NCBI GenBank assembly: GCA_017084465.1
Contig: CP070896.1
Location: 3,337,501 to 3,401,500, forward strand
Source: Lacrimispora xylanisolvens
GTDB taxonomy: Bacteria; Bacillota; Clostridia; Lachnospirales; Lachnospiraceae
Reading direction: 5' to 3'
Length of the DNA: 64,000 nt
The notes below the pieces were generated by a model. The model had not been told where the DNA came from, made no database searches, and saw nothing but the letters and a program-made list of their open reading frames with translations. The position numbers were made by a program, and so were the translations under genes. Each line of letters starts with the position of its first letter. Position 1 is the stretch's first letter. Shown in pieces: positions 1 to 64,000 of the stretch.

Positions 1-1562
<1,562 letters not shown>

Positions 1563-1661
1563 AGGTTGGTTTAGGTAAGAGGAAAGAACGGATGAAGATA
1601 TATAACAATGTGTGGTTTTGAGGGTATATGTATTATATGTAATACTGCTTAAAATAGGAAT

Positions 1662-1695
1662 GCGTAAATCCAGGTGTGGATTTGCGCTTTTTTTG
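1662..1695 (+). terminator. Intrinsic terminator of the rRNA operon
   Basis: GCGTAAATCC at 1662-1671 pairs with GGATTTGCGC at 1678-1687 (one G-U pair), followed by seven T. It closes the rRNA transcription unit. The roughly 100 bases between the end of 23S and this hairpin contain no 5S rRNA or tRNA. Confidence 0.85.
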
Positions 1696-1732
1696 CTTTT
1701 GAAAGAACTGTTACCAATCATGAAAAAGTGAG

Positions 1733-2901
1733 ATGATTAGAATGAATAAAAATGTGAATAAGAAAACTCCAGTTATATTGATTACCGGGTATCTTGGTTC
1801 AGGGAAAACCACACTTCTTCAGGGATTGCTGGAGAGTGGTGATAACAGCGGTCTTGCACTGGTTATTAATGATATGGGCAGTGTAAATGTGGATAGTAAG
1901 CTGATAAAAAATGAAAATTGTTTACAAGAGACTGCAAAAATGGTGGAATTACAGAATGGATGCATCTGCTGTTCTTTGCGGGAAGAATTTATGAACCAGA
2001 TAGAAGAACTTTCTAAGGATCAAAGAGTGGAAAAAATAATAGTGGAGGCATCTGGAATCAGTAATCCAGCGTCTATAGCGGAGGGGTTTCTGATGTCTGA
2101 AGAAGAATCAGACTCTTCAGGTGTATACTTACAATCCATTATTACAGTCGTGGATGGGGATCGGCTTTATTGTGAATTTCTGGATGAGATGAAAGAACAG
2201 CTGAATGATGAGGGGGAAGAGGAGCCTGATATCATTAACCTGGTTATGGATCAGATTGAATTTTGCAGTACAATTATATTAAATAAGTGTGATTTATTGA
2301 ATCCGGCTAAAATAGAACAGGTAATCAGTACAATAAAGCAGATTCAGCCTGAGGCAGAAATTATTCAGACTACATGGGGAAAAGTAGATACCAGGCTCAT
2401 ATTTGATGGGAGAGAATTTGATTATGACAGAGTTATGAATTCTTCCTCTTTACAGAAAGCACTTGCCAGAGAGAAGCAGCTTGATGATTCTGGTACAGAT
2501 GATTATGGAGTTTCTTCTTTTGTTTATGAAGAAAGAAGGGCGTTTGACCGGGAAAGTTTTATGGAATTACTGGAAAACAATTATCCTGAAACAATCATAC
2601 GGGCGAAAGGCTATATCTGGTTTTCCGATGATTCAGTACATGCCCAGTTGTTTGAGCAGGCGGGAAAAACGCCTCAATTTCAGAAGCTACCAGTTGGGTG
2701 GCGGCACTTCCAAATGACGAGAAAGAGGAGATTTTTCACAATTATCCGGATGTGTTGGAAGATTGGGATGAGATTTATGGTGACCGCATGAATCAGATCG
2801 TATTTATTGGCAGGAGTTATGATAAGTTAGAGATGACAAGCGCTTTAAACAGGTGTATTGATAAAAAACTACAAGGTGTGTTTAATGAAGTTAAGATGTA
2901 A
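1733..2901 (+). CDS. CobW/CobN-family (COG0523) metal-chaperone GTPase, frameshifted
   Basis: G3E GTPase of the CobW/YjiA/ZigA type, about 389 residues once repaired. Visible motifs are the Walker A GYLGSGKTTLL near residues 18-28, the metal-binding CxCC motif NGCICCSL near residue 80, and the G4-like motif NKCD near 183. The C-terminal CobW_C domain runs out of frame at about 2690-2698: the first frame ends at 2791, but the family-like tail (WVAALPNDEKEEIFHNYPDV...) continues in the -1 frame to 2901. One missing base, probably a sequencing error, explains this. These proteins bind Zn, Co or Fe and hand metal to client enzymes; the client cannot be named from context. ATG 1742 is an alternative start. 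Confidence 0.85.
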
Positions 2902-2931
2902 GGTTACCAAAAAACATTAAGATACTTCAAA

Positions 2932-2960
2932 TTGACAATATGGCATATATGACATATACT
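2932..2960 (+). promoter_or_regulatory. Promoter and operator of the broken toxin-antitoxin unit
   Basis: TTGACA at 2932-2937 and TATACT at 2955-2960 are 17 bases apart, a near-consensus vegetative promoter. An almost perfect inverted repeat (2938-2957, ATATGGCATATATGACATAT, one mismatched pair) fills the spacer and enters the -10 box. That is the expected position for an autorepressing HigA-type operator. Confidence 0.75.
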
Positions 2961-2984
2961 GTTAATGAGTAGGTGAGGTATGCA

Positions 2985-3108
2985 GTGAATAAATTTACGA
3001 TAGAATTTTATGAAAAAAACTCAAAAAACGCCTAAATTGAAGATAGAAAAGGCTAAAAGGTATCGTAGTAATTATTTAGAAAGGTGTGAGAACAATGAGA
3101 AAATTTGA
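2985..3108 (+). pseudogene. Remnant of a HigB-type (phage Gp49-like) toxin
   Basis: Two pieces of a HigB/RelE-superfamily toxin remain. The start GTG 2985 reads VNKFTIEFYE, the usual N-terminus of this toxin group. From about 3010, in another frame, the sequence reads KKTQKTPKLKIEKAKRYRSN, the usual C-terminus (the KKTQKTP motif). The central 70 or so residues, including most of the RNase fold, are missing. The C-terminal piece overlaps the antitoxin start by 14 bases, as toxin and antitoxin genes commonly do. Unlike the single-base errors elsewhere, this is a deletion of roughly 0.2 kb, so the toxin is dead. The identification rests on remembered family sequences. Confidence 0.7.
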
Positions 3109-3382
3109 TGATTTTTTAGCAGAACAGCTACAGGATGAAGAGCTCAAAAAAGAATTTGACGAGTTGCAGCCTGAGTTTGATGTGATCAGGGCAATTGTAG
3201 ATGCAAGAATTTCTCAAAATCTTACACAGAAGCAATTGGCAGAGCGTAGTGGAATTAATCAGGCAGATATCAGTAAAATAGAAAATGGAACTAGAAATCC
3301 CTCTATAAGTTTGCTGAAACGTTTGGCTGCAGGAATGGATATGGCACTAAAAATTGATTTTATACCAAAAAATAAAATTTAG
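3095..3382 (+). CDS. XRE-family antitoxin (HigA-like)
   Basis: A 95-residue protein with one helix-turn-helix domain (residues about 38-90: LTQKQLAERSGINQADISKI, then ENGTRNPSISLLKRLAAGM). The acidic N-terminal extension is typical of HigA antitoxins of HigBA modules. ATG 3095 is chosen over GTG 3086 because AAAGGTG at 3080-3086 lies 8 bases upstream. It follows a deleted toxin gene under a promoter with an embedded palindrome, so it is probably an orphan antitoxin that still represses its own promoter. It could instead have taken on another regulatory role. Confidence 0.85.
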   Translation: MRKFDDFLAEQLQDEELKKEFDELQPEFDVIRAIVDARISQNLTQKQLAERSGINQADISKIENGTRNPSISLLKRLAAGMDMALKIDFIPKNKI

Positions 3383-3414
3383 TATAACAAAACATTAACA
3401 GGGAGATATATTGA

Positions 3415-3883
3415 ATGATTAAAGTACTATTCGTCTGTCTTGGTAATATTTGCAGATCACCTATGGCAGAGTTTGTTATGAAGGATCTGGTAGAAAAGAA
3501 AAATTTAGCATCAGAATTTTATATTGCATCCGCGGCGACCAGTTCAGAAGAAATTGGCAATCCGGTTCACCATGGTACGAGAAATAAATTAAAGGAATTG
3601 GGGATTTCTACAGCAGGAAAGTGCGCGGTTCAGCTGAAAAAGAAAGACTATGAAGATTATGATTATATATTGGGAATGGAGCAGAGAAACATTGCTGGAA
3701 TTATGAGAATTATAGGGGAGTGACCCAAAGAGGAAAATAAAAAGGCTTCTGGATTACTCTTCCAATCCAAGAGATATTGCTGATCCGTGGTTTACCGGTG
3801 ATTTCGATGTGACCTATACCGATGTAAAAGAAGGATGCGAAGCATTCCTGGATTCTATTCTTAAGGCAGAAGGTATCAGGTAA
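3415..3883 (+). CDS. Low-molecular-weight protein-tyrosine phosphatase, frameshifted
   Basis: The N-terminus carries the P-loop CLGNICRSP (C-x5-R-S) of LMW phosphatases. The second half is in the +1 frame: after IIGE the first frame stops at 3723, but the sequence continues as DPKRKIKRLLDYSSNPRDIA and then DPWFTGDFD, which contains the general-acid Asp of the DPWY motif, and stops at 3883. Removing one A near 3719 restores the expected IGGDPKR. Repaired length is about 156 residues, normal for the family. The enzyme dephosphorylates tyrosine or arginine phosphoproteins. The ribosome binding site is GGGAG about 10 bases before ATG 3415. Confidence 0.85.
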
Positions 3884-3891
3884 ACATAAAT

Positions 3892-3940
3892 CAGGTGGGC
3901 GTTTCCCGGATTCCTTGGTGAACGTCCACCTGTTTCATTA
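3892..3940. terminator. Bidirectional terminator between convergent genes
   Basis: CAGGTGGGCGTT (3892-3903) pairs with AACGTCCACCTG (3921-3932), with one G-U pair, followed by a T-rich stretch. It lies between the convergent phosphatase and HD-GYP genes and probably serves both. Confidence 0.8.
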
Positions 3941-3945
3941 TTTTG

Positions 3946-5017
3946 TTAATCATCCATGTCTATAATAGTGATATTAAGGGCTTCACTTGATAAATTGATT
4001 TCCTTGCCTGCCACACCAGCAGGATTAATGAATCGGATGATTGGCCGGAGTGCAAATCCTGGAGTATTATCTTTGACGACAGCCGTACTTCCATCACTTA
4101 ATCTGACAATCGTACCAATTGGGTAGGCGGAGACACACTGGAAAAAGGCGGATAACAGTTCCGGATCAAAATGGGAATTACAGCAGCTGGTCAGATAATC
4201 AAATATCTTTCTTGGATTCCATGCTTTTCGGTATGGTCTCGTGGCACTTAAGGCATCATAAACATCTGCAATGGCAAGTATACGTCCGTATAGGGGAATG
4301 TTCTCCCCTGCAAGACCAAATGGATAACCGCTTCCGTCATATTTCTCATGATGGGTCTGAATTCCCTGAAGCACTGCCTGGGAAATGGAATTACAGTCAA
4401 ACAGCTTATCATAGGAAAGGCTGGGGTGCTGCTTCATAACCTCATATTCTTCGTTGGTTAAAGGCCCTGGCTTATTGGTGATTTCAATTGGAATATCAGT
4501 CTTTCCAATATCGTGGAGAAGACCGCACAGAGCCAGGTCATTCAGCTTGGATATAGGGAGCCCGATATAACGCCCGATGAGTACACTTAAAATCCCCACA
4601 TACAGGCTGTGGGAATAGGTATAGCTGTCATAGTCTCTGATGTCGATCATCTGAAAAAGATACTTGTCCATGTTTAAAACATTCATAACGACGGTTTTGG
4701 CTACGTCGGCAATATTCTCATATATCTGTCTGCTGGTCTGAAAGGTGACTTTTTTCAGGCTTTCTTCAAATGTTTCCTGTATGCTGATCAGCATTTTGGC
4801 CTTTAATTCAGGTTCCACAATATCTACTGGCTCAATTCCTTCAGTCAGTTCAGTCTGAATATAAGCCCCCCTGAATTCCAATACTCATCATTCTGTTTAT
4901 TGTGCGTTCATTCAGGACGTAGCCAGTTACGGCGAAAGGCAGCATTGGGTTTAAACCTGGTATGTTGCGGGCTAATTCCATACCTGCAGTCAATTTCTCA
5001 ATTGGTAAATAAATCAA
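3946..5017 (-). CDS. HD-GYP domain protein (probable c-di-GMP phosphodiesterase), frameshifted
   Basis: The C-terminal two thirds is an HD-GYP domain with HDIGK, HHEKYDGSGYP and the downstream IADVYDALSATRPYR. These residues bind the di-iron centre and cyclic di-GMP. The N-terminal part (MIYLPIEKLTAGMELARNIP) resembles DUF3391-like leaders of such proteins. It is in another frame because of an extra G in a six-G run (C-run at 4866-4871 on the plus strand); removing it gives SIGIQGAYIQTE. I prefer the TTG start at 5017, with GAGGTG about 6 bases upstream; TTG 5032 would add five residues. No membrane segment or receiver domain is visible, so the input signal is unknown. Confidence 0.85.
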
Positions 5018-5279
5018 TTCTTTGCACCTCAACAGACTATATGGCAGTCTCTTCTTTCTGTTCAGTAGTTTCCTTTTTATGTTAGAATTAGAAATAATTG
5101 TATATTAATATCTTAAATTATAGTTGGATTTGACAAATGCGTCAATGAAAATTTGATATCTGAGAGGTGGATTATTGTAGAAAATTGTGGTTTCAATTTG
5201 TACAATTATATTATACAGTGGTAAATTATGGTAATTTTAATATAAAATTAATTCATAAGAAATTAAAATAGAACCATTC
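5018..5279. other. AT-rich intergenic region between divergent HD-GYP gene and spoIIID
   Basis: About 260 bases, very AT-rich, lie between the divergent HD-GYP gene and spoIIID. I see no coding sequence and no strong hairpin. Promoter elements for the leftward HD-GYP gene must lie here but no convincing -35/-10 pair stands out. Confidence 0.5.
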
Positions 5280-5307
5280 ATACTTGACCGTCATCCTGCA
5301 TAAGTAT
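5280..5307 (+). promoter_or_regulatory. Candidate sigma-E promoter of spoIIID
   Basis: ATA at 5280-5282 and CATA at 5299-5302 are separated by exactly 16 bases, which fits the mother-cell sigma-E pattern (ATA-N16-CATANNNT) apart from the final T. SpoIIID is sigma-E dependent in Bacillus, so position and pattern agree. This is inference from a short motif. Confidence 0.45.
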
Positions 5308-5335
5308 GTAAAAACGTCCTAGCAGGGGGATTTTC

Positions 5336-5611
5336 TTGAAGGAATATATCGAAGAACGCGCGGTTGCGATCGCCAACTACATCATAGACTACCATGCAAC
5401 CGTTAGGCAGACAGCAAAGAAATTTGGGATATCCAAATCTACGGTACATAAGGATGTGACAGATCGTTTAGAGCACATCAATCCGTCCCTGGCAGCCCGG
5501 GCCAGGGTCATCCTGGACATTAACAAATCCGAGCGCCATATCAGAGGCGGCCTCGCCACCAAGGAAAAGTATCAGCATCGCCTTCAGATGTGCAGTAAAA
5601 AAGATTTATAA
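5336..5611 (+). CDS. spoIIID: Sporulation transcriptional regulator SpoIIID
   Basis: A 91-residue protein matching SpoIIID over its whole length: KEYIEERAVAIANYIIDYHA, the helix-turn-helix TVRQTAKKFGISKSTVHKDV, and the basic tail ending GGLATKEKYQ. SpoIIID activates and represses mother-cell genes during the sigma-E stage of sporulation. Translation starts at TTG 5336, with AGGGGGA just upstream. It is a single-gene unit with its own terminator. It shows that the organism is a spore former. Confidence 0.97.
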   Translation: MKEYIEERAVAIANYIIDYHATVRQTAKKFGISKSTVHKDVTDRLEHINPSLAARARVILDINKSERHIRGGLATKEKYQHRLQMCSKKDL

Positions 5612-5629
5612 ACAAATGAGTGGGGAGAC

Positions 5630-5678
5630 AGCCGCTGTTTGAGAAATGGTAGACGTTCTCAGACAGCGGCTGTTCTAT
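5630..5678 (+). terminator. Terminator of spoIIID
   Basis: AGCCGCTGTTTGAGAA (about 5630-5645) pairs with TTCTCAGACAGCGGCT (about 5656-5671), followed by a T-rich stretch. The 16-base-pair stem is strong. Confidence 0.9.
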
Positions 5679-5711
5679 TTCATGAAAGACAAAAATTTTA
5701 CAAAAAACAGG

Positions 5712-5741
5712 TTGACATGAATCCGTAAAATATGTTATTCT
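5712..5741 (+). promoter_or_regulatory. Promoter of the structured RNA
   Basis: TTGACA at 5712-5717 is followed after 17-18 bases by TTATTC or TATTCT (5735-5741). The predicted transcript would begin near 5748, just before the closing helix of the RNA described next. Confidence 0.65.
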
Positions 5742-5744
5742 TTA

Positions 5745-6070
5745 CCCCAGTATGAAGAGACATTATCGTTTTCATGCAAATATTGACCACTTCGTAAGAA
5801 GTTAAGCCCAGACGGACAGGCGGGTCAGCTGCCGAACGTGGGAAACCACATTATTGATTGAGTTAGAAGCTCAAATTTTATAAGTTGATTACTTTATAAT
5901 CAGTGCATCTGCACATCATCTTGTGAAACGATCAATAATAGCAGGGACAGTATATTTGCTATGTAGACTCGAAAACGGTAATTGTCATGAATAGTAAGCA
6001 GACGGAGGATGATTCCGTTAAATGATTCATGAGATTTCAGGCAGGTGATGTACATTCACCTGCTTTTTTT
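5745..6070 (+). ncRNA. Highly structured noncoding RNA (possible raiA-class) with terminator
   Basis: No reading frame is plausible here, but the fold is strong. A 12-base-pair long-range helix joins ATTATCGTTTTC (5762-5773) to GAAAACGGTAAT (5971-5982). Inside are a GTAA-capped hairpin (5789-5802), a GAAA-capped GTGG/CCAC hairpin (5838-5849), a hairpin at 5858-5874, GTGCA/TGCAC near 5903-5912, and a 9-base-pair pairing of 5850-5858 with 5931-5939. A terminator follows (GCAGGTGA 6041-6048, TCACCTGC 6056-6063, seven T). The conserved-looking core is about 220 nucleotides. Size, the tetraloops and the segment GCCCAGACGGACAGG suggest the raiA RNA motif of Firmicutes, but I cannot confirm the family. 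Lying 40 bases before speA, it could instead be a leader controlling that operon. Confidence 0.7.
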
Positions 6071-6109
6071 GATTGTAAGGAATTTTATTGCAGAGAGGTA
6101 ATTTGCCAT

Positions 6110-7562
6110 ATGAACAGAGACGATCAGATGAGAGCTCCGATTTATGATGCTCTTGAGACATTTAGAAAGAAAAGAGTAGTGCCCTTTGATGTACCGGGGC
6201 ATAAACGGGGAAGAGGAAATCCGGAGCTGGCACAGCTTCTTGGTGAGCGTTGTGTGGGGCTTGATGTAAATTCCATGAAACCCCTTGATAATTTGTGTCA
6301 TCCCGTGTCAGTGATCCGGGATGCAGAACGTCTGGCTGCGGAGGCATTTGGAGCGGCAGATGCGTTTTTGATGGTAGGAGGAACTACTTCGGCAGTACAG
6401 AGCATGATTCTATCTGTCTGCAAAGCCGGAGATAAAATTATTCTTCCGAGAAATGTCCATAAAAGTGCCATTAACGCTTTAGTACTTTGTGGAGCAGTTC
6501 CTGTTTATGTTAATCCGGAAGTAAACAGCATGCTTGGGATTTCCCTTGGAATGGAGATCAGCCAGGTTGAGAAAGCAATTGAGGAAAATCCGGATGCTGT
6601 GGCAGTGTTTGTTAACAATCCCACTTATTACGGAATCTGTTCCGATATCCGTTCCATTGTGCGTCTGGCTCATGCACATGGTATGAAGGTTCTGGCAGAT
6701 GAAGCTCATGGAACTCATCTTTACTTCGGTAAAAACCTGCCTGTTTCCGCTATGGCGGCAGGGGCAGACATGGCCGCGATTTCCATGCACAAATCAGGAG
6801 GAAGTCTGACTCAAAGCTCACTTCTCCTGCTGAATACCGGTGTGAACGGGGATTATGTGCGCCAGATCATTAACTTAACACAGACGACCAGTGCGTCCTA
6901 CCTTCTTCTTTCCAGCCTTGATATCTCCAGACGGAACCTGGCGCTCAGAGGAGAAGAATCCTTTGCAAAGGTGACAGAAATGGCAGAGTATGCCAGGGAA
7001 GAAATCAATTCCATTGGGGGGATATTATGCATATGGCAGAGATTTGATAAATGGTACCAGCATCTTCGACTATGACGTGACCAAGCTTTCCGTTTATACC
7101 CTTGGAAATGGTCTGGCAGGAATTGAAGTGTATGACCTCCTTCGTGATGAATATGATATTCAGATTGAATTCGGAGATATCTGCAACATCCTTGCCTATA
7201 TTTCCATTGGTGACAGAATACAGGATATAGAGCGCCTGGTAGGTGCTCTGGCAGATGTAGAGCGTCTTTATAAAAAAGACCGGACAGGTATGCTATCAGG
7301 AGAGTACATAGCACCAAAAGTGGTGATATCTCCCCAGAAGGCATTTTATTCAAAGAAGGTATCTGTTCCGGTAAAAGAATCAGCTGGTAAGATCAGCGGA
7401 GAGTTTGTGATGTGCTATCCGCCTGGAATCCCGATTTTAGCGCCTGGAGAGATGATTACGGAAGAAATTGTGGAATATATCGTCTATGCAAGAGAGAAGG
7501 GATGCTCCATGCAGGGAACAGAGGATCCGGCAGTGGAGAATTTAATGGTACTGACAGAGTAA
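6110..7562 (+). CDS. speA: Arginine decarboxylase, aspartate-aminotransferase fold (SpeA), frameshifted
   Basis: PLP-dependent Orn/Lys/Arg decarboxylase of the Bacillus SpeA type, about 483 residues after repair. Motifs: PFDVPGHKRGRGNPEL near the start, the GGTTSAVQ substrate/PLP loop, DEAHGTH, and the PLP-lysine segment AISMHKSGGSLTQSSLL. It would make agmatine, the substrate of aguA in the same operon, which argues for arginine over lysine as substrate. Start ATG 6110 follows AGAGAGG at 6092-6098. An extra G in the six-G run 7016-7021 shifts the frame; removing it gives INSIGGYYAYGRDLINGTS and continuity to 7562. A second in-frame part then carries the normal C-terminal domain. Confidence 0.9.
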
Positions 7563-7593
7563 TTTCCGGTAAGTGGGAAAGATGGAGGAAAAG

Positions 7594-8451
7594 ATGGAGA
7601 TATGGTTTTCGGAATTGCATACATCCAATGTTAAGCTTTCCGTCCGGATTGACAAGCAGCTTTTTTCCGGCGAAAGTGAATATCAGAGAATCGATGTATT
7701 TGAATCCCAGGAATTCGGAAAGTTTGTGGCTCTTGACGGAGACATTGTTTTTTCGGACAAAGATGAATTTATTTATGATGAGATGGTTACCCATGTACCT
7801 ATGGCAGTTCACCCCGATGTGAGGAATGTGCTGATTATCGGTGGAGGTGACGGAGGTGTGGCGAAGGAGCTTTTACAGTATCCTTCCATTGAGTCCATAG
7901 ATGTGGTTGAGACGGATAAACTGTTTGTAGATGTATGCCGGGATATATTTCCTGAGGTGGCATGCGGTCTGGAAGATGAAAGAGTAAAGGTTTATTACGA
8001 TGACGGACTTCGTTTTCTGAGAAACAAAAAAGAAGAATACGATCTGATTATCAATGATTCCACCGATCCGTTTGGACATACTGAGGGACTTTTCACCAAA
8101 GAGTTTTATGGAAGCTGCTATAAGGCACTTAAGAGTGACGGAATCATGGTTTATCAGCATGGCAGTCCTTTTTATGACGAAGATGAGCTGGCTTGCAGAA
8201 GCATGCACAGGAAGGTTTATCGTTCCTTCCCTATCAGCCGTGTTTATCAGGCTCATATTCCAACCTGCCCGTCAGGCTACTGGCTGTTTGGTTTCGCATC
8301 AAAAAAATATCACCCGATTAATGACTTTAAACCCGATAAATGGAACAAAATGAAAATAGAGACATGGTATTATACCACCAATCTTCACACAGGAGCATTT
8401 ATGCTTCCAAAATATGTGGAAGATCTACTGGAAGAGGAGGAAAAGGAATGA
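7594..8451 (+). CDS. speE: Spermidine synthase-type aminopropyltransferase SpeE
   Basis: A 285-residue polyamine aminopropyltransferase. It carries the SAM-like nucleotide loop IIGGGDGGVAKE, the acidic residues of VVETDKLFVDVCR, and NDSTDPFGHTEGLFTKEFY, which holds the catalytic aspartates. ATG 7594 is chosen because GGAGG (7584-7588) sits 5 bases upstream and MEIWFSELHT matches family N-termini. The enzyme normally needs decarboxylated SAM made by SpeD, yet no speD is present here, while the next two genes encode a different spermidine route. Its exact aminopropyl donor or product (spermidine, thermospermine or other) is therefore open. Confidence 0.88.
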   Translation: MEIWFSELHTSNVKLSVRIDKQLFSGESEYQRIDVFESQEFGKFVALDGDIVFSDKDEFIYDEMVTHVPMAVHPDVRNVLIIGGGDGGVAKELLQYPSIESIDVVETDKLFVDVCRDIFPEVACGLEDERVKVYYDDGLRFLRNKKEEYDLIINDSTDPFGHTEGLFTKEFYGSCYKALKSDGIMVYQHGSPFYDEDELACRSMHRKVYRSFPISRVYQAHIPTCPSGYWLFGFASKKYHPINDFKPDKWNKMKIETWYYTTNLHTGAFMLPKYVEDLLEEEEKE

Positions 8452-9722
8452 GCAGATTATTAGTAATCGGATGCGGCGGAGTTGCCGCAGTAGCAATCAA
8501 CAAGTGCTGCCAGAACAGCGAGGTATTTACAGACATTTGTATAGCAAGCAGAACAAAGGAAAAATGTGATGCGTTAAAAGCAAAGCTGGAAGGAAAGACA
8601 AAAACAAGAATTGAAACCGCAAGAGTTGATGCAGATCACACAGAGGAAGTCATTGCCTTAATAAAGAGCTATCAGCCCGATGCCGTGTTAAACGTGGCAC
8701 TTCCCTATCAGGATTTAACCATTATGGATGCATGCCTTGCTGCAGGGGTGGATTACATCGATACAGCTAACTATGAGTCGGAAGATACGGAAGATCCCCA
8801 GTGGAGAGCCATCTATGAGAAACGTTGTGAGGAGCTTGGTTTTACGGCCTACTTTGATTATTCCTGGCAGTGGAATTACAGAGAGAGATTTGAAAATGCA
8901 AACATTACCGCTCTTCTTGGAACCGGATTTGATCCTGGCGTTACCAGTGTATTTTCCGCTTATGCTCTGAAGCATTATTTTGATGAAATTCACACCATCG
9001 ATATTTTGGACTGTAACGGCGGTGACCACGGATATCCATTTGCAACAAACTTTAACCCTGAGATTAATTTAAGAGAAGTATCTGCAAACGGATCTTACTG
9101 GGAGGATGGCCACTGGGTTGAGACCAAACCTATGGAACTGAAATCCAAGTACAATTTCCCAGAGGTGGGTGAGAAGGACATGTATCTCCTTCATCATGAA
9201 GAGATCGAATCTCTGGCTAAGAACATTCCTGGCGTAAAGAGAATCCGCTTCTTTATGACCTTTGGACAAAGCTACTTAACACATATGAAATGTCTGGAAA
9301 ACGTTGGAATGCTTTCAACAGCTCCCATCGAGTTTAATGGTCAGAGCATTGTTCCAATTCAGTTTTTAAAGGCACTTCTTCCTGATCCGGCGTCTCTGGG
9401 ACCCAGAACAGTTGGTAAGACCAACATCGGATGCATTTTTACAGGAATCAAAGACGGAAAAGAGAAAACCATCTACATCTACAACGTATGCGATCATCAG
9501 GAGTGCTACAAAGAGGTGGAATCACAGGCAATTTCCTATACTACCGGAGTTCCGGCTATGATCGGTGCCATGATGGTAGTGACAGGACAGTGGAAAAAGC
9601 CAGGTGTGTTCAATGTAGAGGAATTTGATCCCGATCCATATATGGAGGCTTTAAATAAATGGGGACTTCCCTGGGTAGTCTGCGAAGATCCTGAGACTGT
9701 AACTGTGTGGAGACAGGAATAA
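8448..9722 (+). CDS. Carboxyspermidine/carboxynorspermidine dehydrogenase (saccharopine dehydrogenase family)
   Basis: A 424-residue protein starting MSRLLVIGCGGVAAVAINKC, an N-terminal Rossmann motif (GCGGVA). Downstream GTGFDPGVTSVFSAYALKHY and the middle catalytic domain match the Lys9/CASDH group. It condenses putrescine (or diaminopropane) with aspartate semialdehyde and reduces the imine with NADPH. ATG 8448 overlaps the speE stop (ATGA), so the two are translationally coupled. The neighbour nspC performs the following decarboxylation. The assignment is firm from sequence plus context. Confidence 0.92.
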   Translation: MSRLLVIGCGGVAAVAINKCCQNSEVFTDICIASRTKEKCDALKAKLEGKTKTRIETARVDADHTEEVIALIKSYQPDAVLNVALPYQDLTIMDACLAAGVDYIDTANYESEDTEDPQWRAIYEKRCEELGFTAYFDYSWQWNYRERFENANITALLGTGFDPGVTSVFSAYALKHYFDEIHTIDILDCNGGDHGYPFATNFNPEINLREVSANGSYWEDGHWVETKPMELKSKYNFPEVGEKDMYLLHHEEIESLAKNIPGVKRIRFFMTFGQSYLTHMKCLENVGMLSTAPIEFNGQSIVPIQFLKALLPDPASLGPRTVGKTNIGCIFTGIKDGKEKTIYIYNVCDHQECYKEVESQAISYTTGVPAMIGAMMVVTGQWKKPGVFNVEEFDPDPYMEALNKWGLPWVVCEDPETVTVWRQE

Positions 9723-9724
9723 TC

Positions 9725-10846
9725 ATGAAGATAGAGGAACTAAAGACTCCCTGCTACGTAATTGATGAGGGCAGGCTGACTGATAATTTAAAGATTTTAA
9801 ACGGGGTGAGAGAGAGAACCGGATGCAGCATTCTTCTTGCACAAAAGGCGTTTTCCTGCTTTGCAGAGTATCCGTTAATTGCAAAATACATTGATGGAAC
9901 CACTGCAAGCGGTTTGTATGAAGCCAGACTTGGCAAGGAGGAGATGGGACTTTCAAACCATGTTTTTGCCCCTGCTTATAAGGAAGCGGATTTTGAAGAA
10001 CTGACAAAAATCTGTGACCACATTGTATTTAACTCTTTTTCCCAATTGAAAAAGTATAAGGACTGCCTTAAGGGTGTAAAAGCCGGTATACGGGTAAATC
10101 CACAATGCTCCACACAAGATGGGCATGCCATCTATGATCCCTGTGCACCCGGCTCAAGGCTGGGTGTGACAAGGGAGCAGTTTGAGGAGGAATATCTGCC
10201 TTATATCTCCGGCATACATTTTCATACTCTTTGTGAACAGAATGCAGATGCACTGAAAACCACTCTGGATGCAGTGGAAGAACAGTTCGGAGAATATTTT
10301 TCCCGGCTATCCTGGATTAATATGGGCGGAGGACATCATATAACCAGAGAGGATTATGATCTGGATCTTTTGGAATCCTGTATCAAAAGAATTCAGGACC
10401 GGTACGGACTTCGTGTTTATTTAGAACCTGGAGAGGCAGTTGCTTTAAATGCTGGCTATTTAGTGACAGAAGTGCTTGATGTGGTGGACAACGGAATTAA
10501 AACCTTAATTCTTGACGCTTCCGCATCCTGCCATATGCCGGATGTACTGGAAATGCCTTATCGTCCGCCGTTAAAGGACAGCGCAGATCCGGGAGAAAAG
10601 CCTTTTACTTACCGCCTGTCTTCCTGTACCTGCCTGGCTGGAGATGTAATCGGAGATTATTCCTTTGACTATGAGATAAAGCCTGGAGACAAACTGTATT
10701 TTATGGACATGGCTATTTACTCCATGGTGAAAAACAACACATTTAACGGCATGCCACTTCCTTCCATAGCGATTATGGATCAGGACGGAGAATGCCGCAT
10801 TATAAAAGAATTTGGATACGAAGATTTTAAAAACAGGCTGTCTTAA
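9725..10846 (+). CDS. nspC: Carboxynorspermidine/carboxyspermidine decarboxylase NspC
   Basis: A 373-residue fold-III PLP decarboxylase. It starts MKIEELKTPCYVIDEGRLTD, has the PLP lysine in LLAQKAFSC, HFHTLCEQ and GGGHHIT phosphate-binding segments, LEPGEAV, and the C-terminal DMAIYSMVKN. It decarboxylates carboxyspermidine to spermidine (or the nor-form). The start lies two bases after the dehydrogenase stop. Together with the previous gene it forms a complete SpeD-independent route from putrescine to spermidine. Confidence 0.94.
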   Translation: MKIEELKTPCYVIDEGRLTDNLKILNGVRERTGCSILLAQKAFSCFAEYPLIAKYIDGTTASGLYEARLGKEEMGLSNHVFAPAYKEADFEELTKICDHIVFNSFSQLKKYKDCLKGVKAGIRVNPQCSTQDGHAIYDPCAPGSRLGVTREQFEEEYLPYISGIHFHTLCEQNADALKTTLDAVEEQFGEYFSRLSWINMGGGHHITREDYDLDLLESCIKRIQDRYGLRVYLEPGEAVALNAGYLVTEVLDVVDNGIKTLILDASASCHMPDVLEMPYRPPLKDSADPGEKPFTYRLSSCTCLAGDVIGDYSFDYEIKPGDKLYFMDMAIYSMVKNNTFNGMPLPSIAIMDQDGECRIIKEFGYEDFKNRLS

Positions 10847-10870
10847 TGTGCCTGATATGAGGAATGAAAT

Positions 10871-12025
10871 ATGATAAAGCGATCCACAATGCCGGCAGGG
10901 GAAGGATTTTACATGCCGGGGGAATTTGAACCTCACAGAGGCTGCATCATGATCTGGCCCAGAAGGCCGGGGTCCTGGCCATATGGGGCGGTAAAAGCAA
11001 GAAAGGCTTTTGCAGAAATTGCAGAAGCCATTGCAGACAGTGAACAGTTAATCATGCTGACCCATGAGGATACTTATGACAATGCCAGAGCCATGCTTTC
11101 TGATCGGATTGAAGTGATGGTGATGGAATCTGACGATGCGTGGGCGAGAGATGTTGGTCCTACTTTTGTGAAAGATAAGTCAGGGCGCGTCAGGGGAATT
11201 GACTGGCAGTTTAATGCCTGGGGAGGTACCTTTGATGGCCTTTATCAGGACTGGGAGAAGGATAACCTTCTTGCAGGCCGGTTTTGTGAAAAGCTGGGAT
11301 ATGAAGTTTATGATGCCGGACATTTCGTTCTGGAAGGCGGTTCCATTCATTCTGATGGAGAAGGGACGGTACTGGTAACGGAAAGCTGTCTTTTAAGTAA
11401 GGGGAGAAATCCACTTCTGACCAGGGAGCAAATTGAGGCAAAGCTAAAGGAATATCTGGGAGCAGAGAAAATTATCTGGCTGAGGTATGGCATCTATCAG
11501 GACGAAACCAATGAGCATGTGGATAATGTCTGTGCGTTTGTACGACCTGGTGAAGTGGTGTTAGCCTGGACTGATGACAGAGAAGATCCTCAGTATGAAA
11601 TGTCTATGGAGGATTTACGGATTCTTGAGAAAGAGACTGATGCAAAGGGCCGGCATTTTGTTGTTCATAAGCTGCCAATTCCTAAGAACCCTGTCTGTAT
11701 TACGAAAGAGGAACTGGCTGGCTTTGCCTTTGAACCCGGTGAAGATGAACGGGAACCAGGTGAACGGCTGGCTGCCAGCTATGTGAATTTTTATATTTCT
11801 AACGGAGGGGTAATTGTTCCTCAGTTTGAAGATGAAAATGACAGGGAAGCAGTCCGTATTCTATCTGACTGTTTTCCCGACAGAAAGATTTATCCGGTCT
11901 ATGCCAGAGATATTATTGCAGGCGGAGGAAATATCCACTGCATCACGCAGCAGATACCAAAAGGAGAAATAGATGAGAAAGGTAACAATTGCGGCAGTTC
12001 AGATGAAGTGCTGCCGGGAAGTTGA
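10871..12025 (+). CDS. aguA: Agmatine deiminase
   Basis: Penteine-fold enzyme converting agmatine to N-carbamoylputrescine and ammonia. Motifs seen: [20 protein letters not shown] near the N-terminus, [41 protein letters not shown], and the catalytic-cysteine segment [11 protein letters not shown] near the C-terminus. The open frame runs 53 bases into aguB, unusually far. Family members usually end soon after CITQQ, so a single surplus A near 11960 may hide the true stop just before aguB. Either way, no catalytic residue is affected. Confidence 0.94.
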
Positions 12026-12857
12026 TAAAAATATTGCCAGTGCAGAGAAGCTTGTAAGAAAAGCAGCAGCAGAAGGAGCAGAGATCATATTGCTTCCAGA
12101 GCTGTTTGAACGTCAATATTTCTGTCAGGAGAGACGCTACGAATATTATGAATATGCCAAGCCAGCTGAGGAAAATGATGCAGTTATTCATTTTTCCAGG
12201 ATTGCAGCAGAGCTTTCTGTGGTAATTCCGGTAAGCTTTTATGAACGGTCTGGTAACACCATGTTTAATTCCGTAGCAGTTCTTGATGCAGATGGGACAA
12301 ATCTGGGTATTTACCGGAAAATCCATATCCCCGATGACCACTATTATCAGGAAAAATTTTATTTTACTCCTGGAGATACCGGATTTAAGGTATTTGATAC
12401 AAGATACGGAAAAGTAGGGATTGGGATCTGCTGGGATCAATGGTTTCCGGAAACAGCAAGAAGTCTTGCGCTTTTGGGTGCAGAACTGATTTTTTACCCC
12501 ACTGCTATTGGAAGTGAGCCCATACTGGAATGTGATAGCATGGAACACTGGAGACGCTGTATGATGGGGCATTCTGCCTCCAACATTATACCAGTTATTG
12601 CCGCAAACCGCATTGGGGAGGAATCGGTATCACCCTGTGAGGAAAATGGCAATCAGAGTTCTTCTTTAAAGTTTTATGGATCCTCCTTTATTACTGACAG
12701 TACAGGTGCTTTAATTCAGTCGATGGGAAGAGATGAGGAAGGCGTGATTCTGGCAGAGTTTGAACTGGATGAGATCAGCAGAGACCGCAGAAACTGGGGA
12801 CTTTTCCGGGACAGAAGACCGAAAGAGTACGAAATTATTTCAGAAAAGATCAAATAG
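11973..12857 (+). CDS. aguB: N-carbamoylputrescine amidohydrolase
   Basis: A 294-residue nitrilase-superfamily enzyme with the complete Glu-Lys-Cys triad: [19 protein letters not shown], and [12 protein letters not shown]. It hydrolyses N-carbamoylputrescine to putrescine, CO2 and ammonia. As last gene of the operon it closes the chain arginine, agmatine, N-carbamoylputrescine, putrescine, which then feeds the dehydrogenase/NspC pair upstream. The start ATG 11973 follows AAAGGAG. Confidence 0.95.
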
Positions 12858-12951
12858 CAGACGGGTATTTCCCTTCTCTGATAAAAAAGTTTCATAAAAA
12901 TAGCTTACTCCCCATATAAATAGTAATAATCAATAAGTTGGGGAGTGCGCT

Positions 12952-13383
12952 ATGAAGAGACTGTTTAACAGAAAATGGATGATTTTTTTCGGCCTCGCTA
13001 TGTGGGTGCTGGTGGTTCGTACCTTAAGCGGGTGTACAGTAAACGGGGATAATGGAAACAAAGTACGGGATCTGGATTTCACTGTGGTTGCAGATACGGA
13101 TATACCGCAGGAACTCAAACAGATAATAGCAGAAAAACAACAGTCACCCTTTAAACTGACTTACAGTGATGATAAAAATCTTTACATAGTAGTAGGATAT
13201 GGAAAGCAGGCCAGCGGCGGTTACAGCATAGCAGTCAATGATCTTTATCTCACTGACAATTCCATCGTTCTTGATACGGAATTAATCGGTCCGGATAAGG
13301 GCGAGAACACAGGAACAGAACCATCTTATCCATTTATCGTGATCAAGACGGAGATGTCCGAACTTCCAGTTGTATTTCAATAA
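12952..13383 (+). CDS. Putative lipoprotein with PrcB-type C-terminal domain
   Basis: A 143-residue secreted protein. Residues 8-28 are a hydrophobic signal segment ending in a lipobox-like TLSGC, so Cys28 may be lipidated. The remainder contains YIVVGYGKQASGGYSIAVND, the signature of the PrcB_C (protease complex subunit) domain found in many Firmicute lipoproteins of unknown role. It is a single gene with its own terminator. The function is unknown; surface localisation is the only firm inference. Confidence 0.75.
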   Translation: MKRLFNRKWMIFFGLAMWVLVVRTLSGCTVNGDNGNKVRDLDFTVVADTDIPQELKQIIAEKQQSPFKLTYSDDKNLYIVVGYGKQASGGYSIAVNDLYLTDNSIVLDTELIGPDKGENTGTEPSYPFIVIKTEMSELPVVFQ

Positions 13384-13398
13384 GGAATTATGTAAGAA

Positions 13399-13442
13399 AA
13401 TAGCTGTTCTGTAAATAAGTTGCAGAGCAGCTATTTTAAATT
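13399..13442 (+). terminator. Terminator after the PrcB-like gene
   Basis: AATAGCTGTTCTG (13399-13411) pairs with CAGAGCAGCTATT (13423-13435), followed by a moderately T-rich tail. Confidence 0.8.
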
Positions 13443-13518
13443 TCTCTTTTTTCTTTTGCCGCCATATGTTATACTACTTCAAACAGGAGTCGAAAGTAAG
13501 GAGAAGAGGAAGGTTCGT

Positions 13519-14179
13519 ATGATATTAAAAGATATATGGCTTGATGTGAAGGCGGTAAAGCAGCGGGATCCGGCAGCCAGGAATGAACTGGAAGTCCTGC
13601 TTTTGTATCAGGGGGGTTCATGCACTGATCTGGCATCGTTTTGCCCACTGGTTTTATCAGCACAAGATGTTTTTTATTGCAAGAATGATTTCCCAGACTG
13701 CCAGATTTTTTACACTGATTGAGATTCACCCCGGTGCGAAAATGGGGCATGGAATACTGATTGATCATGGTTGCGGCGTGGTAATCGGAGAAACTGCGGT
13801 TGTAGGGGATAACTGTACGATTTATCAGGGCGTTACTCTTGGCGGCGTCGGTCTAAATAAAGGAAAGCGCCATCCTACCCTTGGAAATAATGTGACAGTG
13901 GGAGCAGGAGCAAAGATTCTTGGTTCTTTTGAAGTAGGAGATAACTGTACCATAGCAGCCAATGCAGTACTTTTAAAGCCTCTGGAGAACAATGTGACGG
14001 CAGTGGGAATTCCCGCACGCGCGGTAAAAATTGACGGAGTTCCCATACCAAAGAAAGAAAGTAATATGGTTACCATGGAGCATTACTGCATGATGGAAGA
14101 ACGTGTAAAGGAATTGGAAGAGAAACTTCATAAACTGGAAAACCCGCTTTCAGAAAAAGAGGAGAAATCCCAGGATTAG
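13519..14179 (+). CDS. cysE: Serine O-acetyltransferase CysE, frameshifted
   Basis: Left-handed beta-helix acetyltransferase that makes O-acetylserine for cysteine synthesis. The N-terminal helical part starts MILKDIWLDVKAVKQRDPAA at ATG 13519. The hexapeptide region carries IHPGAKMGHGILIDHGCGVV, including the catalytic His, then GVTLGGVGLNKGKRHPTLG and a C-terminal coiled tail. An extra G in the run 13611-13616 breaks the frame; removing it restores LLYQGVHALIWHRFAHWFYQ. The repaired length of about 219 residues is normal for the short Firmicute CysE. No T-box or SAM leader is visible in the short upstream region. Confidence 0.92.
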
Positions 14180-14203
14180 AATAAAAAAAGTATATTGGAA
14201 CAT

Positions 14204-14257
14204 GCACCTGCATACACTTTCTTAAAGGAATAAAAGAAGGTAAGGCAGGTGCTTTTT
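14204..14257 (+). terminator. Hairpin between cysE and sipL, overlapping the sipL ribosome binding site
   Basis: GCACCTGC (14204-14211) can pair with GCAGGTGC (14245-14252), followed by TTTTTC and directly by the ATG at 14259. The 3' arm contains AGGTG, the only plausible ribosome binding site for that ATG. The hairpin could therefore end cysE transcription or mask translation of sipL. Confidence 0.5.
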
Positions 14258-14258
14258 C

Positions 14259-15830
14259 ATGTTGGAGCTGGTGAAGAAAAACATACATATGAATCGTTGG
14301 AAAGGAAACGCCACATCCCAGATCACGCTTGACGATGATTTCATTGTCCCTGACAGCATGGATGATGTGGAGCAGATTATTCTTAGTTCCGGTGAGATTA
14401 CCATGGATTCCGTTAAGAACCAGGCGGAGCGGGTAGTAGTCCGGGGAAAGATGGATTTTACCATATTGTATCGGGGAGCAGAGGGCGGACTTTGTACATT
14501 AAGCGGGAGTATTAATTTTGAAGAACCAATTAATGTGCCGGGACTTGATGAGAAAGATTTAGTTTCAGTTACTTGCGACTTGGAAGATTTAAACGCAGGG
14601 ATCATCAATTCCAGAAAATTAAGTGTAAAGGCGATTGTTACGCTTCAGGTAAAGGTTGAGACCCTTTGCGACGTAGATGCTGCCGTAGAAGTGGACACGA
14701 AACCCACCTCAGGCGATGCTCCCAGTGTAGAAACTCTTCGCAAAAAGGTGGATGTTGCAACAGTTGCTCTTCACCATAAGGACACGTTTCGGATAAAGGA
14801 TACCATCAGCCTGTCTGGGAATAAGCCTAATATTGATCATATATTATGGAATGAAATGATATTAAGAGGCGTAACCACCAGGCCTACGAACGGAAAGATG
14901 ATGCTTGACGGCGAACTGATGGTCTTTATTATTTATCAGGGAGAAGGGGAAAATGCTCCCGTTCAGTGGATGGAAGAAAGTATTCCATTTTCTGGAGAAA
15001 TAGAGGTTCCGGATGTAACTGAAGACATGGTGCCGGTAGTTACAGTACGGCTGATTCACAAGGATATTGAGGCGAAGCCTGATTCAGACGGTGAGATGCG
15101 TGAAATTGATGTGGATGCAGTTCTGGAACTGGATATGAAGCTCTATAAAGAAGAAAGTATGGAGCTTTTAAATGACTTATATTCGACTAACCGTGATCTT
15201 GCGCTCCAGACTGGAGAAGCCTGTTTTGACAAGATCCTGACCAAGAATATGAGTAAATGTAAAATAGTTGAGAAAATAACCCTGGATCAGGCGGATCGGA
15301 TCCTTCAGATCTGTCATAGTGAGGGTACCGTTAAAATTGACGATACAGAAGTGAAGGAAGACGGACTTCATGTGGAGGGTGTTCTGGAAGTAAAAATCCT
15401 TTATATGACCTCTGATGATACACAGCCCATTCAATGTGCAGTGGAGGATATTCCGTTCCATTTCCTGATCGAGGCTCCAGGAATTAATGATTCCACTATC
15501 TGTCAGCTAAATCCTGGACTGGAGCAGTTAAGTGCCGTTATGATTGGGGGAGGAAACGTTGAGGTGAAGGCAACCATTTCCCTTGATCTTCTGGCCTTAC
15601 AGCCGGTTTGCGAACAAATTATTACCGGAGTAACGGATTCCCCCATGGACTTCAATAATTTGCAAAAACTTCCTGGAATTGTTGGCTATATTGTTCAGCC
15701 TGGCGATACTTTGTGGAAAATTGCTAAAAAATTCCATACAACTGTTGATACCATTATGACCACCAATGGTCTTACAGAAAGTACCATTAAGCCAGGAGAC
15801 CGCTTAATTCTGGTAAAAGAGGTTTCATAA
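14259..15830 (+). CDS. sipL: SipL-like spore morphogenetic protein (SPOCS domains plus LysM)
   Basis: A 523-residue protein with SPOCS (DUF3794) repeats over roughly residues 30-460 and a single LysM domain at the C-terminus (GYIVQPGDTLWKIAKKFHTT...). This architecture and length match Clostridium difficile SipL, which binds SpoIVA and ties the coat to the forespore surface. There is no signal peptide, as expected for a mother-cell cytoplasmic coat protein. It is a single gene, flanked by hairpins on both sides. A SafA-type role is an alternative, but the repeated SPOCS domains favour SipL. Confidence 0.88.
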   Translation: MLELVKKNIHMNRWKGNATSQITLDDDFIVPDSMDDVEQIILSSGEITMDSVKNQAERVVVRGKMDFTILYRGAEGGLCTLSGSINFEEPINVPGLDEKDLVSVTCDLEDLNAGIINSRKLSVKAIVTLQVKVETLCDVDAAVEVDTKPTSGDAPSVETLRKKVDVATVALHHKDTFRIKDTISLSGNKPNIDHILWNEMILRGVTTRPTNGKMMLDGELMVFIIYQGEGENAPVQWMEESIPFSGEIEVPDVTEDMVPVVTVRLIHKDIEAKPDSDGEMREIDVDAVLELDMKLYKEESMELLNDLYSTNRDLALQTGEACFDKILTKNMSKCKIVEKITLDQADRILQICHSEGTVKIDDTEVKEDGLHVEGVLEVKILYMTSDDTQPIQCAVEDIPFHFLIEAPGINDSTICQLNPGLEQLSAVMIGGGNVEVKATISLDLLALQPVCEQIITGVTDSPMDFNNLQKLPGIVGYIVQPGDTLWKIAKKFHTTVDTIMTTNGLTESTIKPGDRLILVKEVS

Positions 15831-15834
15831 AATA

Positions 15835-15874
15835 AGTGCCAGACAAGAGCACCTGCTTTTGTCTGGCACTTTTG
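15835..15874 (+). terminator. Terminator of sipL
   Basis: AGTGCCAGACAA (15835-15846) pairs perfectly with TTGTCTGGCACT (15859-15870), followed by TTTT. Confidence 0.9.
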
Positions 15875-15950
15875 ACAGGGATCTGCTGAATGATTTTAAT
15901 AAAAGAGGGTAATATAAATATTGTTATTCACATATCGGCAAGTCCTGTTA

Positions 15951-16080
15951 TATAATATATTATAGCTTAAGCTTTGTTCAACCATCGACGGCGCCATAAC
16001 GCATCCAGCTGGTGCTTAAGATAGATGACAGGTTAGCCTGGGCGGTAGTGACGCGATTGCAAGGCGTTATTACCGTTTAC
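15951..16080 (+). promoter_or_regulatory. Promoter and structured leader of unknown class before the GIY-YIG gene
   Basis: A TATAAT box at 15951-15956 (possible TTCACA -35 at 15927-15932) precedes about 150 bases of GC-richer untranslated sequence. The leader holds a 12-base-pair hairpin (16043-16054 with 16064-16075, two G-U pairs), a CAGG/CCTG hairpin near 16028-16040, and possible pairing of GCGCC with GGTGC. I do not recognise a known riboswitch. No clear terminator or RBS-masking element is evident. Confidence 0.45.
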
Positions 16081-16111
16081 ATAGCATCATATTTACAGAT
16101 GGAGAAGGAAA

Positions 16112-16366
16112 ATGAATTATACTTATTTGGTCAAATGTGCGGATAATACTCTCTACTGCGGATGGACAAACCATTTAGAAAAGAGAATGGAAGCCCATAA
16201 TCAGGGAAGGGGTGCCAAATACACAAAGACAAGGAGACCGGTGGAACTGGTCTATTATGAATCTTATCCAACAAAGGAAGAGGCTATGCGCCGTGAAGTG
16301 CAGATTAAAAAGCTTTCCAGAAAGGACAAGCTGTTTCTGATCGAAAAATCTGAAAGTCTCCATTGA
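16112..16366 (+). CDS. GIY-YIG domain protein (UPF0213, YhbQ/YazA family)
   Basis: An 84-residue single-domain GIY-YIG nuclease-like protein: NYTYLVKCADNTLYCGWTNH, then a conserved Arg/Glu region (LEKRMEAHNQGRGAKYTKTR) and the terminal KKLSRKDKLFLI. Family members are small stand-alone proteins with reported nuclease or nucleic-acid-repair links; the cellular role is unsettled. The ribosome binding site GGAGAAGG lies about 5 bases before ATG 16112. Confidence 0.9.
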   Translation: MNYTYLVKCADNTLYCGWTNHLEKRMEAHNQGRGAKYTKTRRPVELVYYESYPTKEEAMRREVQIKKLSRKDKLFLIEKSESLH

Positions 16367-16439
16367 CTTTTTCACTTTCTTACTTTAGTATAGTAAATTA
16401 TTACATCAAGGAAAGACTATATTGACGGAGGAATCTGGA

Positions 16440-16757
16440 ATGGATCAGTTTGAGCATGTAGCAGTAATAAAGAAAGCAAATATTTACCATGGCGGAAAGG
16501 TAACCAGCCGCACAATTTTGTTTGAAGACGGAACCAGAAAGACTCTGGGAATCATTTTACCAGGAGAATATGAATTTGGTACAGATGAGAAAGAGCTCAT
16601 GGAAATTCTTGGTGGTAACTTAAAAGCCCTTCTTCCAGGCAGCGAGAACTGGGAAATTTATGAGGCAGGACAGGCTTTTACGGTACCCGCCTCCAGCAGA
16701 TTTAAAGTTTCAACGGATGAAGTAACGGATTATTGCTGTTCCTATATAAAGGAATAG
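16440..16757 (+). CDS. ppnP: Pyrimidine/purine nucleoside phosphorylase PpnP (DUF1255)
   Basis: A 105-residue cupin-fold protein: [34 protein letters not shown], and [18 protein letters not shown] are PpnP/YaiE signatures. The Escherichia coli homologue phosphorolyses several nucleosides. ATG 16440 is chosen because GGAGGA (16427-16432) lies 7 bases upstream; the longer frame starting at 16422 would bury this site. It is a single gene followed by a strong terminator shared with trhA. Confidence 0.9.
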
Positions 16758-16762
16758 AGAAA

Positions 16763-16812
16763 AAAGAAGACTGATCGGGCATTCTGGTGAATGCACTCAG
16801 TCTTCTTTCTAT
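16763..16812. terminator. Bidirectional terminator between ppnP and trhA
   Basis: AAAGAAGACTGA (16763-16774) pairs with TCAGTCTTCTTT (16797-16808), with flanking A and T runs so it can work on both strands. Confidence 0.9.
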
Positions 16813-16818
16813 TTTAAG

Positions 16819-17466
16819 TTAAGCCACAAAGTGATACATGAGAATGTAGTGACAGAAACTTCCTCCCATTACAAACAGATGAAACAGTTCATGATTGCCA
16901 AAGCTCTTATGTCTGGATTGAAACAAAGGAAGCTTTAACGCATAGATAATGCCTCCAATTGTATAAATCAGTCCGCCTGCAAGAAGCCAGATAAAGGCAG
17001 CAGGAGGAAGTGCTAATACAATTTTACGAAAAGCCAGAACACAGATCCAGCCCATGGCAATATAAATGACAGATGAAAACCACCTTGGACACATTACAAA
17101 GAACGCTTTAATAATCATTCCTAAGATGGCAATGCCCCATACAAGAGCAAGAAGGCTTAAACCAGTTTTGTCACCCAGAACAATTAAACAGACTGGAGTG
17201 TAAGTTCCCGCAATCAGGATAAATATCATCATGTGATCTAATTTTTTCAACAGCTTATTAATCTTAGGTGAAATATCAAGGGTATGATAAATGGTGCTGG
17301 CTGCGTAGAGAAGCACCATGCTGATGCAGAATACCGCCAGGGCTGCAAGATGAAGTTCTCCGTCTGCAGAAGCTTTGATCAGCAGGGGAGTAGCGGCAAT
17401 CAGGGCGAGAAGCATGGCTATAAAATGAGTGCCTGCGCTAACGGGATCTTTAATTTTTATGTTCAT
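16819..17466 (-). CDS. trhA: Hemolysin III family membrane protein (PAQR type, TrhA)
   Basis: A 215-residue protein with about seven membrane segments. Family marks are the N-terminal DPVSAGTHFIAMLLALI, the Ser/His segment AASTIYHTL, LDHMMIFILIAGTYTP, and the C-terminal HELFHLFVMGGSFCHYI, which provide the presumed metal-binding histidines. In Bacillus and E. coli, homologues influence membrane-energy or lipid homeostasis; actual haemolysis is not implied. It is transcribed alone, from the promoter noted at 17541-17569. Confidence 0.92.
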   Translation of the reverse strand: MNIKIKDPVSAGTHFIAMLLALIAATPLLIKASADGELHLAALAVFCISMVLLYAASTIYHTLDISPKINKLLKKLDHMMIFILIAGTYTPVCLIVLGDKTGLSLLALVWGIAILGMIIKAFFVMCPRWFSSVIYIAMGWICVLAFRKIVLALPPAAFIWLLAGGLIYTIGGIIYALKLPLFQSRHKSFGNHELFHLFVMGGSFCHYILMYHFVA

Positions 17467-17540
17467 AGTAAAAACCTCCTTGCATGAGAAATAAAAAACA
17501 TGTGATGTAGTATTGAAAACTATGTTATATCTTTTTATAT

Positions 17541-17569
17541 ACTATACACTTTTGGAGAAAAGAATGCAA
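17541..17569 (-). promoter_or_regulatory. Promoter of trhA
   Basis: On the minus strand TTGCAT (17569-17564) and TATAGT (17546-17541) are separated by 17 bases, about 75 bases upstream of the trhA start. Confidence 0.6.
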
Positions 17570-17670
17570 GTATTTTTTGAGTTTCAAAGTAAAAATCTTC
17601 ATTGCTATTATTGACCATTTGAAATATAATCAATGAAACAAAAGTGTTAAAAAGAGAGGAATATAACCAT

Positions 17671-18426
17671 ATGAACAATACGGTGAAGGAACTGATGGAG
17701 AGAAAGTCAGTCCGTGTTTATGAGGACAGGCAGATTGAGCAGGAAAAGAAGGCGGCTATCGTGGAAGCAGCACTGCAGGCACCTACGGCTGGTAATATGA
17801 CCTTATATTCCATTATAGATGTGACGGATCCAGAGTTAAAACAGAAGTTGTCTGTAACCTGTGACAATCAGCCATTTATTGCAAAGGCTCCTATGGTTCT
17901 TGTGTTTGTGGCAGATTATCAGAAATGGTACGATCTTTTTTGCAAGTATGAGGATACAGTCAGAACTCCCGGAATGGGGGATTTTATGCTGGCAGCCGAT
18001 GATGCGTTAATCGCAGCACAGAACGCGGTTGTTGCAGCAGAGTCAATGGGAATTGGATCTTGTTATATTGGGGATATTCTAGAACAGTATGAAACTCACC
18101 GGGAATTATTTTCTCTTCCCAGATATGCTGTGCCAGCTGCAATGGTGGTTTTTGGCTATCCTGTTCCCCAACAGACAGAGAGAGTGAAGCCGAAACGATT
18201 AAGACCGGAGGCGGTTGTATTTGAAAATACTTATCGCCGTATGGAGCCGGAAGAATTTCAACATGAATTAAATAAGGTCACAGACAGAGGTGAAGATTTT
18301 GAACGGTGGATCCGGGCATTCTGCCAGCGCAAATGGAATTGCGATTTTAGTATTGAAATGAGCCGCTCTGTTAAGGCTATGATGAATCAGTGGGAAAATA
18401 AGGAGCAGCAGACGGATGAAGCTTAA
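17671..18426 (+). CDS. Nitroreductase family protein
   Basis: A 251-residue FMN-dependent nitroreductase-fold protein: MERKSVRVYEDRQIEQEKKA holds the FMN phosphate-binding RxSxRxF-like site, then APTAGNMTLYSIIDV and AAESMGIGSCYIGDILE. ATG 17671 follows AGAGAGGA. It resembles NfsA/NfrA-type NAD(P)H oxidoreductases; the C-terminal extension (after residue 190) is typical of the larger subgroup. The physiological substrate cannot be told. The following pseudouridine synthase start overlaps its end, so the two are cotranscribed. Confidence 0.88.
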   Translation: MNNTVKELMERKSVRVYEDRQIEQEKKAAIVEAALQAPTAGNMTLYSIIDVTDPELKQKLSVTCDNQPFIAKAPMVLVFVADYQKWYDLFCKYEDTVRTPGMGDFMLAADDALIAAQNAVVAAESMGIGSCYIGDILEQYETHRELFSLPRYAVPAAMVVFGYPVPQQTERVKPKRLRPEAVVFENTYRRMEPEEFQHELNKVTDRGEDFERWIRAFCQRKWNCDFSIEMSRSVKAMMNQWENKEQQTDEA

Positions 18427-19115
18427 TATATTATTTGAGGATGATGATATTCTTGTGGTGGAAACCGGCAGGAATTGAGTCTCAGTCCGGGAAGACGTTT
18501 GAACCGGATATGGTCAGTGAAATAAAGAAACATATCAACATACAATCCACAAAGAATGGGGAGCCATATGTGGGAGTTATCCACAGACTGGACAAACCTG
18601 TTGGCGGCGTAATGGTTTATGCAAAATCTCAAATTGCCGCAGAGGCTTTAAGCAGACAGGTTTCCGGGCAGCAGATGGAAAAAAATTATTATGCTGTTGT
18701 TTGTGGAAAACCTGTGGATAACTTTTGCACCTACGTGGATTATTTGTGGAAAGATGGAAAAAACAATTGTTCAAAAATTGTGGAAAAGGGGATAAAAAGT
18801 GCAAAACCCGCAGAACTGGATTATTGGTTTGTGGACAGCAAAATTTATGATGGTAAGGAAGTGAGCCTTCTTAAAATAAAGTTAAAAACCGGACGGCATC
18901 ACCAGATCCGTGTACAGATGGCAGGACATGGCACACCTTTGTGGGGAGACCGTAAGTATAATCCTGAATTTCAGAATCATTTTACAAAAGGAAATGTTGC
19001 TCTTTTTGCATCCAGTCTCTCATTTATTCACCCAAAAACAAAAAAGAAGATGACATTTTCCATAAAGCCAAAAGAAGGATTGTTTGAGCTTTTTTCCTGG
19101 CAGGATGCATTTTAA
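18416..19115 (+). CDS. RluA-family pseudouridine synthase, frameshifted
   Basis: The catalytic motif GVIHRLDKPVGGVMVYAKS (HRLD, with the active Asp) and the terminal KTGRHHQIRVQMA identify an RluA-type rRNA/tRNA pseudouridine synthase. It has no S4 domain. The N-terminus starts at ATG 18416 (MKLNILFEDDDILVV), overlapping the nitroreductase by 11 bases. It then shifts frame near 18455-18463 into KPAGIESQSGKTFEPD. An extra base, or two missing bases, at the GGTGGAAA stretch explains this. The repaired length of about 232 residues fits the short single-domain group. The modified RNA site is unknown. Confidence 0.87.
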
Positions 19116-19213
19116 AAGGAATTTTTTACTATGATGGTTTCTGCATAATTTTTTGCCGTTTGATTCATAATAACAGTGTACAAAAGAAGTACAAATCAGA
19201 AACAGGTGAGTCC

Positions 19214-20329
19214 ATGGAGAAACCGAGCAGGAAACTGAAGAAAACAATTTTAATATTGGGAGTTACAGGGGCGGTCTATTTAAGCTTTAGATTTTTGCTG
19301 CCTCTTGTGATTCCCTTTTTGATTGCATATGTATTTGCCCTTTCTCTCCGGCCCTCTGCCCTTTGGATCGAAAGGAAAACCCGGTTCAATTATAAAAAAA
19401 GAGTGATTTCCCTCCCTCTTGCCCTGATTGGGGGAATTGAAATCCTTCTTTTTATGATCGTACTTGGCGTATTTCTTTATTTTGCAGGCAGAAAGCTTTT
19501 TTTAGAGGCAAAGCTGCTGCTAGAAAATCTTCCTAAGATATTAGATGGTATCAACGCCTGGCTTATGGATAACTGTTCCTTTGTAGAACGATTTTTGAAG
19601 CTGCCTGAGGGTTATATGGTGAACGTGGTCAGTGATATTTTAATTGGTGGGGAAGCTGCCATAAAAAGCAGGGCTATGCCTTTTTTAATGTCTAATTCCA
19701 TGACCGTGTTAAAATGGGTGGTACAGCTGACTGTTATTTTGGTGATTTTAATGATAGCTACTGTTTTATCTCTGCAGGAGATGGATGATATTCGCACCCG
19801 GCGGGATAATTCCATGTTCTGTTACGAATATGCAATGCTTGGTAACCGTCTGATGACAGTAGGAAGTGCATGGTTAAAGACTCAGGCAACCATTATGCTG
19901 TTTACAATGATAATCTGTTCTGTGGGATTGTTTCTTTTAAAAAACCCATATTTTATTTTATTGGGTATTATAATTGGATTACTGGATGCCATGCCTATAT
20001 TCGGAACCGGAACTGTTTTAATACCCTGGGCACTGATTGCTCTTGTAGAAAAAAAATGGTTTACTGGAATAGGCCTTATTATTATTTATATTATCTGCTA
20101 TTTTATAAGAGAAATAATGGAAGCTAAGATTATGGGAGGAAAGGTGGGGTTAACACCTTTGGAAACTCTTGTTGCCATGTATGTGGGGCTGCAGTTATTT
20201 GGAATTCTGGGATTTATTCTGGGACCAATCGGGCTTTTGATTATTGAAGATATCGTGGAGCTTTATGAGGGAACGTGCTATAATGACCAAAAGAATGACA
20301 GGAAAAATGAAAAAGGAGAGGTGCCATGA
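19214..20329 (+). CDS. AI-2E/YtvI family membrane protein
   Basis: A 371-residue protein with about seven to eight hydrophobic segments in the UPF0118 arrangement: paired N-terminal segments, a soluble middle loop (residues about 95-150), and a conserved C-terminal GIIIGLLDAMPIFGTGTVLI followed by GPIGLLIIEDIVELY. It resembles the sporulation-associated YtvI branch. Family members are proposed efflux or solute transporters; a true AI-2 role is not supported here. ATG 19214 is chosen because AGGTGAG lies just upstream. Its stop overlaps the next start (ATGA). Confidence 0.85.
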   Translation: MEKPSRKLKKTILILGVTGAVYLSFRFLLPLVIPFLIAYVFALSLRPSALWIERKTRFNYKKRVISLPLALIGGIEILLFMIVLGVFLYFAGRKLFLEAKLLLENLPKILDGINAWLMDNCSFVERFLKLPEGYMVNVVSDILIGGEAAIKSRAMPFLMSNSMTVLKWVVQLTVILVILMIATVLSLQEMDDIRTRRDNSMFCYEYAMLGNRLMTVGSAWLKTQATIMLFTMIICSVGLFLLKNPYFILLGIIIGLLDAMPIFGTGTVLIPWALIALVEKKWFTGIGLIIIYIICYFIREIMEAKIMGGKVGLTPLETLVAMYVGLQLFGILGFILGPIGLLIIEDIVELYEGTCYNDQKNDRKNEKGEVP

Positions 20330-20892
20330 ACCCGGAACAATTAATACAATTTCTAAGAATCCTGGAAAAATTAAAATGCAACACCCGGCATAACTGGACG
20401 ACGAACGGAAGGCAGGAAAGTGTGGCGGAGCACAGCTGGCGGCTGGCTGTGCTTGCGATGCTGATGGAAGATGATTTTCCTGAGCTGGATATGAATAAGG
20501 TTATCCGCATGTGTCTGATCCATGACTGGGGGGAAGCTGTTACCGGAGATATTCCAGCATTTATTAAGACAGAGGCGGACGAAGAGATAGAGGCTGATGC
20601 GATTGAAACACTGCTAAAGAGTCTTCCGGAAACGATTTCTTCTGGTTTTTTAAACATGTTTAAGGAAATGTCGGATCTTACCTCGGATGAAGCCATACTG
20701 GTAAAGTCTCTTGATAAAATTGAAACATTAATCCAGCATAACGAAGCCGGTTCCGGTACATGGCTGCCTCTGGAATACGATTTAAACTTAACTTATGGCA
20801 ATGAAGTCTGCGGGCATTTTGAAAAGACGCAGCAGCTTCGTGATAAAGTAAGAGAGCATACGTTACGGATTATCAATGAGGAGAGAAGATAA
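20326..20892 (+). CDS. HD-domain phosphohydrolase (YfbR-like)
   Basis: A 188-residue HD protein. The metal-binding set is visible as ESVAEHSWRLA, CLIHDWGEAVTGD (HD pair), and KSLDKIETLIQH (distal Asp). It resembles YfbR/YGK1-type 5'-deoxynucleotidases. It is translationally coupled to the upstream membrane protein gene (ATGA overlap) and to the amidohydrolase downstream. Substrate assignment is by family only. Confidence 0.88.
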   Translation: MNPEQLIQFLRILEKLKCNTRHNWTTNGRQESVAEHSWRLAVLAMLMEDDFPELDMNKVIRMCLIHDWGEAVTGDIPAFIKTEADEEIEADAIETLLKSLPETISSGFLNMFKEMSDLTSDEAILVKSLDKIETLIQHNEAGSGTWLPLEYDLNLTYGNEVCGHFEKTQQLRDKVREHTLRIINEERR

Positions 20893-20896
20893 CATC

Positions 20897-21985
20897 GTGA
20901 GTGATACATATGAACAGATATTGAAAGAAATAAAAAATTTGAGAAAAGAACTTCATGCCTGTCCGGAAAAATCCGGATCTGAGAAGGAGACCATGAAGCG
21001 CTTGAAAGATTTTTTGAAATCCAGGACTTCTCTAAAGATTATTGATTGTGATACGTGGTTTTACGCTGTACATGAGGAAGAGGGAGCCTGGATCAGCAAG
21101 GCATTCCGAGCTGATATGGATGCTGTGATGGGAGAAGACGGCCGGCCTTTTCATGGCTGTGGGCACGATGGTCACAGTGCCGTGCTGGCCGGATTATGTC
21201 TTTTGCTGGAGGGTAGAAAGACGGGGAGCAATGTATATGCAATTTTTCAGCCAGCAGAAGAAACCGGTCAGGGGGCCAAGATCTGCAGCAGAATTCTGGA
21301 GGAGAAAGGAATACGGGAAATATACGGATTTCATAATCTGCCTGGATATCCCTCAGGAAAAGCAGTGGTGAAAAAAGGAACCTTTGCCTGTGCTTCCAGA
21401 GGGCTCATACTGAATCTGGAAGGAAGGCAGTGCCATGCAGCCTATCCGGAGGAGGGGATCAATCCTGCATGGCTGATTGCTGAATTGATTAGTAGTCTGC
21501 CATCACTGACAGAAAAGGCTGGTTCTCAGGGAATGGTGCTTGCTACCATTATTGAAGTGAAGGCAGGAGGAGGAAATTTTGGAGTTTCTCCTGCTGACGG
21601 GAAGCTGGCATTAACTATCAGGGCAGAGCGATTGCCGGAATTAAACCGACTTCAGTCTTCCATACTTTCACTTGCCCAAAAGCGTGCGGTTGAAGGAGGA
21701 TTAAAGTTTCAGTATCAGATATTGGACGAATTTCCCGATACATACAATGAACCTGATATGGCTGATGCCTGCAAAAGGAGATTTGAGGTAGGGAACATCC
21801 CTTATCTGGAAGAGAATGCACCCTTTCGATGGTCGGAAGATTTTGGCTGGTATTTAATGAAAACTCCTGGATTGTTTTTTGGTGTGGGAGCAGGAGAGGA
21901 TTGTCCAGGTCTTCATACGGCTGCCTATGAATTTCCAGATGAGATTATGGAATCTGCAGTACGGGCGTTTGAAGCACTTTTATAG
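20897..21985 (+). CDS. M20D-family amidohydrolase
   Basis: Metal-dependent amidohydrolase of the hippurate/IAA-amino-acid hydrolase group. Metal ligands are visible in HGCGHDGHSAVLAGL and the catalytic Glu in QPAEETGQGAKIC, with the dimerisation domain from about residue 165. GTG 20897 is preferred, about 10 bases after GAGGAGAG; ATG 20876 is the alternative and would overlap the preceding gene. At about 360 residues it is slightly short for the family but complete. Likely substrates are N-acyl amino acids or small peptides. Confidence 0.87.
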   Translation: MSDTYEQILKEIKNLRKELHACPEKSGSEKETMKRLKDFLKSRTSLKIIDCDTWFYAVHEEEGAWISKAFRADMDAVMGEDGRPFHGCGHDGHSAVLAGLCLLLEGRKTGSNVYAIFQPAEETGQGAKICSRILEEKGIREIYGFHNLPGYPSGKAVVKKGTFACASRGLILNLEGRQCHAAYPEEGINPAWLIAELISSLPSLTEKAGSQGMVLATIIEVKAGGGNFGVSPADGKLALTIRAERLPELNRLQSSILSLAQKRAVEGGLKFQYQILDEFPDTYNEPDMADACKRRFEVGNIPYLEENAPFRWSEDFGWYLMKTPGLFFGVGAGEDCPGLHTAAYEFPDEIMESAVRAFEALL

Positions 21986-22016
21986 GAAATGTCTGGGAAA
22001 ATGCTTTGTCCTCCTC

Positions 22017-22045
22017 TTGACAAACATATTTAAATAACGTAAAAT
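22017..22045 (+). promoter_or_regulatory. Promoter of the T-box/proS unit
   Basis: TTGACA at 22017-22022 and TAAAAT at 22040-22045 are 17 bases apart, directly before the T-box leader. Confidence 0.85.
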
Positions 22046-22051
22046 CAACCA

Positions 22052-22305
22052 TACAATCTATAAAATTATAGGAAATATGACGTTGAAGAGGATTAATAAG
22101 TAATGATGTATCACAGAGAGAAGGCCCTTAGCTGAAAAGCCTTTATACCACTCATCACCCAACCTGCCTCGGAGTCCCGCAGAAAACTGCGGCGCGTATC
22201 CGGCGTTATCGGATTCAAAGTGAGCCGCATGAAAGCAGCGGCTAAATTGGGTGGCACCGCCGAGCTGTTCGGTCCCTTTTACAGGGATTGGATGGCTCTT
22301 TTTGT
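22052..22305 (+). promoter_or_regulatory. T-box riboswitch leader of proS
   Basis: The T-box sequence GGGTGGCACCGC is at 22249-22260. Before it lie a Stem I region with the AGAGAG-type motif near 22112 and a CCGCAG/CTGCGG Stem III hairpin near 22177-22192. After it is a terminator (GAGC...GGTCCCT/AGGGATT...GCTC) with a T run at 22298-22303. A proline codon CCT at 22163-22165 is the likely specifier, but I could not fold Stem I rigorously. Uncharged tRNA-Pro would stabilise the antiterminator and turn on proS. Confidence 0.9.
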
Positions 22306-22314
22306 ATCCATCTA

Positions 22315-22441
22315 TGCCCAAAAAGCGTGGGCAGGAATAATGAAATACCCTACGGGTATCCCTTTATGCCCAAAAAGCGTGGGCTTTAACAATGAAACAC
22401 CCTACGGGTATCCCTTTATGCCCAAAAAGCGTGGGCTTTAA
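22315..22441 (+). repeat. 52-bp tandem repeat between T-box terminator and proS
   Basis: The segment TGCCCAAAAAGCGTGGGC occurs at 22315, 22367 and 22419, giving a period of exactly 52 bases over about 2.4 copies. Each unit holds two small hairpins (GCCCA/TGGGC, ACCC/GGGT). Copies differ by only a few substitutions. No ORF spans them. Confidence 0.9.
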
Positions 22442-22462
22442 TAATGAAAGGAGAGATTAGTC

Positions 22463-23893
22463 ATGGCAAAGGACAAGAAATTAGTAGAGGCAATCACATC
22501 CATGGATGTAGATTTTGCACAGTGGTACACAGACGTAGTTAAAAAAGCAGAATTAATCGATTACTCCAGTGTAAAAGGCTGTATGGTAATTAAACCAGCA
22601 GGTTATGCAATCTGGGAAAATATTCAGAAGGAACTGGATTTCAGATTTAAGGAAACAGGCGTAGAAAATGTTTATATGCCGATGTTCATTCCGGAAAGTT
22701 TATTAGAGAAAGAAGATCACGTAGAGGGGTTTGCTCCGGAAGTTGCCTGGGTAACTTATGGAGGACTGGAACCATTACAGGAGAGGCTTTGTGTAAGACC
22801 TACATCTGAAACCTTATTCTGTGATTTTTATTCCAGAGAGATTCAGTCTTACCGGGATCTTCCCAAGTTATATAACCAGTGGTGCTCCGTAGTTCGCTGG
22901 GAAAAAACAACCAGACCATTCCTTCGCTCCAGAGAATTTTTATGGCAGGAAGGTCATACCGCTCATGCTACTGCTGAAGAAGCTGAGGAAAGAACAGAAA
23001 TGATGTTGAACTTATACGCCGATTTCTGCGAAGAAGTTCTTGCAATGCCTGTTATCCGCGGACAGAAAACGGATAAAGAAAAATTTGCCGGTGCAGAGGC
23101 TACTTATACTATTGAGGCCCTGATGCATGACGGAAAAGCTCTTCAGTCCGGAACCAGCCATAACTTCGGAAGCGGATTTGCAAAGGCTTTCGAGATTCAG
23201 TATTCAGATAAGGAAAATAAGCTTCAGTACGTTCACCAGACCTCATGGGGATTAACTACCAGACTCATCGGAGCTATTATTATGGTTCATGGTGATGACA
23301 ACGGGCTTGTACTTCCTCCAAGAATTGCTCCGGTTCAGGTTATGATCGTTCCTGTACAGCAGCAGAAGGAAGGCGTTCTTGAGAAAGCGTATGAATTAAA
23401 GAATGTTCTTTCTAATTATAAAGTAAAAGTTGATGATTCAGATAAGAGTCCTGGCTGGAAATTCAGCGAATCTGAGATGAGAGGAATCCCGGTTCGTGTT
23501 GAGATCGGACCAAGAGATATTGCTGAAAATCAGGCTGTTCTTGTCCGCCGTGATACACATGAAAAAATGACAGTATCCTTAGATGAATTAAATGAAAAAG
23601 TTGGAGAACTTTTAAATACCATTCAAAGCGATATGCTTGCCCGTGCCCGTGCTCATAGGGATGCCCATACTTATGAGGCTGTGGATATGGACAGCTTTGT
23701 AAAAACTGTGGAAGAGAAACCAGGCTTTGTTAAGGCAATGTGGTGTGGATCCCAGGAGTGTGAGGATAAGATCAAGGAACTGACTGGCGCCACATCCAGA
23801 TGTATGCCATTTAAGCAGGATCATCTGTCCGATACCTGCGTTTGCTGCGGCAAGCCGGCAGTAAAAATGGTTTATTGGGGCAGAGCTTATTAA
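22463..23893 (+). CDS. proS: Prolyl-tRNA synthetase, archaeal/eukaryotic-like type (ProS type 3)
   Basis: A 476-residue class II synthetase. Motif 2 lies in [20 protein letters not shown], and motif 3 in [19 protein letters not shown]. An anticodon-binding domain follows, then a C-terminal zinc-ribbon-like part (CGSQEC ... CVCCGKPAV). There is no INS editing domain, in line with the short ProS type used by many Clostridia. ATG 22463 follows AAGGAGAG. The gene is controlled by the T-box leader and separated from it by the 52-bp repeats. Confidence 0.96.
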
Positions 23894-23925
23894 TCAGGAA
23901 ATATAAAGATGCAGGAGGAAATGCA

Positions 23926-25136
23926 GTGATAACAATTCAGGTACCAGATGCAGCAGGAAGGATCATAAAACAACTGAATACCCATGGGTTTGAGGCATAT
24001 GCGGTGGGCGGATGTGTGAGAGACAGCCTGCTTTTACGGGTACCAAAGGATTGGGATATCACCACCTCCGCAAAACCAGAACAGGTTAAGGAAATATTTG
24101 CAAGAACGGTTGATACGGGGATTTTGCACGGTACAGTAACCGTGCTGATGGAACACGAAGCCTATGAAGTGACAACCTACCGCATTGATGGAGAGTATGA
24201 AGATGGAAGACACCCCAAGTCTGTGGAATTTACCGGCAATCTGCTGGAAGATTTAAAACGAAGGGATTTCACCATCAATGCGATGGCATACAGTGAAAGA
24301 GACGGGCTGGTAGATGCCTTTGGCGGAGTCAGGGATTTGGAAGCCGGGATTATCCGCTGTGTGGGAAATCCTTTGGATCGTTTTAATGAGGATGCTTTGC
24401 GGATACTCAGGGCCATCCGGTTTTCTGCACAGCTGGGATTTGAAATTGAAGAGGAAACCAGTAAAGCCATTTCCGCAATTGCACCAAATATGGAAAAAAG
24501 TGAGTAAAGAGAGGATTGCTGTAGAACTGACTAAGCTTCTTCTCTCTGACTATCCTGAAAAAAAATGGGAGCTGTATTTGAAAGCGGGATTGCACCTTAT
24601 GTTTCTCAGCATTTTAACACGCTAAAAGAGGACTCTTTCAGCTTGAAAAGCTTAAAATGCTGCCTTCCAGCAAGCATGTACGCTGGTCTGGTCTTTTGCG
24701 TTTCTTAGACCCAAAGGAGGCGGCAGGAATTTTAAAAGAACTGAAACTGGACAATGATACTGTTGATCAGGTTAAAATCCTGGCTGAACTATGGAAGAAT
24801 GAAATTCCTGCGTCAAAGCCGGAAATCAGAAAAGTTATGAGCAGAATTAATGCTCCATTATTTGATGATCTCCTGAACTTTCAAACCATATTTTTAAACG
24901 GTTCTTATCTGGAACAGCTAAAAACCGTGAGACAGTATGCCGGGGAAATCATTGATGATAGAGACTGTATCTGCCTGAAGGATATGGCAGTAACCGGAAG
25001 GGATCTGATTGAAGCAGGTGTAAAACCCGGTCCCCAGATGGGTGAAATACTGGAATCATTATTTGACCAGGTCTTAAAAAATCCGGAACATAACAGCCGT
25101 GAATATCTTCTGAATTATTCCAAAGATCTCTTCTGA
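23926..25136 (+). CDS. cca: CCA tRNA nucleotidyltransferase, three frameshifts
   Basis: Class II nucleotidyltransferase that adds or repairs the tRNA 3' CCA end. Seen: AYAVGGCVRDSLLLRVPKDW with the downstream WDITTSA (catalytic Asp pair), RRDFTINAMAYS, and RFNEDALRILRAIRFSAQLG. GTG 23926 follows AGGAGG (23913-23918). The frame breaks three times: an extra A in 24494-24499, an A run of wrong length at 24558-24565, and a missing T near 24636-24638. Repair reads KVSKERIAVELTKLLL, DYPEKMGAVFESGIAPYVSQ and EDSFQLEKLKMLPSSKHVRW to the stop at 25136. All three sites are homopolymers, which points to sequencing error and not decay. Confidence 0.9.
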
Positions 25137-25240
25137 AAACAGACCTGGGCATGGATAACTTTCCCCTGGAGTTTGCATATTTTTTTCTGCCCCTTCATAC
25201 CCTAGAAGTAGCTGATTAGCTAAGAGTTGGAGGGGTGGTT

Positions 25241-26217
25241 GTGAACGAGAAATACACAGAGGTGCTTTCGCAGTATGAGCTTGAAATTCTGGATGTGAAA
25301 CGCGGCCGGGGCGCCTGGCTGTGTGAAACAGATCAGGGGCTTAAGCTGCTGAGGGAATATAAAGGAACCATCAAGCGCCTGGAATTTGAGGATCAGGTAT
25401 TTTTACAACTGGAAGAAACCGGCCACTTGAGTGTGGATCGCTACGTTAGAAATAAAGAAGGTGAAATTCTTTCCAGTGCAGAGGATGGCACCAGATGGAT
25501 TGTGAAAAACTGGTATTCAGACCGGGAATGTAATTTAAAGGATAGTAAAGAGGTTCTTTGCGCCATTGAACGGATTGCTTTATTACATAAAATGTTTCGC
25601 AATGTAAAGTTTAAAGAAGAATGGAACTTAGGCTCCATTCTGGTACAGCAGCCGGCAGAGGAGATGGAACGTCACAACAGGGAACTGATACGAGCCCGCA
25701 GTTTTATCCGCAGTAAAGAAAAAAGTCCGAATTTGAACTATGTGTCATGGGAAATTATGACGTATTTTTTGATCAGGCTATGGAAGCCTGTAAAGGACTT
25801 GCAGGCTTTTGTGAGGAATGCGGGATTGGGGAGGGGTATTTGTGTCATGGGGATTTAAACCAGCATCATATTCTGATGTGCACTCATGACGTTGCAATTG
25901 TAGAATTTAACCGGATGCACAGAGGCATGCAGATGGAGGATCTTTATCACTTTATGAGGAAGGCTATGGAAAAGCATGACTGGAATTTAAAACTGGGTAT
26001 GTCCATGCTTGATACTTATTCAAAAGTGCTTCCTTTGTCAGGTGCAGACAGGACCTGCCTGTATTATCTGTTTTTGTATCCGGAAAAATACTGGAAGCAG
26101 ATTAACTTTTATTATAATGCCAATAAGGCCTGGATACCGGCCAGAAATATTGAAAAACTAAGGGATCTGGAGATTCAGCAGCCTATGCGGAATCTTTTCC
26201 TGTCGAGAATAAAATAA
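25241..26217 (+). CDS. CotS-family spore coat kinase-like protein, frameshifted
   Basis: An aminoglycoside-phosphotransferase-fold protein of the CotS/YutH/YsxE group. The catalytic loop YLCHGDLNQHHILMC (HGDxxxxN-like) lies in the second part, and the weak ATP-binding N-lobe in the first (RGRGAWLCETDQGLKLLREY). GTG 25241 is chosen because GGAGGGG lies about 7 bases upstream. One base is missing near 25731-25736; adding it gives KEKSPEFELCVMGNYDVFF. The repaired protein is about 325 residues. CotS proteins are spore coat components and probably phosphorylate coat or sugar substrates. Its presence fits the other sporulation genes. Confidence 0.83.
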
Positions 26218-26296
26218 TGGGAATCTGCTTTCCTTTTGCCATGTTATGATTTATAATAACCATAATATGAAGTGGAGAGAAGGGAGCATTTTGCTT

Positions 26297-28035
26297 ATGA
26301 AAGATTACAGAAGCATCTATGAAGAATGGTTATCAAATCCATACTTTGATGAGGCGACGAAAGAAGAACTCCAAAGAATTAAAGATGATGACAATGAAAT
26401 CAAAGAGCGTTTCTACCAGGATCTGGAATTCGGTACCGCCGGTTTAAGAGGCGTGATCGGAGCAGGCATCAACCGCATGAACATCTATGTGGTCAGAAAA
26501 GCCACCCAGGGTCTTGCAAATTATATCATAAAACAGGGCGGAGCCCACAAAGGCGTAGCCATAGCATATGACTCCAGACATATGTCTCCGGAATTCGCAG
26601 AGGAGGCTGCACTGACACTTGCTGCCAATGGTATCAAAGCATATAAGTTTGAATCTCTGCGCCCTACTCCGGAGCTTTCGTTTGCTGTGAGAAACCTGGG
26701 CTGTATCGCAGGCCTTAATATAACCGCCAGCCACAATCCTCCGGAATATAACGGATATAAGGTTTATTGGGAGGATGGCGCACAGTTTACACCTCCTCAC
26801 GATCAGGGAGTTACTGCTGAGGTTTTAGCGATTACAGATATTTCTACGGTTAAGATCATCACAAGAGAAGAAGCTGTTGCAGCAGATAAATATGAGATAA
26901 TCGGTGCGGCTGTAGATGATGCTTACATTGCACAGGTAAAGGCTCAGGTTATGAATCAGTCTGCAATCCATGAGATGAAGGATGAACTTTCCATCGTTTA
27001 TACCCCCTCTCCATGGTACAGGCAATGTTCCGGCCAGAAGAGTCTTAAGAGAGCTTGGATTTACCAAGGTTTATGTGGTGCCAGAGCAGGAACTGCCAGA
27101 TGGAGATTTTCCCACTGTCAGCTATCCCAATCCAGAGGCGGAGGAAGCCTTTCAGCTGGGTCTTTCCCTGGCGAAAGAAAAGGATGCAGATCTGGTTTTA
27201 GCCACAGATCCTGATGCAGACCGTCTGGGTGTTTATGTAAAGGATTATAAATCAGGAGAGTATATTCCACTCACCGGCAATATGTCCGGTTTCCCTGCTC
27301 TGCGAATATGTATTAAGCCAGAGACAGGAACGTGGTGACATCCCATCTGACGGACAGGTGGTAAAGTCCATCGTAACCACTAATCTGGTGGATGCAGTGG
27401 CTAAGTCTTACGGATGTGAACTCATTGAAGTGCTCACTGGATTTAAGTATATCGGGCAGCAGATTTTAAAGGAAGAGGCTACCGGCTATGGTACCTACTT
27501 ATTTGGTCTGGAAGAAAGCTATGGATGCCTGATCGGCACCTATGCCAGGGATAAAGATGCAATCTCTGCAACGGCCGCTCTCTGCGAGGCTGCCGCTTAT
27601 TATAAGACAAAAGGCATGAGTCTTTGGGATGCCATGATTGCAATGTATGAGAAATATGGATACTATAAAGATGCGGTTAATTCAATCGGATTAAAAGGCA
27701 TTGAGGGTCAGGCAAAGATCCGTGCAATTATGGAAGCCATGAGAAGTAATACACCAACAGTGTTTGGCGGATATAAAGTTCTTTCAGCAAGAGATTATAA
27801 GTCAGATACAGTAAAGAATATGGAAACGGGAGCGGTTAACCCCACTGGTCTGCCGTCTTCTGACGTGCTTTATTATGAACTGGAAGAAGATGCTTGGCTA
27901 TGCGTCAGACCTTCCGGAACAGAGCCTAAGATTAAGTTCTATTATGGTATTAAGGGAAGTTCAATGGCAGATGCAGAAGAGAAATCTGCGAAGCTGGGGA
28001 AAGCTCTTATGGCAATGGTAGATCAAATGATATAA
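26297..28035 (+). CDS. Phosphoglucomutase/phosphomannomutase (PgcA type), two frameshifts
   Basis: Alpha-D-phosphohexomutase of about 578 residues after repair. Phosphoserine loop GLNITASHNPPEYNGYKVYW, metal loop ATDPDADRLG, sugar loop GLEESYGCLIG and phosphate loop RPSGTEPKIKFYY are all present. Two indels interrupt it: an extra C in 27003-27007 (repair gives VYTPLHGTGNVPARRVL) and an extra T in 27290-27292 (repair gives NMSGSLLCEYVLSQRQ). It converts glucose-6-P and glucose-1-P, which supplies the RfbA pathway encoded further on. Start ATG 26297 fits the family N-terminus, although its RBS is distant. Confidence 0.92.
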
Positions 28036-28040
28036 ATATA

Positions 28041-28078
28041 AAAAAGAAGGATCCAGTTAAGAGATCCTTCTTTTTTTA
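28041..28078. terminator. Bidirectional terminator after phosphoglucomutase
   Basis: AAAAAGAAGGATC (28041-28053) pairs with GATCCTTCTTTTT (28063-28075). A and T runs flank it on both sides, and it also ends the convergent CmpB-family gene. Confidence 0.9.
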
Positions 28079-28961
28079 TTTTTTGAATTTTTTTGCATTT
28101 TCCTTTAATTCCCGAAGTGCTTCCCCAAACATACGGGATGAAGCAGAAGGGTTACGTCTGAGAAGACCTTTAGGGTAAAATGTAAGTCGGCTTGTTAATT
28201 TTTCCCTGGTTTCAGTCAGAGCCTGAAGCCTCTCTGCCAAAGCGGATTCCTTAATGGCATTGGTCGTTTCTGTTTTAAAAGAAGTAAGCTTAACCATAGT
28301 TTCTTCTTTTACAGAAGCCGCCATTTGCATGGTTTCAGATTTTAACTCGGAAACCTTCTGGGCGGTTTCGGCTTTTAACAATGACATCTGTACCTGAACC
28401 TCTTCCAGCTCCGCCCTGATTTTAGTTAAGGATTCCAGTACCTTGCCAAGATCAAGAGCTGCCTTGGTGGATTGAACGGTGTCATACACAAATAGAATGC
28501 CAATCCCGGTTACCAGGAAGATACACGCCGTTGCACTCAGGTGAAACACCAGCCATTGTAAGGGGCGGTGAACCACTTCTGTTAGAAGAATGGTGAGAAA
28601 GCCCCAGGCGATGGAAGTTCCCAGACAGACATATCCGTTTAAATTAAAAGGGTTTTTACTGTAATCCCAGTATTTCATTTTAAATAACCGTTCCATGATA
28701 TAACCGGTTAAGTACTCAAGAACAGAAGCCCCGACCATACCAAAGAGAAAAACGAGAAGCAGGTTGCCTTTCACAGGAAGAGACAGAAAAAGCATAAGGA
28801 TTGCGCCGCTGCCATAGAGCGGGAGTAAGGGAAGTCTTAAAAAATCCACGGTTTACAAAATGAAAGCTCCTAACGGAAACATAAGTCGATTCGATTACCC
28901 AGCCAATAAAGCAGTAGATGAAAAAAAACAGCAGCCACTGATACCATGTATATACGTACAT
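28076..28961 (-). CDS. CmpB-family (putative ABC transporter permease-like) membrane protein, frameshifted
   Basis: The N-terminal half has five hydrophobic segments with family marks YCFIGWVIESTYVSV, LLPLYGSGAILMLF, GASVLEYLTGYIMERLF and YWDYSKNPFNLNGYVCLGTS (ABC_trans_CmpB). The C-terminal half (from about residue 170) is a charged, Lys/Glu-rich helical tail, probably coiled coil. An extra base in the A run 28839-28844 breaks the frame between NRGFF and LPLLPLYGSG. Repaired length is about 294 residues. The family name is historical; transport has not been shown for this type. Start ATG 28961 follows AAAGGAA. Confidence 0.82.
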
Positions 28962-29134
28962 GCTTAGATTCCTTTCTTCATGTATTCATGTTGGATCTAT
29001 CATATACGGTTTTGTCCGTTTTTTGCAACCAAAATGCGCAAGAGTAAGGTAAAATATGCTTGCCTTAATTGCTCGGTTCATGTAGAATTATGATGTTTCG
29101 GTTAGTGGAATTGCACTTATGAAGGAGTTTTTTG

Positions 29135-30690
29135 ATGAGTATATTAAACGTAGAGCATTTGACCCATGGATTTGGAGACCGCGCCATCTTTCAGGACGTG
29201 TCATTCCGGTTATTAAAAGGAGAGCACATCGGCCTGATCGGAGCCAATGGAGAAGGTAAATCCACATTTATGAATATCATAACGGCGAAGCTTCAGCCGG
29301 ATGAAGGAAAAGTTGAGTGGTCAAAGAGAGTCCGTGTGGGCTATTTAGACCAGCATACCGTATTGGAAAAAGGGATGACCATCCGCGACGTATTAAAAAG
29401 CGCATTTGCTTTTTTGTTTCAGATGGAAGAACAGATGAATGAGATCTGCGACCGTATGGGAGAAGCAGACGAAGAGACCATGAATTCCATGATGGAAGAG
29501 CTTGGCACAATTCAGGATTTATTAATGGCTCATGATTTTTATATCATTGATTCCAAGGTGGAAGAAGTGGCCAGAGCATTGGGATTAAGCGATATGGGTA
29601 TTGATAAGGATGTAACCGAACTGAGCGGAGGCCAGAGAACCAAGGTTCTTTTGGGAAAGCTTCTGTTAGAGAAGCCGGATATCCTTCTTTTGGACGAGCC
29701 TACCAATTACCTGGATGTTCAGCATATTGAATGGCTGAAACGTTATCTTCTTGAGTATGAAAATGCGTTCATTCTGATATCCCATGATATTCCGTTCTTA
29801 AACAGCGTGGTAAATATTATCTATCATATGGAAAATCAGGCATTAGACCGCTATGTAGGTGATTATGACAAGTTCCAGGAAGTATATGCTGTAAAACGGG
29901 CTCAGCTGGAATCAGCTTATAAGAGGCAGCAGCAGGAAATCGCAGAGCTGGAGGATTTTGTGGCGCGGAACAAAGCCCGGGTTTCCACCAGAAATATGGC
30001 CATGTCCAGACAGAAAAAGCTGGACAAGATGGATGTAATTGAGCTTTCAAAAGATAAACCAAAACCTGAGTTTCATTTTATGGAAGCCCGTACTGCAGGA
30101 AAACTGATATTTGAGACAAAGGAACTGGTGATTGGATACGAGGAACCATTATCAAAACCACTGAATCTGATCATGGAAAGAGGAGAAAAGGTAGTTTTAT
30201 CAGGAGCCAACGGAATTGGTAAGACTACTTTATTAAAAAGCATTCTGGGACTGACACCTTCTTTAAAAGGAAACGTGGAACTGGGAGATTATCTTTCCAT
30301 TGGTTATTTTGAGCAGGAGATGGCTCCTGGAAATACAACTACCTGTATTGAAGAGATCTGGAAAGAGTTTCCTTCCTATACCCAGTATCAGGTTCGATCT
30401 GCTCTTGCCAAATGCGGACTTACCACCAACCATATTGAAAGCCAGGTTCGGGTGCTCAGCGGAGGCGAACAGGCAAAGGTCCGTTTGTGTAAGCTGTTAA
30501 ACAGAGAGACCAATGTTCTGTTGCTGGATGAGCCGACCAACCATCTTGATGTGGAGGCAAAAGAAGAGTTAAAAGGGCGCTGAAGGAATATAAGGGCAGT
30601 ATCCTTTTGATCTGCCATGAGCCGGAGTTTTATGAGGGAGTTGCAACGAAAGTAATTGACTGTCGGGAGTGGGCGTTAAAGTTATCCTGA
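29135..30690 (+). CDS. ABC-F family ATPase (translation factor or ribosome protection type), frameshifted at the end
   Basis: A soluble protein of about 518 residues with two ABC domains: Walker A GANGEGKS and GANGIGKTT, signatures LSGGQRTKV and LSGGEQAKV, Walker B ILLLDEPTNYLD and VLLLDEPTNHLD. The interdomain linker (AVKRAQLESAYKRQQQEIAE...) is the P-site tRNA interaction motif of ABC-F proteins. ATG 29135 follows AAGGAG. One A is missing near 30569-30572; repair reads EELKRALKEYKGSILLICHE to the stop at 30690. It may be housekeeping (EttA/YbiT-like) or antibiotic-protecting; the sequence alone does not decide. Confidence 0.9.
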
Positions 30691-30703
30691 TAATACAAAA
30701 AGA

Positions 30704-30745
30704 CGGGATTTGATTTCTTGAAAAAGAATCAAGTCCCGATTTTAG
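30704..30745 (+). terminator. Terminator of the ABC-F gene
   Basis: CGGGATTTGATT (30704-30715) pairs with AATCAAGTCCCG (30727-30738), with one G-U pair, followed by a short T run. Confidence 0.8.
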
Positions 30746-31106
30746 ATAAAAAAAAATCCGCTTCCACAATGGGGAAACAGACTGGTTAATCTTTTAGGGG
30801 GGCCGGACGGTTTGCACCGTCCGGTATGAGTATGAAAAAGCTTTGTGATTTCAAGTAAGTTACTTGAAACAAAAGGCCCGTCATCCTTTCGGATAACGTA
30901 TTATCAGTATATGATATAAATGTGAAGAAAATGTGTCCCATACATTAAAAAAACATAAACAAAATAAAAATTAAAAAAACCCTTTCAAAACGTAATGTTA
31001 TTGTATATAATAAGATAGAAAATGCGACTTCATTTACCAATTAACATAAATTTGAAGATAAAGGAAACCCTGGGAACAGGATACAGCGAACAGGAGGAAG
31101 ATTATT
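30746..31106. other. Intergenic region with two strong inverted repeats and the mreB promoter
   Basis: About 360 bases without a credible gene. It holds the perfect hairpin CCGGACGG/CCGTCCGG (30803-30824, six-base loop) and a 21-base palindrome at 30849-30869 (TTTCAAGTAA, one central G, then its complement). A small ATCC/GGAT hairpin lies near 30884. A TATAAT box at 31006-31011 is the likely mreB -10 element, with only a weak -35. A small RNA or an operator is possible in the GC-rich part, but I cannot assign one. Confidence 0.5.
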
Positions 31107-32112
31107 ATGATGATGTCTAATGACATTGGAATTGATTTAGGTACAGCAAGCATACTGGTTTATATCAAAGGAAAAGGTGTAGTTTTAAAAGAGCCGTCAG
31201 TTGTGGCCATAGACCGTGATACCAATAAAATAAAGGCAATCGGAGAAGAAGCAAGGCTGATGATCGGAAGAACACCCGGTAATATTGTAGCAGTCAGACC
31301 TTTGCGTCAGGGTGTTATTTCTGATTACACAGTAACAGAAAAGATGCTGAAGTATTTTATCAACAAAGCAGTAGGAAAGAAAACTTTAAGAAAGCCAAGA
31401 ATCAGTGTCTGCATCCCAAGCGGTGCCACTGAAGTTGAAAAGAAAGCAGTAGAAGATGCAACTTATCAGGCAGGAGCCAGAGAAGTAGCGATTATTGAAG
31501 AGCCGGTTGCAGCAGCGATTGGGGCTGGAATTGATATTTCCAAGGCATGCGGTAATATGATTGTTGATATCGGCGGCGGTACTTCCGATATCGCAGTTAT
31601 CTCATTAGGCGGAACAGTTGTCAGCACTTCCATTAAAGTGGCTGGTGATGATTTTGATGAGGCTCTTGTCCGCTATATGCGTAAGAAGCATAACCTTTTA
31701 ATTGGGAGAGAGAACAGCAGAAGAGATTAAGATCAACATCGGTGCTGCTTACCGCAGACCAGAAGTTTTAACCATGGAAGTAAGAGGAAGAAACTTGGTA
31801 ACAGGTCTTCCAAAAACCATTGTAGTAACTTCGGACGAGACTCTTGATGCGTTAAAAGAGCCGGCGATGCAGATTGTAGACGCCGTTCATAATGTTCTGG
31901 AGAGAACTCCGCCAGAACTGGCTGCTGATATTTTTGACAGAGGAATTGTTTTAACAGGAGGCGGTTCTTTATTAAGCGGATTAGATGCACTGATCGAAGA
32001 GAAGACAGGCATTACAACTATGATAGCAGAGGATCCGCTCACTGCAGTTGCCATTGGAACCGGTAAATTTATTGAATTTACACATGGCGGAAACAATAAA
32101 ACAGAATTTTAA
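31107..32112 (+). CDS. mreB: Rod-shape determining protein MreB/Mbl, frameshifted
   Basis: Bacterial actin: DIGIDLGTASILVYIKGKGV (phosphate 1), IVDIGGGTSDIAVISLGG (phosphate 2) and IVLTGGGSLLSGLDALIEEK (adenosine loop). An extra G in GGG 31704-31706 breaks the frame; repair gives HNLLIGERTAEEIKINIGAA. Repaired length is about 334 residues, normal for the family. ATG 31107 follows AGGAGG (31092-31097). It is a lone mreB without mreCD neighbours, which is more usual for Mbl or MreBH paralogues. It directs lateral cell-wall synthesis. Confidence 0.94.
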
Positions 32113-32194
32113 CTGCTCTTAACAGCCCTGGCGGTATCCATTGATTCCGGCAGGGTTCCTTTTGCGGCAGTCTCTTACCATTTACGGAGGAAAC

Positions 32195-34420
32195 ATGGCG
32201 ACAGTCTGCGGATTTGTAGAAAAAATTAAATACAGGAACGAAGACAACGGTTATACGGTGCTGAGCCTTTCAGAAGATGGTGAGGAGTATACGCTGGTAG
32301 GCAATTTTCATTATATCAGTGAAGGGGAACGGATTGAAGCGGTTGGGATTTTAACGGAACACCCCGTTTATGGAGAGCAGATGTCTGTGGAAAGCTATGA
32401 AATCAAAGCTCCTGAGGATACTGCTGCCATGGAACGTTACTTAGGTTCCGGAGCGATAAAGGGTGTGGGTGCTGCATTGGCGGCCAGAATTGTCCGCCGG
32501 TTTAAAGCCGATACCTTCCGGATCATGGAAGAAGAGCCGGAACGTCTTTCCGAGGTAAAGGGTGTCAGTGAAAAGCTTGCCATGTCTATTTCCAATCAGG
32601 TGGAACAAAAGAAAGAGATGCGCCAGGCCATGATGTTTCTTCAGGAATATGGCATTTCCATGAATCTTGCAGTGAAGATCTATCAGGAATATGGCCCCAG
32701 GCTTTACAGCATTGTGAAGGAAAATCCTTATCAGATGGCAGATGACATATCCGGCGTGGGATTTAAAATGGCGGATGAGATTGCCAGAAAAGCAGGTATT
32801 TTTACAGATTCGGATTTTCGGATTAAATGCGGAGTTTTGTATACCCTTTTGCAGGCGACTTCAAACGGTCATACTTATTTGCCGGAAGACGAGCTCCTTT
32901 CCTCTGCCTCTGAGCTGCTGAAAGTGGAGCAGGCATCCATAGAAAAGCATCTGATGGACATGCAGCTGGACAAACGTCTTGTGATCAGAGAGACGGACGG
33001 AAAGCGGACTGTCTATGCCTCCCAGTATTACTATATGGAACTGAATGTGGCTAAGATGCTTCATGATTTAAATATAAGAGGTACCATGCCTGAGGACGAG
33101 ATCAGAACCAGGCTTATTAAGATACAGGAAAAAGAGCAGATTGAGCTGGATGAAAAGCAGGTAATGGCGGTAGTAGAAGCGGTAAACAGCGGCCTTTTGA
33201 TTATTACGGGAGGACCTGGAACCGGAAAAACCACTACCATTAATACCATAATCCGTTTTTTTGAAAGCGAGGAGATGGAAATATTGCTGGCAGCTCCTAC
33301 GGGCAGGGCAGCAAAGCGCATGACAGAAGCCACCGGTTATGAGGCGCGGACCATACACCGGCTGTTAGAACTGTCCGGCGTTCCGGGAGACGAGCGTTCC
33401 GTATCCATGCATTTTGAACGGAATGAAGAGAATCCTTTGGATGCCGATGCTGTGATCATTGATGAGACTTCCATGGTGGATATTCATCTGATGCAGTCTC
33501 TCTTAAAAGCCATAAACCCCGGAACCAGGTTGATACTGGTGGGAGATGTGGATCAGCTTCCCAGCGTTGGACCGGGAAATGTGCTGCGGGATTTAATTGA
33601 ATCCCAAAGTTTTAATGTGGTAATGTTGACAAAGATCTTCCGTCAGGCGAACCAGAGTGATATTGTTGTCAATGCTCATATGATTAACCGGGGAGAAACG
33701 GTTCCTCTTGGGAAAAAGAGTAATGACTTCTTATTCATTAAAAGGGAAGAACCGAATACCATCATCAATGCCATGATTACACTGGTGCAAAGTAAACTTC
33801 CTTCCTATGTACAGGCAGATCCCTTTGACATTCAGATTATGACACCTATGAGAAAAGGTGCCATGGGAGTGGAACGGCTCAATACCATTCTTCAGGAATA
33901 TTTAAATCCCCCTTCCGAGGCAAAGCAGGAACGGGAGTCGGCAGGCGTGATTTACCGGACCGGCGATAAGGTGATGCAGATTAAAAACAACTATAATATG
34001 GAATGGGAAGTCAGAAACAAGTATGGGATTCCGGTGGAAAAGGGAACCGGAATTTATAACGGAGACATAGGAATTATCCGTGATATGAATTCCTTTGCCG
34101 AGCTTGTGACTGTGGAATTTGACGAGGGACGTCTGGTGGAATACAGCTATAAGCAGTTGGAAGAATTAGAACTTGCTTATGCCATAACCATTCACAAATC
34201 CCAGGGAAGTGAGTATCCGGCAGTGGTAATTCCTGTTTTTCCCGGACCAAGAATGCTGATGACAAGAAACTTAATCTATACAGCGGTTACCCGTGCAAAG
34301 ACCTGCGTCTGCCTGGTTGGTCTGCCAGGTACGTTTCAGGATATGGTAAACAATGAAATGGAACAACGCAGATATTCCGGTCTGAAAGATCGTATCTGCG
34401 AAATATATAAGCTGCCTTAA
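32195..34420 (+). CDS. recD2: ATP-dependent RecD-like DNA helicase RecD2
   Basis: A 741-residue superfamily 1B 5'-3' helicase. The N-terminal OB-like and helix-hairpin-helix region (LGSGAIKGVGAALAARIVRR) is specific to RecD2. Then come Walker A IITGGPGTGKTTTINTI, Walker B-like AVIIDETSMVDIHLM, the motif III segment LILVGDVDQLPSVGPG and the C-terminal UvrD-like AITIHKSQGSEYPAVVIP. ATG 32195 follows GGAGG. RecD2 acts without RecBC in repair and mismatch repair. The downstream comFC is close but separate. Confidence 0.95.
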   Translation: MATVCGFVEKIKYRNEDNGYTVLSLSEDGEEYTLVGNFHYISEGERIEAVGILTEHPVYGEQMSVESYEIKAPEDTAAMERYLGSGAIKGVGAALAARIVRRFKADTFRIMEEEPERLSEVKGVSEKLAMSISNQVEQKKEMRQAMMFLQEYGISMNLAVKIYQEYGPRLYSIVKENPYQMADDISGVGFKMADEIARKAGIFTDSDFRIKCGVLYTLLQATSNGHTYLPEDELLSSASELLKVEQASIEKHLMDMQLDKRLVIRETDGKRTVYASQYYYMELNVAKMLHDLNIRGTMPEDEIRTRLIKIQEKEQIELDEKQVMAVVEAVNSGLLIITGGPGTGKTTTINTIIRFFESEEMEILLAAPTGRAAKRMTEATGYEARTIHRLLELSGVPGDERSVSMHFERNEENPLDADAVIIDETSMVDIHLMQSLLKAINPGTRLILVGDVDQLPSVGPGNVLRDLIESQSFNVVMLTKIFRQANQSDIVVNAHMINRGETVPLGKKSNDFLFIKREEPNTIINAMITLVQSKLPSYVQADPFDIQIMTPMRKGAMGVERLNTILQEYLNPPSEAKQERESAGVIYRTGDKVMQIKNNYNMEWEVRNKYGIPVEKGTGIYNGDIGIIRDMNSFAELVTVEFDEGRLVEYSYKQLEELELAYAITIHKSQGSEYPAVVIPVFPGPRMLMTRNLIYTAVTRAKTCVCLVGLPGTFQDMVNNEMEQRRYSGLKDRICEIYKLP

Positions 34421-34486
34421 ATTCTTTGGGCAGACAAGAATCTATGTCTGCCCGTCTTTCCATTCTTAAAAGGAGAATCAGTCCTT

Positions 34487-35197
34487 ATGCAATCCTCTTT
34501 TTTTATCGACCTCTTATTTCCAAGAAGATGCCCGGTCTGTGACGGAATTGTCATGCCAAAAGGCAGGCTGATCTGCCCTGATTGTGTCAGAGTGCTTTCC
34601 TTTGTAAAGGATCCTGTATGCAAAAAATGCGGAAAGGAACTTTTTAGCAGTGAAATGGAATACTGTTTTGACTGCGTGAAGCACAAAAGAACTTTTGAGT
34701 ATGGCAGAGCTCTGATTAATTATGACGAGCACGCAAAAACCTCAATGGCAAAAATAAAATATAAAAACAAACGGGAGTATCTGGATTTTTACGGAGATGC
34801 CATAAGTCTGCGTTATGAGAAGATTATAAGACGTATGGAGGCCGGAGGTCTGGTCCCTGTTCCGGTTCATCCTTCGAGAAAAAAAGAGAGAGGATTTAAT
34901 CAGGCGGAAGTTCTTGCACAAAAAATCGGAGCAAAACTTAACATTCCCGTTTTTCCTGACATGCTGGTAAGAAATAAAAAAACCATGCCTCAGAAAGCCC
35001 TTAATCCTACAGAACGTTTAAAAAATCTGGAGGAAGCTTTTATGCCGGGAAAAATAGTTCCTGGTGTAAAAAATGTGATTTTAATTGATGATATTTATAC
35101 TACCGGAAGTACAGTGGAAGCATGTACCCGTGTACTGAAAAAATCAGGTATTAATAAGGTGTATATTTTAACAATTTGTATTGGACGAGGGCAGTAG
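34487..35197 (+). CDS. comFC: ComF family phosphoribosyltransferase-like protein
   Basis: A 236-residue ComFC protein. The N-terminal zinc ribbon (CPVCDG ... CPDC ... CKKCGKELF ... YCFDC) is followed by a PRTase domain with the PRPP-binding loop VILIDDIYTTGSTVEA and the conserved VPVPVHPSRKKERGFNQAE. ComFC takes part in DNA uptake for natural transformation and related DNA handling. ATG 34487 follows AAAGGAG. It directly follows recD2, a helicase gene, which is consistent with a DNA-processing cluster. Confidence 0.93.
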   Translation: MQSSFFIDLLFPRRCPVCDGIVMPKGRLICPDCVRVLSFVKDPVCKKCGKELFSSEMEYCFDCVKHKRTFEYGRALINYDEHAKTSMAKIKYKNKREYLDFYGDAISLRYEKIIRRMEAGGLVPVPVHPSRKKERGFNQAEVLAQKIGAKLNIPVFPDMLVRNKKTMPQKALNPTERLKNLEEAFMPGKIVPGVKNVILIDDIYTTGSTVEACTRVLKKSGINKVYILTICIGRGQ

Positions 35198-35250
35198 TTT
35201 GATGTATGATACTAAAATAAATAATACTGATTAACTCAGGAGGAATGGGA

Positions 35251-35742
35251 ATGAATATCAGGACCGCAGAAGAAAAAGATATGCAGCAGCTCTTGGATAT
35301 ATATAATTATGAGGCAGAACATGGTTTTGCAACCTTTGATTTTACTCCAAAAACCATGGAAGAACGTATGGTCTGGTTTCGAGAGCATAATGTGAAAAAT
35401 CACCCCCTGATTGTGGCAGAGGAAGACGGGAAAGCAGTTGGCTATGCAAGCCTCTCCGCTTATCGCCCAAAAGAAGCATATAAAGAAACAGTAGAACTTT
35501 CTATATACGTTGACAAGGATTACCGCAGAAGAGGTATTGCCGGAAAGCTGGCGGTGGCGATTCTTGATGTGGCCAGAGAAAGAGAAGATATTCATACAGT
35601 TGTATCCGTAATTACAGGAGGCAATGATGCAAGTATGAAACTTCATGAACAGCTTGGTTTCGTTCACTGCGGGACAATACGTGAAGTAGGGAAAAAGTTT
35701 GGAAAAATTCTGGATATAGAAAATTATCAGATTATTCTGTAA
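35251..35742 (+). CDS. GNAT acetyltransferase (phosphinothricin/methionine-sulfoximine acetyltransferase-like)
   Basis: A 163-residue GNAT protein starting MNIRTAEEKDMQQLLDIYN, with the acetyl-CoA loop VDKDYRRRGIAGKLAVAI and GGNDASMKLHEQLGFVHCGT typical of the PAT/YwnH group. ATG 35251 is chosen because AGGAGGA lies 6 bases upstream; ATG 35245 is inside that site. It is 29 bases from the MerR-methyltransferase gene, so they are probably cotranscribed. The substrate is unknown; amino-acid analogues are usual for the family. Confidence 0.88.
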   Translation: MNIRTAEEKDMQQLLDIYNYEAEHGFATFDFTPKTMEERMVWFREHNVKNHPLIVAEEDGKAVGYASLSAYRPKEAYKETVELSIYVDKDYRRRGIAGKLAVAILDVAREREDIHTVVSVITGGNDASMKLHEQLGFVHCGTIREVGKKFGKILDIENYQIIL

Positions 35743-35771
35743 TAATGTTAAATGGAGAGGGGGAGAGAAAT

Positions 35772-36962
35772 ATGAATCATATGGAGGGATATTATACTTC
35801 CGGGGAGTTCGCAAAGAAGGCCAGTGTTTCTATACGGACGATTCGTTATTATGACAAACAGGGATTGTTAAAGCCGGCATGCATGAGTGCAGGTGGATAC
35901 CGGCTTTATACTGATTCGGATTTTGCTAAACTGCAAAAGATACTCTCTCTCAAATATCTTGGATTTTCACTGGATGAAATCCGCTCCATTACCATTAATG
36001 ATAAGGATCATGACTATGTGGGAGAATCAATCAAGCTTCAGCTGAGTCTGATCCGCAAGAGAATTGAACATTTAAAACTGGTAGAACAGACCTTAACAGA
36101 AACCTCAAAACTGGTGGAAGACCGCCAGGCTGCAGACTGGAATAAAATTCTTCACTTAATCCATATTACAAATATGGAAAAGACTCTGGTGGAACAATAT
36201 AAGGATGCGGCCAATGTGAGCATCCGAATTGGTCTCCATAAAAAATATGCCACCAATCCCCAGGGCTGGTTCCAGTGGCTTTATAAGCAAATGGAGCCTT
36301 TAAATGGCAGGCACATTCTGGAGCTTGGCTGCGGAAATGGAGAATTATGGCGGGTAAATAAAGAACGGATTCCCGCCGATGCAGTGCTATGCCTTACGGA
36401 TGTATCCAAGGGAATGGTACGTGATGCCCAGGAAAACCTAAAACAGGTAAGGGGGCAGATAACATTTGAAGTTCTGGACTGCAGACAGATCAAAAAGCCA
36501 AAAGAAAGCTTTGATGCTGTCTCTGCCAATCATGTGCTGTTTTATTTAACCAATCTGGATGCTGCATTGACTCAGGTTACCGACGTCTTAAAAAAAGACG
36601 GAACCTTTTATTGCAGCACCTATGGCAGAGAACATATGAAGGAGATCAGACAGCTGGTGATGGAGTTCGATTCCAGAATCGCCCTTTCTGAGGTAAATCT
36701 TTATGATGTGTTTGGACTGGAAAATGGAGAAGAGATCTTAGGAAAACATTTTGAATCTGTAAGAAAAGAAATATACGACGACCATCTGGAAGTGACGGAT
36801 GCAGGGGCACTGATGGAATATATACTATCCTGCCACGGCAATCAGCAGGAGTTTCTTAGCGACAGATATGAAGAATTCCGGGATTATCTGGAAAAGAAGA
36901 TGGAAAAAAAGGGATATATTCTTATTACAAAGCAGGCAGGGGTATTTATTTGCGGAAAATAA
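35772..36962 (+). CDS. MerR-type regulator fused to a SAM-dependent methyltransferase
   Basis: A 396-residue fusion. Residues 1-75 form a MerR helix-turn-helix (YTSGEFAKKASVSIRTIRYY, then DKQGLLKPACMSAGGYRLYT), followed by a long dimerisation helix (about 80-125). From about residue 165 there is a class I methyltransferase with the glycine-rich motif I HILELGCGNGELWR, then LTDVSKGMVRDAQ and FDAVSANHVLFYL. ATG 35772 follows GGGGGAGAG. A perfect MerR-style operator lies 23 bases after its stop, in front of rfbA. The methyltransferase-like domain may act as the ligand (SAM or substrate) sensor or as a true enzyme; the sequence cannot say. Confidence 0.9.
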   Translation: MNHMEGYYTSGEFAKKASVSIRTIRYYDKQGLLKPACMSAGGYRLYTDSDFAKLQKILSLKYLGFSLDEIRSITINDKDHDYVGESIKLQLSLIRKRIEHLKLVEQTLTETSKLVEDRQAADWNKILHLIHITNMEKTLVEQYKDAANVSIRIGLHKKYATNPQGWFQWLYKQMEPLNGRHILELGCGNGELWRVNKERIPADAVLCLTDVSKGMVRDAQENLKQVRGQITFEVLDCRQIKKPKESFDAVSANHVLFYLTNLDAALTQVTDVLKKDGTFYCSTYGREHMKEIRQLVMEFDSRIALSEVNLYDVFGLENGEEILGKHFESVRKEIYDDHLEVTDAGALMEYILSCHGNQQEFLSDRYEEFRDYLEKKMEKKGYILITKQAGVFICGK

Positions 36963-36984
36963 GAAAAAAGTAATAGAAAAAGAC

Positions 36985-37015
36985 TTGACCGTGACGTTAC
37001 GTCACCCTTTATGAT
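36985..37015 (+). promoter_or_regulatory. MerR-type promoter/operator in front of rfbA
   Basis: TTGACC (36985-36990) and TATGAT (37010-37015) are separated by 19 bases, the over-long spacing characteristic of MerR-activated promoters. The spacer contains the perfect palindrome GTGACGTTACGTCAC (36991-37005). The regulator is most likely the MerR-methyltransferase encoded immediately upstream. Confidence 0.8.
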
Positions 37016-37047
37016 AGCTGTATGAATGAATATGGAGGAAACAAATA

Positions 37048-37928
37048 ATGAAGGGAATAATTCTTGCCGGGGGGTCCGGCACCAGGCTGTATCCACTTAC
37101 CATGGTAACGTCCAAACAGTTACTGCCTATCTATGATAAACCCATGATTTACTATCCACTTTCCGTTTTAATGAATGCAGGAATCCGGGATATCCTGATT
37201 ATATCCACGCCCGATGATACACCACGGTTTGAGGCACTGTTAGGAAATGGCTCACAGTTTGGAATTCAGTTAACTTATGCAGTGCAGCCATCTCCCGATG
37301 GTCTTGCCCAGGCGTTTGTCATCGGAGAAGAATTTATCGGAGACGACAGCGTTGCCATGATTCTTGGTGATAACATCTTTGCAGGCCATGGTCTTACCAA
37401 ACGACTTCTTCATGCAGCAAATAAAAAGACGGAGCAACCGTTTTCGGTTATTATGTGGATGATCCGGAGCGTTTTGGTATCGTGGAATTTGACTCTGAAG
37501 GAAAAGCAATTTCCATCGAAGAAAAGCCATCTGCTCCCAAGAGCAATTACTGCGTGACAGGACTTTATTTCTACGATAATAAAGTTGTGGAATATGCGAA
37601 GAACTTAAAGCCATCTGCCCGCGGCGAGCTGGAGATTACTGATTTAAACCGCATTTACTTAGAAGAGGGAATGCTTGATGTGGAACTTTTAGGTCAGGGC
37701 TTTACCTGGCTTGACACAGGGACTCATGAGTCTCTGGTAGATGCCACTAATTTTGTTCGTACCATGGAAACCCATCAGCACAGAAAAATTGCCTGTCTGG
37801 AGGAGATTGCTTATTTAAACCACTGGATCACACAGGATCAGCTGGAAAAGAGCATAGAGCCATTAAAAAAGAATCAGTATGGCCAGTATCTGATGGATGT
37901 ACTTGCAGGAAAATATATCGATAAGTAA
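37048..37928 (+). CDS. rfbA: Glucose-1-phosphate thymidylyltransferase RfbA, frameshifted
   Basis: First enzyme of dTDP-L-rhamnose synthesis, making dTDP-glucose. It shows [54 protein letters not shown] and the later [17 protein letters not shown]. One base (probably G) is missing near 37430-37434; repair reads [20 protein letters not shown] and gives about 293 residues, normal for the family. ATG 37048 follows GGAGG. It heads rfbA-rfbB-rfbD under the MerR-type promoter. Confidence 0.94.
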
Positions 37929-37940
37929 AGGAGCAAAACT

Positions 37941-38963
37941 ATGAAAATAATTGTAACCGGAGGAGCTGGATTTATCGGCGGAAACTTCGTACATCATATG
38001 GTAAATAAATACCCGGACTATGAGATTATCAATCTGGACCTCTTAACCTATGCAGGTAATTTAGAGACCTTAAAACCGGTAGAAGATAAACCGAATTATC
38101 GCTTTATCAAAGGTGACATTGCGGACAGAGCATTTATTTTTGAACTGTTTGAAAAAGAAAAACCGGATATGGTGGTTAACTTTGCAGCAGAAAGTCACGT
38201 AGATCGTTCTATCACAGATCCTGAAAGCTTTGTAAGAACCAATGTAATGGGTACCACTACATTACTTGACGCATGCCGCACTTATGGTATTAAGCGTTAC
38301 CATCAGGTTTCCACTGATGAAGTTTACGGTGATTTACCTCTTGACCGCCCGGATTTATTCTTTACAGAAGAAACTCCGCTCCATACATCAAGTCCTTATT
38401 CTTCATCAAAAGCCAGTGCAGACTTATTTGTTCTGGCATATCAGAGAACGTTTGGGCTTCCTGTTACTATATCCAGATGCTCCAATAACTATGGCCCCTA
38501 TCATTTCCCTGAAAAACTGATTCCCCTTATTATCAGCCGTGCGCTGGCGGATGAGGATCTTCCGGTATACGGAACAGGAGAGAATGTAAGAGACTGGCTT
38601 CATGTATCTGATCACTGTGAGGCGATTGATTTAATCATCCACGAAGGCAGAGTAGGAGAAGTCTATAATGTAGGCGGACACAACGAGCGCACCAATTTAG
38701 AAGTAGTAAAAACTATTTTAAGAGAACTGGATAAACCAGAAAGCTTAATTAAATATGTAACAGACCGTCCAGGGCATGACAGACGTTACGCCATTGACCC
38801 GAAGAAGCTGGAAACAGAGCTTGGCTGGAAGCCGAAATACAATTTTGACACCGGAATCCGCCAGACCATTCAGTGGTACCTGGATCATGAAGACTGGTGG
38901 AAACATATTGTAAACGGAGAATACCAGAATTATTTTGACAATATGTACGGAAAACGTTTATAA
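37941..38963 (+). CDS. rfbB: dTDP-glucose 4,6-dehydratase
   Basis: A 340-residue short-chain dehydrogenase/reductase: MKIIVTGGAGFIGGNFVHHM (NAD loop), NFAAESHVDRSI, the dehydratase signature STDEVYGDL, and the YSSSKASAD catalytic Tyr/Lys. It converts dTDP-glucose to the 4-keto-6-deoxy intermediate. It begins 12 bases after rfbA. Confidence 0.97.
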   Translation: MKIIVTGGAGFIGGNFVHHMVNKYPDYEIINLDLLTYAGNLETLKPVEDKPNYRFIKGDIADRAFIFELFEKEKPDMVVNFAAESHVDRSITDPESFVRTNVMGTTTLLDACRTYGIKRYHQVSTDEVYGDLPLDRPDLFFTEETPLHTSSPYSSSKASADLFVLAYQRTFGLPVTISRCSNNYGPYHFPEKLIPLIISRALADEDLPVYGTGENVRDWLHVSDHCEAIDLIIHEGRVGEVYNVGGHNERTNLEVVKTILRELDKPESLIKYVTDRPGHDRRYAIDPKKLETELGWKPKYNFDTGIRQTIQWYLDHEDWWKHIVNGEYQNYFDNMYGKRL

Positions 38964-38988
38964 ATTCCAATGGTAAAGTGAGGCAGCG

Positions 38989-39834
38989 ATGAAAGTATTA
39001 GTTACTGGCGTAAAAGGCCAGCTTGGATATGACGTAGTAAATGAGCTGAAAAAACGAGGCCATGAGGCTGTGGGCGTGGACATTGAAGAGATGGATATCA
39101 CGGATGAGGAAAGTGTAAACCGGGTGATCCGGGAAGCTGCTCCTGATGCAGTCATTCATTGTGCCGCATATACAGCTGTAGATGCAGCAGAGGACAACGT
39201 GGATTTATGCAGAGCTGTGAATGCCCGGGGAACCGGAAATATTGCCAGGGTGTGTAAAGCACTGGACATCCGAATGATGTATATCAGTACGGACTATGTA
39301 TTTAACGGTCAGGGAACCCGCCCCTGGGAGCCTGACGATCAAAGAGAGCCGTTGAATATCTACGGACAGACCAAGTACGAGGGAGAGCTGGAAGTAGAAG
39401 AGAACCTTAAAAAGTATTTCATCGTACGAATTGCCTGGGTATTCGGAGTAAATGGCAAAAACTTTATAAAGACCATGCTGAATCTGGGAAAAACAAGGGA
39501 TAAACTCAGTGTTGTAGCAGACCAGATTGGTTCTCCTACTTATACCTTTGACCTTGCCCGCCTTCTGGTGGATATGATTGAAACAGAGAAATACGGCCGT
39601 TATCATGCTACCAATGAAGGTCTTTGCAGCTGGTATGATTTCGCCTGCGAGATTTTTAAGCAGGCTGGCATGAATGTTTCAGTTGAACCGGTTACCTCCG
39701 ATCAGTTCCCGGTAAAGGCAAAACGGCCCATGAACAGCCGTATCAGCAAGGATAAGCTGATCGAAAACGGTTTTCAGCCGCTGCCTTCCTGGCAGGATGC
39801 ATTAAGGCGTTATCTGACAGAGATCGAGTATTAA
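38989..39834 (+). CDS. rfbD: dTDP-4-dehydrorhamnose reductase
   Basis: A 281-residue SDR-fold reductase: MKVLVTGVKGQLGYDVVNEL (nucleotide loop), HCAAYTAVDAAED, ISTDYVFNGQG, and YGQTKYEGE holding the catalytic Tyr-x3-Lys. It performs the last step to dTDP-L-rhamnose. The epimerase RfbC that must act between RfbB and RfbD is not encoded here. A strong terminator follows. Confidence 0.96.
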   Translation: MKVLVTGVKGQLGYDVVNELKKRGHEAVGVDIEEMDITDEESVNRVIREAAPDAVIHCAAYTAVDAAEDNVDLCRAVNARGTGNIARVCKALDIRMMYISTDYVFNGQGTRPWEPDDQREPLNIYGQTKYEGELEVEENLKKYFIVRIAWVFGVNGKNFIKTMLNLGKTRDKLSVVADQIGSPTYTFDLARLLVDMIETEKYGRYHATNEGLCSWYDFACEIFKQAGMNVSVEPVTSDQFPVKAKRPMNSRISKDKLIENGFQPLPSWQDALRRYLTEIEY

Positions 39835-39840
39835 AAACAG

Positions 39841-39881
39841 ACACGGGAAACTTTAGGCTTGCTTTTTTTAGTTTCCCGTGT
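39841..39881 (+). terminator. Terminator of the rfb operon
   Basis: ACACGGGAAACT (39841-39852) pairs perfectly with AGTTTCCCGTGT (39870-39881). The seven-T run lies in the loop, so 3' U-tract support is weak, but the 12-base-pair stem is strong. Confidence 0.75.
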
Positions 39882-39926
39882 TATAATGTCTGAATCCTAC
39901 AATTTAGCAGGTTTTACAAAAAAAGA

Positions 39927-39955
39927 TTGACGAATCCAGTCCCATATGTTATAGT
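39927..39955 (+). promoter_or_regulatory. Promoter of the rpmG-secE-nusG-rplK-rplA operon
   Basis: TTGACG (39927-39932) and TATAGT (39950-39955) are separated by 17 bases, about 110 bases before rpmG. Confidence 0.8.
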
Positions 39956-40065
39956 AATTGGGCGAATGGAAGAGCTTAGGTCTTTTTTTTATGCTCAAAA
40001 TTTCTTGAAGCAGAAAAAAAGGGACTGAAAACACAACAACGATAATTTAAGTGGAGGTGGAAGTC

Positions 40066-40215
40066 GTGCGCACAAAAATCACACTGGCATGTACTGAATG
40101 TAAACAGCGTAACTACAACATGACCAAGGATAAGAAGACTCATCCGGACAGAATGGAAACCAAGAAGTATTGCCGATTCTGTAAGAGCCATACAATGCAC
40201 AAAGAAACGAAGTAA
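40066..40215 (+). CDS. rpmG: Ribosomal protein L33
   Basis: A 49-residue protein starting at GTG 40066 after a strong GGAGGTGG (40053-40060). It reads [20 protein letters not shown] ... [17 protein letters not shown]. Both CxxC pairs are present, so this is the zinc-binding (C+) form of L33. Its place directly before secE-nusG is the standard Firmicute order. Confidence 0.97.
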
Positions 40216-40234
40216 TTAGTTTAGGAGGCAGTTT

Positions 40235-40438
40235 ATGGGAGATACAGTGAACAACGAGGGAGTTCAGAAAAAAAGCTTTTTCAAAGGCATAAAGTCTGAA
40301 TTCTCCAAGATCGTTTGGCCTGACAAAGAAACCGTAACGAAACAAACAATCGCTGTAATGTCATCTGCGGTTGCTCTAGGACTGATTATTGCGATTCTTG
40401 ATCTGATCATCAAGTTTGGTCTCAGTTTTATCTTATAA
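40235..40438 (+). CDS. secE: Preprotein translocase subunit SecE
   Basis: A 67-residue single-span SecE. The amphipathic part FFKGIKSEFSKIVWPDKETV with the conserved VWP motif is followed by one membrane helix (about residues 40-64). It is an essential part of the SecYEG channel and sits between rpmG and nusG as usual. Confidence 0.97.
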   Translation: MGDTVNNEGVQKKSFFKGIKSEFSKIVWPDKETVTKQTIAVMSSAVALGLIIAILDLIIKFGLSFIL

Positions 40439-40461
40439 TTCGTAAGGGTTAAGGTGAGTTT

Positions 40462-40977
40462 ATGTCAGAAGCAAATTGGTATGTAGTCCATACCTATTCA
40501 GGTTATGAAAACAAAGTAAAAGTTGACATTGAAAAAACAATCGAAAACAGAAACTTGCAGGATCAGATTCTGGAAGTATCGGTTCCTCTTGAATCCGTCA
40601 TCGAACTGAAGAATGGCGTGGAGAAAAAGGCCGATAAAAAGATGTTCCCCGGTTATGTGCTGATACACATGTTCATGAATGATGATACATGGTATGTTGT
40701 ACGTAATACCCGTGGTGTGACAGGCTTTGTAGGTCCTGGATCAAAACCGGTTCCTCTGACAGAAGATGAGATGCAAAAGCTTGGATTCAAGAATGAAGAA
40801 GTCATTGTTGGCTTTGAAGTGGGAGATACCGTTGTGGTAACTTCCGGTGCATGGAAGGATACTGTTGGTGCTATCAAGTCCATCAACGAAAGTAAGAAAA
40901 CCATCACCATTAACGTTGAGATGTTCGGCCGGGAGACTCCGGTAGAACTGAACTTCAGCGAGATAAAGAAGATGTAA
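40462..40977 (+). CDS. nusG: Transcription termination/antitermination protein NusG
   Basis: A 171-residue NusG: NGN domain (WYVVHTYSGYENKVKVDIEK ... KMFPGYVLIHMFMND) and C-terminal KOW domain (FEVGDTVVVTSGAWKDTVGA). It links RNA polymerase to pausing and termination factors. Confidence 0.97.
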   Translation: MSEANWYVVHTYSGYENKVKVDIEKTIENRNLQDQILEVSVPLESVIELKNGVEKKADKKMFPGYVLIHMFMNDDTWYVVRNTRGVTGFVGPGSKPVPLTEDEMQKLGFKNEEVIVGFEVGDTVVVTSGAWKDTVGAIKSINESKKTITINVEMFGRETPVELNFSEIKKM

Positions 40978-41010
40978 CAAGTAAAAGCGGCTTATACCGT
41001 TGTATAGGCT

Positions 41011-41039
41011 CGTGGGAGGGAAATCCCCGACAATACCAC
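41011..41039 (+). promoter_or_regulatory. Ribosomal protein L1 binding site in the rplK leader
   Basis: GTGGGAGGG AAAT CCCCGAC AATACCAC folds as a bulged hairpin and mimics the L1 site of 23S rRNA (GTGGGAGG near 792 and CCGATGTTGGGATACCAC at 831-848 in this window). The same element recurs before rplA. Autoregulation of the L11-L1 operon by L1 is established in bacteria. Confidence 0.8.
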
Positions 41040-41062
41040 ATTTATTTAGGAGGTGCCTAATT

Positions 41063-41488
41063 ATGGCAAAGAAAGTAACGGGATATATCAAATTGCAGAT
41101 TCCAGCAGGAAAAGCTACACCAGCTCCTCCTGTAGGTCCGGCACTTGGACAGCATGGTGTAAACATCGTACAGTTTACTAAAGAGTTCAATGCGAGAACA
41201 GCTGACCAGGGAGATTTAATCATTCCGGTTGTTATTACTGTTTATGCGGACAGAAGCTTCAGCTTCATAACCAAAACTCCGCCAGCTGCTGTATTACTGA
41301 AGAAAGCTTGCAAGCTTAAATCAGGATCTGCAGTTCCAAACAAGACAAAAGTAGCTACCATTTCCAAGGCTGAGTTACAGAAGATTGCTGAACTTAAGAT
41401 GCCAGATTTAAATGCTGCATCTGTTGAAGCAGCTATGAGCATGATCGCTGGTACCGCAAGAAGTATGGGTATCACAGTAGAGGCTTAA
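41063..41488 (+). CDS. rplK: Ribosomal protein L11
   Basis: A 141-residue L11: [20 protein letters not shown] and [20 protein letters not shown] (N-terminal domain), and a C-terminal RNA-binding domain ending [16 protein letters not shown] 41063 follows AGGAGGTG. Confidence 0.98.
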
Positions 41489-41539
41489 GCTTCTTATCAA
41501 AGCCAAGTATAGCGCCGGCAGAGTTTCGTAACTCATGCC

Positions 41540-41571
41540 GTTCGGTGAGCCGCGAAGCAAATCGGACTTCC
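41540..41571 (+). repeat. Repeated intergenic hairpin, copy 1 (before rplA)
   Basis: GTTCGGTGAGCC then GCAAATCGGACTTCC. It shares the pattern GTTCRGTKAGCC-N4/5-GCnAryyGRACTTCC with copies at 42576 and 43223. GTTC pairs with GGAC. An adjacent GAGTT/AACTC hairpin lies at about 41521-41533. Confidence 0.7.
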
Positions 41572-41598
41572 TTTATCTTGGATGGCGATGTTTTGTAA

Positions 41599-41628
41599 CG
41601 TGGGAGGGAAAATCCCCGACAATACCAC
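41599..41628 (+). promoter_or_regulatory. Ribosomal protein L1 binding site in the rplA leader
   Basis: Second copy of the L1-site mimic, CGTGGGAGGG then CCCCGACAATACCAC, ending a few bases before the rplA ribosome binding site AGGAGG. Its position suits direct translational repression by L1. Confidence 0.8.
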
Positions 41629-41644
41629 TAGGAGGTTATTTAGA

Positions 41645-42340
41645 ATGAAAAGAGGAAAAAGATACGCAGAGGCAGCTAAGACAGTAGATCGTGCTGTTCT
41701 CTACGATGCACCAGTAGCAATCTCTTTAGTTAAGACGAATGCAAGTGCTAAATTTGATGAAACCATTGAAGCTCATATCAGAACCGGTTGTGACGGACGT
41801 CACGCAGACCAGCAGATCCGTGGTGCCGTAGTACTTCCTCACGGTACAGGTAAAACTGTTCGCATCTTAGTTTTCGCTAAGGGTCCTAAGGCTGATGAAG
41901 CACAGGCTGCAGGAGCAGACTACGTTGGAGCAGAGGAATTAATTCCGAAGATCCAGAACGAAGGCTGGTTGGATTTTGATGTAGTTGTTGCTACTCCAGA
42001 CATGATGGGTGTAGTTGGTCGTTTAGGACGTGTCCTTGGACCTAAGGGCTTAATGCCAAACCCAAAAGCTGGTACAGTTACTATGGATGTAACAAAAGCA
42101 ATCAATGATATCAAAGCTGGTAAGGTTGAGTACAGACTTGATAAAACAAATATTATCCACGTGCCAGTTGGAAAAGCTTCTTTTACAGAAGAGCAGTTAG
42201 CGGACAACTTCCAGACGCTTGTTGATGCAATCGTTAAAGCAAAACCAAGTACAGTTAAAGGTGCTTATTTAAAGAGCGTTACCCTTGCTTCCACAATGGG
42301 ACCTGGCGTAAAGCTGAATGTAGCAAAGTTAATGAACTAA
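41645..42340 (+). CDS. rplA: Ribosomal protein L1
   Basis: A 231-residue L1: [40 protein letters not shown], the signature [20 protein letters not shown], and a C-terminus with [23 protein letters not shown] 41645 follows AGGAGG. L1 forms the L1 stalk and represses its own operon. Confidence 0.98.
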
Positions 42341-42353
42341 TTTTGCTTTGTGG

Positions 42354-42382
42354 TTGACATGTATTATAGATAATGTTATACT
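42354..42382 (+). promoter_or_regulatory. Promoter of rplJ-rplL
   Basis: TTGACA (42354-42359) and TATACT (42377-42382) are separated by 17 bases, a near-perfect vegetative promoter. Confidence 0.9.
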
Positions 42383-42391
42383 ATTTTAGTA

Positions 42392-42517
42392 TTAACTGCC
42401 GAAGACAGCAGGTGCCGCAAGGCATAAGGTGATAACGCCTGCCGAGGAATGTACAAGAATCATTTTTGTAAATGAATTGTAAACCTCTCTGTCCATTTGG
42501 CGGAGAGGTTTTTCTTT
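42392..42517 (+). promoter_or_regulatory. L10 leader with transcription attenuator
   Basis: The segment CTGCCGAAGACAGCAGGTGC ... CGCCTGCCGAGG (about 42397-42447) matches the Firmicute L10 leader, a kink-turn RNA bound by the L10(L12)4 complex. It is followed by an intrinsic terminator, AACCTCTC (42482-42489) with GAGAGGTT (42503-42510) and TTTTTC. Excess L10-L7/L12 would favour termination. Confidence 0.88.
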
Positions 42518-42575
42518 GGTATATTTTTCTAGGTGAGGTCACGCCCAAGCGTTGACTGAATTTTGAAAAATAACC

Positions 42576-42608
42576 GTTCAGTTAGCCCTCTGGGCTAATC
42601 GGACTTCC
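42576..42608 (+). repeat. Repeated intergenic hairpin, copy 2 (before rplJ)
   Basis: GTTCAGTTAGCCC-TCT-GGGCTAATCGGACTTCC. The central TTAGCCC/GGGCTAA stem is perfect, and the outer GTTC/GGAC pairs are as in copy 1. It lies after the L10 attenuator and about 70 bases before rplJ. Confidence 0.75.
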
Positions 42609-42677
42609 TTTGCAGTTTATACGAACAGGCTTTTGCAGGCAACTGCAGAGCTTAGACTAAACAGGAGGTAAACCATA

Positions 42678-43172
42678 ATGGCAAAAGTTGAATTAAAACA
42701 GCCAGTAGTAAGCGAGATTAAGGAATTACTGGAAGGCGCTGAGACTGCAGTAGTTGTAGACTACCGTGGTATCACAGTTGCTCAGGATACAGAACTTCGT
42801 AAGAAATTAAGAGAGGCTGGAATTTCTTACAAGGTATATAAAAATACCATGATCCGTTTCGCTGCTAAGGGAACAGATTTTGAAGCACTGGGTCCAGTTC
42901 TGGAAGGACCTACAGCAATCGCTGTATCCAAGACAGATGCGACAGCACCAGCTAGAATTCTGGCTGAATTCGCAAAGAAAGCTCCAGCTCTTGAAATCAA
43001 GGGCGGCGTTGTAGAAGGCGTATTCTATGATGCAAAAGCTATGGAGAAGATCTCCAATATTCCTTCCAGAGAAATTCTTCTTGGAAAGTTACTGGGAAGC
43101 ATCCAGTCTCCTATTACAAACTTTGCACGTGTTCTCAAGCAGATTGCAGACGGACAGGGCGCAGAAGCATAA
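42678..43172 (+). CDS. rplJ: Ribosomal protein L10
   Basis: A 164-residue L10: VSEIKELLEGAETAVVVDYRG, SYKVYKNTMIRFAAKGT, FEALGPVLEGPTAIAVS and a C-terminal helix binding L7/L12 dimers. ATG 42678 follows AGGAGGT. Confidence 0.98.
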   Translation: MAKVELKQPVVSEIKELLEGAETAVVVDYRGITVAQDTELRKKLREAGISYKVYKNTMIRFAAKGTDFEALGPVLEGPTAIAVSKTDATAPARILAEFAKKAPALEIKGGVVEGVFYDAKAMEKISNIPSREILLGKLLGSIQSPITNFARVLKQIADGQGAEA

Positions 43173-43222
43173 TTTTCTTAATGAAAGCAGGCGAAACGCA
43201 GCTTGAATTTAGAAAATTAGCT

Positions 43223-43253
43223 GTTCAGTGAGCCAAAGGCGAGCTGAACTTCC
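43223..43253 (+). repeat. Repeated intergenic hairpin, copy 3 (before rplL)
   Basis: GTTCAGTGAGCC-AAAG-GCGAGCTGAACTTCC. The GTTCAG/CTGAAC outer stem is perfect, with inner GCC/GGC. It lies 42 bases before rplL. Confidence 0.75.
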
Positions 43254-43294
43254 ATTAAAAAAATCAAACATATTAATTACGGAGGTATATTATC

Positions 43295-43666
43295 ATGGCA
43301 AAGTTAACAACAGCTGAATTTATCGAAGCGATCAAAGAATTATCTGTATTAGAATTAAACGAATTAGTAAAGGCATGTGAGGAAGAATTTGGTGTATCTG
43401 CAGCAGCAGGCGTAGTAGTTGCAGCAGCAGGCCCAGCAGCAGAAGCTGAAGAGAAGACTGAATTCGACGTAGAATTAACAGAAGTTGGTCCTAACAAGGT
43501 TAAAGTTATCAAAGTTGTTCGTGAAGCTACTGGCTTAGGCTTAAAAGAAGCTAAAGACGTAGTTGACGGAGCTCCTAAGGTATTAAAGGCTGGCGCTTCC
43601 AAAGAAGAAGCAGATCAGATCAAAGCTTCTTTAGAAGCAGAAGGCGCAAAAGTTACTTTAAAGTAA
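43295..43666 (+). CDS. rplL: Ribosomal protein L7/L12
   Basis: A 123-residue L7/L12: N-terminal dimerisation helices ([20 protein letters not shown]), an Ala-rich hinge (residues about 35-52), and the conserved C-terminal domain [20 protein letters not shown], then [23 protein letters not shown] 43295 follows GGAGGT. Confidence 0.98.
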
Positions 43667-43687
43667 TTAAAATTTCGTCTATCACAG

Positions 43688-43732
43688 AACAGGGCCCATA
43701 TCTCTTGAAAGAGAGATTGGACCCTGTTTTTA
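43688..43732 (+). terminator. Terminator of rplJ-rplL
   Basis: AACAGGG (43688-43694) with CCCTGTT (43722-43728) plus inner pairing ATCTCT/AGAGAT, then TTTTT. Confidence 0.88.
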
Positions 43733-43756
43733 ATATAGGGGAATATTAGTTTTGGC

Positions 43757-43785
43757 TTGACATTTTTGCGTTTTCGGGGTAGAAT
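43757..43785 (+). promoter_or_regulatory. Promoter of the cold-shock gene
   Basis: TTGACA (43757-43762) and TAGAAT (43780-43785) are separated by 17 bases. The leader before the ATG is about 135 bases. Confidence 0.88.
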
Positions 43786-43816
43786 GTACGTGTAATATCG
43801 AATGGAGTTATGATTT

Positions 43817-43879
43817 CACATATTTTTGTAAGTCATTATTTTCGGATGATGGTTTACAAAAATATGTGATTTTTTGTTT
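43817..43879 (+). promoter_or_regulatory. Long hairpin with T run in the cold-shock leader (candidate attenuator)
   Basis: CACATATTTTTGTAA (43817-43831) and TTACAAAAATATGTG (43854-43868) form a perfect 15-base-pair stem; the loop contains a smaller TCAT/ATGA pair. ATTTTTTG follows. It is terminator-like but lies inside the 5' leader, upstream of the gene. A temperature-responsive attenuator or RNA switch is an inference. Confidence 0.7.
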
Positions 43880-43926
43880 CATCGATATATCAAATTATTT
43901 TTTATTTATTATAGGAGGTACACGTT

Positions 43927-44130
43927 ATGAACAACGGTACAGTAAAATGGTTTAATGGTGCTAAGGGATATGGTTTCATCGTTAATGATGCAACAGGCGA
44001 GGAAGTATTCGTACACTTCTCCGGAATCGTTTCTGACGGTTACAAGACTCTTGAAGAGGGCCAGAAGGTAACTTATGAAACAACAGAAGGAAATCGCGGT
44101 CTGCAGGCAGTTAATGTTTGCCTGGCTTAA
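43927..44130 (+). CDS. Cold-shock domain protein (CspA family)
   Basis: A 67-residue single cold-shock domain: [20 protein letters not shown] contains RNP1 (KGYGFI), and [10 protein letters not shown] contains RNP2 (VFVHF). It binds single-stranded RNA and DNA as an RNA chaperone. ATG 43927 follows AGGAGGT. Confidence 0.97.
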
Positions 44131-44158
44131 TTAGATCTTTAGCTGACATAAGCCTTTT

Positions 44159-44197
44159 AAGGGCTGTCCCCATTTTAATGGAAGGGCAGCCCTTTTT
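44159..44197 (+). terminator. Terminator of the cold-shock gene
   Basis: AAGGGCTG (44159-44166) pairs with CAGCCCTT (44187-44194), with inner CCATT/AATGG, followed by TTT. Confidence 0.88.
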
Positions 44198-44333
44198 GCA
44201 TGGGCAAAACTATTTTGTTCTTTATAGAATCTTTATATCTGATCCCATATCCCCACTATCATTTTTATGAGTATATTTTGTAAAATAGGGTTGAAAATGA
44301 GTATGAACCGACAGAAGGGAAGGACGACCTTAT

Positions 44334-44775
44334 ATGCTATTTCAAAAAATGAAGACAATTATTATTGTTGGGGCCGGCGAGTTTGGTATGGGACTGGCCA
44401 ACCGGCTTTCCACACGTAATACAAGAATGATAGTGATTGATTTGACAGAGGAAGCATTTCACAGACTGCCCGGGGGATTTGCCGGCGAACAGGTGCTGGG
44501 GGATGGAACTGATGCAGAGCTGTTAAGAAAAGCAGGCATCAGTCAGGCTCAGATTTTTGTTGCAGCCACTGGTGATGATAATGTAAATCTGCTGGCAGCT
44601 CAGATTGCTGGAAGAATATTTCATGTACCGGAAGTATTTTTTAAGATTAAACGATAAAAGCAAGGAGAAGCTGATTCAGGAGTATAATATGAAACCAATC
44701 TATCCATTTGCCCTCTCAGCTGATGAATTTGACCGCCTTACAGAGAAACTATATGAGGAGGTATCGGCATCATGA
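44334..44775 (+). CDS. TrkA-N (RCK) domain protein, potassium-transport regulatory, frameshifted
   Basis: Rossmann-type RCK domain: TIIIVGAGEFGMGLANRLST, RMIVIDLTEEAFHRL, and VLGDGTDAELLRKAGISQAQ. An extra A at about 44643-44644 truncates the frame at 44657; repair reads VPEVFFRLNDKSKEKLIQEY to a stop at 44775 that overlaps the next start (ATGA). Repaired length is about 147 residues. It has a TrkA-N domain only and no TrkA-C. It probably gates a K+ channel subunit (Trk/Ktr) encoded elsewhere. Confidence 0.85.
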
Positions 44776-45170
44776 AAATTGGCATAGCAGGTGGGAGAGA
44801 GGAAGCGGATTACCTGATCGGACTTCTTATGAAAGACAAACATAAACTGATCGTGATAAATGACGACAGAGCATACTGCGAGCATCTTGCCGCTGAGTAT
44901 GATAAAGTGTCCGTTGTTTACGGTAACCCTGGTAGCGAAGAAGTATTAAGTGACGCAGGCATCAAAGGAACAGATGTAATGATTGCATTAAGCGGCAAAG
45001 ATGCAGATAACCTGGAGGTATGCCAGTTGGCAAAACAGATGTTTTCTGTGAGGAAAACAATCTGTATGGTAAAAAATCCAGGCAATGTGGAGATTTTTAA
45101 GGAGCTTGGAATTGATCAGGTCATCAGCCCGGTTCATATTCTGGCACAGTATATCCCACAGTCATTATGA
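44772..45170 (+). CDS. Second TrkA-N (RCK) domain protein
   Basis: A 132-residue RCK protein starting MKIGIAGGREEADYLIGLLM. The glycine motif is degenerate (GIAGGREEA), so NAD binding is doubtful. LIVINDDRAYCEHLAAEYDK and VYGNPGSEEVLSDAGIKGTD keep the TrkA-N pattern. It is translationally coupled to the first RCK gene, which suggests a heteromeric regulatory ring. The KdpD/KdpE-like pair follows. Confidence 0.85.
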   Translation: MKIGIAGGREEADYLIGLLMKDKHKLIVINDDRAYCEHLAAEYDKVSVVYGNPGSEEVLSDAGIKGTDVMIALSGKDADNLEVCQLAKQMFSVRKTICMVKNPGNVEIFKELGIDQVISPVHILAQYIPQSL

Positions 45171-45243
45171 TGGAGGATTGAAGAATTACCCGGTTTGTGC
45201 TATGTTAGAAGAAATAAAACGGGAAGGAAGCAGCTGATCATTC

Positions 45244-46729
45244 ATGGAGATGAAAAAAAGGATCTTTACTGGATTCCAAAAACTAAGAAATTTCGGAAAG
45301 ATAGCAGTTATCTGGGTATTGTCTACATTACTTGCCATTCTTTTAAGTCATATCGGCGTAAGGGCTGAAAATCTGCTATTGATTTATGTGGTAGGTGTCA
45401 TCCTTTGCAGTGTGGAGACCAGAAGTATGCTTTGGAGTATTTCATCTTCCATTGTGTTTGTTTTCACGTTTAATTTTCTTTTAACCTCACCCAGATTTAC
45501 TTTTCAGGTGGATGATCCCAACTATATTATCTCCCTGCTGATTTTTATTATTGTTGCATTCATTGCGGCATCATTAACCGATAAGCTGCAAAAGCAAATG
45601 AACCTGGACCGGGAACGGGCTGAGATTCTTCTTAAACTAAATACCATAGGAAGTGGTTTCCTAAATCTTTCCGGGCGCCAGGCCGTTATTTCCTACAGCG
45701 TAAAGAGCCTTCATAATCTGACCGGGAAAAAAACGGAACTGTTACTCAAAGTGAAAGATGAGAGATTCTCCGACCAGGCAGCTGAGTGGTGCTTTCGAAA
45801 TTCCACGGTGTGCGGCTATGGAGAAGCCCAGTTTGGTGATAGTTCCTGTCTCTATGTGCCTGTCTGCAGTCTGAGTAAGACATATGGTGTAATTATCTTC
45901 TGGTGCAGCAATGGAGGGCTTACAAAAGAGGAGCGCATGTATGTGGAAATGGTCATATCCCAGATTACTCTTGTGCTGGAACGGGAACAACTAAATGAAG
46001 AAAAAGAGGAGTCAGGACTTCAGATTGAACGGGAGAGGCTAAAAAGTACATTACTGAGAAGCATTTCCCATGATTTAAGAACTCCCCTGACCGGGATTGC
46101 AGGCAATTCCAATTTCCTTTATGAGAACTATGATCTGGTAGATGAAGAAAGTGCCAAAAGCATGCTACTTGATATCAGTACAGAATCGGAGTGGCTTAAT
46201 TCCATGGTTGAGAATCTGCTAAACATGACCAGGATTCAGGAAGGTAAGCTGGAAATACGAAAGAAAAGAGAAGTGGTGGACGATTTGATATCAGGTGCAG
46301 CCGCACTGGTTTCCCAAGCGACTGGGAGATCATACATTAAAGACAGTAACACCACAAGAGATAGAACTTATAAGTGTAGATGCAAGACTATTTACCCAGG
46401 TGCTGGTAAATCTGATTGATAACGGAATTCGCCATTCAGGAGAAAATACGGTTATTACCGTATCTGCAGGAGCAGAAGGCGGGAATATGGTATTTACGGT
46501 AAGTGACAATGGAACAGGCATTCCAGAGGATAAGCTGGATCATATTTTTGACAGCTTCTTTACAGCCGCTTACCGGGAAGGAGACCGTCAGAGGGGAGCT
46601 GGTCTTGGACTCGCTATATGTAAGGCAATTATAGAGGCTCATGGCGGGAAAATTACAATTGACCAGAGTAGGAAAAAAGGCGCAGCTTTTCGAATTGAGA
46701 TGCCTATGGAGGAGACCTATGATCAATGA
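45244..46729 (+). CDS. KdpD-like sensor histidine kinase (DUF4118), frameshifted
   Basis: Membrane histidine kinase. The four N-terminal membrane helices are of the KdpD/DUF4118 type (LLAILLSHIGVRAENLLLIYV ... RFTFQVDDPNYIISLLI). A GAF-like middle follows, then HisKA with LLRSISHDLRTPLTGIAG (phospho-His) and HATPase with LVNLIDNGIRHS and RGAGLGLAICKAIIEAHGG. An extra C at 46313-46315 breaks the frame; repair gives LVSKRLGDHTLKTVTPQEIE and about 494 residues. It lacks the N-terminal KdpD (Usp/Walker) part. It would sense K+ or osmotic state. Confidence 0.88.
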
Positions 46730-47408
46730 TATCAGCGTTCTTGTGATCGAGGATGACAAGAGCATTCAGAATTTCATCAGAATTACCCTGAAAAGCAAGG
46801 GATACAACTCTGTCTTTGCAGATGATGGTCTTACAGGAATTTCTTACTTTTATGCCAATAACCCGGATATTATACTTCTGGATCTTGGTCTGCCGGATAT
46901 TGACGGTATGGAGGTTTTGTCCCAGATCAGGAAGGAGTCTGATATTCCCATTATAGTGGTATCTGCACGAGGTATGGAGCAGGAAAAAGTGGCTGCTCTT
47001 GATGAGGGGGCAGATGATTATCTGACCAAACCGTTTCATGCAGGAGAACTGCTGGCTCGTATCCGTGTGGCATTAAGGCATAAAAGCGGTATGATAAAAC
47101 AGGAAGCGGCTTTTGAACTGGACGGATTTTATATGGATTTTGAAAAGAGAAGATTAATTGTCAGAGGGGAAGAGGTTCACGTTACTCCCATTGAATATAA
47201 AATGCTGAAACTGCTGGTTTTAAATGCTGGAAAGGTTTTAACCCACCATTTCATACAGAATGAGATCTGGGGATACGATACAAATGATGATTATCAGTCC
47301 ATACGTGTTTTTATGGCAAACATCAGAAGAAAAATTGAAGAGGACTCCGCCAATCCCCGGTTTATAATAACTGAGGTGGGAGTGGGATACCGGTTTACTG
47401 AAAATTAA
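46719..47408 (+). CDS. KdpE-like response regulator (OmpR/PhoB family)
   Basis: A 229-residue regulator with receiver domain (VLVIEDDKSIQNFIRI; phospho-Asp in IILLDLGLPDIDGMEVL; Lys in DYLTKPFHAGELLARI) and a winged-helix output domain (LIVRGEEVHVTPIEYKMLKL). ATG 46719 overlaps the kinase stop by 11 bases and follows GGAGG. The pair is classical in arrangement, but no kdpFABC genes are nearby. Targets are unknown; the two RCK genes upstream are possible ones. Confidence 0.92.
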   Translation: MINDISVLVIEDDKSIQNFIRITLKSKGYNSVFADDGLTGISYFYANNPDIILLDLGLPDIDGMEVLSQIRKESDIPIIVVSARGMEQEKVAALDEGADDYLTKPFHAGELLARIRVALRHKSGMIKQEAAFELDGFYMDFEKRRLIVRGEEVHVTPIEYKMLKLLVLNAGKVLTHHFIQNEIWGYDTNDDYQSIRVFMANIRRKIEEDSANPRFIITEVGVGYRFTEN

Positions 47409-47462
47409 AACAGGCAGGAATCAGAAATAATACAGGGCTTTTCTGGTTTCTGCCTGTTTTTA
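47408..47462 (+). terminator. Terminator after the response regulator
   Basis: AAACAGGCAG (47408-47418) pairs with CTGCCTGTTT (47451-47460), with inner CAGAAA/TTTCTG, and ends in TTTTT. Confidence 0.85.
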
Positions 47463-47487
47463 TTCTGTAAAATAAATTTAAGTGGGA

Positions 47488-48111
47488 TTATGTATTGGTT
47501 TTAGTCGGATCAGATGATAAGGAGTCGGCGTAGAGATGTTTGATTGTGTCAATTGTTTGTGGAATTCCAAGCTTGCTGATGTTAAACAGAATCTGGTGGG
47601 ATTCTATACTTCCCCAGCTCTGGTCTGTATATGTTTCGTAATACTGTTTGCGGCGGTGATCCATTTTTTTAATGGAAGTCTCTGCTTCTTTTTTTGAGAT
47701 GTTATAGCGTTTCATAATGCGCTCTGTGCGGTCTTTTTGTGATGCGTAGATAAATATATTAATACACTGGGAATATTCCCGTAAAACATAATCTGCGCAC
47801 CTTCCTACGAATATACACGGCCCTTTTTGTGCCAGGCTTTCTATGATTTTACTTTGTGTCTCGAACGTGCTGTCGTTTAAAGGTACTCTTCTTGGGGCAA
47901 AACCGTTATAACGGTAGGATGAAAGAAAAGAGTTGAATACAGATTCATCCACTGCTTCCACCGTTATTTCTGACAAACCAAGTTTATCCGCAGCCATCTC
48001 TACCAGATCCCGGTCATACATGGGAATCCCCAGTTCCTCAGATAATCGGAAGGCGATTTCGTGCCCTCCACTTCCAAACTGTCTGCCGATTGCAATGATC
48101 TTGTGCTCCAT
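47488..48111 (-). CDS. Cytidylate-kinase-like protein (AAA_26)
   Basis: A 207-residue P-loop protein: HKIIAIGRQFGSGGHEIAFR (Walker A variant GRQFGSGGHE), YDRDLVEMAADKLGL, and GPCIFVGRCADYVLRE. It is the Cytidylate_kin2 family, common in Clostridia and distinct from canonical Cmk. The actual nucleotide substrate is unproven. It is transcribed leftward as a single gene, divergent from the deacetylase remnant. Confidence 0.88.
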   Translation of the reverse strand: MEHKIIAIGRQFGSGGHEIAFRLSEELGIPMYDRDLVEMAADKLGLSEITVEAVDESVFNSFLSSYRYNGFAPRRVPLNDSTFETQSKIIESLAQKGPCIFVGRCADYVLREYSQCINIFIYASQKDRTERIMKRYNISKKEAETSIKKMDHRRKQYYETYTDQSWGSIESHQILFNISKLGIPQTIDTIKHLYADSLSSDPTKTNT

Positions 48112-48289
48112 TTAAATCCGCTCCTTCGACTTAGGGATTGTACACAATATTTGGATATATATTTCTAATAACATAATTATAACGCATTTTAGAGGGAAAA
48201 GATAGAAAAAAACAGAAATATTCTGGTTGTATTTTCGCTTCAAAGCCCATAGATTGATTAATAAAAGCAGAAAGCCGGCTTGTAAGTTT

Positions 48290-48856
48290 ATGAAAATAAG
48301 ATGGAAATTGGCCTGTCTGTTGGCGGTCATTGTACTGGATATCGTCTTTGCAGGGGCGTTGTTTTTTAATTATAGTAAGGCGAAAAATACGTTGTTTCTG
48401 CCAGCAGATGCCGGAGGAGAAGCAAAGGAGGAAATTCGGGAACAATTTTCCGGCAGTAAGCAGATTGCGCTGACGTTTGATGACGGACCTCATTCTGTTT
48501 ATACGCCCCTGCTTTTAGATGGCCTTCGTAAACGGGGTGTCCATGCTACCTTTTTCCTGTTGGGAGAAAACGTAAAGGGCAAGGAAGCCATTGTAAAGCA
48601 GATGCAGGAAGATGGGCATCTGATTGGAAACCACGGATACAGTCACGTGCAGATGAGCAGAGAGGCTGTGGCCAATGCCTGTGAACAGATAGAAGAAAAT
48701 AATCGCCAGATTGAGGCGATTACTGGAGTCAGACCCCAGTACCTCAGGCCGCCCTATGGGTCTTGGAATGAGGAACTGGAGTGCACAACCAATATGACTG
48801 TGGTACTGTGGGATGTGGATACGTTGGATAGAGATGGAAAATGGAAAGAGACATGA
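48290..48856 (+). pseudogene. Polysaccharide deacetylase (NodB-type), C-terminally truncated
   Basis: The protein has a membrane anchor (residues about 5-27), then the NodB domain with IALTFDDGPHSVYTPLL (catalytic Asp and metal Asp), LIGNHGYSHVQMS (metal His) and RPPYGSWN. After VVLWDVDTLD it ends in RDGKWKET and a stop. The last 50-60 residues of the domain, including the usual motif 5 histidine segment, are missing. None of the three frames downstream encodes them. The break is two bases from the end of the oppositely oriented flavoprotein gene. No good ribosome binding site is seen before ATG 48290. It is most likely a decayed gene left by a rearrangement; a shortened but active form is less likely. 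Confidence 0.7.
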
Positions 48857-48857
48857 T

Positions 48858-49637
48858 TTAGTTAATTAATATATTTTTGCCATTCATCATTTTTCTCATC
48901 ACATGTTTTAGAAATTCAGAGTAAATTTTTCTGGCAAGCCCTATTTTTTTACTGGTATAATAATTTTTATCCAACCAGCCGCGTTCCAGCCAATAATTAT
49001 ATTCCACATTTTTTTTCTGCGCTGATTTGATGGCTTTACACTGCATCGCCCGGAACATTGCCAGTTGATATAAAGAGGGTTGACCTTCTTTTTTGTTTTT
49101 GCATATTTTATCTACCAGTTTATCAATTCTACTCTGCACATCCATTTTATATTTCTCATCAGTCGAAAGCGAAGATCCACAGACGCCTACCACACCTGCA
49201 ATATCGAATCCCCAGCCGATTGCCGTCATTTTCATATAGTTCAGTGTTTCTTTTAATCCAGAACCTCCCGTGGAAGAAAGAAGGATTGCTTTTTTGCCGA
49301 AAAAACGTGGTCTATGAAACATAAAGGAAAAATTATCATAAAAATTCTTCATTAATGCAGTTACGTGCTGCTCGTAAACCGGACAGGCAAAAATCACAAT
49401 ATCGCTGTCTGTCATTTTATCAAGTAACAAACCGGTAACCTGATTATGGGGACAATACTGTTCTCCTTTTGTATAACATAAGAGACAGCTTTTACAAAAA
49501 CCTAAATCTAAGTCTTTGAGAAATACATAGTCTACCTGCGTTTCACTGATTCTGTTAAAGCTGCTTTCCAGCATTTTAATTGTATTGAAACAATCACCGT
49601 TTTTTCTGGGGCTTCCAATAATTGCTGTGATTTTCAT
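48858..49637 (-). CDS. Flavodoxin-fold NAD(P)H oxidoreductase (NADPH-dependent FMN reductase family)
   Basis: A 259-residue flavoprotein: KITAIIGSPRKNGDCFNTIK (FMN phosphate loop), the cysteine-rich FCKSCLLCYTKGEQYCPH, which may hold an iron-sulfur site or disulfide, DIVIFACPVYEQHVTALMKN, and LLSSTGGSGLKETLNYM. The C-terminal extension (about residues 185-259) is basic and family-specific. The substrate is unknown. The ribosome binding site GGAGGA lies before ATG 49637. Confidence 0.88.
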   Translation of the reverse strand: MKITAIIGSPRKNGDCFNTIKMLESSFNRISETQVDYVFLKDLDLGFCKSCLLCYTKGEQYCPHNQVTGLLLDKMTDSDIVIFACPVYEQHVTALMKNFYDNFSFMFHRPRFFGKKAILLSSTGGSGLKETLNYMKMTAIGWGFDIAGVVGVCGSSLSTDEKYKMDVQSRIDKLVDKICKNKKEGQPSLYQLAMFRAMQCKAIKSAQKKNVEYNYWLERGWLDKNYYTSKKIGLARKIYSEFLKHVMRKMMNGKNILIN

Positions 49638-49698
49638 GATTTTTCCTCCAAAATATTCTTTGCAACAATTATTTTACAACATTCTGGAGCTGATGAAA

Positions 49699-52371
49699 TC
49701 AGTAAATAGTATGAATTATTCCTCTTTTTTCTGCTTCCACCACTGCTTTAGAACGACTATTCACATTAAGCTTCGTAAATAGATTCAGGATATGGCTTTT
49801 CACAGTACTGATTGAGATATATAACAATTGGGCAATTTCTTCATTACTTGCCCCGGAACTGATCAGTTTTAATACCTCCAGTTCTCTTTTGGTTAAAAGT
49901 GGAATACCTTTGTCGGCACCTTTAGATGTATGATCAAGAAAGTTTAAAATGTCTTTAGCATACATGATACTTTTATTATTATCAGAGTCGGTATTTTCTT
50001 TGGCCAGAAATTCAGTTAGTATTGATTTTATTCGGGTTCCATAATTGATGAATAGTCTTAAATAATTTTCATTCCGGCATTTAATCAGAGCCCTGTGCAA
50101 CTCCGTAAAAGCAGCTTCAGGCTTTGATAATCTTAGCCATGCGTCTGATTTCAGTATTTCTAACTGAGTTTCATACAGACCGCCAATATCGTCCAATTTT
50201 AGTATTTTATCAATATAGAGAAGTGCATTTTCATACTCCTCCCGTTTAACCAGTATCTCGGCAAGTAAAATATAATCATGCAGATTGTATTTTTTTAAAT
50301 TATCCGTGGGGGATAATTGATATTGTTCAATAAATTCTTCTGCTTTTTCAATATCACCCATATCCAGAAAAATTTTTGCCCTGCAGTATTCGATATGTCT
50401 TTTAAAACCATAAGTGTTTTCTTTTTCTGAAAGAATCAAAGCTTTATTAATTACTTCAATTGCTCTTTGGTCATTACCTTTTGCTAACAATGATCTGGCT
50501 TTTATTACATAGCAATTATTTTTTATATCAAAGATACCGCCCTGTTCAAACATTTCAATTGCTTTATCCGAATAATCAGCAGCAAGTTCTATATCATTTT
50601 TTAAATAAAGGATTTCAGATAATCCGGAATATACAATACCTAATAAAGGTATGGAGTTTCCACCTTTTTCTTTTAAGTATTTTTCTGCTTCCTGATATAG
50701 TATTTCCCCTTCATAGAATCTGCCCTGACAGGTCAGCATCATGCCAAGACCTCCCCATGAATAAGCGGCCGAATAAAGATTTCCTATTTTAATGCTAGCA
50801 GTAAGTGCTTTTAAATAATATTGTTCTGCTTCCCAAACATCTCCATGAACAATGTATGTAGTTGCAATACTCATTAAGGCAGCTGCATAGTTGGGATTAA
50901 ACTGATCCACCAGCTCCATGGCACTTTTTAACAGGTGAATGCTCTCTTCCAGATGATTCATTTTAATGAATGCTTTTGCAATTAGATATTCCCCTTCCAT
51001 ATCAGACTGTTTTTTTAATGCTGTATCTTCATATTCATTTTCAATCAGCTCTATATAATAACTGGCGTCACTGATTTTATGTCTGGATAAATAAATCCAT
51101 ACATAATCCAGCATCAGCCGTATATTCCCGTATACATATTGTGCAGGTACAGATTCGATCCATCTTTCAATTACTGTAAACTGCCCCTGATAAATAAGAG
51201 GACTGCTGATCTGTTCAATCAGATAAATTGCCTTTTCATAGCATTGTGCTTTCAGATAGCATGTGCAGGCTTCCTGTGGGTAGCCTTTTAATTCGTACCA
51301 CTTTGCCGCCTTTTCATATATATCTTTTACTAATTCAGGGGAGTTTTGGTTCGCTTTCTTTCTTAAAAAAGCTGCAAAAAGATTATGATACCGATACCAT
51401 TCCTCTTTCTGATCGAAACAGGAGAGAAAGAGATTCATTTCAAGCACCTGTCTTAACAGATCACCGCTGTTTTCCATATTAGTCACAGCCTGACACAGTT
51501 CAAGGGAAAACACATTTAACAATGATGTCTTTATCAGAAACTGATAGAGAGCGGGAGGCTGGCTGTTTAAGATATCCTCCATGAAATAATCTGCAAAATT
51601 CGATTGAAGCATCATTGTTTCAATGTCTGATAATGATTCTGCTCCCTTACGCTTACAGTATAATGCGGCAATCTGAAGGCCCACCGGCCAGCCTTCAGTT
51701 AATTCATAAAGCCTGGTTAACTGATCGTATGTAAGTTTTAATTCCATAATTTCGTTTGTATATACTTCTGTCTCTTTTCTGGTAAACTTAAGCTCATTTT
51801 CTCCAATTTCTATGATACTGTTTAGTTGCCCCATTCCTGACAGCTGGGATGCTATATGCAGGCGGCTTGTAAGAATCAGATGTATATTATAAGGCATGTG
51901 ATTTATAAAAAATTTCAGCCCATTAAAAATCTGCCTGTTTTTTATTACATGAAGATCTTCGATTATAAATAGAAAGTTTTTTCCGTTTTCCAGAATCTCA
52001 TTGATCAGTACCGTAATTATTGTTTCTATACCGCCTATCCTGGAGGTATTTAATAGATTTAATGACTTTTCGCCAATAGCTGGTATTGCTGATTTTATGG
52101 TAGTTATAAAATAAATCCAGAACCTGTTTTCTTCATTATCGTCTGCGTCCAGAGTGAGCCATGATGCAGTTAGTGATCTTTTTTTATGCATTGTTATCCA
52201 GGAGCTTAAAAGAGTAGTTTTTCCGAATCCGGCTGGCGCACTGATAAAGGTCAGTCTGTTGCTCAGGGAATCATCCAGTATACCAAAGAGATTCTCTCTT
52301 GCTATGGCTTTTTGCCGGTAAATATGATTAATGCAGTATTTTGTTTCCAGAAGTTCAATCGGATTACCCAT
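49699..52371 (-). CDS. MalT-type LuxR transcriptional regulator
   Basis: An 890-residue STAND-type ATPase regulator. Walker A ISAPAGFGKTTLLSSWI is near residues 40-55, followed by a NACHT/winged-helix part. TPR-like helical repeats run from about residue 400 to 790. The C-terminal LuxR helix-turn-helix is LLTKRELEVLKLISSGASNE, then TVKSHILNLFTKLNVNSRSK. Such regulators are switched on by a small ligand binding the TPR region. It lies downstream of amt-glnB on the same strand, behind a hairpin, so it may or may not govern nitrogen genes. No frameshift is seen over 2.6 kb. Confidence 0.92.
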   Translation of the reverse strand: MGNPIELLETKYCINHIYRQKAIARENLFGILDDSLSNRLTFISAPAGFGKTTLLSSWITMHKKRSLTASWLTLDADDNEENRFWIYFITTIKSAIPAIGEKSLNLLNTSRIGGIETIITVLINEILENGKNFLFIIEDLHVIKNRQIFNGLKFFINHMPYNIHLILTSRLHIASQLSGMGQLNSIIEIGENELKFTRKETEVYTNEIMELKLTYDQLTRLYELTEGWPVGLQIAALYCKRKGAESLSDIETMMLQSNFADYFMEDILNSQPPALYQFLIKTSLLNVFSLELCQAVTNMENSGDLLRQVLEMNLFLSCFDQKEEWYRYHNLFAAFLRKKANQNSPELVKDIYEKAAKWYELKGYPQEACTCYLKAQCYEKAIYLIEQISSPLIYQGQFTVIERWIESVPAQYVYGNIRLMLDYVWIYLSRHKISDASYYIELIENEYEDTALKKQSDMEGEYLIAKAFIKMNHLEESIHLLKSAMELVDQFNPNYAAALMSIATTYIVHGDVWEAEQYYLKALTASIKIGNLYSAAYSWGGLGMMLTCQGRFYEGEILYQEAEKYLKEKGGNSIPLLGIVYSGLSEILYLKNDIELAADYSDKAIEMFEQGGIFDIKNNCYVIKARSLLAKGNDQRAIEVINKALILSEKENTYGFKRHIEYCRAKIFLDMGDIEKAEEFIEQYQLSPTDNLKKYNLHDYILLAEILVKREEYENALLYIDKILKLDDIGGLYETQLEILKSDAWLRLSKPEAAFTELHRALIKCRNENYLRLFINYGTRIKSILTEFLAKENTDSDNNKSIMYAKDILNFLDHTSKGADKGIPLLTKRELEVLKLISSGASNEEIAQLLYISISTVKSHILNLFTKLNVNSRSKAVVEAEKRGIIHTIY

Positions 52372-52457
52372 TATGCGATCCCTGCCTGATATATATTTTT
52401 GTTATTAAGATTATACTATATATGAAATAACGCTACAATCCTTAACCCCTATAACAA

Positions 52458-52507
52458 CCAATGGGAATCTGCATGCCTTGATTAATAAGGCATTCAGATT
52501 CCCATTG
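52458..52507 (-). terminator. Terminator downstream of glnB
   Basis: CCAATGGGAATCTG (52458-52471) pairs with CAGATTCCCATTGG (52494-52507), with inner ATGCCTT/AAGGCAT. It is a very long stem; the T tract on the minus strand is short (TTGTTAT). Confidence 0.75.
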
Positions 52508-52522
52508 GATGATTTAATTATC

Positions 52523-52861
52523 TCATAAAGCATCTTTCCCACGTTCTCCAGTTCGGATTCTTACTACGTCATCCACATCATAGATAAAAATCTTACCGTC
52601 ACCGTAATTACCGGTATTTATTTGTGCTACGATTTCATTGACAATGACATCAGCAATTTCTGCAGGCACTACCGTTTCTACTTTTAATTTTGGAAGCAGA
52701 TTCACAGTTGTTTCCGTTCCCCTGTAGATTGTCTTATATCCCTTCTGGTTGCCATAGCCCATAATATTTGAAATCATTAAACCATTTGCCTTATTATCAT
52801 TGAGAATTTTCTTTACATCTTCCAACCGTTCGGGTTTAATAATAATCTCCAACTTTTTCAT
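52523..52861 (-). CDS. glnB: Nitrogen regulatory P-II protein (GlnB/GlnK)
   Basis: A 112-residue P-II protein: MKKLEIIIKPERLEDVKKIL, T-loop MGYGNQKGYKTIYRGTE, and the ATP/2-oxoglutarate C-loop GDGKIFIYDVDDVVRIRTGE. ATG 52861 follows GGAAGG; the frame upstream is not needed. It lies 39 bases after amt, the classic amt-glnK pairing, so it probably binds and blocks Amt when nitrogen is ample. Confidence 0.95.
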   Translation of the reverse strand: MKKLEIIIKPERLEDVKKILNDNKANGLMISNIMGYGNQKGYKTIYRGTETTVNLLPKLKVETVVPAEIADVIVNEIVAQINTGNYGDGKIFIYDVDDVVRIRTGERGKDAL

Positions 52862-52900
52862 ATATATTACCTTCCTTCGGCACATTGCCCTAATGTTTAG

Positions 52901-54467
52901 TTACCCCTTTTTAAATCTGTCTAACTGTTTAATCTCTGCGTTATCAGAAGAGTCAAAATCCAGTTCAGACTTTACTAACTGAAGATCCGGATATGCAGCT
53001 ACGCCCATTTCTGGAATATCCAGTCCGGAAAGTTCTGCCTCTGGTGATACCCTTAAGCCCCAGATTTTGTCCAGAACTTTAAAGAATACATAAGATACAC
53101 CAAATCCCCATACAAAAAGGACAATTACTGCAATAAACTGGGCTGCAAACTGGGAAACATCCCCGTAATACCCTTCACTCCACCTGCAACACCGTTAATC
53201 CCATCCCCGTAGGACCCATCGGCAAATAAGCCTAAAGAAAGAACTCCCCAAAGACCATTTACACAGTGAACAGAAATGGCACCTACCGGATCATCAAGCC
53301 TTAAATGATTCTCTACAAAAGATACTGCCAGACAAACCAATATACCCGCTATTAGTCCAATAATGAAAGAAGAGGCAGCATTAACAAACGCGCAGGGTGC
53401 AGTAATGGCAACCAGACCTGCCAGTGCACCGTTTGCTGTCATGGAAGGATCTGGTTTCCCATATCTGATCCACATATAAAACATGGCTGCCAGACCACCG
53501 ATTGCACCGGCTATCATGGTGTTGGTTGCAACAACAGAAAGCCTGAAATCCGAAGCGTTCAGCGTGGAACCGGCATTAAAAGAAAACCAGCAGAAGAACA
53601 GGATAATGGTTCCAATAATGGCCATAGGGATATCGTGCCCCGGAAATGCCCTTGTAGTTCCGTCTTTTTGAATTTACCAATTCTTGGGCCAATGACAATT
53701 GCGCCAGCCAGTGCCAGCATACCGCCCATGGAGTGAACAACTGCAGAGCCGGCAAAATCTACAACGCCATGTCCCAGACCAAAGTTTTTACCAAGGGTTG
53801 ATAACCAGCCACCGCCCCATACCCAGTTTCCGAACAGAGGGTAGAGAAACATGGAAATAAAAAATGAAGTAATAACAATTGCGGAGTATTTTATTCGTTC
53901 TGCAACAGCACCGGTTGGAATCGTAACGGTGGTATCCATAAATACCATCTGGAAGAAAAATAATGCATAGATACCAGGATCATAGATACCATCACCTGAT
54001 AATAAAAATCCTTTATAACCCAGAATACCACCAATTCCTGGTATTGACAACATGGCATTAAGTGCGCTGCCTCCTGTTCCCAAACCCGCAGCGCCGCCGG
54101 AGCCCCCGAACTGGAGTGCAAAACCAACAAGAAAATATCCAACAGCGCCAACTAAGAATACCATAAAATTCATTGTCATGGTGTGAGCTGCATTTTTACC
54201 ACGGCAGAATCCGGTTTCAACCATAGCAAAACCGCACTGGAAAAAGAATACCATAAAGCCGGTTATCATAATCCAGGTAAAATTAGCACCATAATAAGCT
54301 TTGTTGGCCATGGTAGCCACATCTGTAATTGTCTCTTTTCCGGTAGGCATTACATAGGAAGCACCTGTTGGATCTGCACTGCCTGGTGAGGAAAAAGCCA
54401 AAGCCAATGCGATTGCAGCTATCCCTAATACGATCAGTAAACCAATGATTGTTCCTGTTTTTTTCAT
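52901..54467 (-). CDS. amt: Ammonium transporter Amt, two frameshifts
   Basis: Amt/Mep/Rh transporter of about 522 residues after repair. It shows an N-terminal hydrophobic signal-like segment, FTWIMITGFMVFFFQCGFAM, VETGFCRGKNAAHT, the pore region VVDFAGSAVVHSMGGMLAL, the amt signature area FNAGSTLNASDFRLSVVATN, and the His of GVLSLGLFADGSYGDG. Two bases are missing: one in the T run 53667-53671 (repair gives KFKKDGTTRAFPGHDIPMAI) and one in CCC near 53169-53171 (repair gives GVKGYYGDVSQFAAQFI). The tail continues to the stop at 52901. Start ATG 54467 follows GGAGG. Confidence 0.93.
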
Positions 54468-54513
54468 GAAAATAACCTCCTTTTTATTGAAACATTTTTT
54501 ACACCCAACAATC

Positions 54514-54807
54514 TTACTTCTTCTTTTCTTTCATAAAATGATTCCAGCAAAACTCTGACGTACTTTTATAGACTTCCTCCTTAAGCCTTTCTACCGAGAA
54601 ATAATACCGGAGACCCAGATACATTACCAATAACCCCAATATCACTCCGGGAATCTGTGAATTTAAAACTTGAAAGCTGATATTGTTAAAAAAACTAAAA
54701 GCACAAAAAAACATACCAAGAAAAATAATGAATAAGGCTGATCCAAAAAGCACTGCCAGGGTCAGGGATTTTTGGATCAGAATTGTTGACTGGTTTTGCT
54801 TTTTCAT
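54514..54807 (-). CDS. Small membrane protein upstream of amt
   Basis: A 97-residue protein with two hydrophobic helices (about residues 13-40 and 50-68) and a charged C-terminus ending FMKEKKK. I do not recognise a family. ATG 54807 follows GGAGGA. It is 46 bases from amt and likely heads the same operon, so a role tied to ammonium transport is possible but unproven. Confidence 0.65.
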   Translation of the reverse strand: MKKQNQSTILIQKSLTLAVLFGSALFIIFLGMFFCAFSFFNNISFQVLNSQIPGVILGLLVMYLGLRYYFSVERLKEEVYKSTSEFCWNHFMKEKKK

Positions 54808-55272
54808 AAATTCCTCCTTTAAAATTAAATAAAAAAAGAGCCTACCCTAAGAAAGAATAAACTCCATTGTCAATTAGTCAGTATTAAGTTTTCAATAATA
54901 AAAGAAGTCAAAACGCATGCGTTCTGACTTCTTCGTCGATTAAATGATTAATATAACCTTAATATATAACTTTGCTTCGTAAAATGCAACTGTAATCCAT
55001 ACTAAACAGCCATAAATCGTAATACATTTTTAGCCAAAATGCGACATTTTTCATAATCACAATAACCTGGTTCCAACACTATCATTTCCATATTTGATTA
55101 TAATTGGTTTGATTATTAAACTATTTTGTTGATTGATTTTGTTTTGTTGATTGAAAATTGTTACAATCTCTAATATGATAAAATACAAAAGGAAAAAATG
55201 TAAAAAAACAACACAAAGTCAACAATAAAACAACTTGAAACAAAAATAAATCAATAAAAATAAATAAAAATA
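54808..55272. other. AT-rich divergent intergenic region with a hairpin and direct repeats
   Basis: About 465 bases without a gene between divergent operons. A near-complete palindrome at 54902-54933 (AAGAAGTCA ... TGACTTCTT around AACGCATGCGTT) could be an operator or terminator. TTTTGTTGATTGA occurs twice, at 55124-55136 and 55142-55154, with a period of 18 bases. The rest is A/T-rich with short AAATAAATAAAA runs. The minus-strand promoter of the amt unit is not clear. Confidence 0.55.
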
Positions 55273-55301
55273 TTGAAAAAGCAAAAATAATATGCTACAA
55301 T
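55273..55301 (+). promoter_or_regulatory. Promoter of the sugar ABC transporter operon
   Basis: TTGAAA (55273-55278) and TACAAT (55296-55301) are separated by 17 bases; the leader to the ATG is about 68 bases with AAGGAGG before it. The TTTTGTTGATTGA repeats lie about 120-150 bases upstream. Confidence 0.75.
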
Positions 55302-55375
55302 TTCCACATAAAGGACATATCGGGGTGTGTCCGGAGCAATAAACTATATTTTTTCATTTTAAGGAGGTTTATTTT

Positions 55376-56554
55376 ATGAAAAAGGGGTTAGCAATGGTTC
55401 TTGCGGCAACGTTGATTTTATCAGCGACGGGATGCGGCAGCGGGACAACAGCAGCAACTACGGCTGCAGAAACAGAGAAAAAAACAGAAGCTTCAAAAAC
55501 AGAAGAAACCACAACAGCAGCACAGAAGGTAGCGGACGCACAGGCTGCCGGTTCTCTGAAAGGTAAGAAAGTCGCAGTAGTCAGAAATTTAGCTGCCGGT
55601 GATCATACACAGCAATTCCTCGATGGCTGTGTATCAGAAGGCAAGAAATTTGGGTGGACTGTGGATACGTTTGTTACAGATGGGGACGATGCAAAAGCAC
55701 AGGAGACGGTAGCACAGGTAATTGCAAAAGGTTATGACGGTTTGATTGTATCTCATGGACAGCTTTCTTATTCTTACGATATGTTAAAGCCTGCAAGAGA
55801 TAAGGGAATGGCAGTTGTTACATTTGATACCATGCCATTTAAAGGCGGAGATGCAAACGGTCTTCTTCTGGATGGGGTAACATCAACCGCTCAGAATGAT
55901 CAGGCACTTGCAGAACTTTCCCTGGGCTATATGATGAAGGAATTTGAGGCAAAGGGAGGCAAATATCCCATGAAGGTGCTGAAAACATTTATGGGCCCTG
56001 GCATTCCTCCTCTGGACAGGCGTAATGAGATTTATGCAAAGCTGGAAGACGAAGGAAAGATTAAGACGCTGGAAGTAATTGCACCATCTGACTCTGCCAA
56101 TGCAAGAGGAGATATGACCAATAAGACAGCGGCGATTCTTCCTAAGTATCCGGAAGGATCCGTAGATGCAATCTGGGGATGTTATGACGAACTTGCCAAG
56201 GGAGTTCTGCAGGCACTTAATGATGCAGGCAGAACAGATATTCCTATGTATACCATTGACGTATCCAATGATGATATCCAGCTGATGGTTAAAAATCCTC
56301 AGGTGTGGAAATCTACTGCGGCGGTTGATCCTAAGCTGATTGGAATCGTGGATACCCGCCTTCTTGCTCTTAAGTTATTAGGAGCAGAGACTCCAAGTTA
56401 TTTTGATTTAAATGCCAGTAACATTGAAACAACGCAGCTGAGTGCAGAGACCACCATGGTTGATCTTGGCAAGATTGTAGATGGCTGGGGCGATGCCGAA
56501 GATCCGAAAGGAGCCCTGTTTACTGATGTGATTAAAGGGCTTTATGTAGAATAG
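55376..56554 (+). CDS. Ribose-type ABC transporter substrate-binding lipoprotein
   Basis: A 392-residue periplasmic-binding-protein-like lipoprotein. The signal peptide with lipobox LSATGC has Cys about 20 as the lipid anchor. A Thr/Glu/Lys-rich linker runs to about residue 55, then a two-lobe sugar-binding fold of the RbsB/XylF group (KKVAVVRNLAAGDHTQQFLD, GLIVSHGQLSYSYDMLKPARD, DAIWGCYDELAKGVLQALND). The neighbouring MtnK and MtnA homologues suggest the ligand is 5-methylthioribose or 5-deoxyribose, not ribose. It starts the operon with a strong AAGGAGG. Confidence 0.9.
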   Translation: MKKGLAMVLAATLILSATGCGSGTTAATTAAETEKKTEASKTEETTTAAQKVADAQAAGSLKGKKVAVVRNLAAGDHTQQFLDGCVSEGKKFGWTVDTFVTDGDDAKAQETVAQVIAKGYDGLIVSHGQLSYSYDMLKPARDKGMAVVTFDTMPFKGGDANGLLLDGVTSTAQNDQALAELSLGYMMKEFEAKGGKYPMKVLKTFMGPGIPPLDRRNEIYAKLEDEGKIKTLEVIAPSDSANARGDMTNKTAAILPKYPEGSVDAIWGCYDELAKGVLQALNDAGRTDIPMYTIDVSNDDIQLMVKNPQVWKSTAAVDPKLIGIVDTRLLALKLLGAETPSYFDLNASNIETTQLSAETTMVDLGKIVDGWGDAEDPKGALFTDVIKGLYVE

Positions 56555-56598
56555 CGGGATTCATTTCACAGTCATTACATAGGTAAGGAAGAGACGTC

Positions 56599-58110
56599 AT
56601 GAACGAGATAAAGCTTGAAATGAAGGATATATCCATAGAGTTTCCAGGGGGTTAAGGCTCTGAATGGAGTTGATTTTAGTTTGACAAGTGGCAGCATTCA
56701 TGCGCTCGTTGGAGCCAATGGTGCCGGCAAGTCCACGCTGATGAAAGTGCTTGCCGGTGTTAACACACATTATACAGGACAAATAAGTGTCGGAGGGGAA
56801 CCGGTAGAAATCCGGTGCCCCAAAGATGCAAAAAATCTGGGAATAGAAATTGTGTTTCAGGAAGTTGACACAGCTTTAATCCCATATCTGACTGTAGCTG
56901 AAAATGTGATGTTTAACACCCTGGTTAATAAAATGGGGAAAAAACAGGTTGTACATTGGAAGGAAATCAAACGGGCGGCAAAAGCGGTACTTGAAAAGTT
57001 AAATGTGGCAGTCGATATTAATAAACCGGTATCTGCGCTGACACTTGCACAAAAGCAGATGGTTTTAATTGCACGGTGTGTGGTGGAAAAGTGCCGTTTT
57101 CTCATATTAGATGAACCGACTGCACCTCTTTCTAATTCCGAGACACTGGAACTTTTCAGGGTTGTCCGGGAATTAGCAAAAGAGAATGTTGGTGTGGTAT
57201 TTATCTCTCACCGGCTGAGCGAGCTATACGAGATTTGTGAAAGCATCACCATCATGAGAGATGGAATGCTGGTGACAAATCTGCCTCTTACGAAAGAGCT
57301 GGAGGTTAATACCCTGGTTGAATATATGCTGGGACGCTGCTATGAGGATAATTATATTAAAAAGCGTGTGAAATTGGAGAACCGCTCCTTGAAATAGAGG
57401 ACCTTACTGAGAAAGACGGTAAGGTGAAGAATATAACCATAACCGTACGCGAAGGGGAAATCGTAGGTGTGGCAGGTTTGGTAGGAGCCGGAAAGACAGA
57501 GCTGTGTAAGACGTTGTTTTCTGCCTATCAGCTTAAAAGCGGTACCATGAAGCTCCGGGGAAAAGTAATCCGTGCAAAAGGCCCCACCCAGGCAGTAAAA
57601 AACGGTCTGGCTCTGGTTCCGGAAGAACGCAGGAAGGAAGGCGTTTTAATCTCAGATACGGTAGTATCCAACATTTCCGTGGCGGCTATGGAGAAATATA
57701 CCAACAAATTATCGGTTGTCAATAAAAAACGGGAAAAAGAGGATGCAAAAAATATGATCCGTGATCTTGGGATCAAGACACCGTCTGAAAACCAGGTGGT
57801 TTCTCTTTTGTCCGGCGGAAACCAGCAGAAGGTAGTAGTTGGAAAGTGGCTGAATAAAGATTCGGAAGTTTATATTTTCGATGAGCCCACAAAGGGAATT
57901 GATGTAGGTGCCAAACAGGATATGTATGAGCTGATTGAAGGACTAGCTGCCAAAAGGAAAGGCATCATCTATGCAACCTGCGAATTTCAGGAGATATTAA
58001 GTATCTGTGACCGGATCTATGTCATGTATGACGGAGAGATCATCAGGGAGCTGAAAGCAGCGGATACAGATGAGAAGGAACTGCTTTATTATTCGACGGG
58101 AGGTAAATGA
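56599..58110 (+). CDS. Ribose-type ABC transporter ATP-binding protein, two frameshifts
   Basis: Double-domain RbsA-type ATPase of about 503 residues after repair. First domain: HALVGANGAGKSTLMKVLAG, a signature region ALTLAQKQMVLIARCV, and FLILDEPTAPLSNSETLE. Second domain: VAGLVGAGKTELCKTLF, LSGGNQQKVVVGKWL, YIFDEPTKGIDVGAK. An extra G in 56647-56651 breaks the start (repair gives IEFPGVKALNGVDFSL), and one A is missing near 57369-57371 (repair gives RVKIGEPLLEIEDLTEKDGK). ATG 56599 follows AGGAAG. It energises uptake with the neighbouring binding protein and permease. Confidence 0.92.
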
Positions 58111-58111
58111 T

Positions 58112-59131
58112 ATGTCTGGGGCAGAGAAGGTAAAAAAGAAAGGTAATTTAGGGGATTTTGTAACAAGATGGGGTACGATTGCAACAATGGTAATCCTGTT
58201 TGTTCTGTTTACGTTTGGTAACTGGAGTAAGGATACGGGGACAAGCATGTTTCTGACTCAATCCAATATGATCACAATTTTACGTGCCGTGTCGATTACC
58301 ACAATTATTGCGATTGGTCTAACTTTTGCACTGGCGGTTAATGGTATGGATCTTTCCATAGGAGCTACGGCGCAGCTGGCAAATGTATTTGTAATGACAT
58401 GTTTTGTATGGCATAACATCAACATCGGCGTTTCGATTATTCTTACCGTCTTAATCTGTTTAAGTGTTGCGGTGATTAACAGCATTCTGATTGTTAAGTT
58501 TAAAATACCGGATATGGTTGCTGCACTTTCCGTTATGTTTATGTATCAGGGTGTTTCCATGACCTATTCAAAGGGCGGCGCCATTACGGAGCGGATGACC
58601 AGGGCGGATGGAACTCAGGCGCCAGGTCTTGTTCCTGAGGCATTCAGGGCTTTGGGAAAAGAACCGTGGCTGATCATTATCATGGTTTGTGTGGTGCTGT
58701 TTGCTTATTTCTTTCTGAATTTTACAAAGCATGGCAGATATATGTATGCGGTAGGAGGTAACCCTGAGGCAGCCGAACTTTCGGGAATTCCTGTGGCAAG
58801 GTATAAAATTCTGGCCTATTTTCTGTCGGCAACCTTTGCTTCCATTGGCGGCATCTGTCTGGCAGCACGTGTGGGAACAGCACAGATCTCTGCCGGAGAT
58901 GCATATTTAATGCCGTCTGTATGCGCAGCTTATATTGGCTTTTCCGTATTAGGGGCTGGTAAGGCCAATGCTTTTGGAACGTTTGCAGGAGCGGTTTTAG
59001 TAGGTATGCTGGAAAATGGACTTATTATGATGTCCGTTCCGTATTATGCAATGAACATAATTAAGGGCGCAGTCCTTGCGATCGCACTTGCCATGACCTA
59101 TGCCAGCGGAAAAACAAAGAATGCAAACTAA
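58112..59131 (+). CDS. Ribose-type ABC transporter permease
   Basis: A 339-residue membrane protein with about eight to ten helices of the RbsC group: TILRAVSITTIIAIGLTFAL, AVNGMDLSIGATAQLANVF, the cytoplasmic coupling loop GGNPEAAELSGIPVARYKIL, and the C-terminal GTFAGAVLVGMLENGLIMM. ATG 58112 follows GGGAGG and lies two bases after the ATPase stop. The transporter probably imports a pentose analogue for the kinase encoded next. Confidence 0.93.
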   Translation: MSGAEKVKKKGNLGDFVTRWGTIATMVILFVLFTFGNWSKDTGTSMFLTQSNMITILRAVSITTIIAIGLTFALAVNGMDLSIGATAQLANVFVMTCFVWHNINIGVSIILTVLICLSVAVINSILIVKFKIPDMVAALSVMFMYQGVSMTYSKGGAITERMTRADGTQAPGLVPEAFRALGKEPWLIIIMVCVVLFAYFFLNFTKHGRYMYAVGGNPEAAELSGIPVARYKILAYFLSATFASIGGICLAARVGTAQISAGDAYLMPSVCAAYIGFSVLGAGKANAFGTFAGAVLVGMLENGLIMMSVPYYAMNIIKGAVLAIALAMTYASGKTKNAN

Positions 59132-59167
59132 ACAGAGATTATAAAATGAACGGGGAAGGTGACAAAA

Positions 59168-60397
59168 ATGTCTAAATACGACAGTTATTTTTTAATGAAG
59201 GCACCAGAAGTTCCAGATTACGTACGGGAAAAGCTTTCTTATTTTGACAAAGGAGCAGAGCTGGAATGTAAGGAAATTGGTGACGGAAACTTAAACTATG
59301 TATTTCGGGTGAAGGATGGAAAAAGCGGAAAATCAATTATTGTAAAACAGGCAGGCGAGGCTCTTCGAATCTCTGCTGATATGCATATCTCCACGGACAG
59401 AGGAAGAATCGAGGCTAAGATTCTGGGAATTCAGGAGATGTACGCGCCGGGACTGGTTCCTAAGGTTTATCTTTACGATGGTGTGATGTGCGCCATGATC
59501 ATGGAAGATATGACCGGACATACCATGATGCGTACTGGCCTGATCAACCATGAAATTTACCCTCTGTTTGCAGATCATGTGACCACATTTATGGTAAATT
59601 CCCTTTTACGGACCACGGATGTGGTAATGGGGCATAAGGAAAAAAAAGAACTGGTAAAAAGCTTTATCAATCCGGATTTATGCGAAATCAGTGAAGATCT
59701 GGTGTACAGTGAGCCTTTTATTGACTATAACCACAGAAACAATGTGTTCTTACCCAATCAGGATTTTGTAAGGGAAGAGCTCTACCAGGATCAGGCACTG
59801 CATTTAGAAGCTGCAAAACTGAAATTTGAATTTATGAATCATGCACAGTCACTGATTCATGGAGATCTGCATACAGGATCTGTATTTATTAATAAGGAGC
59901 ACACATTTATTTTTGATCCGGAATTCGCATTTTTTGGACCAATGGGCTACGATATTGGCAATGTGATAGCAAATATATTCTTTGCATGGTGCAATGGAGA
60001 TGCTGTCATTACTGATGAAGAAAAGAGGGCAGAGTTCTGCGGATGGTGCCTTCAGACCATTTCCGATGTGGTGGATCTTTTTATAGAAAAATATAATAAG
60101 GTATTTGATGAATATGCCACTGACAGGATGGCAAAAGTACCGGGATTTAAAGAGTGGTATCTGGAACAGATCCTATCTGATACAGCAGGCGTTGCCGGAC
60201 TGGAATCAATCCGCCGGATTGTGGGTATGGCCAATGTAATTGATATTACAACCATTCCGAATGAAACAAAACGTACCAGAGCAGAGCGAATTGTGATCAC
60301 GCTGGCAAAAAAATATATTATGAACCGGGATACCTTCCGCTGCGGCGCAGACTATTTAAAAGCCATCAAAGAGGCAGTTGGTAAGTACGAATCATAA
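59168..60397 (+). CDS. mtnK: S-methyl-5-thioribose kinase-like protein (MtnK family)
   Basis: A 409-residue APH-fold sugar kinase. It shows the nucleotide loop EIGDGNLNYVFRVKDGKSGK, the KQAGEALRIS lysine region, the catalytic loop SLIHGDLHTGSVFINKE with HGDLH, and the metal-binding FIFDPEFAFFGPMGYDIGN (DPE). These match MtnK, which phosphorylates methylthioribose; homologues also accept 5-deoxyribose. ATG 59168 is chosen because GGGGAAGGTG lies just upstream. The partner mtnA follows, but no other methionine-salvage gene (mtnB, mtnW, mtnX, mtnD) is present. Confidence 0.93.
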   Translation: MSKYDSYFLMKAPEVPDYVREKLSYFDKGAELECKEIGDGNLNYVFRVKDGKSGKSIIVKQAGEALRISADMHISTDRGRIEAKILGIQEMYAPGLVPKVYLYDGVMCAMIMEDMTGHTMMRTGLINHEIYPLFADHVTTFMVNSLLRTTDVVMGHKEKKELVKSFINPDLCEISEDLVYSEPFIDYNHRNNVFLPNQDFVREELYQDQALHLEAAKLKFEFMNHAQSLIHGDLHTGSVFINKEHTFIFDPEFAFFGPMGYDIGNVIANIFFAWCNGDAVITDEEKRAEFCGWCLQTISDVVDLFIEKYNKVFDEYATDRMAKVPGFKEWYLEQILSDTAGVAGLESIRRIVGMANVIDITTIPNETKRTRAERIVITLAKKYIMNRDTFRCGADYLKAIKEAVGKYES

Positions 60398-60417
60398 AAG
60401 ATGGGAAAGGCAAAAAC

Positions 60418-61518
60418 ATGAGTGAAGACAAAAAGAAATCCATTATGGATTATGACACAGTGGCACTTGATGAAGAAAACCATGCCCTGGTTATTATAGA
60501 TCAGACACAGCTTCCGTATAATACGGTAATTCTTTCATTAACAAATCAGGAGGATATCTGGAGCGCCATTTATCTTCTTCAGGTAAGAGGGGCACCTGCG
60601 ATCGGAGTGGCGGCAGCAATTGGCATCTATCTGGCAGCAAGAGAGATTGAAGCTTCTGATTTTGGAGAGTTTTTCCGGAAATTCAGTAAAGCAAAGGATT
60701 ATCTTGATTCAGCACGTCCGACTGCAGTCAATCTTTCCTGGGCTTTAAAACGAATGGAAGGAATTGTTTTAGACAATAAAGACAAGTCTGTTTCTGAGAT
60801 CGTAGAGGAATTGCATAAAGAGGCTGTAAAAATAAGAGAAGAGGATATCTGGGTGTGTAAGACGATTGGAGAATATGGTCTTACCCTTGTAAACCCAGGA
60901 GATGGACTGCTGACGCACTGCAATGCAGGGCAGCTTGCCACTGTAAAATATGGTACCGCAACGGCACCTATGTATCTGGGACAGGAACGGGGATATCATT
61001 TCCGCATTTTCTCAGACGAGACCAGGCCGTTGCTCCAGGGAGCAAGACTGACATCCTTTGAGCTAAAGGAATCCGGACTTGATGTAACCGTAATCTGTGA
61101 TAATATGTCTGCTTCTGTTATGCGTAAGGGCTGGGTCAATGCTGTGTTTGTAGGGTGTGACAGAGTGGCGGCCAACGGAGATACTGCAAACAAAATCGGA
61201 ACTTCCATGGTGGCACTGGCTGCTAAGCGCTACGGTGTGCCCATGTATATCTGTGCACCGACCTCCACAATTGATTTGAGTACGCCCACTGGGAAGGAAA
61301 TCCACATTGAAGAACGTCCTGCAATGGAAGTGGTGGAGATGTGGTATGAAAAACCAATGGCTCCCGAAGGAGTAAAGGTGTTTAATCCCGCTTTTGATGT
61401 CACGGATCATGATCTGATTGCAGGAATTGTTACAGAGTATGGAATCGCAAGAGAGCCATATAGTGAGTCGCTGAAAGAGATATTCAGAAGGAAACAGGAA
61501 GCGTTAAAAGGTGAGTGA
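60418..61518 (+). CDS. mtnA: Methylthioribose-1-phosphate isomerase-like protein (MtnA/DrdI family)
   Basis: A 366-residue eIF2B-like isomerase: LQVRGAPAIGVAAAIGIYLA, LLTHCNAGQLATVKYGTATA (catalytic Cys region NAGQLA), VFVGCDRVAANGDTANKIGT (catalytic Asp), and VFNPAFDVTDHDLIAGIVTE. It turns the aldose-1-phosphate into the ketose-1-phosphate. For 5-deoxyribose-1-P or MTR-1-P the product is the substrate of a class II aldolase, encoded 1 kb downstream. It ends the rightward operon begun at 55376. Confidence 0.94.
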   Translation: MSEDKKKSIMDYDTVALDEENHALVIIDQTQLPYNTVILSLTNQEDIWSAIYLLQVRGAPAIGVAAAIGIYLAAREIEASDFGEFFRKFSKAKDYLDSARPTAVNLSWALKRMEGIVLDNKDKSVSEIVEELHKEAVKIREEDIWVCKTIGEYGLTLVNPGDGLLTHCNAGQLATVKYGTATAPMYLGQERGYHFRIFSDETRPLLQGARLTSFELKESGLDVTVICDNMSASVMRKGWVNAVFVGCDRVAANGDTANKIGTSMVALAAKRYGVPMYICAPTSTIDLSTPTGKEIHIEERPAMEVVEMWYEKPMAPEGVKVFNPAFDVTDHDLIAGIVTEYGIAREPYSESLKEIFRRKQEALKGE

Positions 61519-61525
61519 CGGTAAA

Positions 61526-61554
61526 GAGGATGCCTTGCTTTAAGGGACATCCTC
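61526..61554. terminator. Hairpin between the convergent mtnA and deoR genes
   Basis: GAGGATG (61526-61532) pairs with CATCCTC (61548-61554), with inner CCTT/AAGG. There is no good T run, so termination efficiency is uncertain. Confidence 0.45.
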
Positions 61555-61566
61555 CTGAAGACCGGG

Positions 61567-62334
61567 TTAGGCGTCGATGGCCTCATACAGGGCAACATTA
61601 TATTTAGTCAGATACTCGGTCCACTGGCTGTCAAGATTTTTGTCGGTAATCAATCCGGTAATAGCATCAAAGCCGGATATGGTGATGAAAGAGGTTTTAT
61701 TAAATTTGGAATGGTCCGCTACCAGATAGATATGATTGCTGCGTGTGAGCAGAGTCTGCCGTATGGCTGCAATTGATTCGTTGGAATCGGTGATTCCGTG
61801 TTCCATGGATACGCTTCTGCAGGACATAAAGGTTTTATCCAGATAGAAAGACTCTAAATTCCGGATTGCTGTATTGCCGACAAATGCCTTATCTCTTGGC
61901 GCATAGGAGCCACCCAGGGTTATAAGGCGTATATCTTCTTTATCCTGAAGTTCATTGATAATAAGAAGAGAATTGGTAACTACTGTCAGGCGCATTCCCT
62001 GAAGCTCCCGGGCAATCTGGAGAGCGGTTGTGGAGGCATCTAAAAAGATGGAATCGCCGTTATGTATCAATGAGAGGCATTTTTTAGCAATGGCCTTCTT
62101 ACTTTCCATATATGCGGTTTCCCTTATGGTAAGCTCCACATTGTTCTCGACCCCGTCCTGTATGAATGCACCTCCGTAAGTTCTGGTAAGGAAACCGTCG
62201 TCTTCCAGCTGCTTTAAATCACGGCGTATCGTTTCCTCGGTTACGGAAAATATTTTAGATAATTCCGTTACTGTAACACTTTTCTTTTCTAATATAATAT
62301 CTTTGATTTTGGCTTTCCTTGTTACTGCTAACAT
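61567..62334 (-). CDS. DeoR/GlpR-family transcriptional repressor
   Basis: A 255-residue repressor: N-terminal DeoR helix-turn-helix (SVTVTELSKIFSVTEETIRR, then DLKQLEDDGFLTRTYGGAF) and a C-terminal sugar-phosphate-binding DeoRC domain (DSIFLDASTTALQIARELQG, LTVVTNSLLIINEL, TLGGSYAPRDKAFVG). ATG 62334 is chosen because AAAGGAAC lies about 6 bases upstream; ATG 62340 is the alternative. It sits leftward between the transporter/kinase operon and the aldolase operon, so it probably controls both in response to a phosphorylated deoxypentose. Confidence 0.92.
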   Translation of the reverse strand: MLAVTRKAKIKDIILEKKSVTVTELSKIFSVTEETIRRDLKQLEDDGFLTRTYGGAFIQDGVENNVELTIRETAYMESKKAIAKKCLSLIHNGDSIFLDASTTALQIARELQGMRLTVVTNSLLIINELQDKEDIRLITLGGSYAPRDKAFVGNTAIRNLESFYLDKTFMSCRSVSMEHGITDSNESIAAIRQTLLTRSNHIYLVADHSKFNKTSFITISGFDAITGLITDKNLDSQWTEYLTKYNVALYEAIDA

Positions 62335-62460
62335 AGGCATGTTCCTTTCTTTCTGCGAACAAATTTTTTGAAATGCAGTATGAAACCATAAGAATACAGT
62401 GACATATAAGCATATTGTATATTTTTTTTGTCAAAATGTAAAGGAAAAATGATCAAAATA

Positions 62461-62549
62461 AAAACAAAACAAAACAAAACACATAAAAACAAATATAAAT
62501 TTGCTAAAATACAGCAAAAATTGACAAGTTCAGACAAGCCATGTATCTA
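62461..62549 (+). promoter_or_regulatory. Divergent promoter region with AAAAC repeats (candidate DeoR operator)
   Basis: AAAAC is repeated four times in tandem at 62461-62480, with related AAAAC units nearby. TTGACA at 62521-62526 with TATCTA at 62544-62549 (17-base spacer) is a candidate promoter for the aldolase operon. AACAAAAC also occurs, in inverse orientation, upstream of the transporter operon near 55139-55149. Operator function is inferred. Confidence 0.45.
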
Positions 62550-62575
62550 GTCGTTTGAACTTTGGAGGGATGGTT

Positions 62576-63556
62576 ATGATGACAGTTCAGGGCGTGAAAT
62601 ACATGTCTGATTTTGAAGCCAAAAAGGCAATTTTGGACATTGGCAAGCGTATGTATGACAAAGGCTTTGTGGCTTCCAATGATGGAAACATAAGCTGTAA
62701 GGTGGGACCAAACACGATCTGGACAACACCCACCGGCGTATCCAAGGGATTTATGAAACAGGAAATGCTTGTAAAGATGGATTTAAACGGCAGGGTGCTT
62801 ATGGGCAACTCAAAACCCTCATCAGAAGTAAAGATGCATTTAAGGGTTTATCAGGAAAATCCGGATGTACAGGCAGTTACACACGCCCATCCTCTGGTGG
62901 CAACCAGCTTTGCCATTGCAGGTATCAGTCTGGATGCGGCTGTTTTGACGGAAGCAGTATTGGGGCTTGGCTCTATTCCCATTGCAAAATATGCAACACC
63001 TGGTACGGAAGAAGTTCCTGATTCCATTGCACCGTTTGTAAATACCCACAACGGGGTACTCCTTGCAAATCATGGAGCATTAACCTGGGGAAAAGATATT
63101 TTTCAGGCATTTTACCGGCTGGAGTCCATTGAATATTATGCAACCATATTGATGTATACAGGGAATATCATCGGCCGTCAGAATGTACTTTCCTGTGATC
63201 AGGTAAATAAACTGCTTGATATCCGGCAGAAACTGGGCATTACTGCAGGCGGAATTCCACCCTGTTCCTTACAGGAAACCAATATGAGAGATGTAATTAC
63301 TTCTTCCGATATCCGGCCATCCTGGCCCGCTTCGCCGATTCAGGCTCCACTTAATCCGCCGGTTCATGAATTAAAGGGTGTCACTCCGCTTGTGAAACCA
63401 GGGCAGACTTCGCCTCTTAAAGAAGGGGGATGTTCTTGTGGAATTTCTTCTATACCCAGGGAAACGGTGGAAAAGAAAGATACTGAGAATTTAAGTAAGG
63501 CAAAGGATGAAATTATTGCTGAGGTTGTGAGAAGAGTCATGGGGCAGTTTAACTAG
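62576..63556 (+). CDS. Class II aldolase with microcompartment-type C-terminal extension
   Basis: A 326-residue protein. Residues about 15-225 form a fuculose-phosphate-type class II aldolase: VASNDGNISCKV, TPTGVSKGFM, SSEVKMHL (catalytic Glu), VTHAHPLVATS (zinc His pair) and LLANHGALTWG (third His). After it comes a Pro/Ser/Thr-rich linker of about 80 residues with a CSCG element, then a terminal amphipathic helix DEIIAEVVRRVMGQFN. That layout is a typical encapsulation peptide on microcompartment cargo. With MtnK and MtnA it would cleave 5-deoxyribulose-1-P (to DHAP and acetaldehyde) or methylthioribulose-1-P. ATG 62576 follows GGAGGG; ATG 62579 is equally possible. Confidence 0.88.
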   Translation: MMTVQGVKYMSDFEAKKAILDIGKRMYDKGFVASNDGNISCKVGPNTIWTTPTGVSKGFMKQEMLVKMDLNGRVLMGNSKPSSEVKMHLRVYQENPDVQAVTHAHPLVATSFAIAGISLDAAVLTEAVLGLGSIPIAKYATPGTEEVPDSIAPFVNTHNGVLLANHGALTWGKDIFQAFYRLESIEYYATILMYTGNIIGRQNVLSCDQVNKLLDIRQKLGITAGGIPPCSLQETNMRDVITSSDIRPSWPASPIQAPLNPPVHELKGVTPLVKPGQTSPLKEGGCSCGISSIPRETVEKKDTENLSKAKDEIIAEVVRRVMGQFN

Positions 63557-63565
63557 GAGGAAAAA

Positions 63566-64000
63566 ATGGAAATTGGGACAAGGGAGATTGAACTGATTGT
63601 AAGAGAAGTGCTTGCAGGGCTGGATAAGAAAAGTCCGACACCTTCTGTGATTCCTTCTCGGAGTGACAACGGAGTATTTGATCGGGTGGAGGACGCAATT
63701 GAGGCGGCTTACAACGCTCAGCGGGATTGGATCAATCATTATAAGGTAGAAGACAGGAGAAGGATTATTGAGGCGATCCGATCCGTTGCAGGGAAACACG
63801 CCCAGTCACTGGCAACTATGGTGCAGGAAGAGACCGGCATGGGTCGTGTGGAAGATAAGCTTCAGAAACATCTGGCAGTCATTGAGAGGACTCCCGGTGT
63901 GGAATGCCTGACTACGGAGGCCATCTCCGGTGACGGCGGGCTTATGATAGAAGAATACGCACCGTTTGGAGTGATTGGAGCCATTACACCTTCAACAAAT
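63566..64000 (+). CDS. CoA-acylating aldehyde dehydrogenase (EutE/PduP type), 5' part
   Basis: The first 145 residues are visible; the gene runs off the right edge. The N-terminus TREIELIVREVLAGL is an amphipathic helix followed by a Pro/Ser linker, the encapsulation-peptide layout of PduP and EutE. The catalytic domain then begins (VEDAIEAAYNAQRDW ... MVQEETGMGRVEDKLQKHL ... EYAPFGVIGAITPSTN). Such enzymes turn acetaldehyde or propionaldehyde into the acyl-CoA inside a microcompartment. ATG 63566 follows AGGAGG 9 bases after the aldolase stop, so the two are cotranscribed. Confidence 0.92.
   Translation, partial: MEIGTREIELIVREVLAGLDKKSPTPSVIPSRSDNGVFDRVEDAIEAAYNAQRDWINHYKVEDRRRIIEAIRSVAGKHAQSLATMVQEETGMGRVEDKLQKHLAVIERTPGVECLTTEAISGDGGLMIEEYAPFGVIGAITPSTN

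Follow-up and report, generated by a model that had tools for sequence, protein, structure and literature searches.

What does a locus of Lacrimispora xylanisolvens do that combines a sugar importer with a methylthioribose-type kinase and isomerase, a class II aldolase and an aldehyde dehydrogenase? It lies at the right end of the window, i.e., the whole analysed stretch of 64,000 nucleotides. Most likely, this gene cluster builds a protein-walled organelle for 5-deoxyribose or methylthioribose, which are leftovers of S-adenosylmethionine use. We consider it probable that the product is a bacterial microcompartment (BMC) of the metabolosome type, with a DHAP-shunt aldolase as its signature enzyme; this aldolase would be enclosed, and the aldehyde that it releases would be consumed by the organelle. 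What we observe is gene content, linkage, membership in families, the aldolase tail and conservation; substrate, encapsulation, flux and regulation are what we infer. An initial annotation had interpreted the locus in the same way, and its main predictions (shell genes, alcohol dehydrogenase, phosphotransacylase, and linkage of mtnK, mtnA, aldolase and shell genes) hold.

Gene content of the locus

All components that had been proposed to lie together, namely an ABC importer, MtnK, MtnA, a DeoR-family protein, a class II aldolase and a CoA-acylating aldehyde dehydrogenase (AldDH), are present (Table 1). The nearest NCBIfam model for the permease is the ribose permease (158 bits, under the cut-off of 398), and homologues of the binding protein adjoin a permease in many of the compared loci. 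The aldolase probably starts at an ATG in the region of about 62567-62603, where there are several. AldDH is complete in the contig at L009:11067-12488, and the whole protein scores 661 bits against PRK15398 (cut-off 403). In the genome, which is 89.5% complete, MtnK and MtnA have one match each with no second copy found, and no ARD enzyme, as used in aerobic methionine salvage, was found.

Table 1. Features of the locus inside the window, numbered from its first nucleotide
Feature	Position	Strand	Evidence and remarks
Sugar-type periplasmic binding protein, ABC importer	55376..56554	+	PF13407 90.9 bits; lipoprotein-like signal by eye
ABC ATPase (RbsA-type)	56603..58110	+	Open pieces 56681-57397 and 57424-58110; PF00005 93.3 bits (first piece)
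ABC permease, ribose-transporter family	58070..59131	+	PF02653 116.2 bits
MtnK, 5-methylthioribose / 5-deoxyribose kinase	59159..60397	+	TIGR01767 406.8 bits, cut-off 275
MtnA, aldose-ketose isomerase on 1-phosphate	60418..61518	+	TIGR00512 404.4 bits, cut-off 279
DeoR-family regulator	61567..62340	-	PF00455 175.2 bits, PF08220 55.3 bits
Class II aldolase, signature enzyme	62555..63556	+	PF00596 167.8 bits
Aldolase linker, residues 231-292 of the modelled protein	63296..63481	+	Disordered-like, low confidence
Aldolase C-terminal helix, residues 293-315, putative encapsulation peptide	63482..63550	+	AlphaFold2 model
AldDH, N-terminal part	63566..64000	+	Putative encapsulation peptide; runs on to L009:12488

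Shell genes, which were expected within the next 15 kb, begin about 1.0 kb past the window edge on the same contig. The downstream order is four BMC-domain genes, PduL and BMC-P, then a CoA-disulfide-reductase-like protein, a CoA-transferase-like pair, an iron-containing alcohol dehydrogenase (Fe-ADH) and DhaK. The shell proteins, four of the hexamer type (PF00936) and one of the pentamer type (PF03319) at L009:12452-14747, correspond to a metabolosome shell, and the core enzymes of a metabolosome accompany them: besides AldDH, these are PduL (PF06130, 255.9 bits) and Fe-ADH (PF25137 and PF00465, 198.2 and 157 bits, respectively). As predicted from the window, single-domain BMC genes, BMC-P, an alcohol dehydrogenase and a phosphotransacylase (PduL) thus all lie directly downstream; the predicted BMC-T gene was not seen in the window's own cluster. 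The CoA-disulfide-reductase-like, CoA-transferase-like and DhaK proteins fit no clear step of the scheme proposed below, which counts against it.

Related loci in other genomes

The survey covered the top 80 aldolase loci of named genomes. A shell gene is present in 35 of them, and 28 of these 35 have mtnK and mtnA too. The suggested search for mtnK, mtnA and aldolase adjoining shell genes thus succeeded, and the genes are not always arranged in the same order. These loci belong to Lacrimispora, Anaerocolumna, Proteocatella, Clostridium, Bacillaceae, Paenibacillus, Oscillospiraceae and Treponema. Gene order varies between groups while the linkage is kept, and in two other genera (L048 = G024 and L049 = G164) the set from MtnK to Fe-ADH appears in the same order with 54-85% identity, each protein but that of the third BMC gene being compared with its own counterpart. 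PduL and AldDH occur in 32 and 30 of the 35 shell-linked loci, respectively, and in none of the 34 shell-less loci with long flanks.

Some observations count against the preferred reading. Among shell-linked loci, Fe-ADH is found in only 8 of 35 and DeoR in 18 of 35, and neither MtnK nor MtnA was found in the L093 stretch or in L102. Upstream, the L093 stretch has a nucleoside hydrolase and a different ABC importer. One locus (L117) was counted as shell-linked on a single BMC-P-like match, and a PF00936 gene is absent from its genome.

Proposed pathway and its substrate

According to the proposed scheme, the ABC importer would take up a 5-deoxypentose (5-deoxyribose and/or 5-methylthioribose), of which the cell's own MTA/SAH nucleosidase, found in the genome (PRK05584, 266.6 bits, cut-off 169), could be a further source. 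Probably in the cytosol, MtnK would use ATP to phosphorylate C1, and MtnA would isomerise the resulting sugar phosphate into a ketose 1-phosphate, which would then enter the shell. There, the tail-bearing aldolase would release DHAP together with acetaldehyde or, from the other sugar, methylthioacetaldehyde. AldDH, encapsulated as well, would form acyl-CoA, and PduL would turn it into acyl phosphate and free CoA, with Fe-ADH reducing part of the aldehyde so that NAD+ is recycled. Enclosure of the aldehyde would shield the cell and help to pull the unfavourable aldol cleavage; for cleavages of the drd kind, equilibrium constants around 1e-4 are given in PMC6079011, which also reports conversion of 5-deoxyribose to DHAP and acetaldehyde by drdK-drdI-drdA in vitro. 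The DeoR protein probably represses the operon until the substrate appears, as the DeoR-family protein MtnR represses the E. coli DHAP shunt (PMC12632272).

In the known DHAP shunts (drdK-drdI-drdA; E. coli mtnK-mtnA-ald2), kinase, isomerase and class II aldolase are clustered as here, sometimes with a sugar transporter. The MtnK-type kinase, MtnA-type isomerase and aldolase had been read as a DHAP-shunt set, and the clustering bears this out; the aldolase, however, is not close to the characterised enzymes, as detailed in the next section.

The most probable of the alternatives is that the main physiological substrate is 5-methylthioribose and not 5-deoxyribose, with methylthioacetaldehyde as the aldehyde and with the CoA-disulfide-reductase-like and CoA-transferase-like proteins handling methylthio/thiol products. 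This is a sub-case of the best explanation, so their odds overlap; taken by itself, it seems rather unlikely. Methylthioribose gave MtnK and MtnA their names, and the characterised DrdK takes both sugars according to PMC6079011. The CoA-disulfide-reductase-like protein passes PRK09564 (579 bits, cut-off 458) but not TIGR03385 (475, under the cut-off of 579). The CoA-transferase-like pair is found in 25 of 35 shell-linked loci versus none of the 34 that have long flanks but no shell gene, a distribution that suggests chemistry beyond acetaldehyde. However, most layout-B loci are without this pair, the scan of 20 locus proteins revealed no gene for handling methanethiol, and AldDH, PduL and alcohol dehydrogenase account for the core without sulfur. 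Gene content itself cannot tell the two sugars apart.

Aldolase phylogeny and comparison with known microcompartments

The closest structures to the aldolase model are FucA and DrdA. By sequence, FucA 4c24 (95 bits) ranks above DrdA (86) and E. coli FucA (75), and the identity of the window aldolase to its closest solved relatives is only about 30% (31-32% for DrdA structures). Residues E75, H94, H96 and H157, which by analogy with FucA we take to be catalytic and metal residues, are invariant across alignment A1 (13 sequences). In the tree, the aldolase adjoining mtnK in E. coli (presumably Ald2) groups with E. coli FucA (support 1.0), B. thuringiensis DrdA lies near the root, and the window enzyme is placed on another branch than either; it lies outside the branches of the DHAP-shunt aldolases that have been characterised biochemically, and we know of no assayed member of its own branch, which counts against the preferred reading. 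Because of this distance, the substrate assignment rests on gene neighbourhood.

A second alternative is a fucose/rhamnose-type BMC, the type published for PVM and presumed for PVM-like loci, in which the aldolase would cleave fuculose or rhamnulose 1-phosphate and mtnK and mtnA would be neighbours with another task. The aldolase is indeed a FucA homologue, its tree neighbours include aldolases from BMC loci that lack mtnK and mtnA, and three BMC aldolases without mtnA (L068, L070 and L078) fall beside the mtnA-linked branch, whose support is moderate (0.74-0.78). The locus also overlaps with the PVM-like BMC type in aldolase, DeoR, AldDH and shell genes, and it may therefore have been catalogued before with a different substrate in mind; in the consulted sections of the catalogue papers (Axen 2014 PMC4207490; Sutter 2021 PMC8217296; microbiome survey PMC8156839) the substrates suggested for PVM-like loci are fucose/rhamnose-like or 1,2-propanediol-related. 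Those same sections name no methylthioribose kinase or isomerase, in contrast to the MtnK and MtnA found here, and note a core alcohol dehydrogenase in only one of the 2014 PVM-like loci. Similarly, the PVM and GRM5 fucose/rhamnose BMCs share a FucA-like aldolase, AldDH and DeoR with the locus, but the fucose/rhamnose kinase and isomerase, or glycyl-radical enzyme, expected of this kind are not detected by Pfam among the 20 locus proteins. Fucose/rhamnose-looking BMC aldolases (L064-L067, L082 and L083, type judged by look) are 47-53% identical and fall in another clade, from which the window enzyme is separated with moderate support; the outcome that would have spoken for fucose or rhamnose in the initial annotation, i.e., placement among fuculose/rhamnulose-phosphate enzymes, did not occur. 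Moreover, the aldolase has mtnA close by in 30 of the 35 shell-linked loci and in 33 of the 34 that have long flanks but no shell gene. Altogether, this alternative appears very unlikely.

The sugar phosphate utilising (SPU) BMC resembles our proposal in that an aldolase frees acetaldehyde from a pentose phosphate for AldDH. It relies, however, on DeoC (pfam01791) and RpiB (pfam02502), neither of which is among the 20 locus proteins (Pfam). The word "microcompartment" does not occur in the main text of PMC10986504, PMC6079011 and PMC12632272, and no BMC for a deoxypentose was found described in the literature searched. The view that this combination of genes is undescribed agrees with these searches as regards the substrate, and is qualified by the overlap in gene content with the published PVM-like type.

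Aldolase tail and putative encapsulation

The AlphaFold2 model confirms the predicted C-terminal helix on a flexible linker: the core is confident, ten-residue blocks of the linker have pLDDT 41-60 over residues 231-290, and helix 293-315 reaches about 66-83. Known encapsulation peptides consist of a helix joined through a flexible linker. The same architecture is given in the abstract of PMC12339742.

Judged by eye, the N-terminus of AldDH (MEIGTREIELIVREVLAGLD) resembles an encapsulation peptide. The evidence from the hydrophobic moment is weak, with p = 0.08 for the aldolase tail, 0.04 for the AldDH N-terminus and 0.07 for PduL, but 0.01 for the MtnK C-terminus; comparative support is stronger. 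A simple helix pattern in the first 40 residues is found in 20 of 30 AldDH homologues, 0 of 38 MtnK and 0 of 71 MtnA proteins. The pattern is not specific, because CoA-transferase-like B subunits (16/25) and permeases (20/35) match too.

A tail of at least 30 aa is present in all 35 shell-linked aldolases, and none of the 34 short-tailed aldolases has a shell neighbour (25 of these 34 have flanks long enough to judge). Against the preferred reading, no shell gene lies close to 11 of the 46 tailed aldolases; among the 10 genomes with such an aldolase that were examined, three (L118, L119 and L166) have no PF00936 gene genome-wide, and three Bacillaceae (L128, L130 and L138) have one BMC cluster elsewhere, with no AldDH match there. 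These exceptions would suit a cytosolic DHAP shunt from which only the aldehyde would reach, by diffusion, a general acetaldehyde BMC next to it, the tail being no encapsulation signal, but the association of tail length with shell genes and the peptide-like helix and linker make this very unlikely.

Accessory genes and wider significance

At least three gene layouts were seen, two of them with a CoA-transferase-like pair and a CoA-disulfide-reductase-like enzyme; the pair is without the usual catalytic glutamate. In most members of the third layout, a RuBisCO-like protein adjoins the aldolase. Tentatively, and with considerable doubt, the loci might represent an unrecognised organelle class, namely a metabolosome for 5-deoxypentoses from S-adenosylmethionine enzymes, distributed over Lachnospiraceae, Bacillaceae, Paenibacillaceae, Oscillospiraceae and Treponema, in which the pair and the CoA-disulfide-reductase-like enzyme could perform a new step on (methylthio)acyl-CoA and the RuBisCO-like protein could give the ketose phosphate a second fate. 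The pair and the RuBisCO-like protein are thus possible unstudied organelle parts.

If the preferred reading is true, it provides a substrate for an aldolase-bearing BMC group whose function is so far guessed, and ties such BMCs to disposal of radical-SAM and polyamine by-products. It also suggests how anaerobes might live on 5-deoxyribose, with acetaldehyde trapped and disproportionated in the organelle; in contrast, E. coli ATCC 25922, which has this shunt too, showed no fermentative growth on this sugar (PMC10986504). Culturable strains such as Lacrimispora allow the claim to be tested directly.

In this assembly, the third PF00936 frame is shortened to 84 aa, compared with 127 aa in a relative (L088) whose aldolase is 98% identical. 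The ABC ATPase is read as two pieces because its frame breaks in this assembly, a detail absent from the initial annotation; the same relative has a single 503-aa frame at this place.

Gene content of the locus

As the initial annotation had listed, a sugar-type ABC importer, MtnK, MtnA, DeoR (on the minus strand), a class II aldolase, and the first part of a CoA-acylating aldehyde dehydrogenase (AldDH) are encoded in the final 8.6 kb of the window. Against curated models, MtnK reaches 406.8 bits (cut-off 275) and MtnA 404.4 bits (cut-off 279), and the 5.63-Mb genome (rated 89.5% complete) has a single match to each family. As for the aldolase, the 25 best of its 31 NCBIfam matches are all under the cut-offs, so its substrate is not readable from these models. 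The window corresponds to C1:3337501-3401500 of its genome, and the contig runs on past the window edge. Shell genes of a bacterial microcompartment (BMC) had been predicted there and were found, the first starting about 1.0 kb past the window; the phosphotransacylase (PduL), pentamer-type shell protein (BMC-P), and alcohol dehydrogenase (of the Fe type, Fe-ADH) of the same prediction are present as well (Table).

Positions of features in the locus and in related loci (L009 and L010, same contig past the window edge; other L numbers, DNA stretches around homologous loci; PF00936, hexamer-type shell family)
Feature	Position	Remarks
Ammonium-transporter-like gene	window 53125-54467	named by eye; frame break
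ABC ATPase	window 56603-58110	frame break
AldDH, complete	ends L009:12488	
Four PF00936 frames, PduL, BMC-P, solute-binding-like protein, CoA-disulfide-reductase-like flavoprotein, two CoA-transferase-like subunits, Fe-ADH	L009:12452-19990	in that order after AldDH; third PF00936 frame shortened
Third BMC gene	L009:13160-13472	frame break
Solute-binding-protein-like gene	L009:14722-15876	within BMC cluster; by eye, product without obvious signal peptide; many layout-A loci have homologues
CoA-transferase-like pair	L009:17251-18087 and 18068-18796	homologues in 25 shell-linked loci
DhaK	end of L009 to L010:1022	after Fe-ADH; PF02733, 334 bits; frame broken at start
DhaL-like frame	L010, after DhaK	
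Further BMC gene groups	window's genome (G000:C1), about 2498-2514 kb, 4928-4930 kb, 5258-5259 kb	
Layout A	Lachnospiraceae, Proteocatella, Clostridium bovifaecis, Paenibacillus, Bacillaceae	window type, with variations
Layout B	L052, L053, L055, L110, L111, L120, L121	aldolase-PduL-BMC-P-AldDH-BMC and further BMC-P genes
Layout C	L105, L122, L126, L129, L137, L167	aldolase, flavoprotein, and CoA-transferase-like pair upstream of MtnK-MtnA-PduL-AldDH-BMC
BMC-P-like domain in 229-aa frame	L117:8210-10795	adjoins mtnA and tailed aldolase; no PF00936 protein found in genome
Shell-linked locus with nucleoside hydrolase	L093:4915-9752	tailed aldolase 69% identical (tblastn)
RuBisCO-like protein	L052:8797-9948	PF00016, 98.5 bits; nearest solved chain 3qfw

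In the nearest named relative, Lacrimispora xylanisolvens DSM 3808 (L088, aldolase 98% identical), unbroken frames of 503, 127, and 339 aa stand where the window's locus has the broken ABC ATPase, third BMC gene, and DhaK, the 339-aa frame coming after the ADH. The breaks could be assembly indels or real lesions. Given the further BMC gene groups, several organelle types may coexist in this genome. In the operator search, the count of A-rich repeats upstream of the aldolase is reached by 56 of 1000 dinucleotide shuffles, which is not clearly above chance, and that upstream of the importer by 598 of 1000.

Conservation and gene order

Among the matches listed for 299 same-family genomes (299 genera, the window's own counted; flanks taken for 40 matches), an aldolase with at least 59% identity occurs at 15 places, the window's own included. 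The set from MtnK to Fe-ADH is repeated in the window's order in two other genera (L048, L049); L048 and L094, Anaerocolumna aminovalerica, are probably one record.

For a wider comparison, the best 80 loci were taken from one scan in which the aldolase alignment was run against named genomes (more than 80 exist), and genes were called by profiles built for this analysis. A shell-type gene is present in the stretch or just past it in 35 of the 80, including L105 and L167, for which it is shown by L179 and L178, respectively; four of these shell-linked loci have only BMC-P-type genes (L101, L112, L117, L124). Both MtnK and MtnA are found in 28 of the 35, numbers that do not represent independent events, several loci being near duplicates. 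The remaining seven are L091, L098, and L103 (in all three the contig ends close upstream), together with L102, L093, L117, and L124. PduL is present in 32 shell-linked loci and AldDH in 30 (and in two more via L178 and L179); 18 have DeoR, and only 8 have Fe-ADH.

In comparison with the 34 shell-less loci with long flanks, shell-linked loci more often carry MtnK (28/35 vs 9/34) and the ABC permease (27/35 vs 7/34), whereas MtnA is common to both groups (30/35 vs 33/34). This distribution fits a split in which shell-less loci serve internal disposal and shell-linked ones feeding on imported sugar. Gene order falls into three layouts (Table); within layout B, profile search of the stretch gave no AldDH match in L053 or L121, two loci that seem to come from a single genome. 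The constant linkage of functions despite changed order is what a pathway unit would give.

Aldolase tail

The presence of shell genes tends to go with the length of the aldolase tail. All 35 shell-linked aldolases have a C-terminal extension of at least 30 residues past a conserved GG, and none of the 34 with at most 22 residues past it has a shell neighbour (25 of these with flanks of 6 kb or more on each side). A Fisher test that omits the 11 loci with short flanks and without a shell gene (69 of the 80 remain) gives p = 1.3e-11, a value not to be taken literally because relatedness is ignored and near-duplicate loci (L088-L091) are counted. The other 11 aldolases are long-tailed but lack a shell neighbour; a genome-wide PF00936 search for 10 of them reveals genes in 7 and none in 3 (L118, L119, L166). 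For the tailed Bacillaceae loci L128, L130, and L138, it was considered whether the aldolase works for a BMC encoded at another place in the genome. BMC clusters do lie elsewhere, but no AldDH match was found in the stretches L173-L175; one is present in L176, from the same genome as L128. In the aldolase tree, short-tailed sequences nest inside tailed groups (L123 and L127; L144, L151, and L158; L155 and L161), as would be expected if tail and shell were lost together.

In an AlphaFold2 model built from 35 sequences, the aldolase core is confident, the linker is of low confidence, and residues 293-315 form a helix. The core resembles FucA (4c25, 4c24) and DrdA, a characterised DHAP-shunt aldolase (6btg, 6btd), with 30-32% identity. 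The hydrophobic moment exceeds that of shuffles at p < 0.05 in 14 of the 35 shell-linked tails, a test that is weak and not specific since the window's own tail gives p = 0.08 while the MtnK C-terminus gives 0.01. A simple helix pattern occurs in 12/35 shell-linked tails, 4/11 other long tails, and 0/34 short-tailed ends, but also in 18/35 permease C-termini. At the N-terminus it matches 20/30 AldDH and 7/31 PduL, but also 16/25 CoA-transferase-like B subunits and 20/35 permeases, and it was set aside as proof of encapsulation.

Aldolase tree and substrate

In the aldolase tree (123 sequences), the enzyme of the window belongs to a branch of mostly aldolases near mtnA, with or without shells (support 0.74, or 0.78 once a small mixed group is added that includes the BMC aldolases L068, L070, and L078, with no mtnA match). 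The aldolases of fucose/rhamnose-looking BMCs (L064-L067, L082, L083) form another clade with support 0.97, together with several from loci without shell matches. E. coli FucA pairs with the E. coli aldolase beside mtnK (support 1.0), whose locus came from plasmid matches for MtnK, and Bacillus thuringiensis DrdA lies near the root. The DHAP shunt seems to have acquired its aldolase on more than one occasion.

Taken together, we consider it quite probable that the locus encodes a metabolosome enclosing a DHAP-shunt aldolase, for 5-deoxyribose and/or 5-methylthioribose. A fucose/rhamnose-type BMC appears improbable, the corresponding aldolases lying in the other clade. The moderate tree support and the fact that Fe-ADH is not general make the first explanation slightly less sure and the second slightly likelier.

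In the BMC loci L068, L070, and L078, the AldDH is 60-66% identical to that of the window and the shell genes are similar, but identity of the aldolase is only 32-40%. Upstream in L078 are a beta-keto-acid cleavage enzyme, a GntR regulator, and a TRAP transporter, for which reason this group probably has a different substrate. In L093, a nucleoside hydrolase (PF01156) stands upstream, as does another ABC importer, and neither MtnK nor MtnA was found in the stretch; it is perhaps a 5'-deoxynucleoside version.

Proposed pathway and known systems

In the proposed metabolosome, the importer, MtnK, and MtnA would provide a ketose 1-phosphate, which the aldolase would split into DHAP and an aldehyde; AldDH, PduL, and ADH would form the standard metabolosome core. 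Such aldol cleavages are reported to favour condensation (K about 1e-4, PMC6079011), so enclosing AldDH with the aldolase would help to pull the cleavage. E. coli ATCC 25922 with the shunt is reported not to grow on 5-deoxyribose by fermentation (PMC10986504), and an organelle could solve a failure of this type. The window's genome also has an MTA/SAH nucleosidase, hence internal by-products could feed the route too.

The locus fits the description of the PVM-like BMC type, one of the published types linked to fucose/rhamnose-like sugars, so an organelle of this kind may be in the catalogues already. Among the matches listed from the published open-licence literature, no paper was seen to join 5-deoxyribose or methylthioribose breakdown, or the DHAP shunt, to a BMC, and three DHAP-shunt papers (PMC6079011, PMC10986504, and PMC12632272) do not use the word "microcompartment" in their main text. 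In Acetobacterium woodii, a methylthioribose kinase gene beside pduU/pduV is called unrelated to BMC function (PMC7593272). We propose a known kind of organelle with a new function.

Genes outside the scheme

The CoA-transferase-like pair, the Dha-like genes, and a RuBisCO-like protein do not fit the scheme yet. The A subunit of the pair is found in 25/35 shell-linked vs 0/34 shell-less loci with long flanks. The nearest solved relatives are 5mzw and 5n03 ("glutaconate CoA-transferase family" pair), a decarboxylase from Myxococcus. The B subunit lacks the catalytic glutamate found in the S-E-N-G motif of E. coli AtoA: in all 28 aligned homologues (the window's included, some being near duplicates) this residue falls in a gap, and NI(P/G)GG is kept there. 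As for the Dha-like genes, the cluster in genome G164 also ends in DhaK- and DhaL-like genes, both under the NCBIfam equivalog cut-offs.

Six of the seven layout-B loci (L052, L053, L055, L110, L120, and L121, but not L111) carry the RuBisCO-like protein between DeoR and the aldolase. The best NCBIfam model for this protein is DK-MTP-1-P enolase, with 198.7 bits under a cut-off of 409. In L050 and L059, homologues likewise occur, at a distance of about 6-8 kb from the tailed aldolase.
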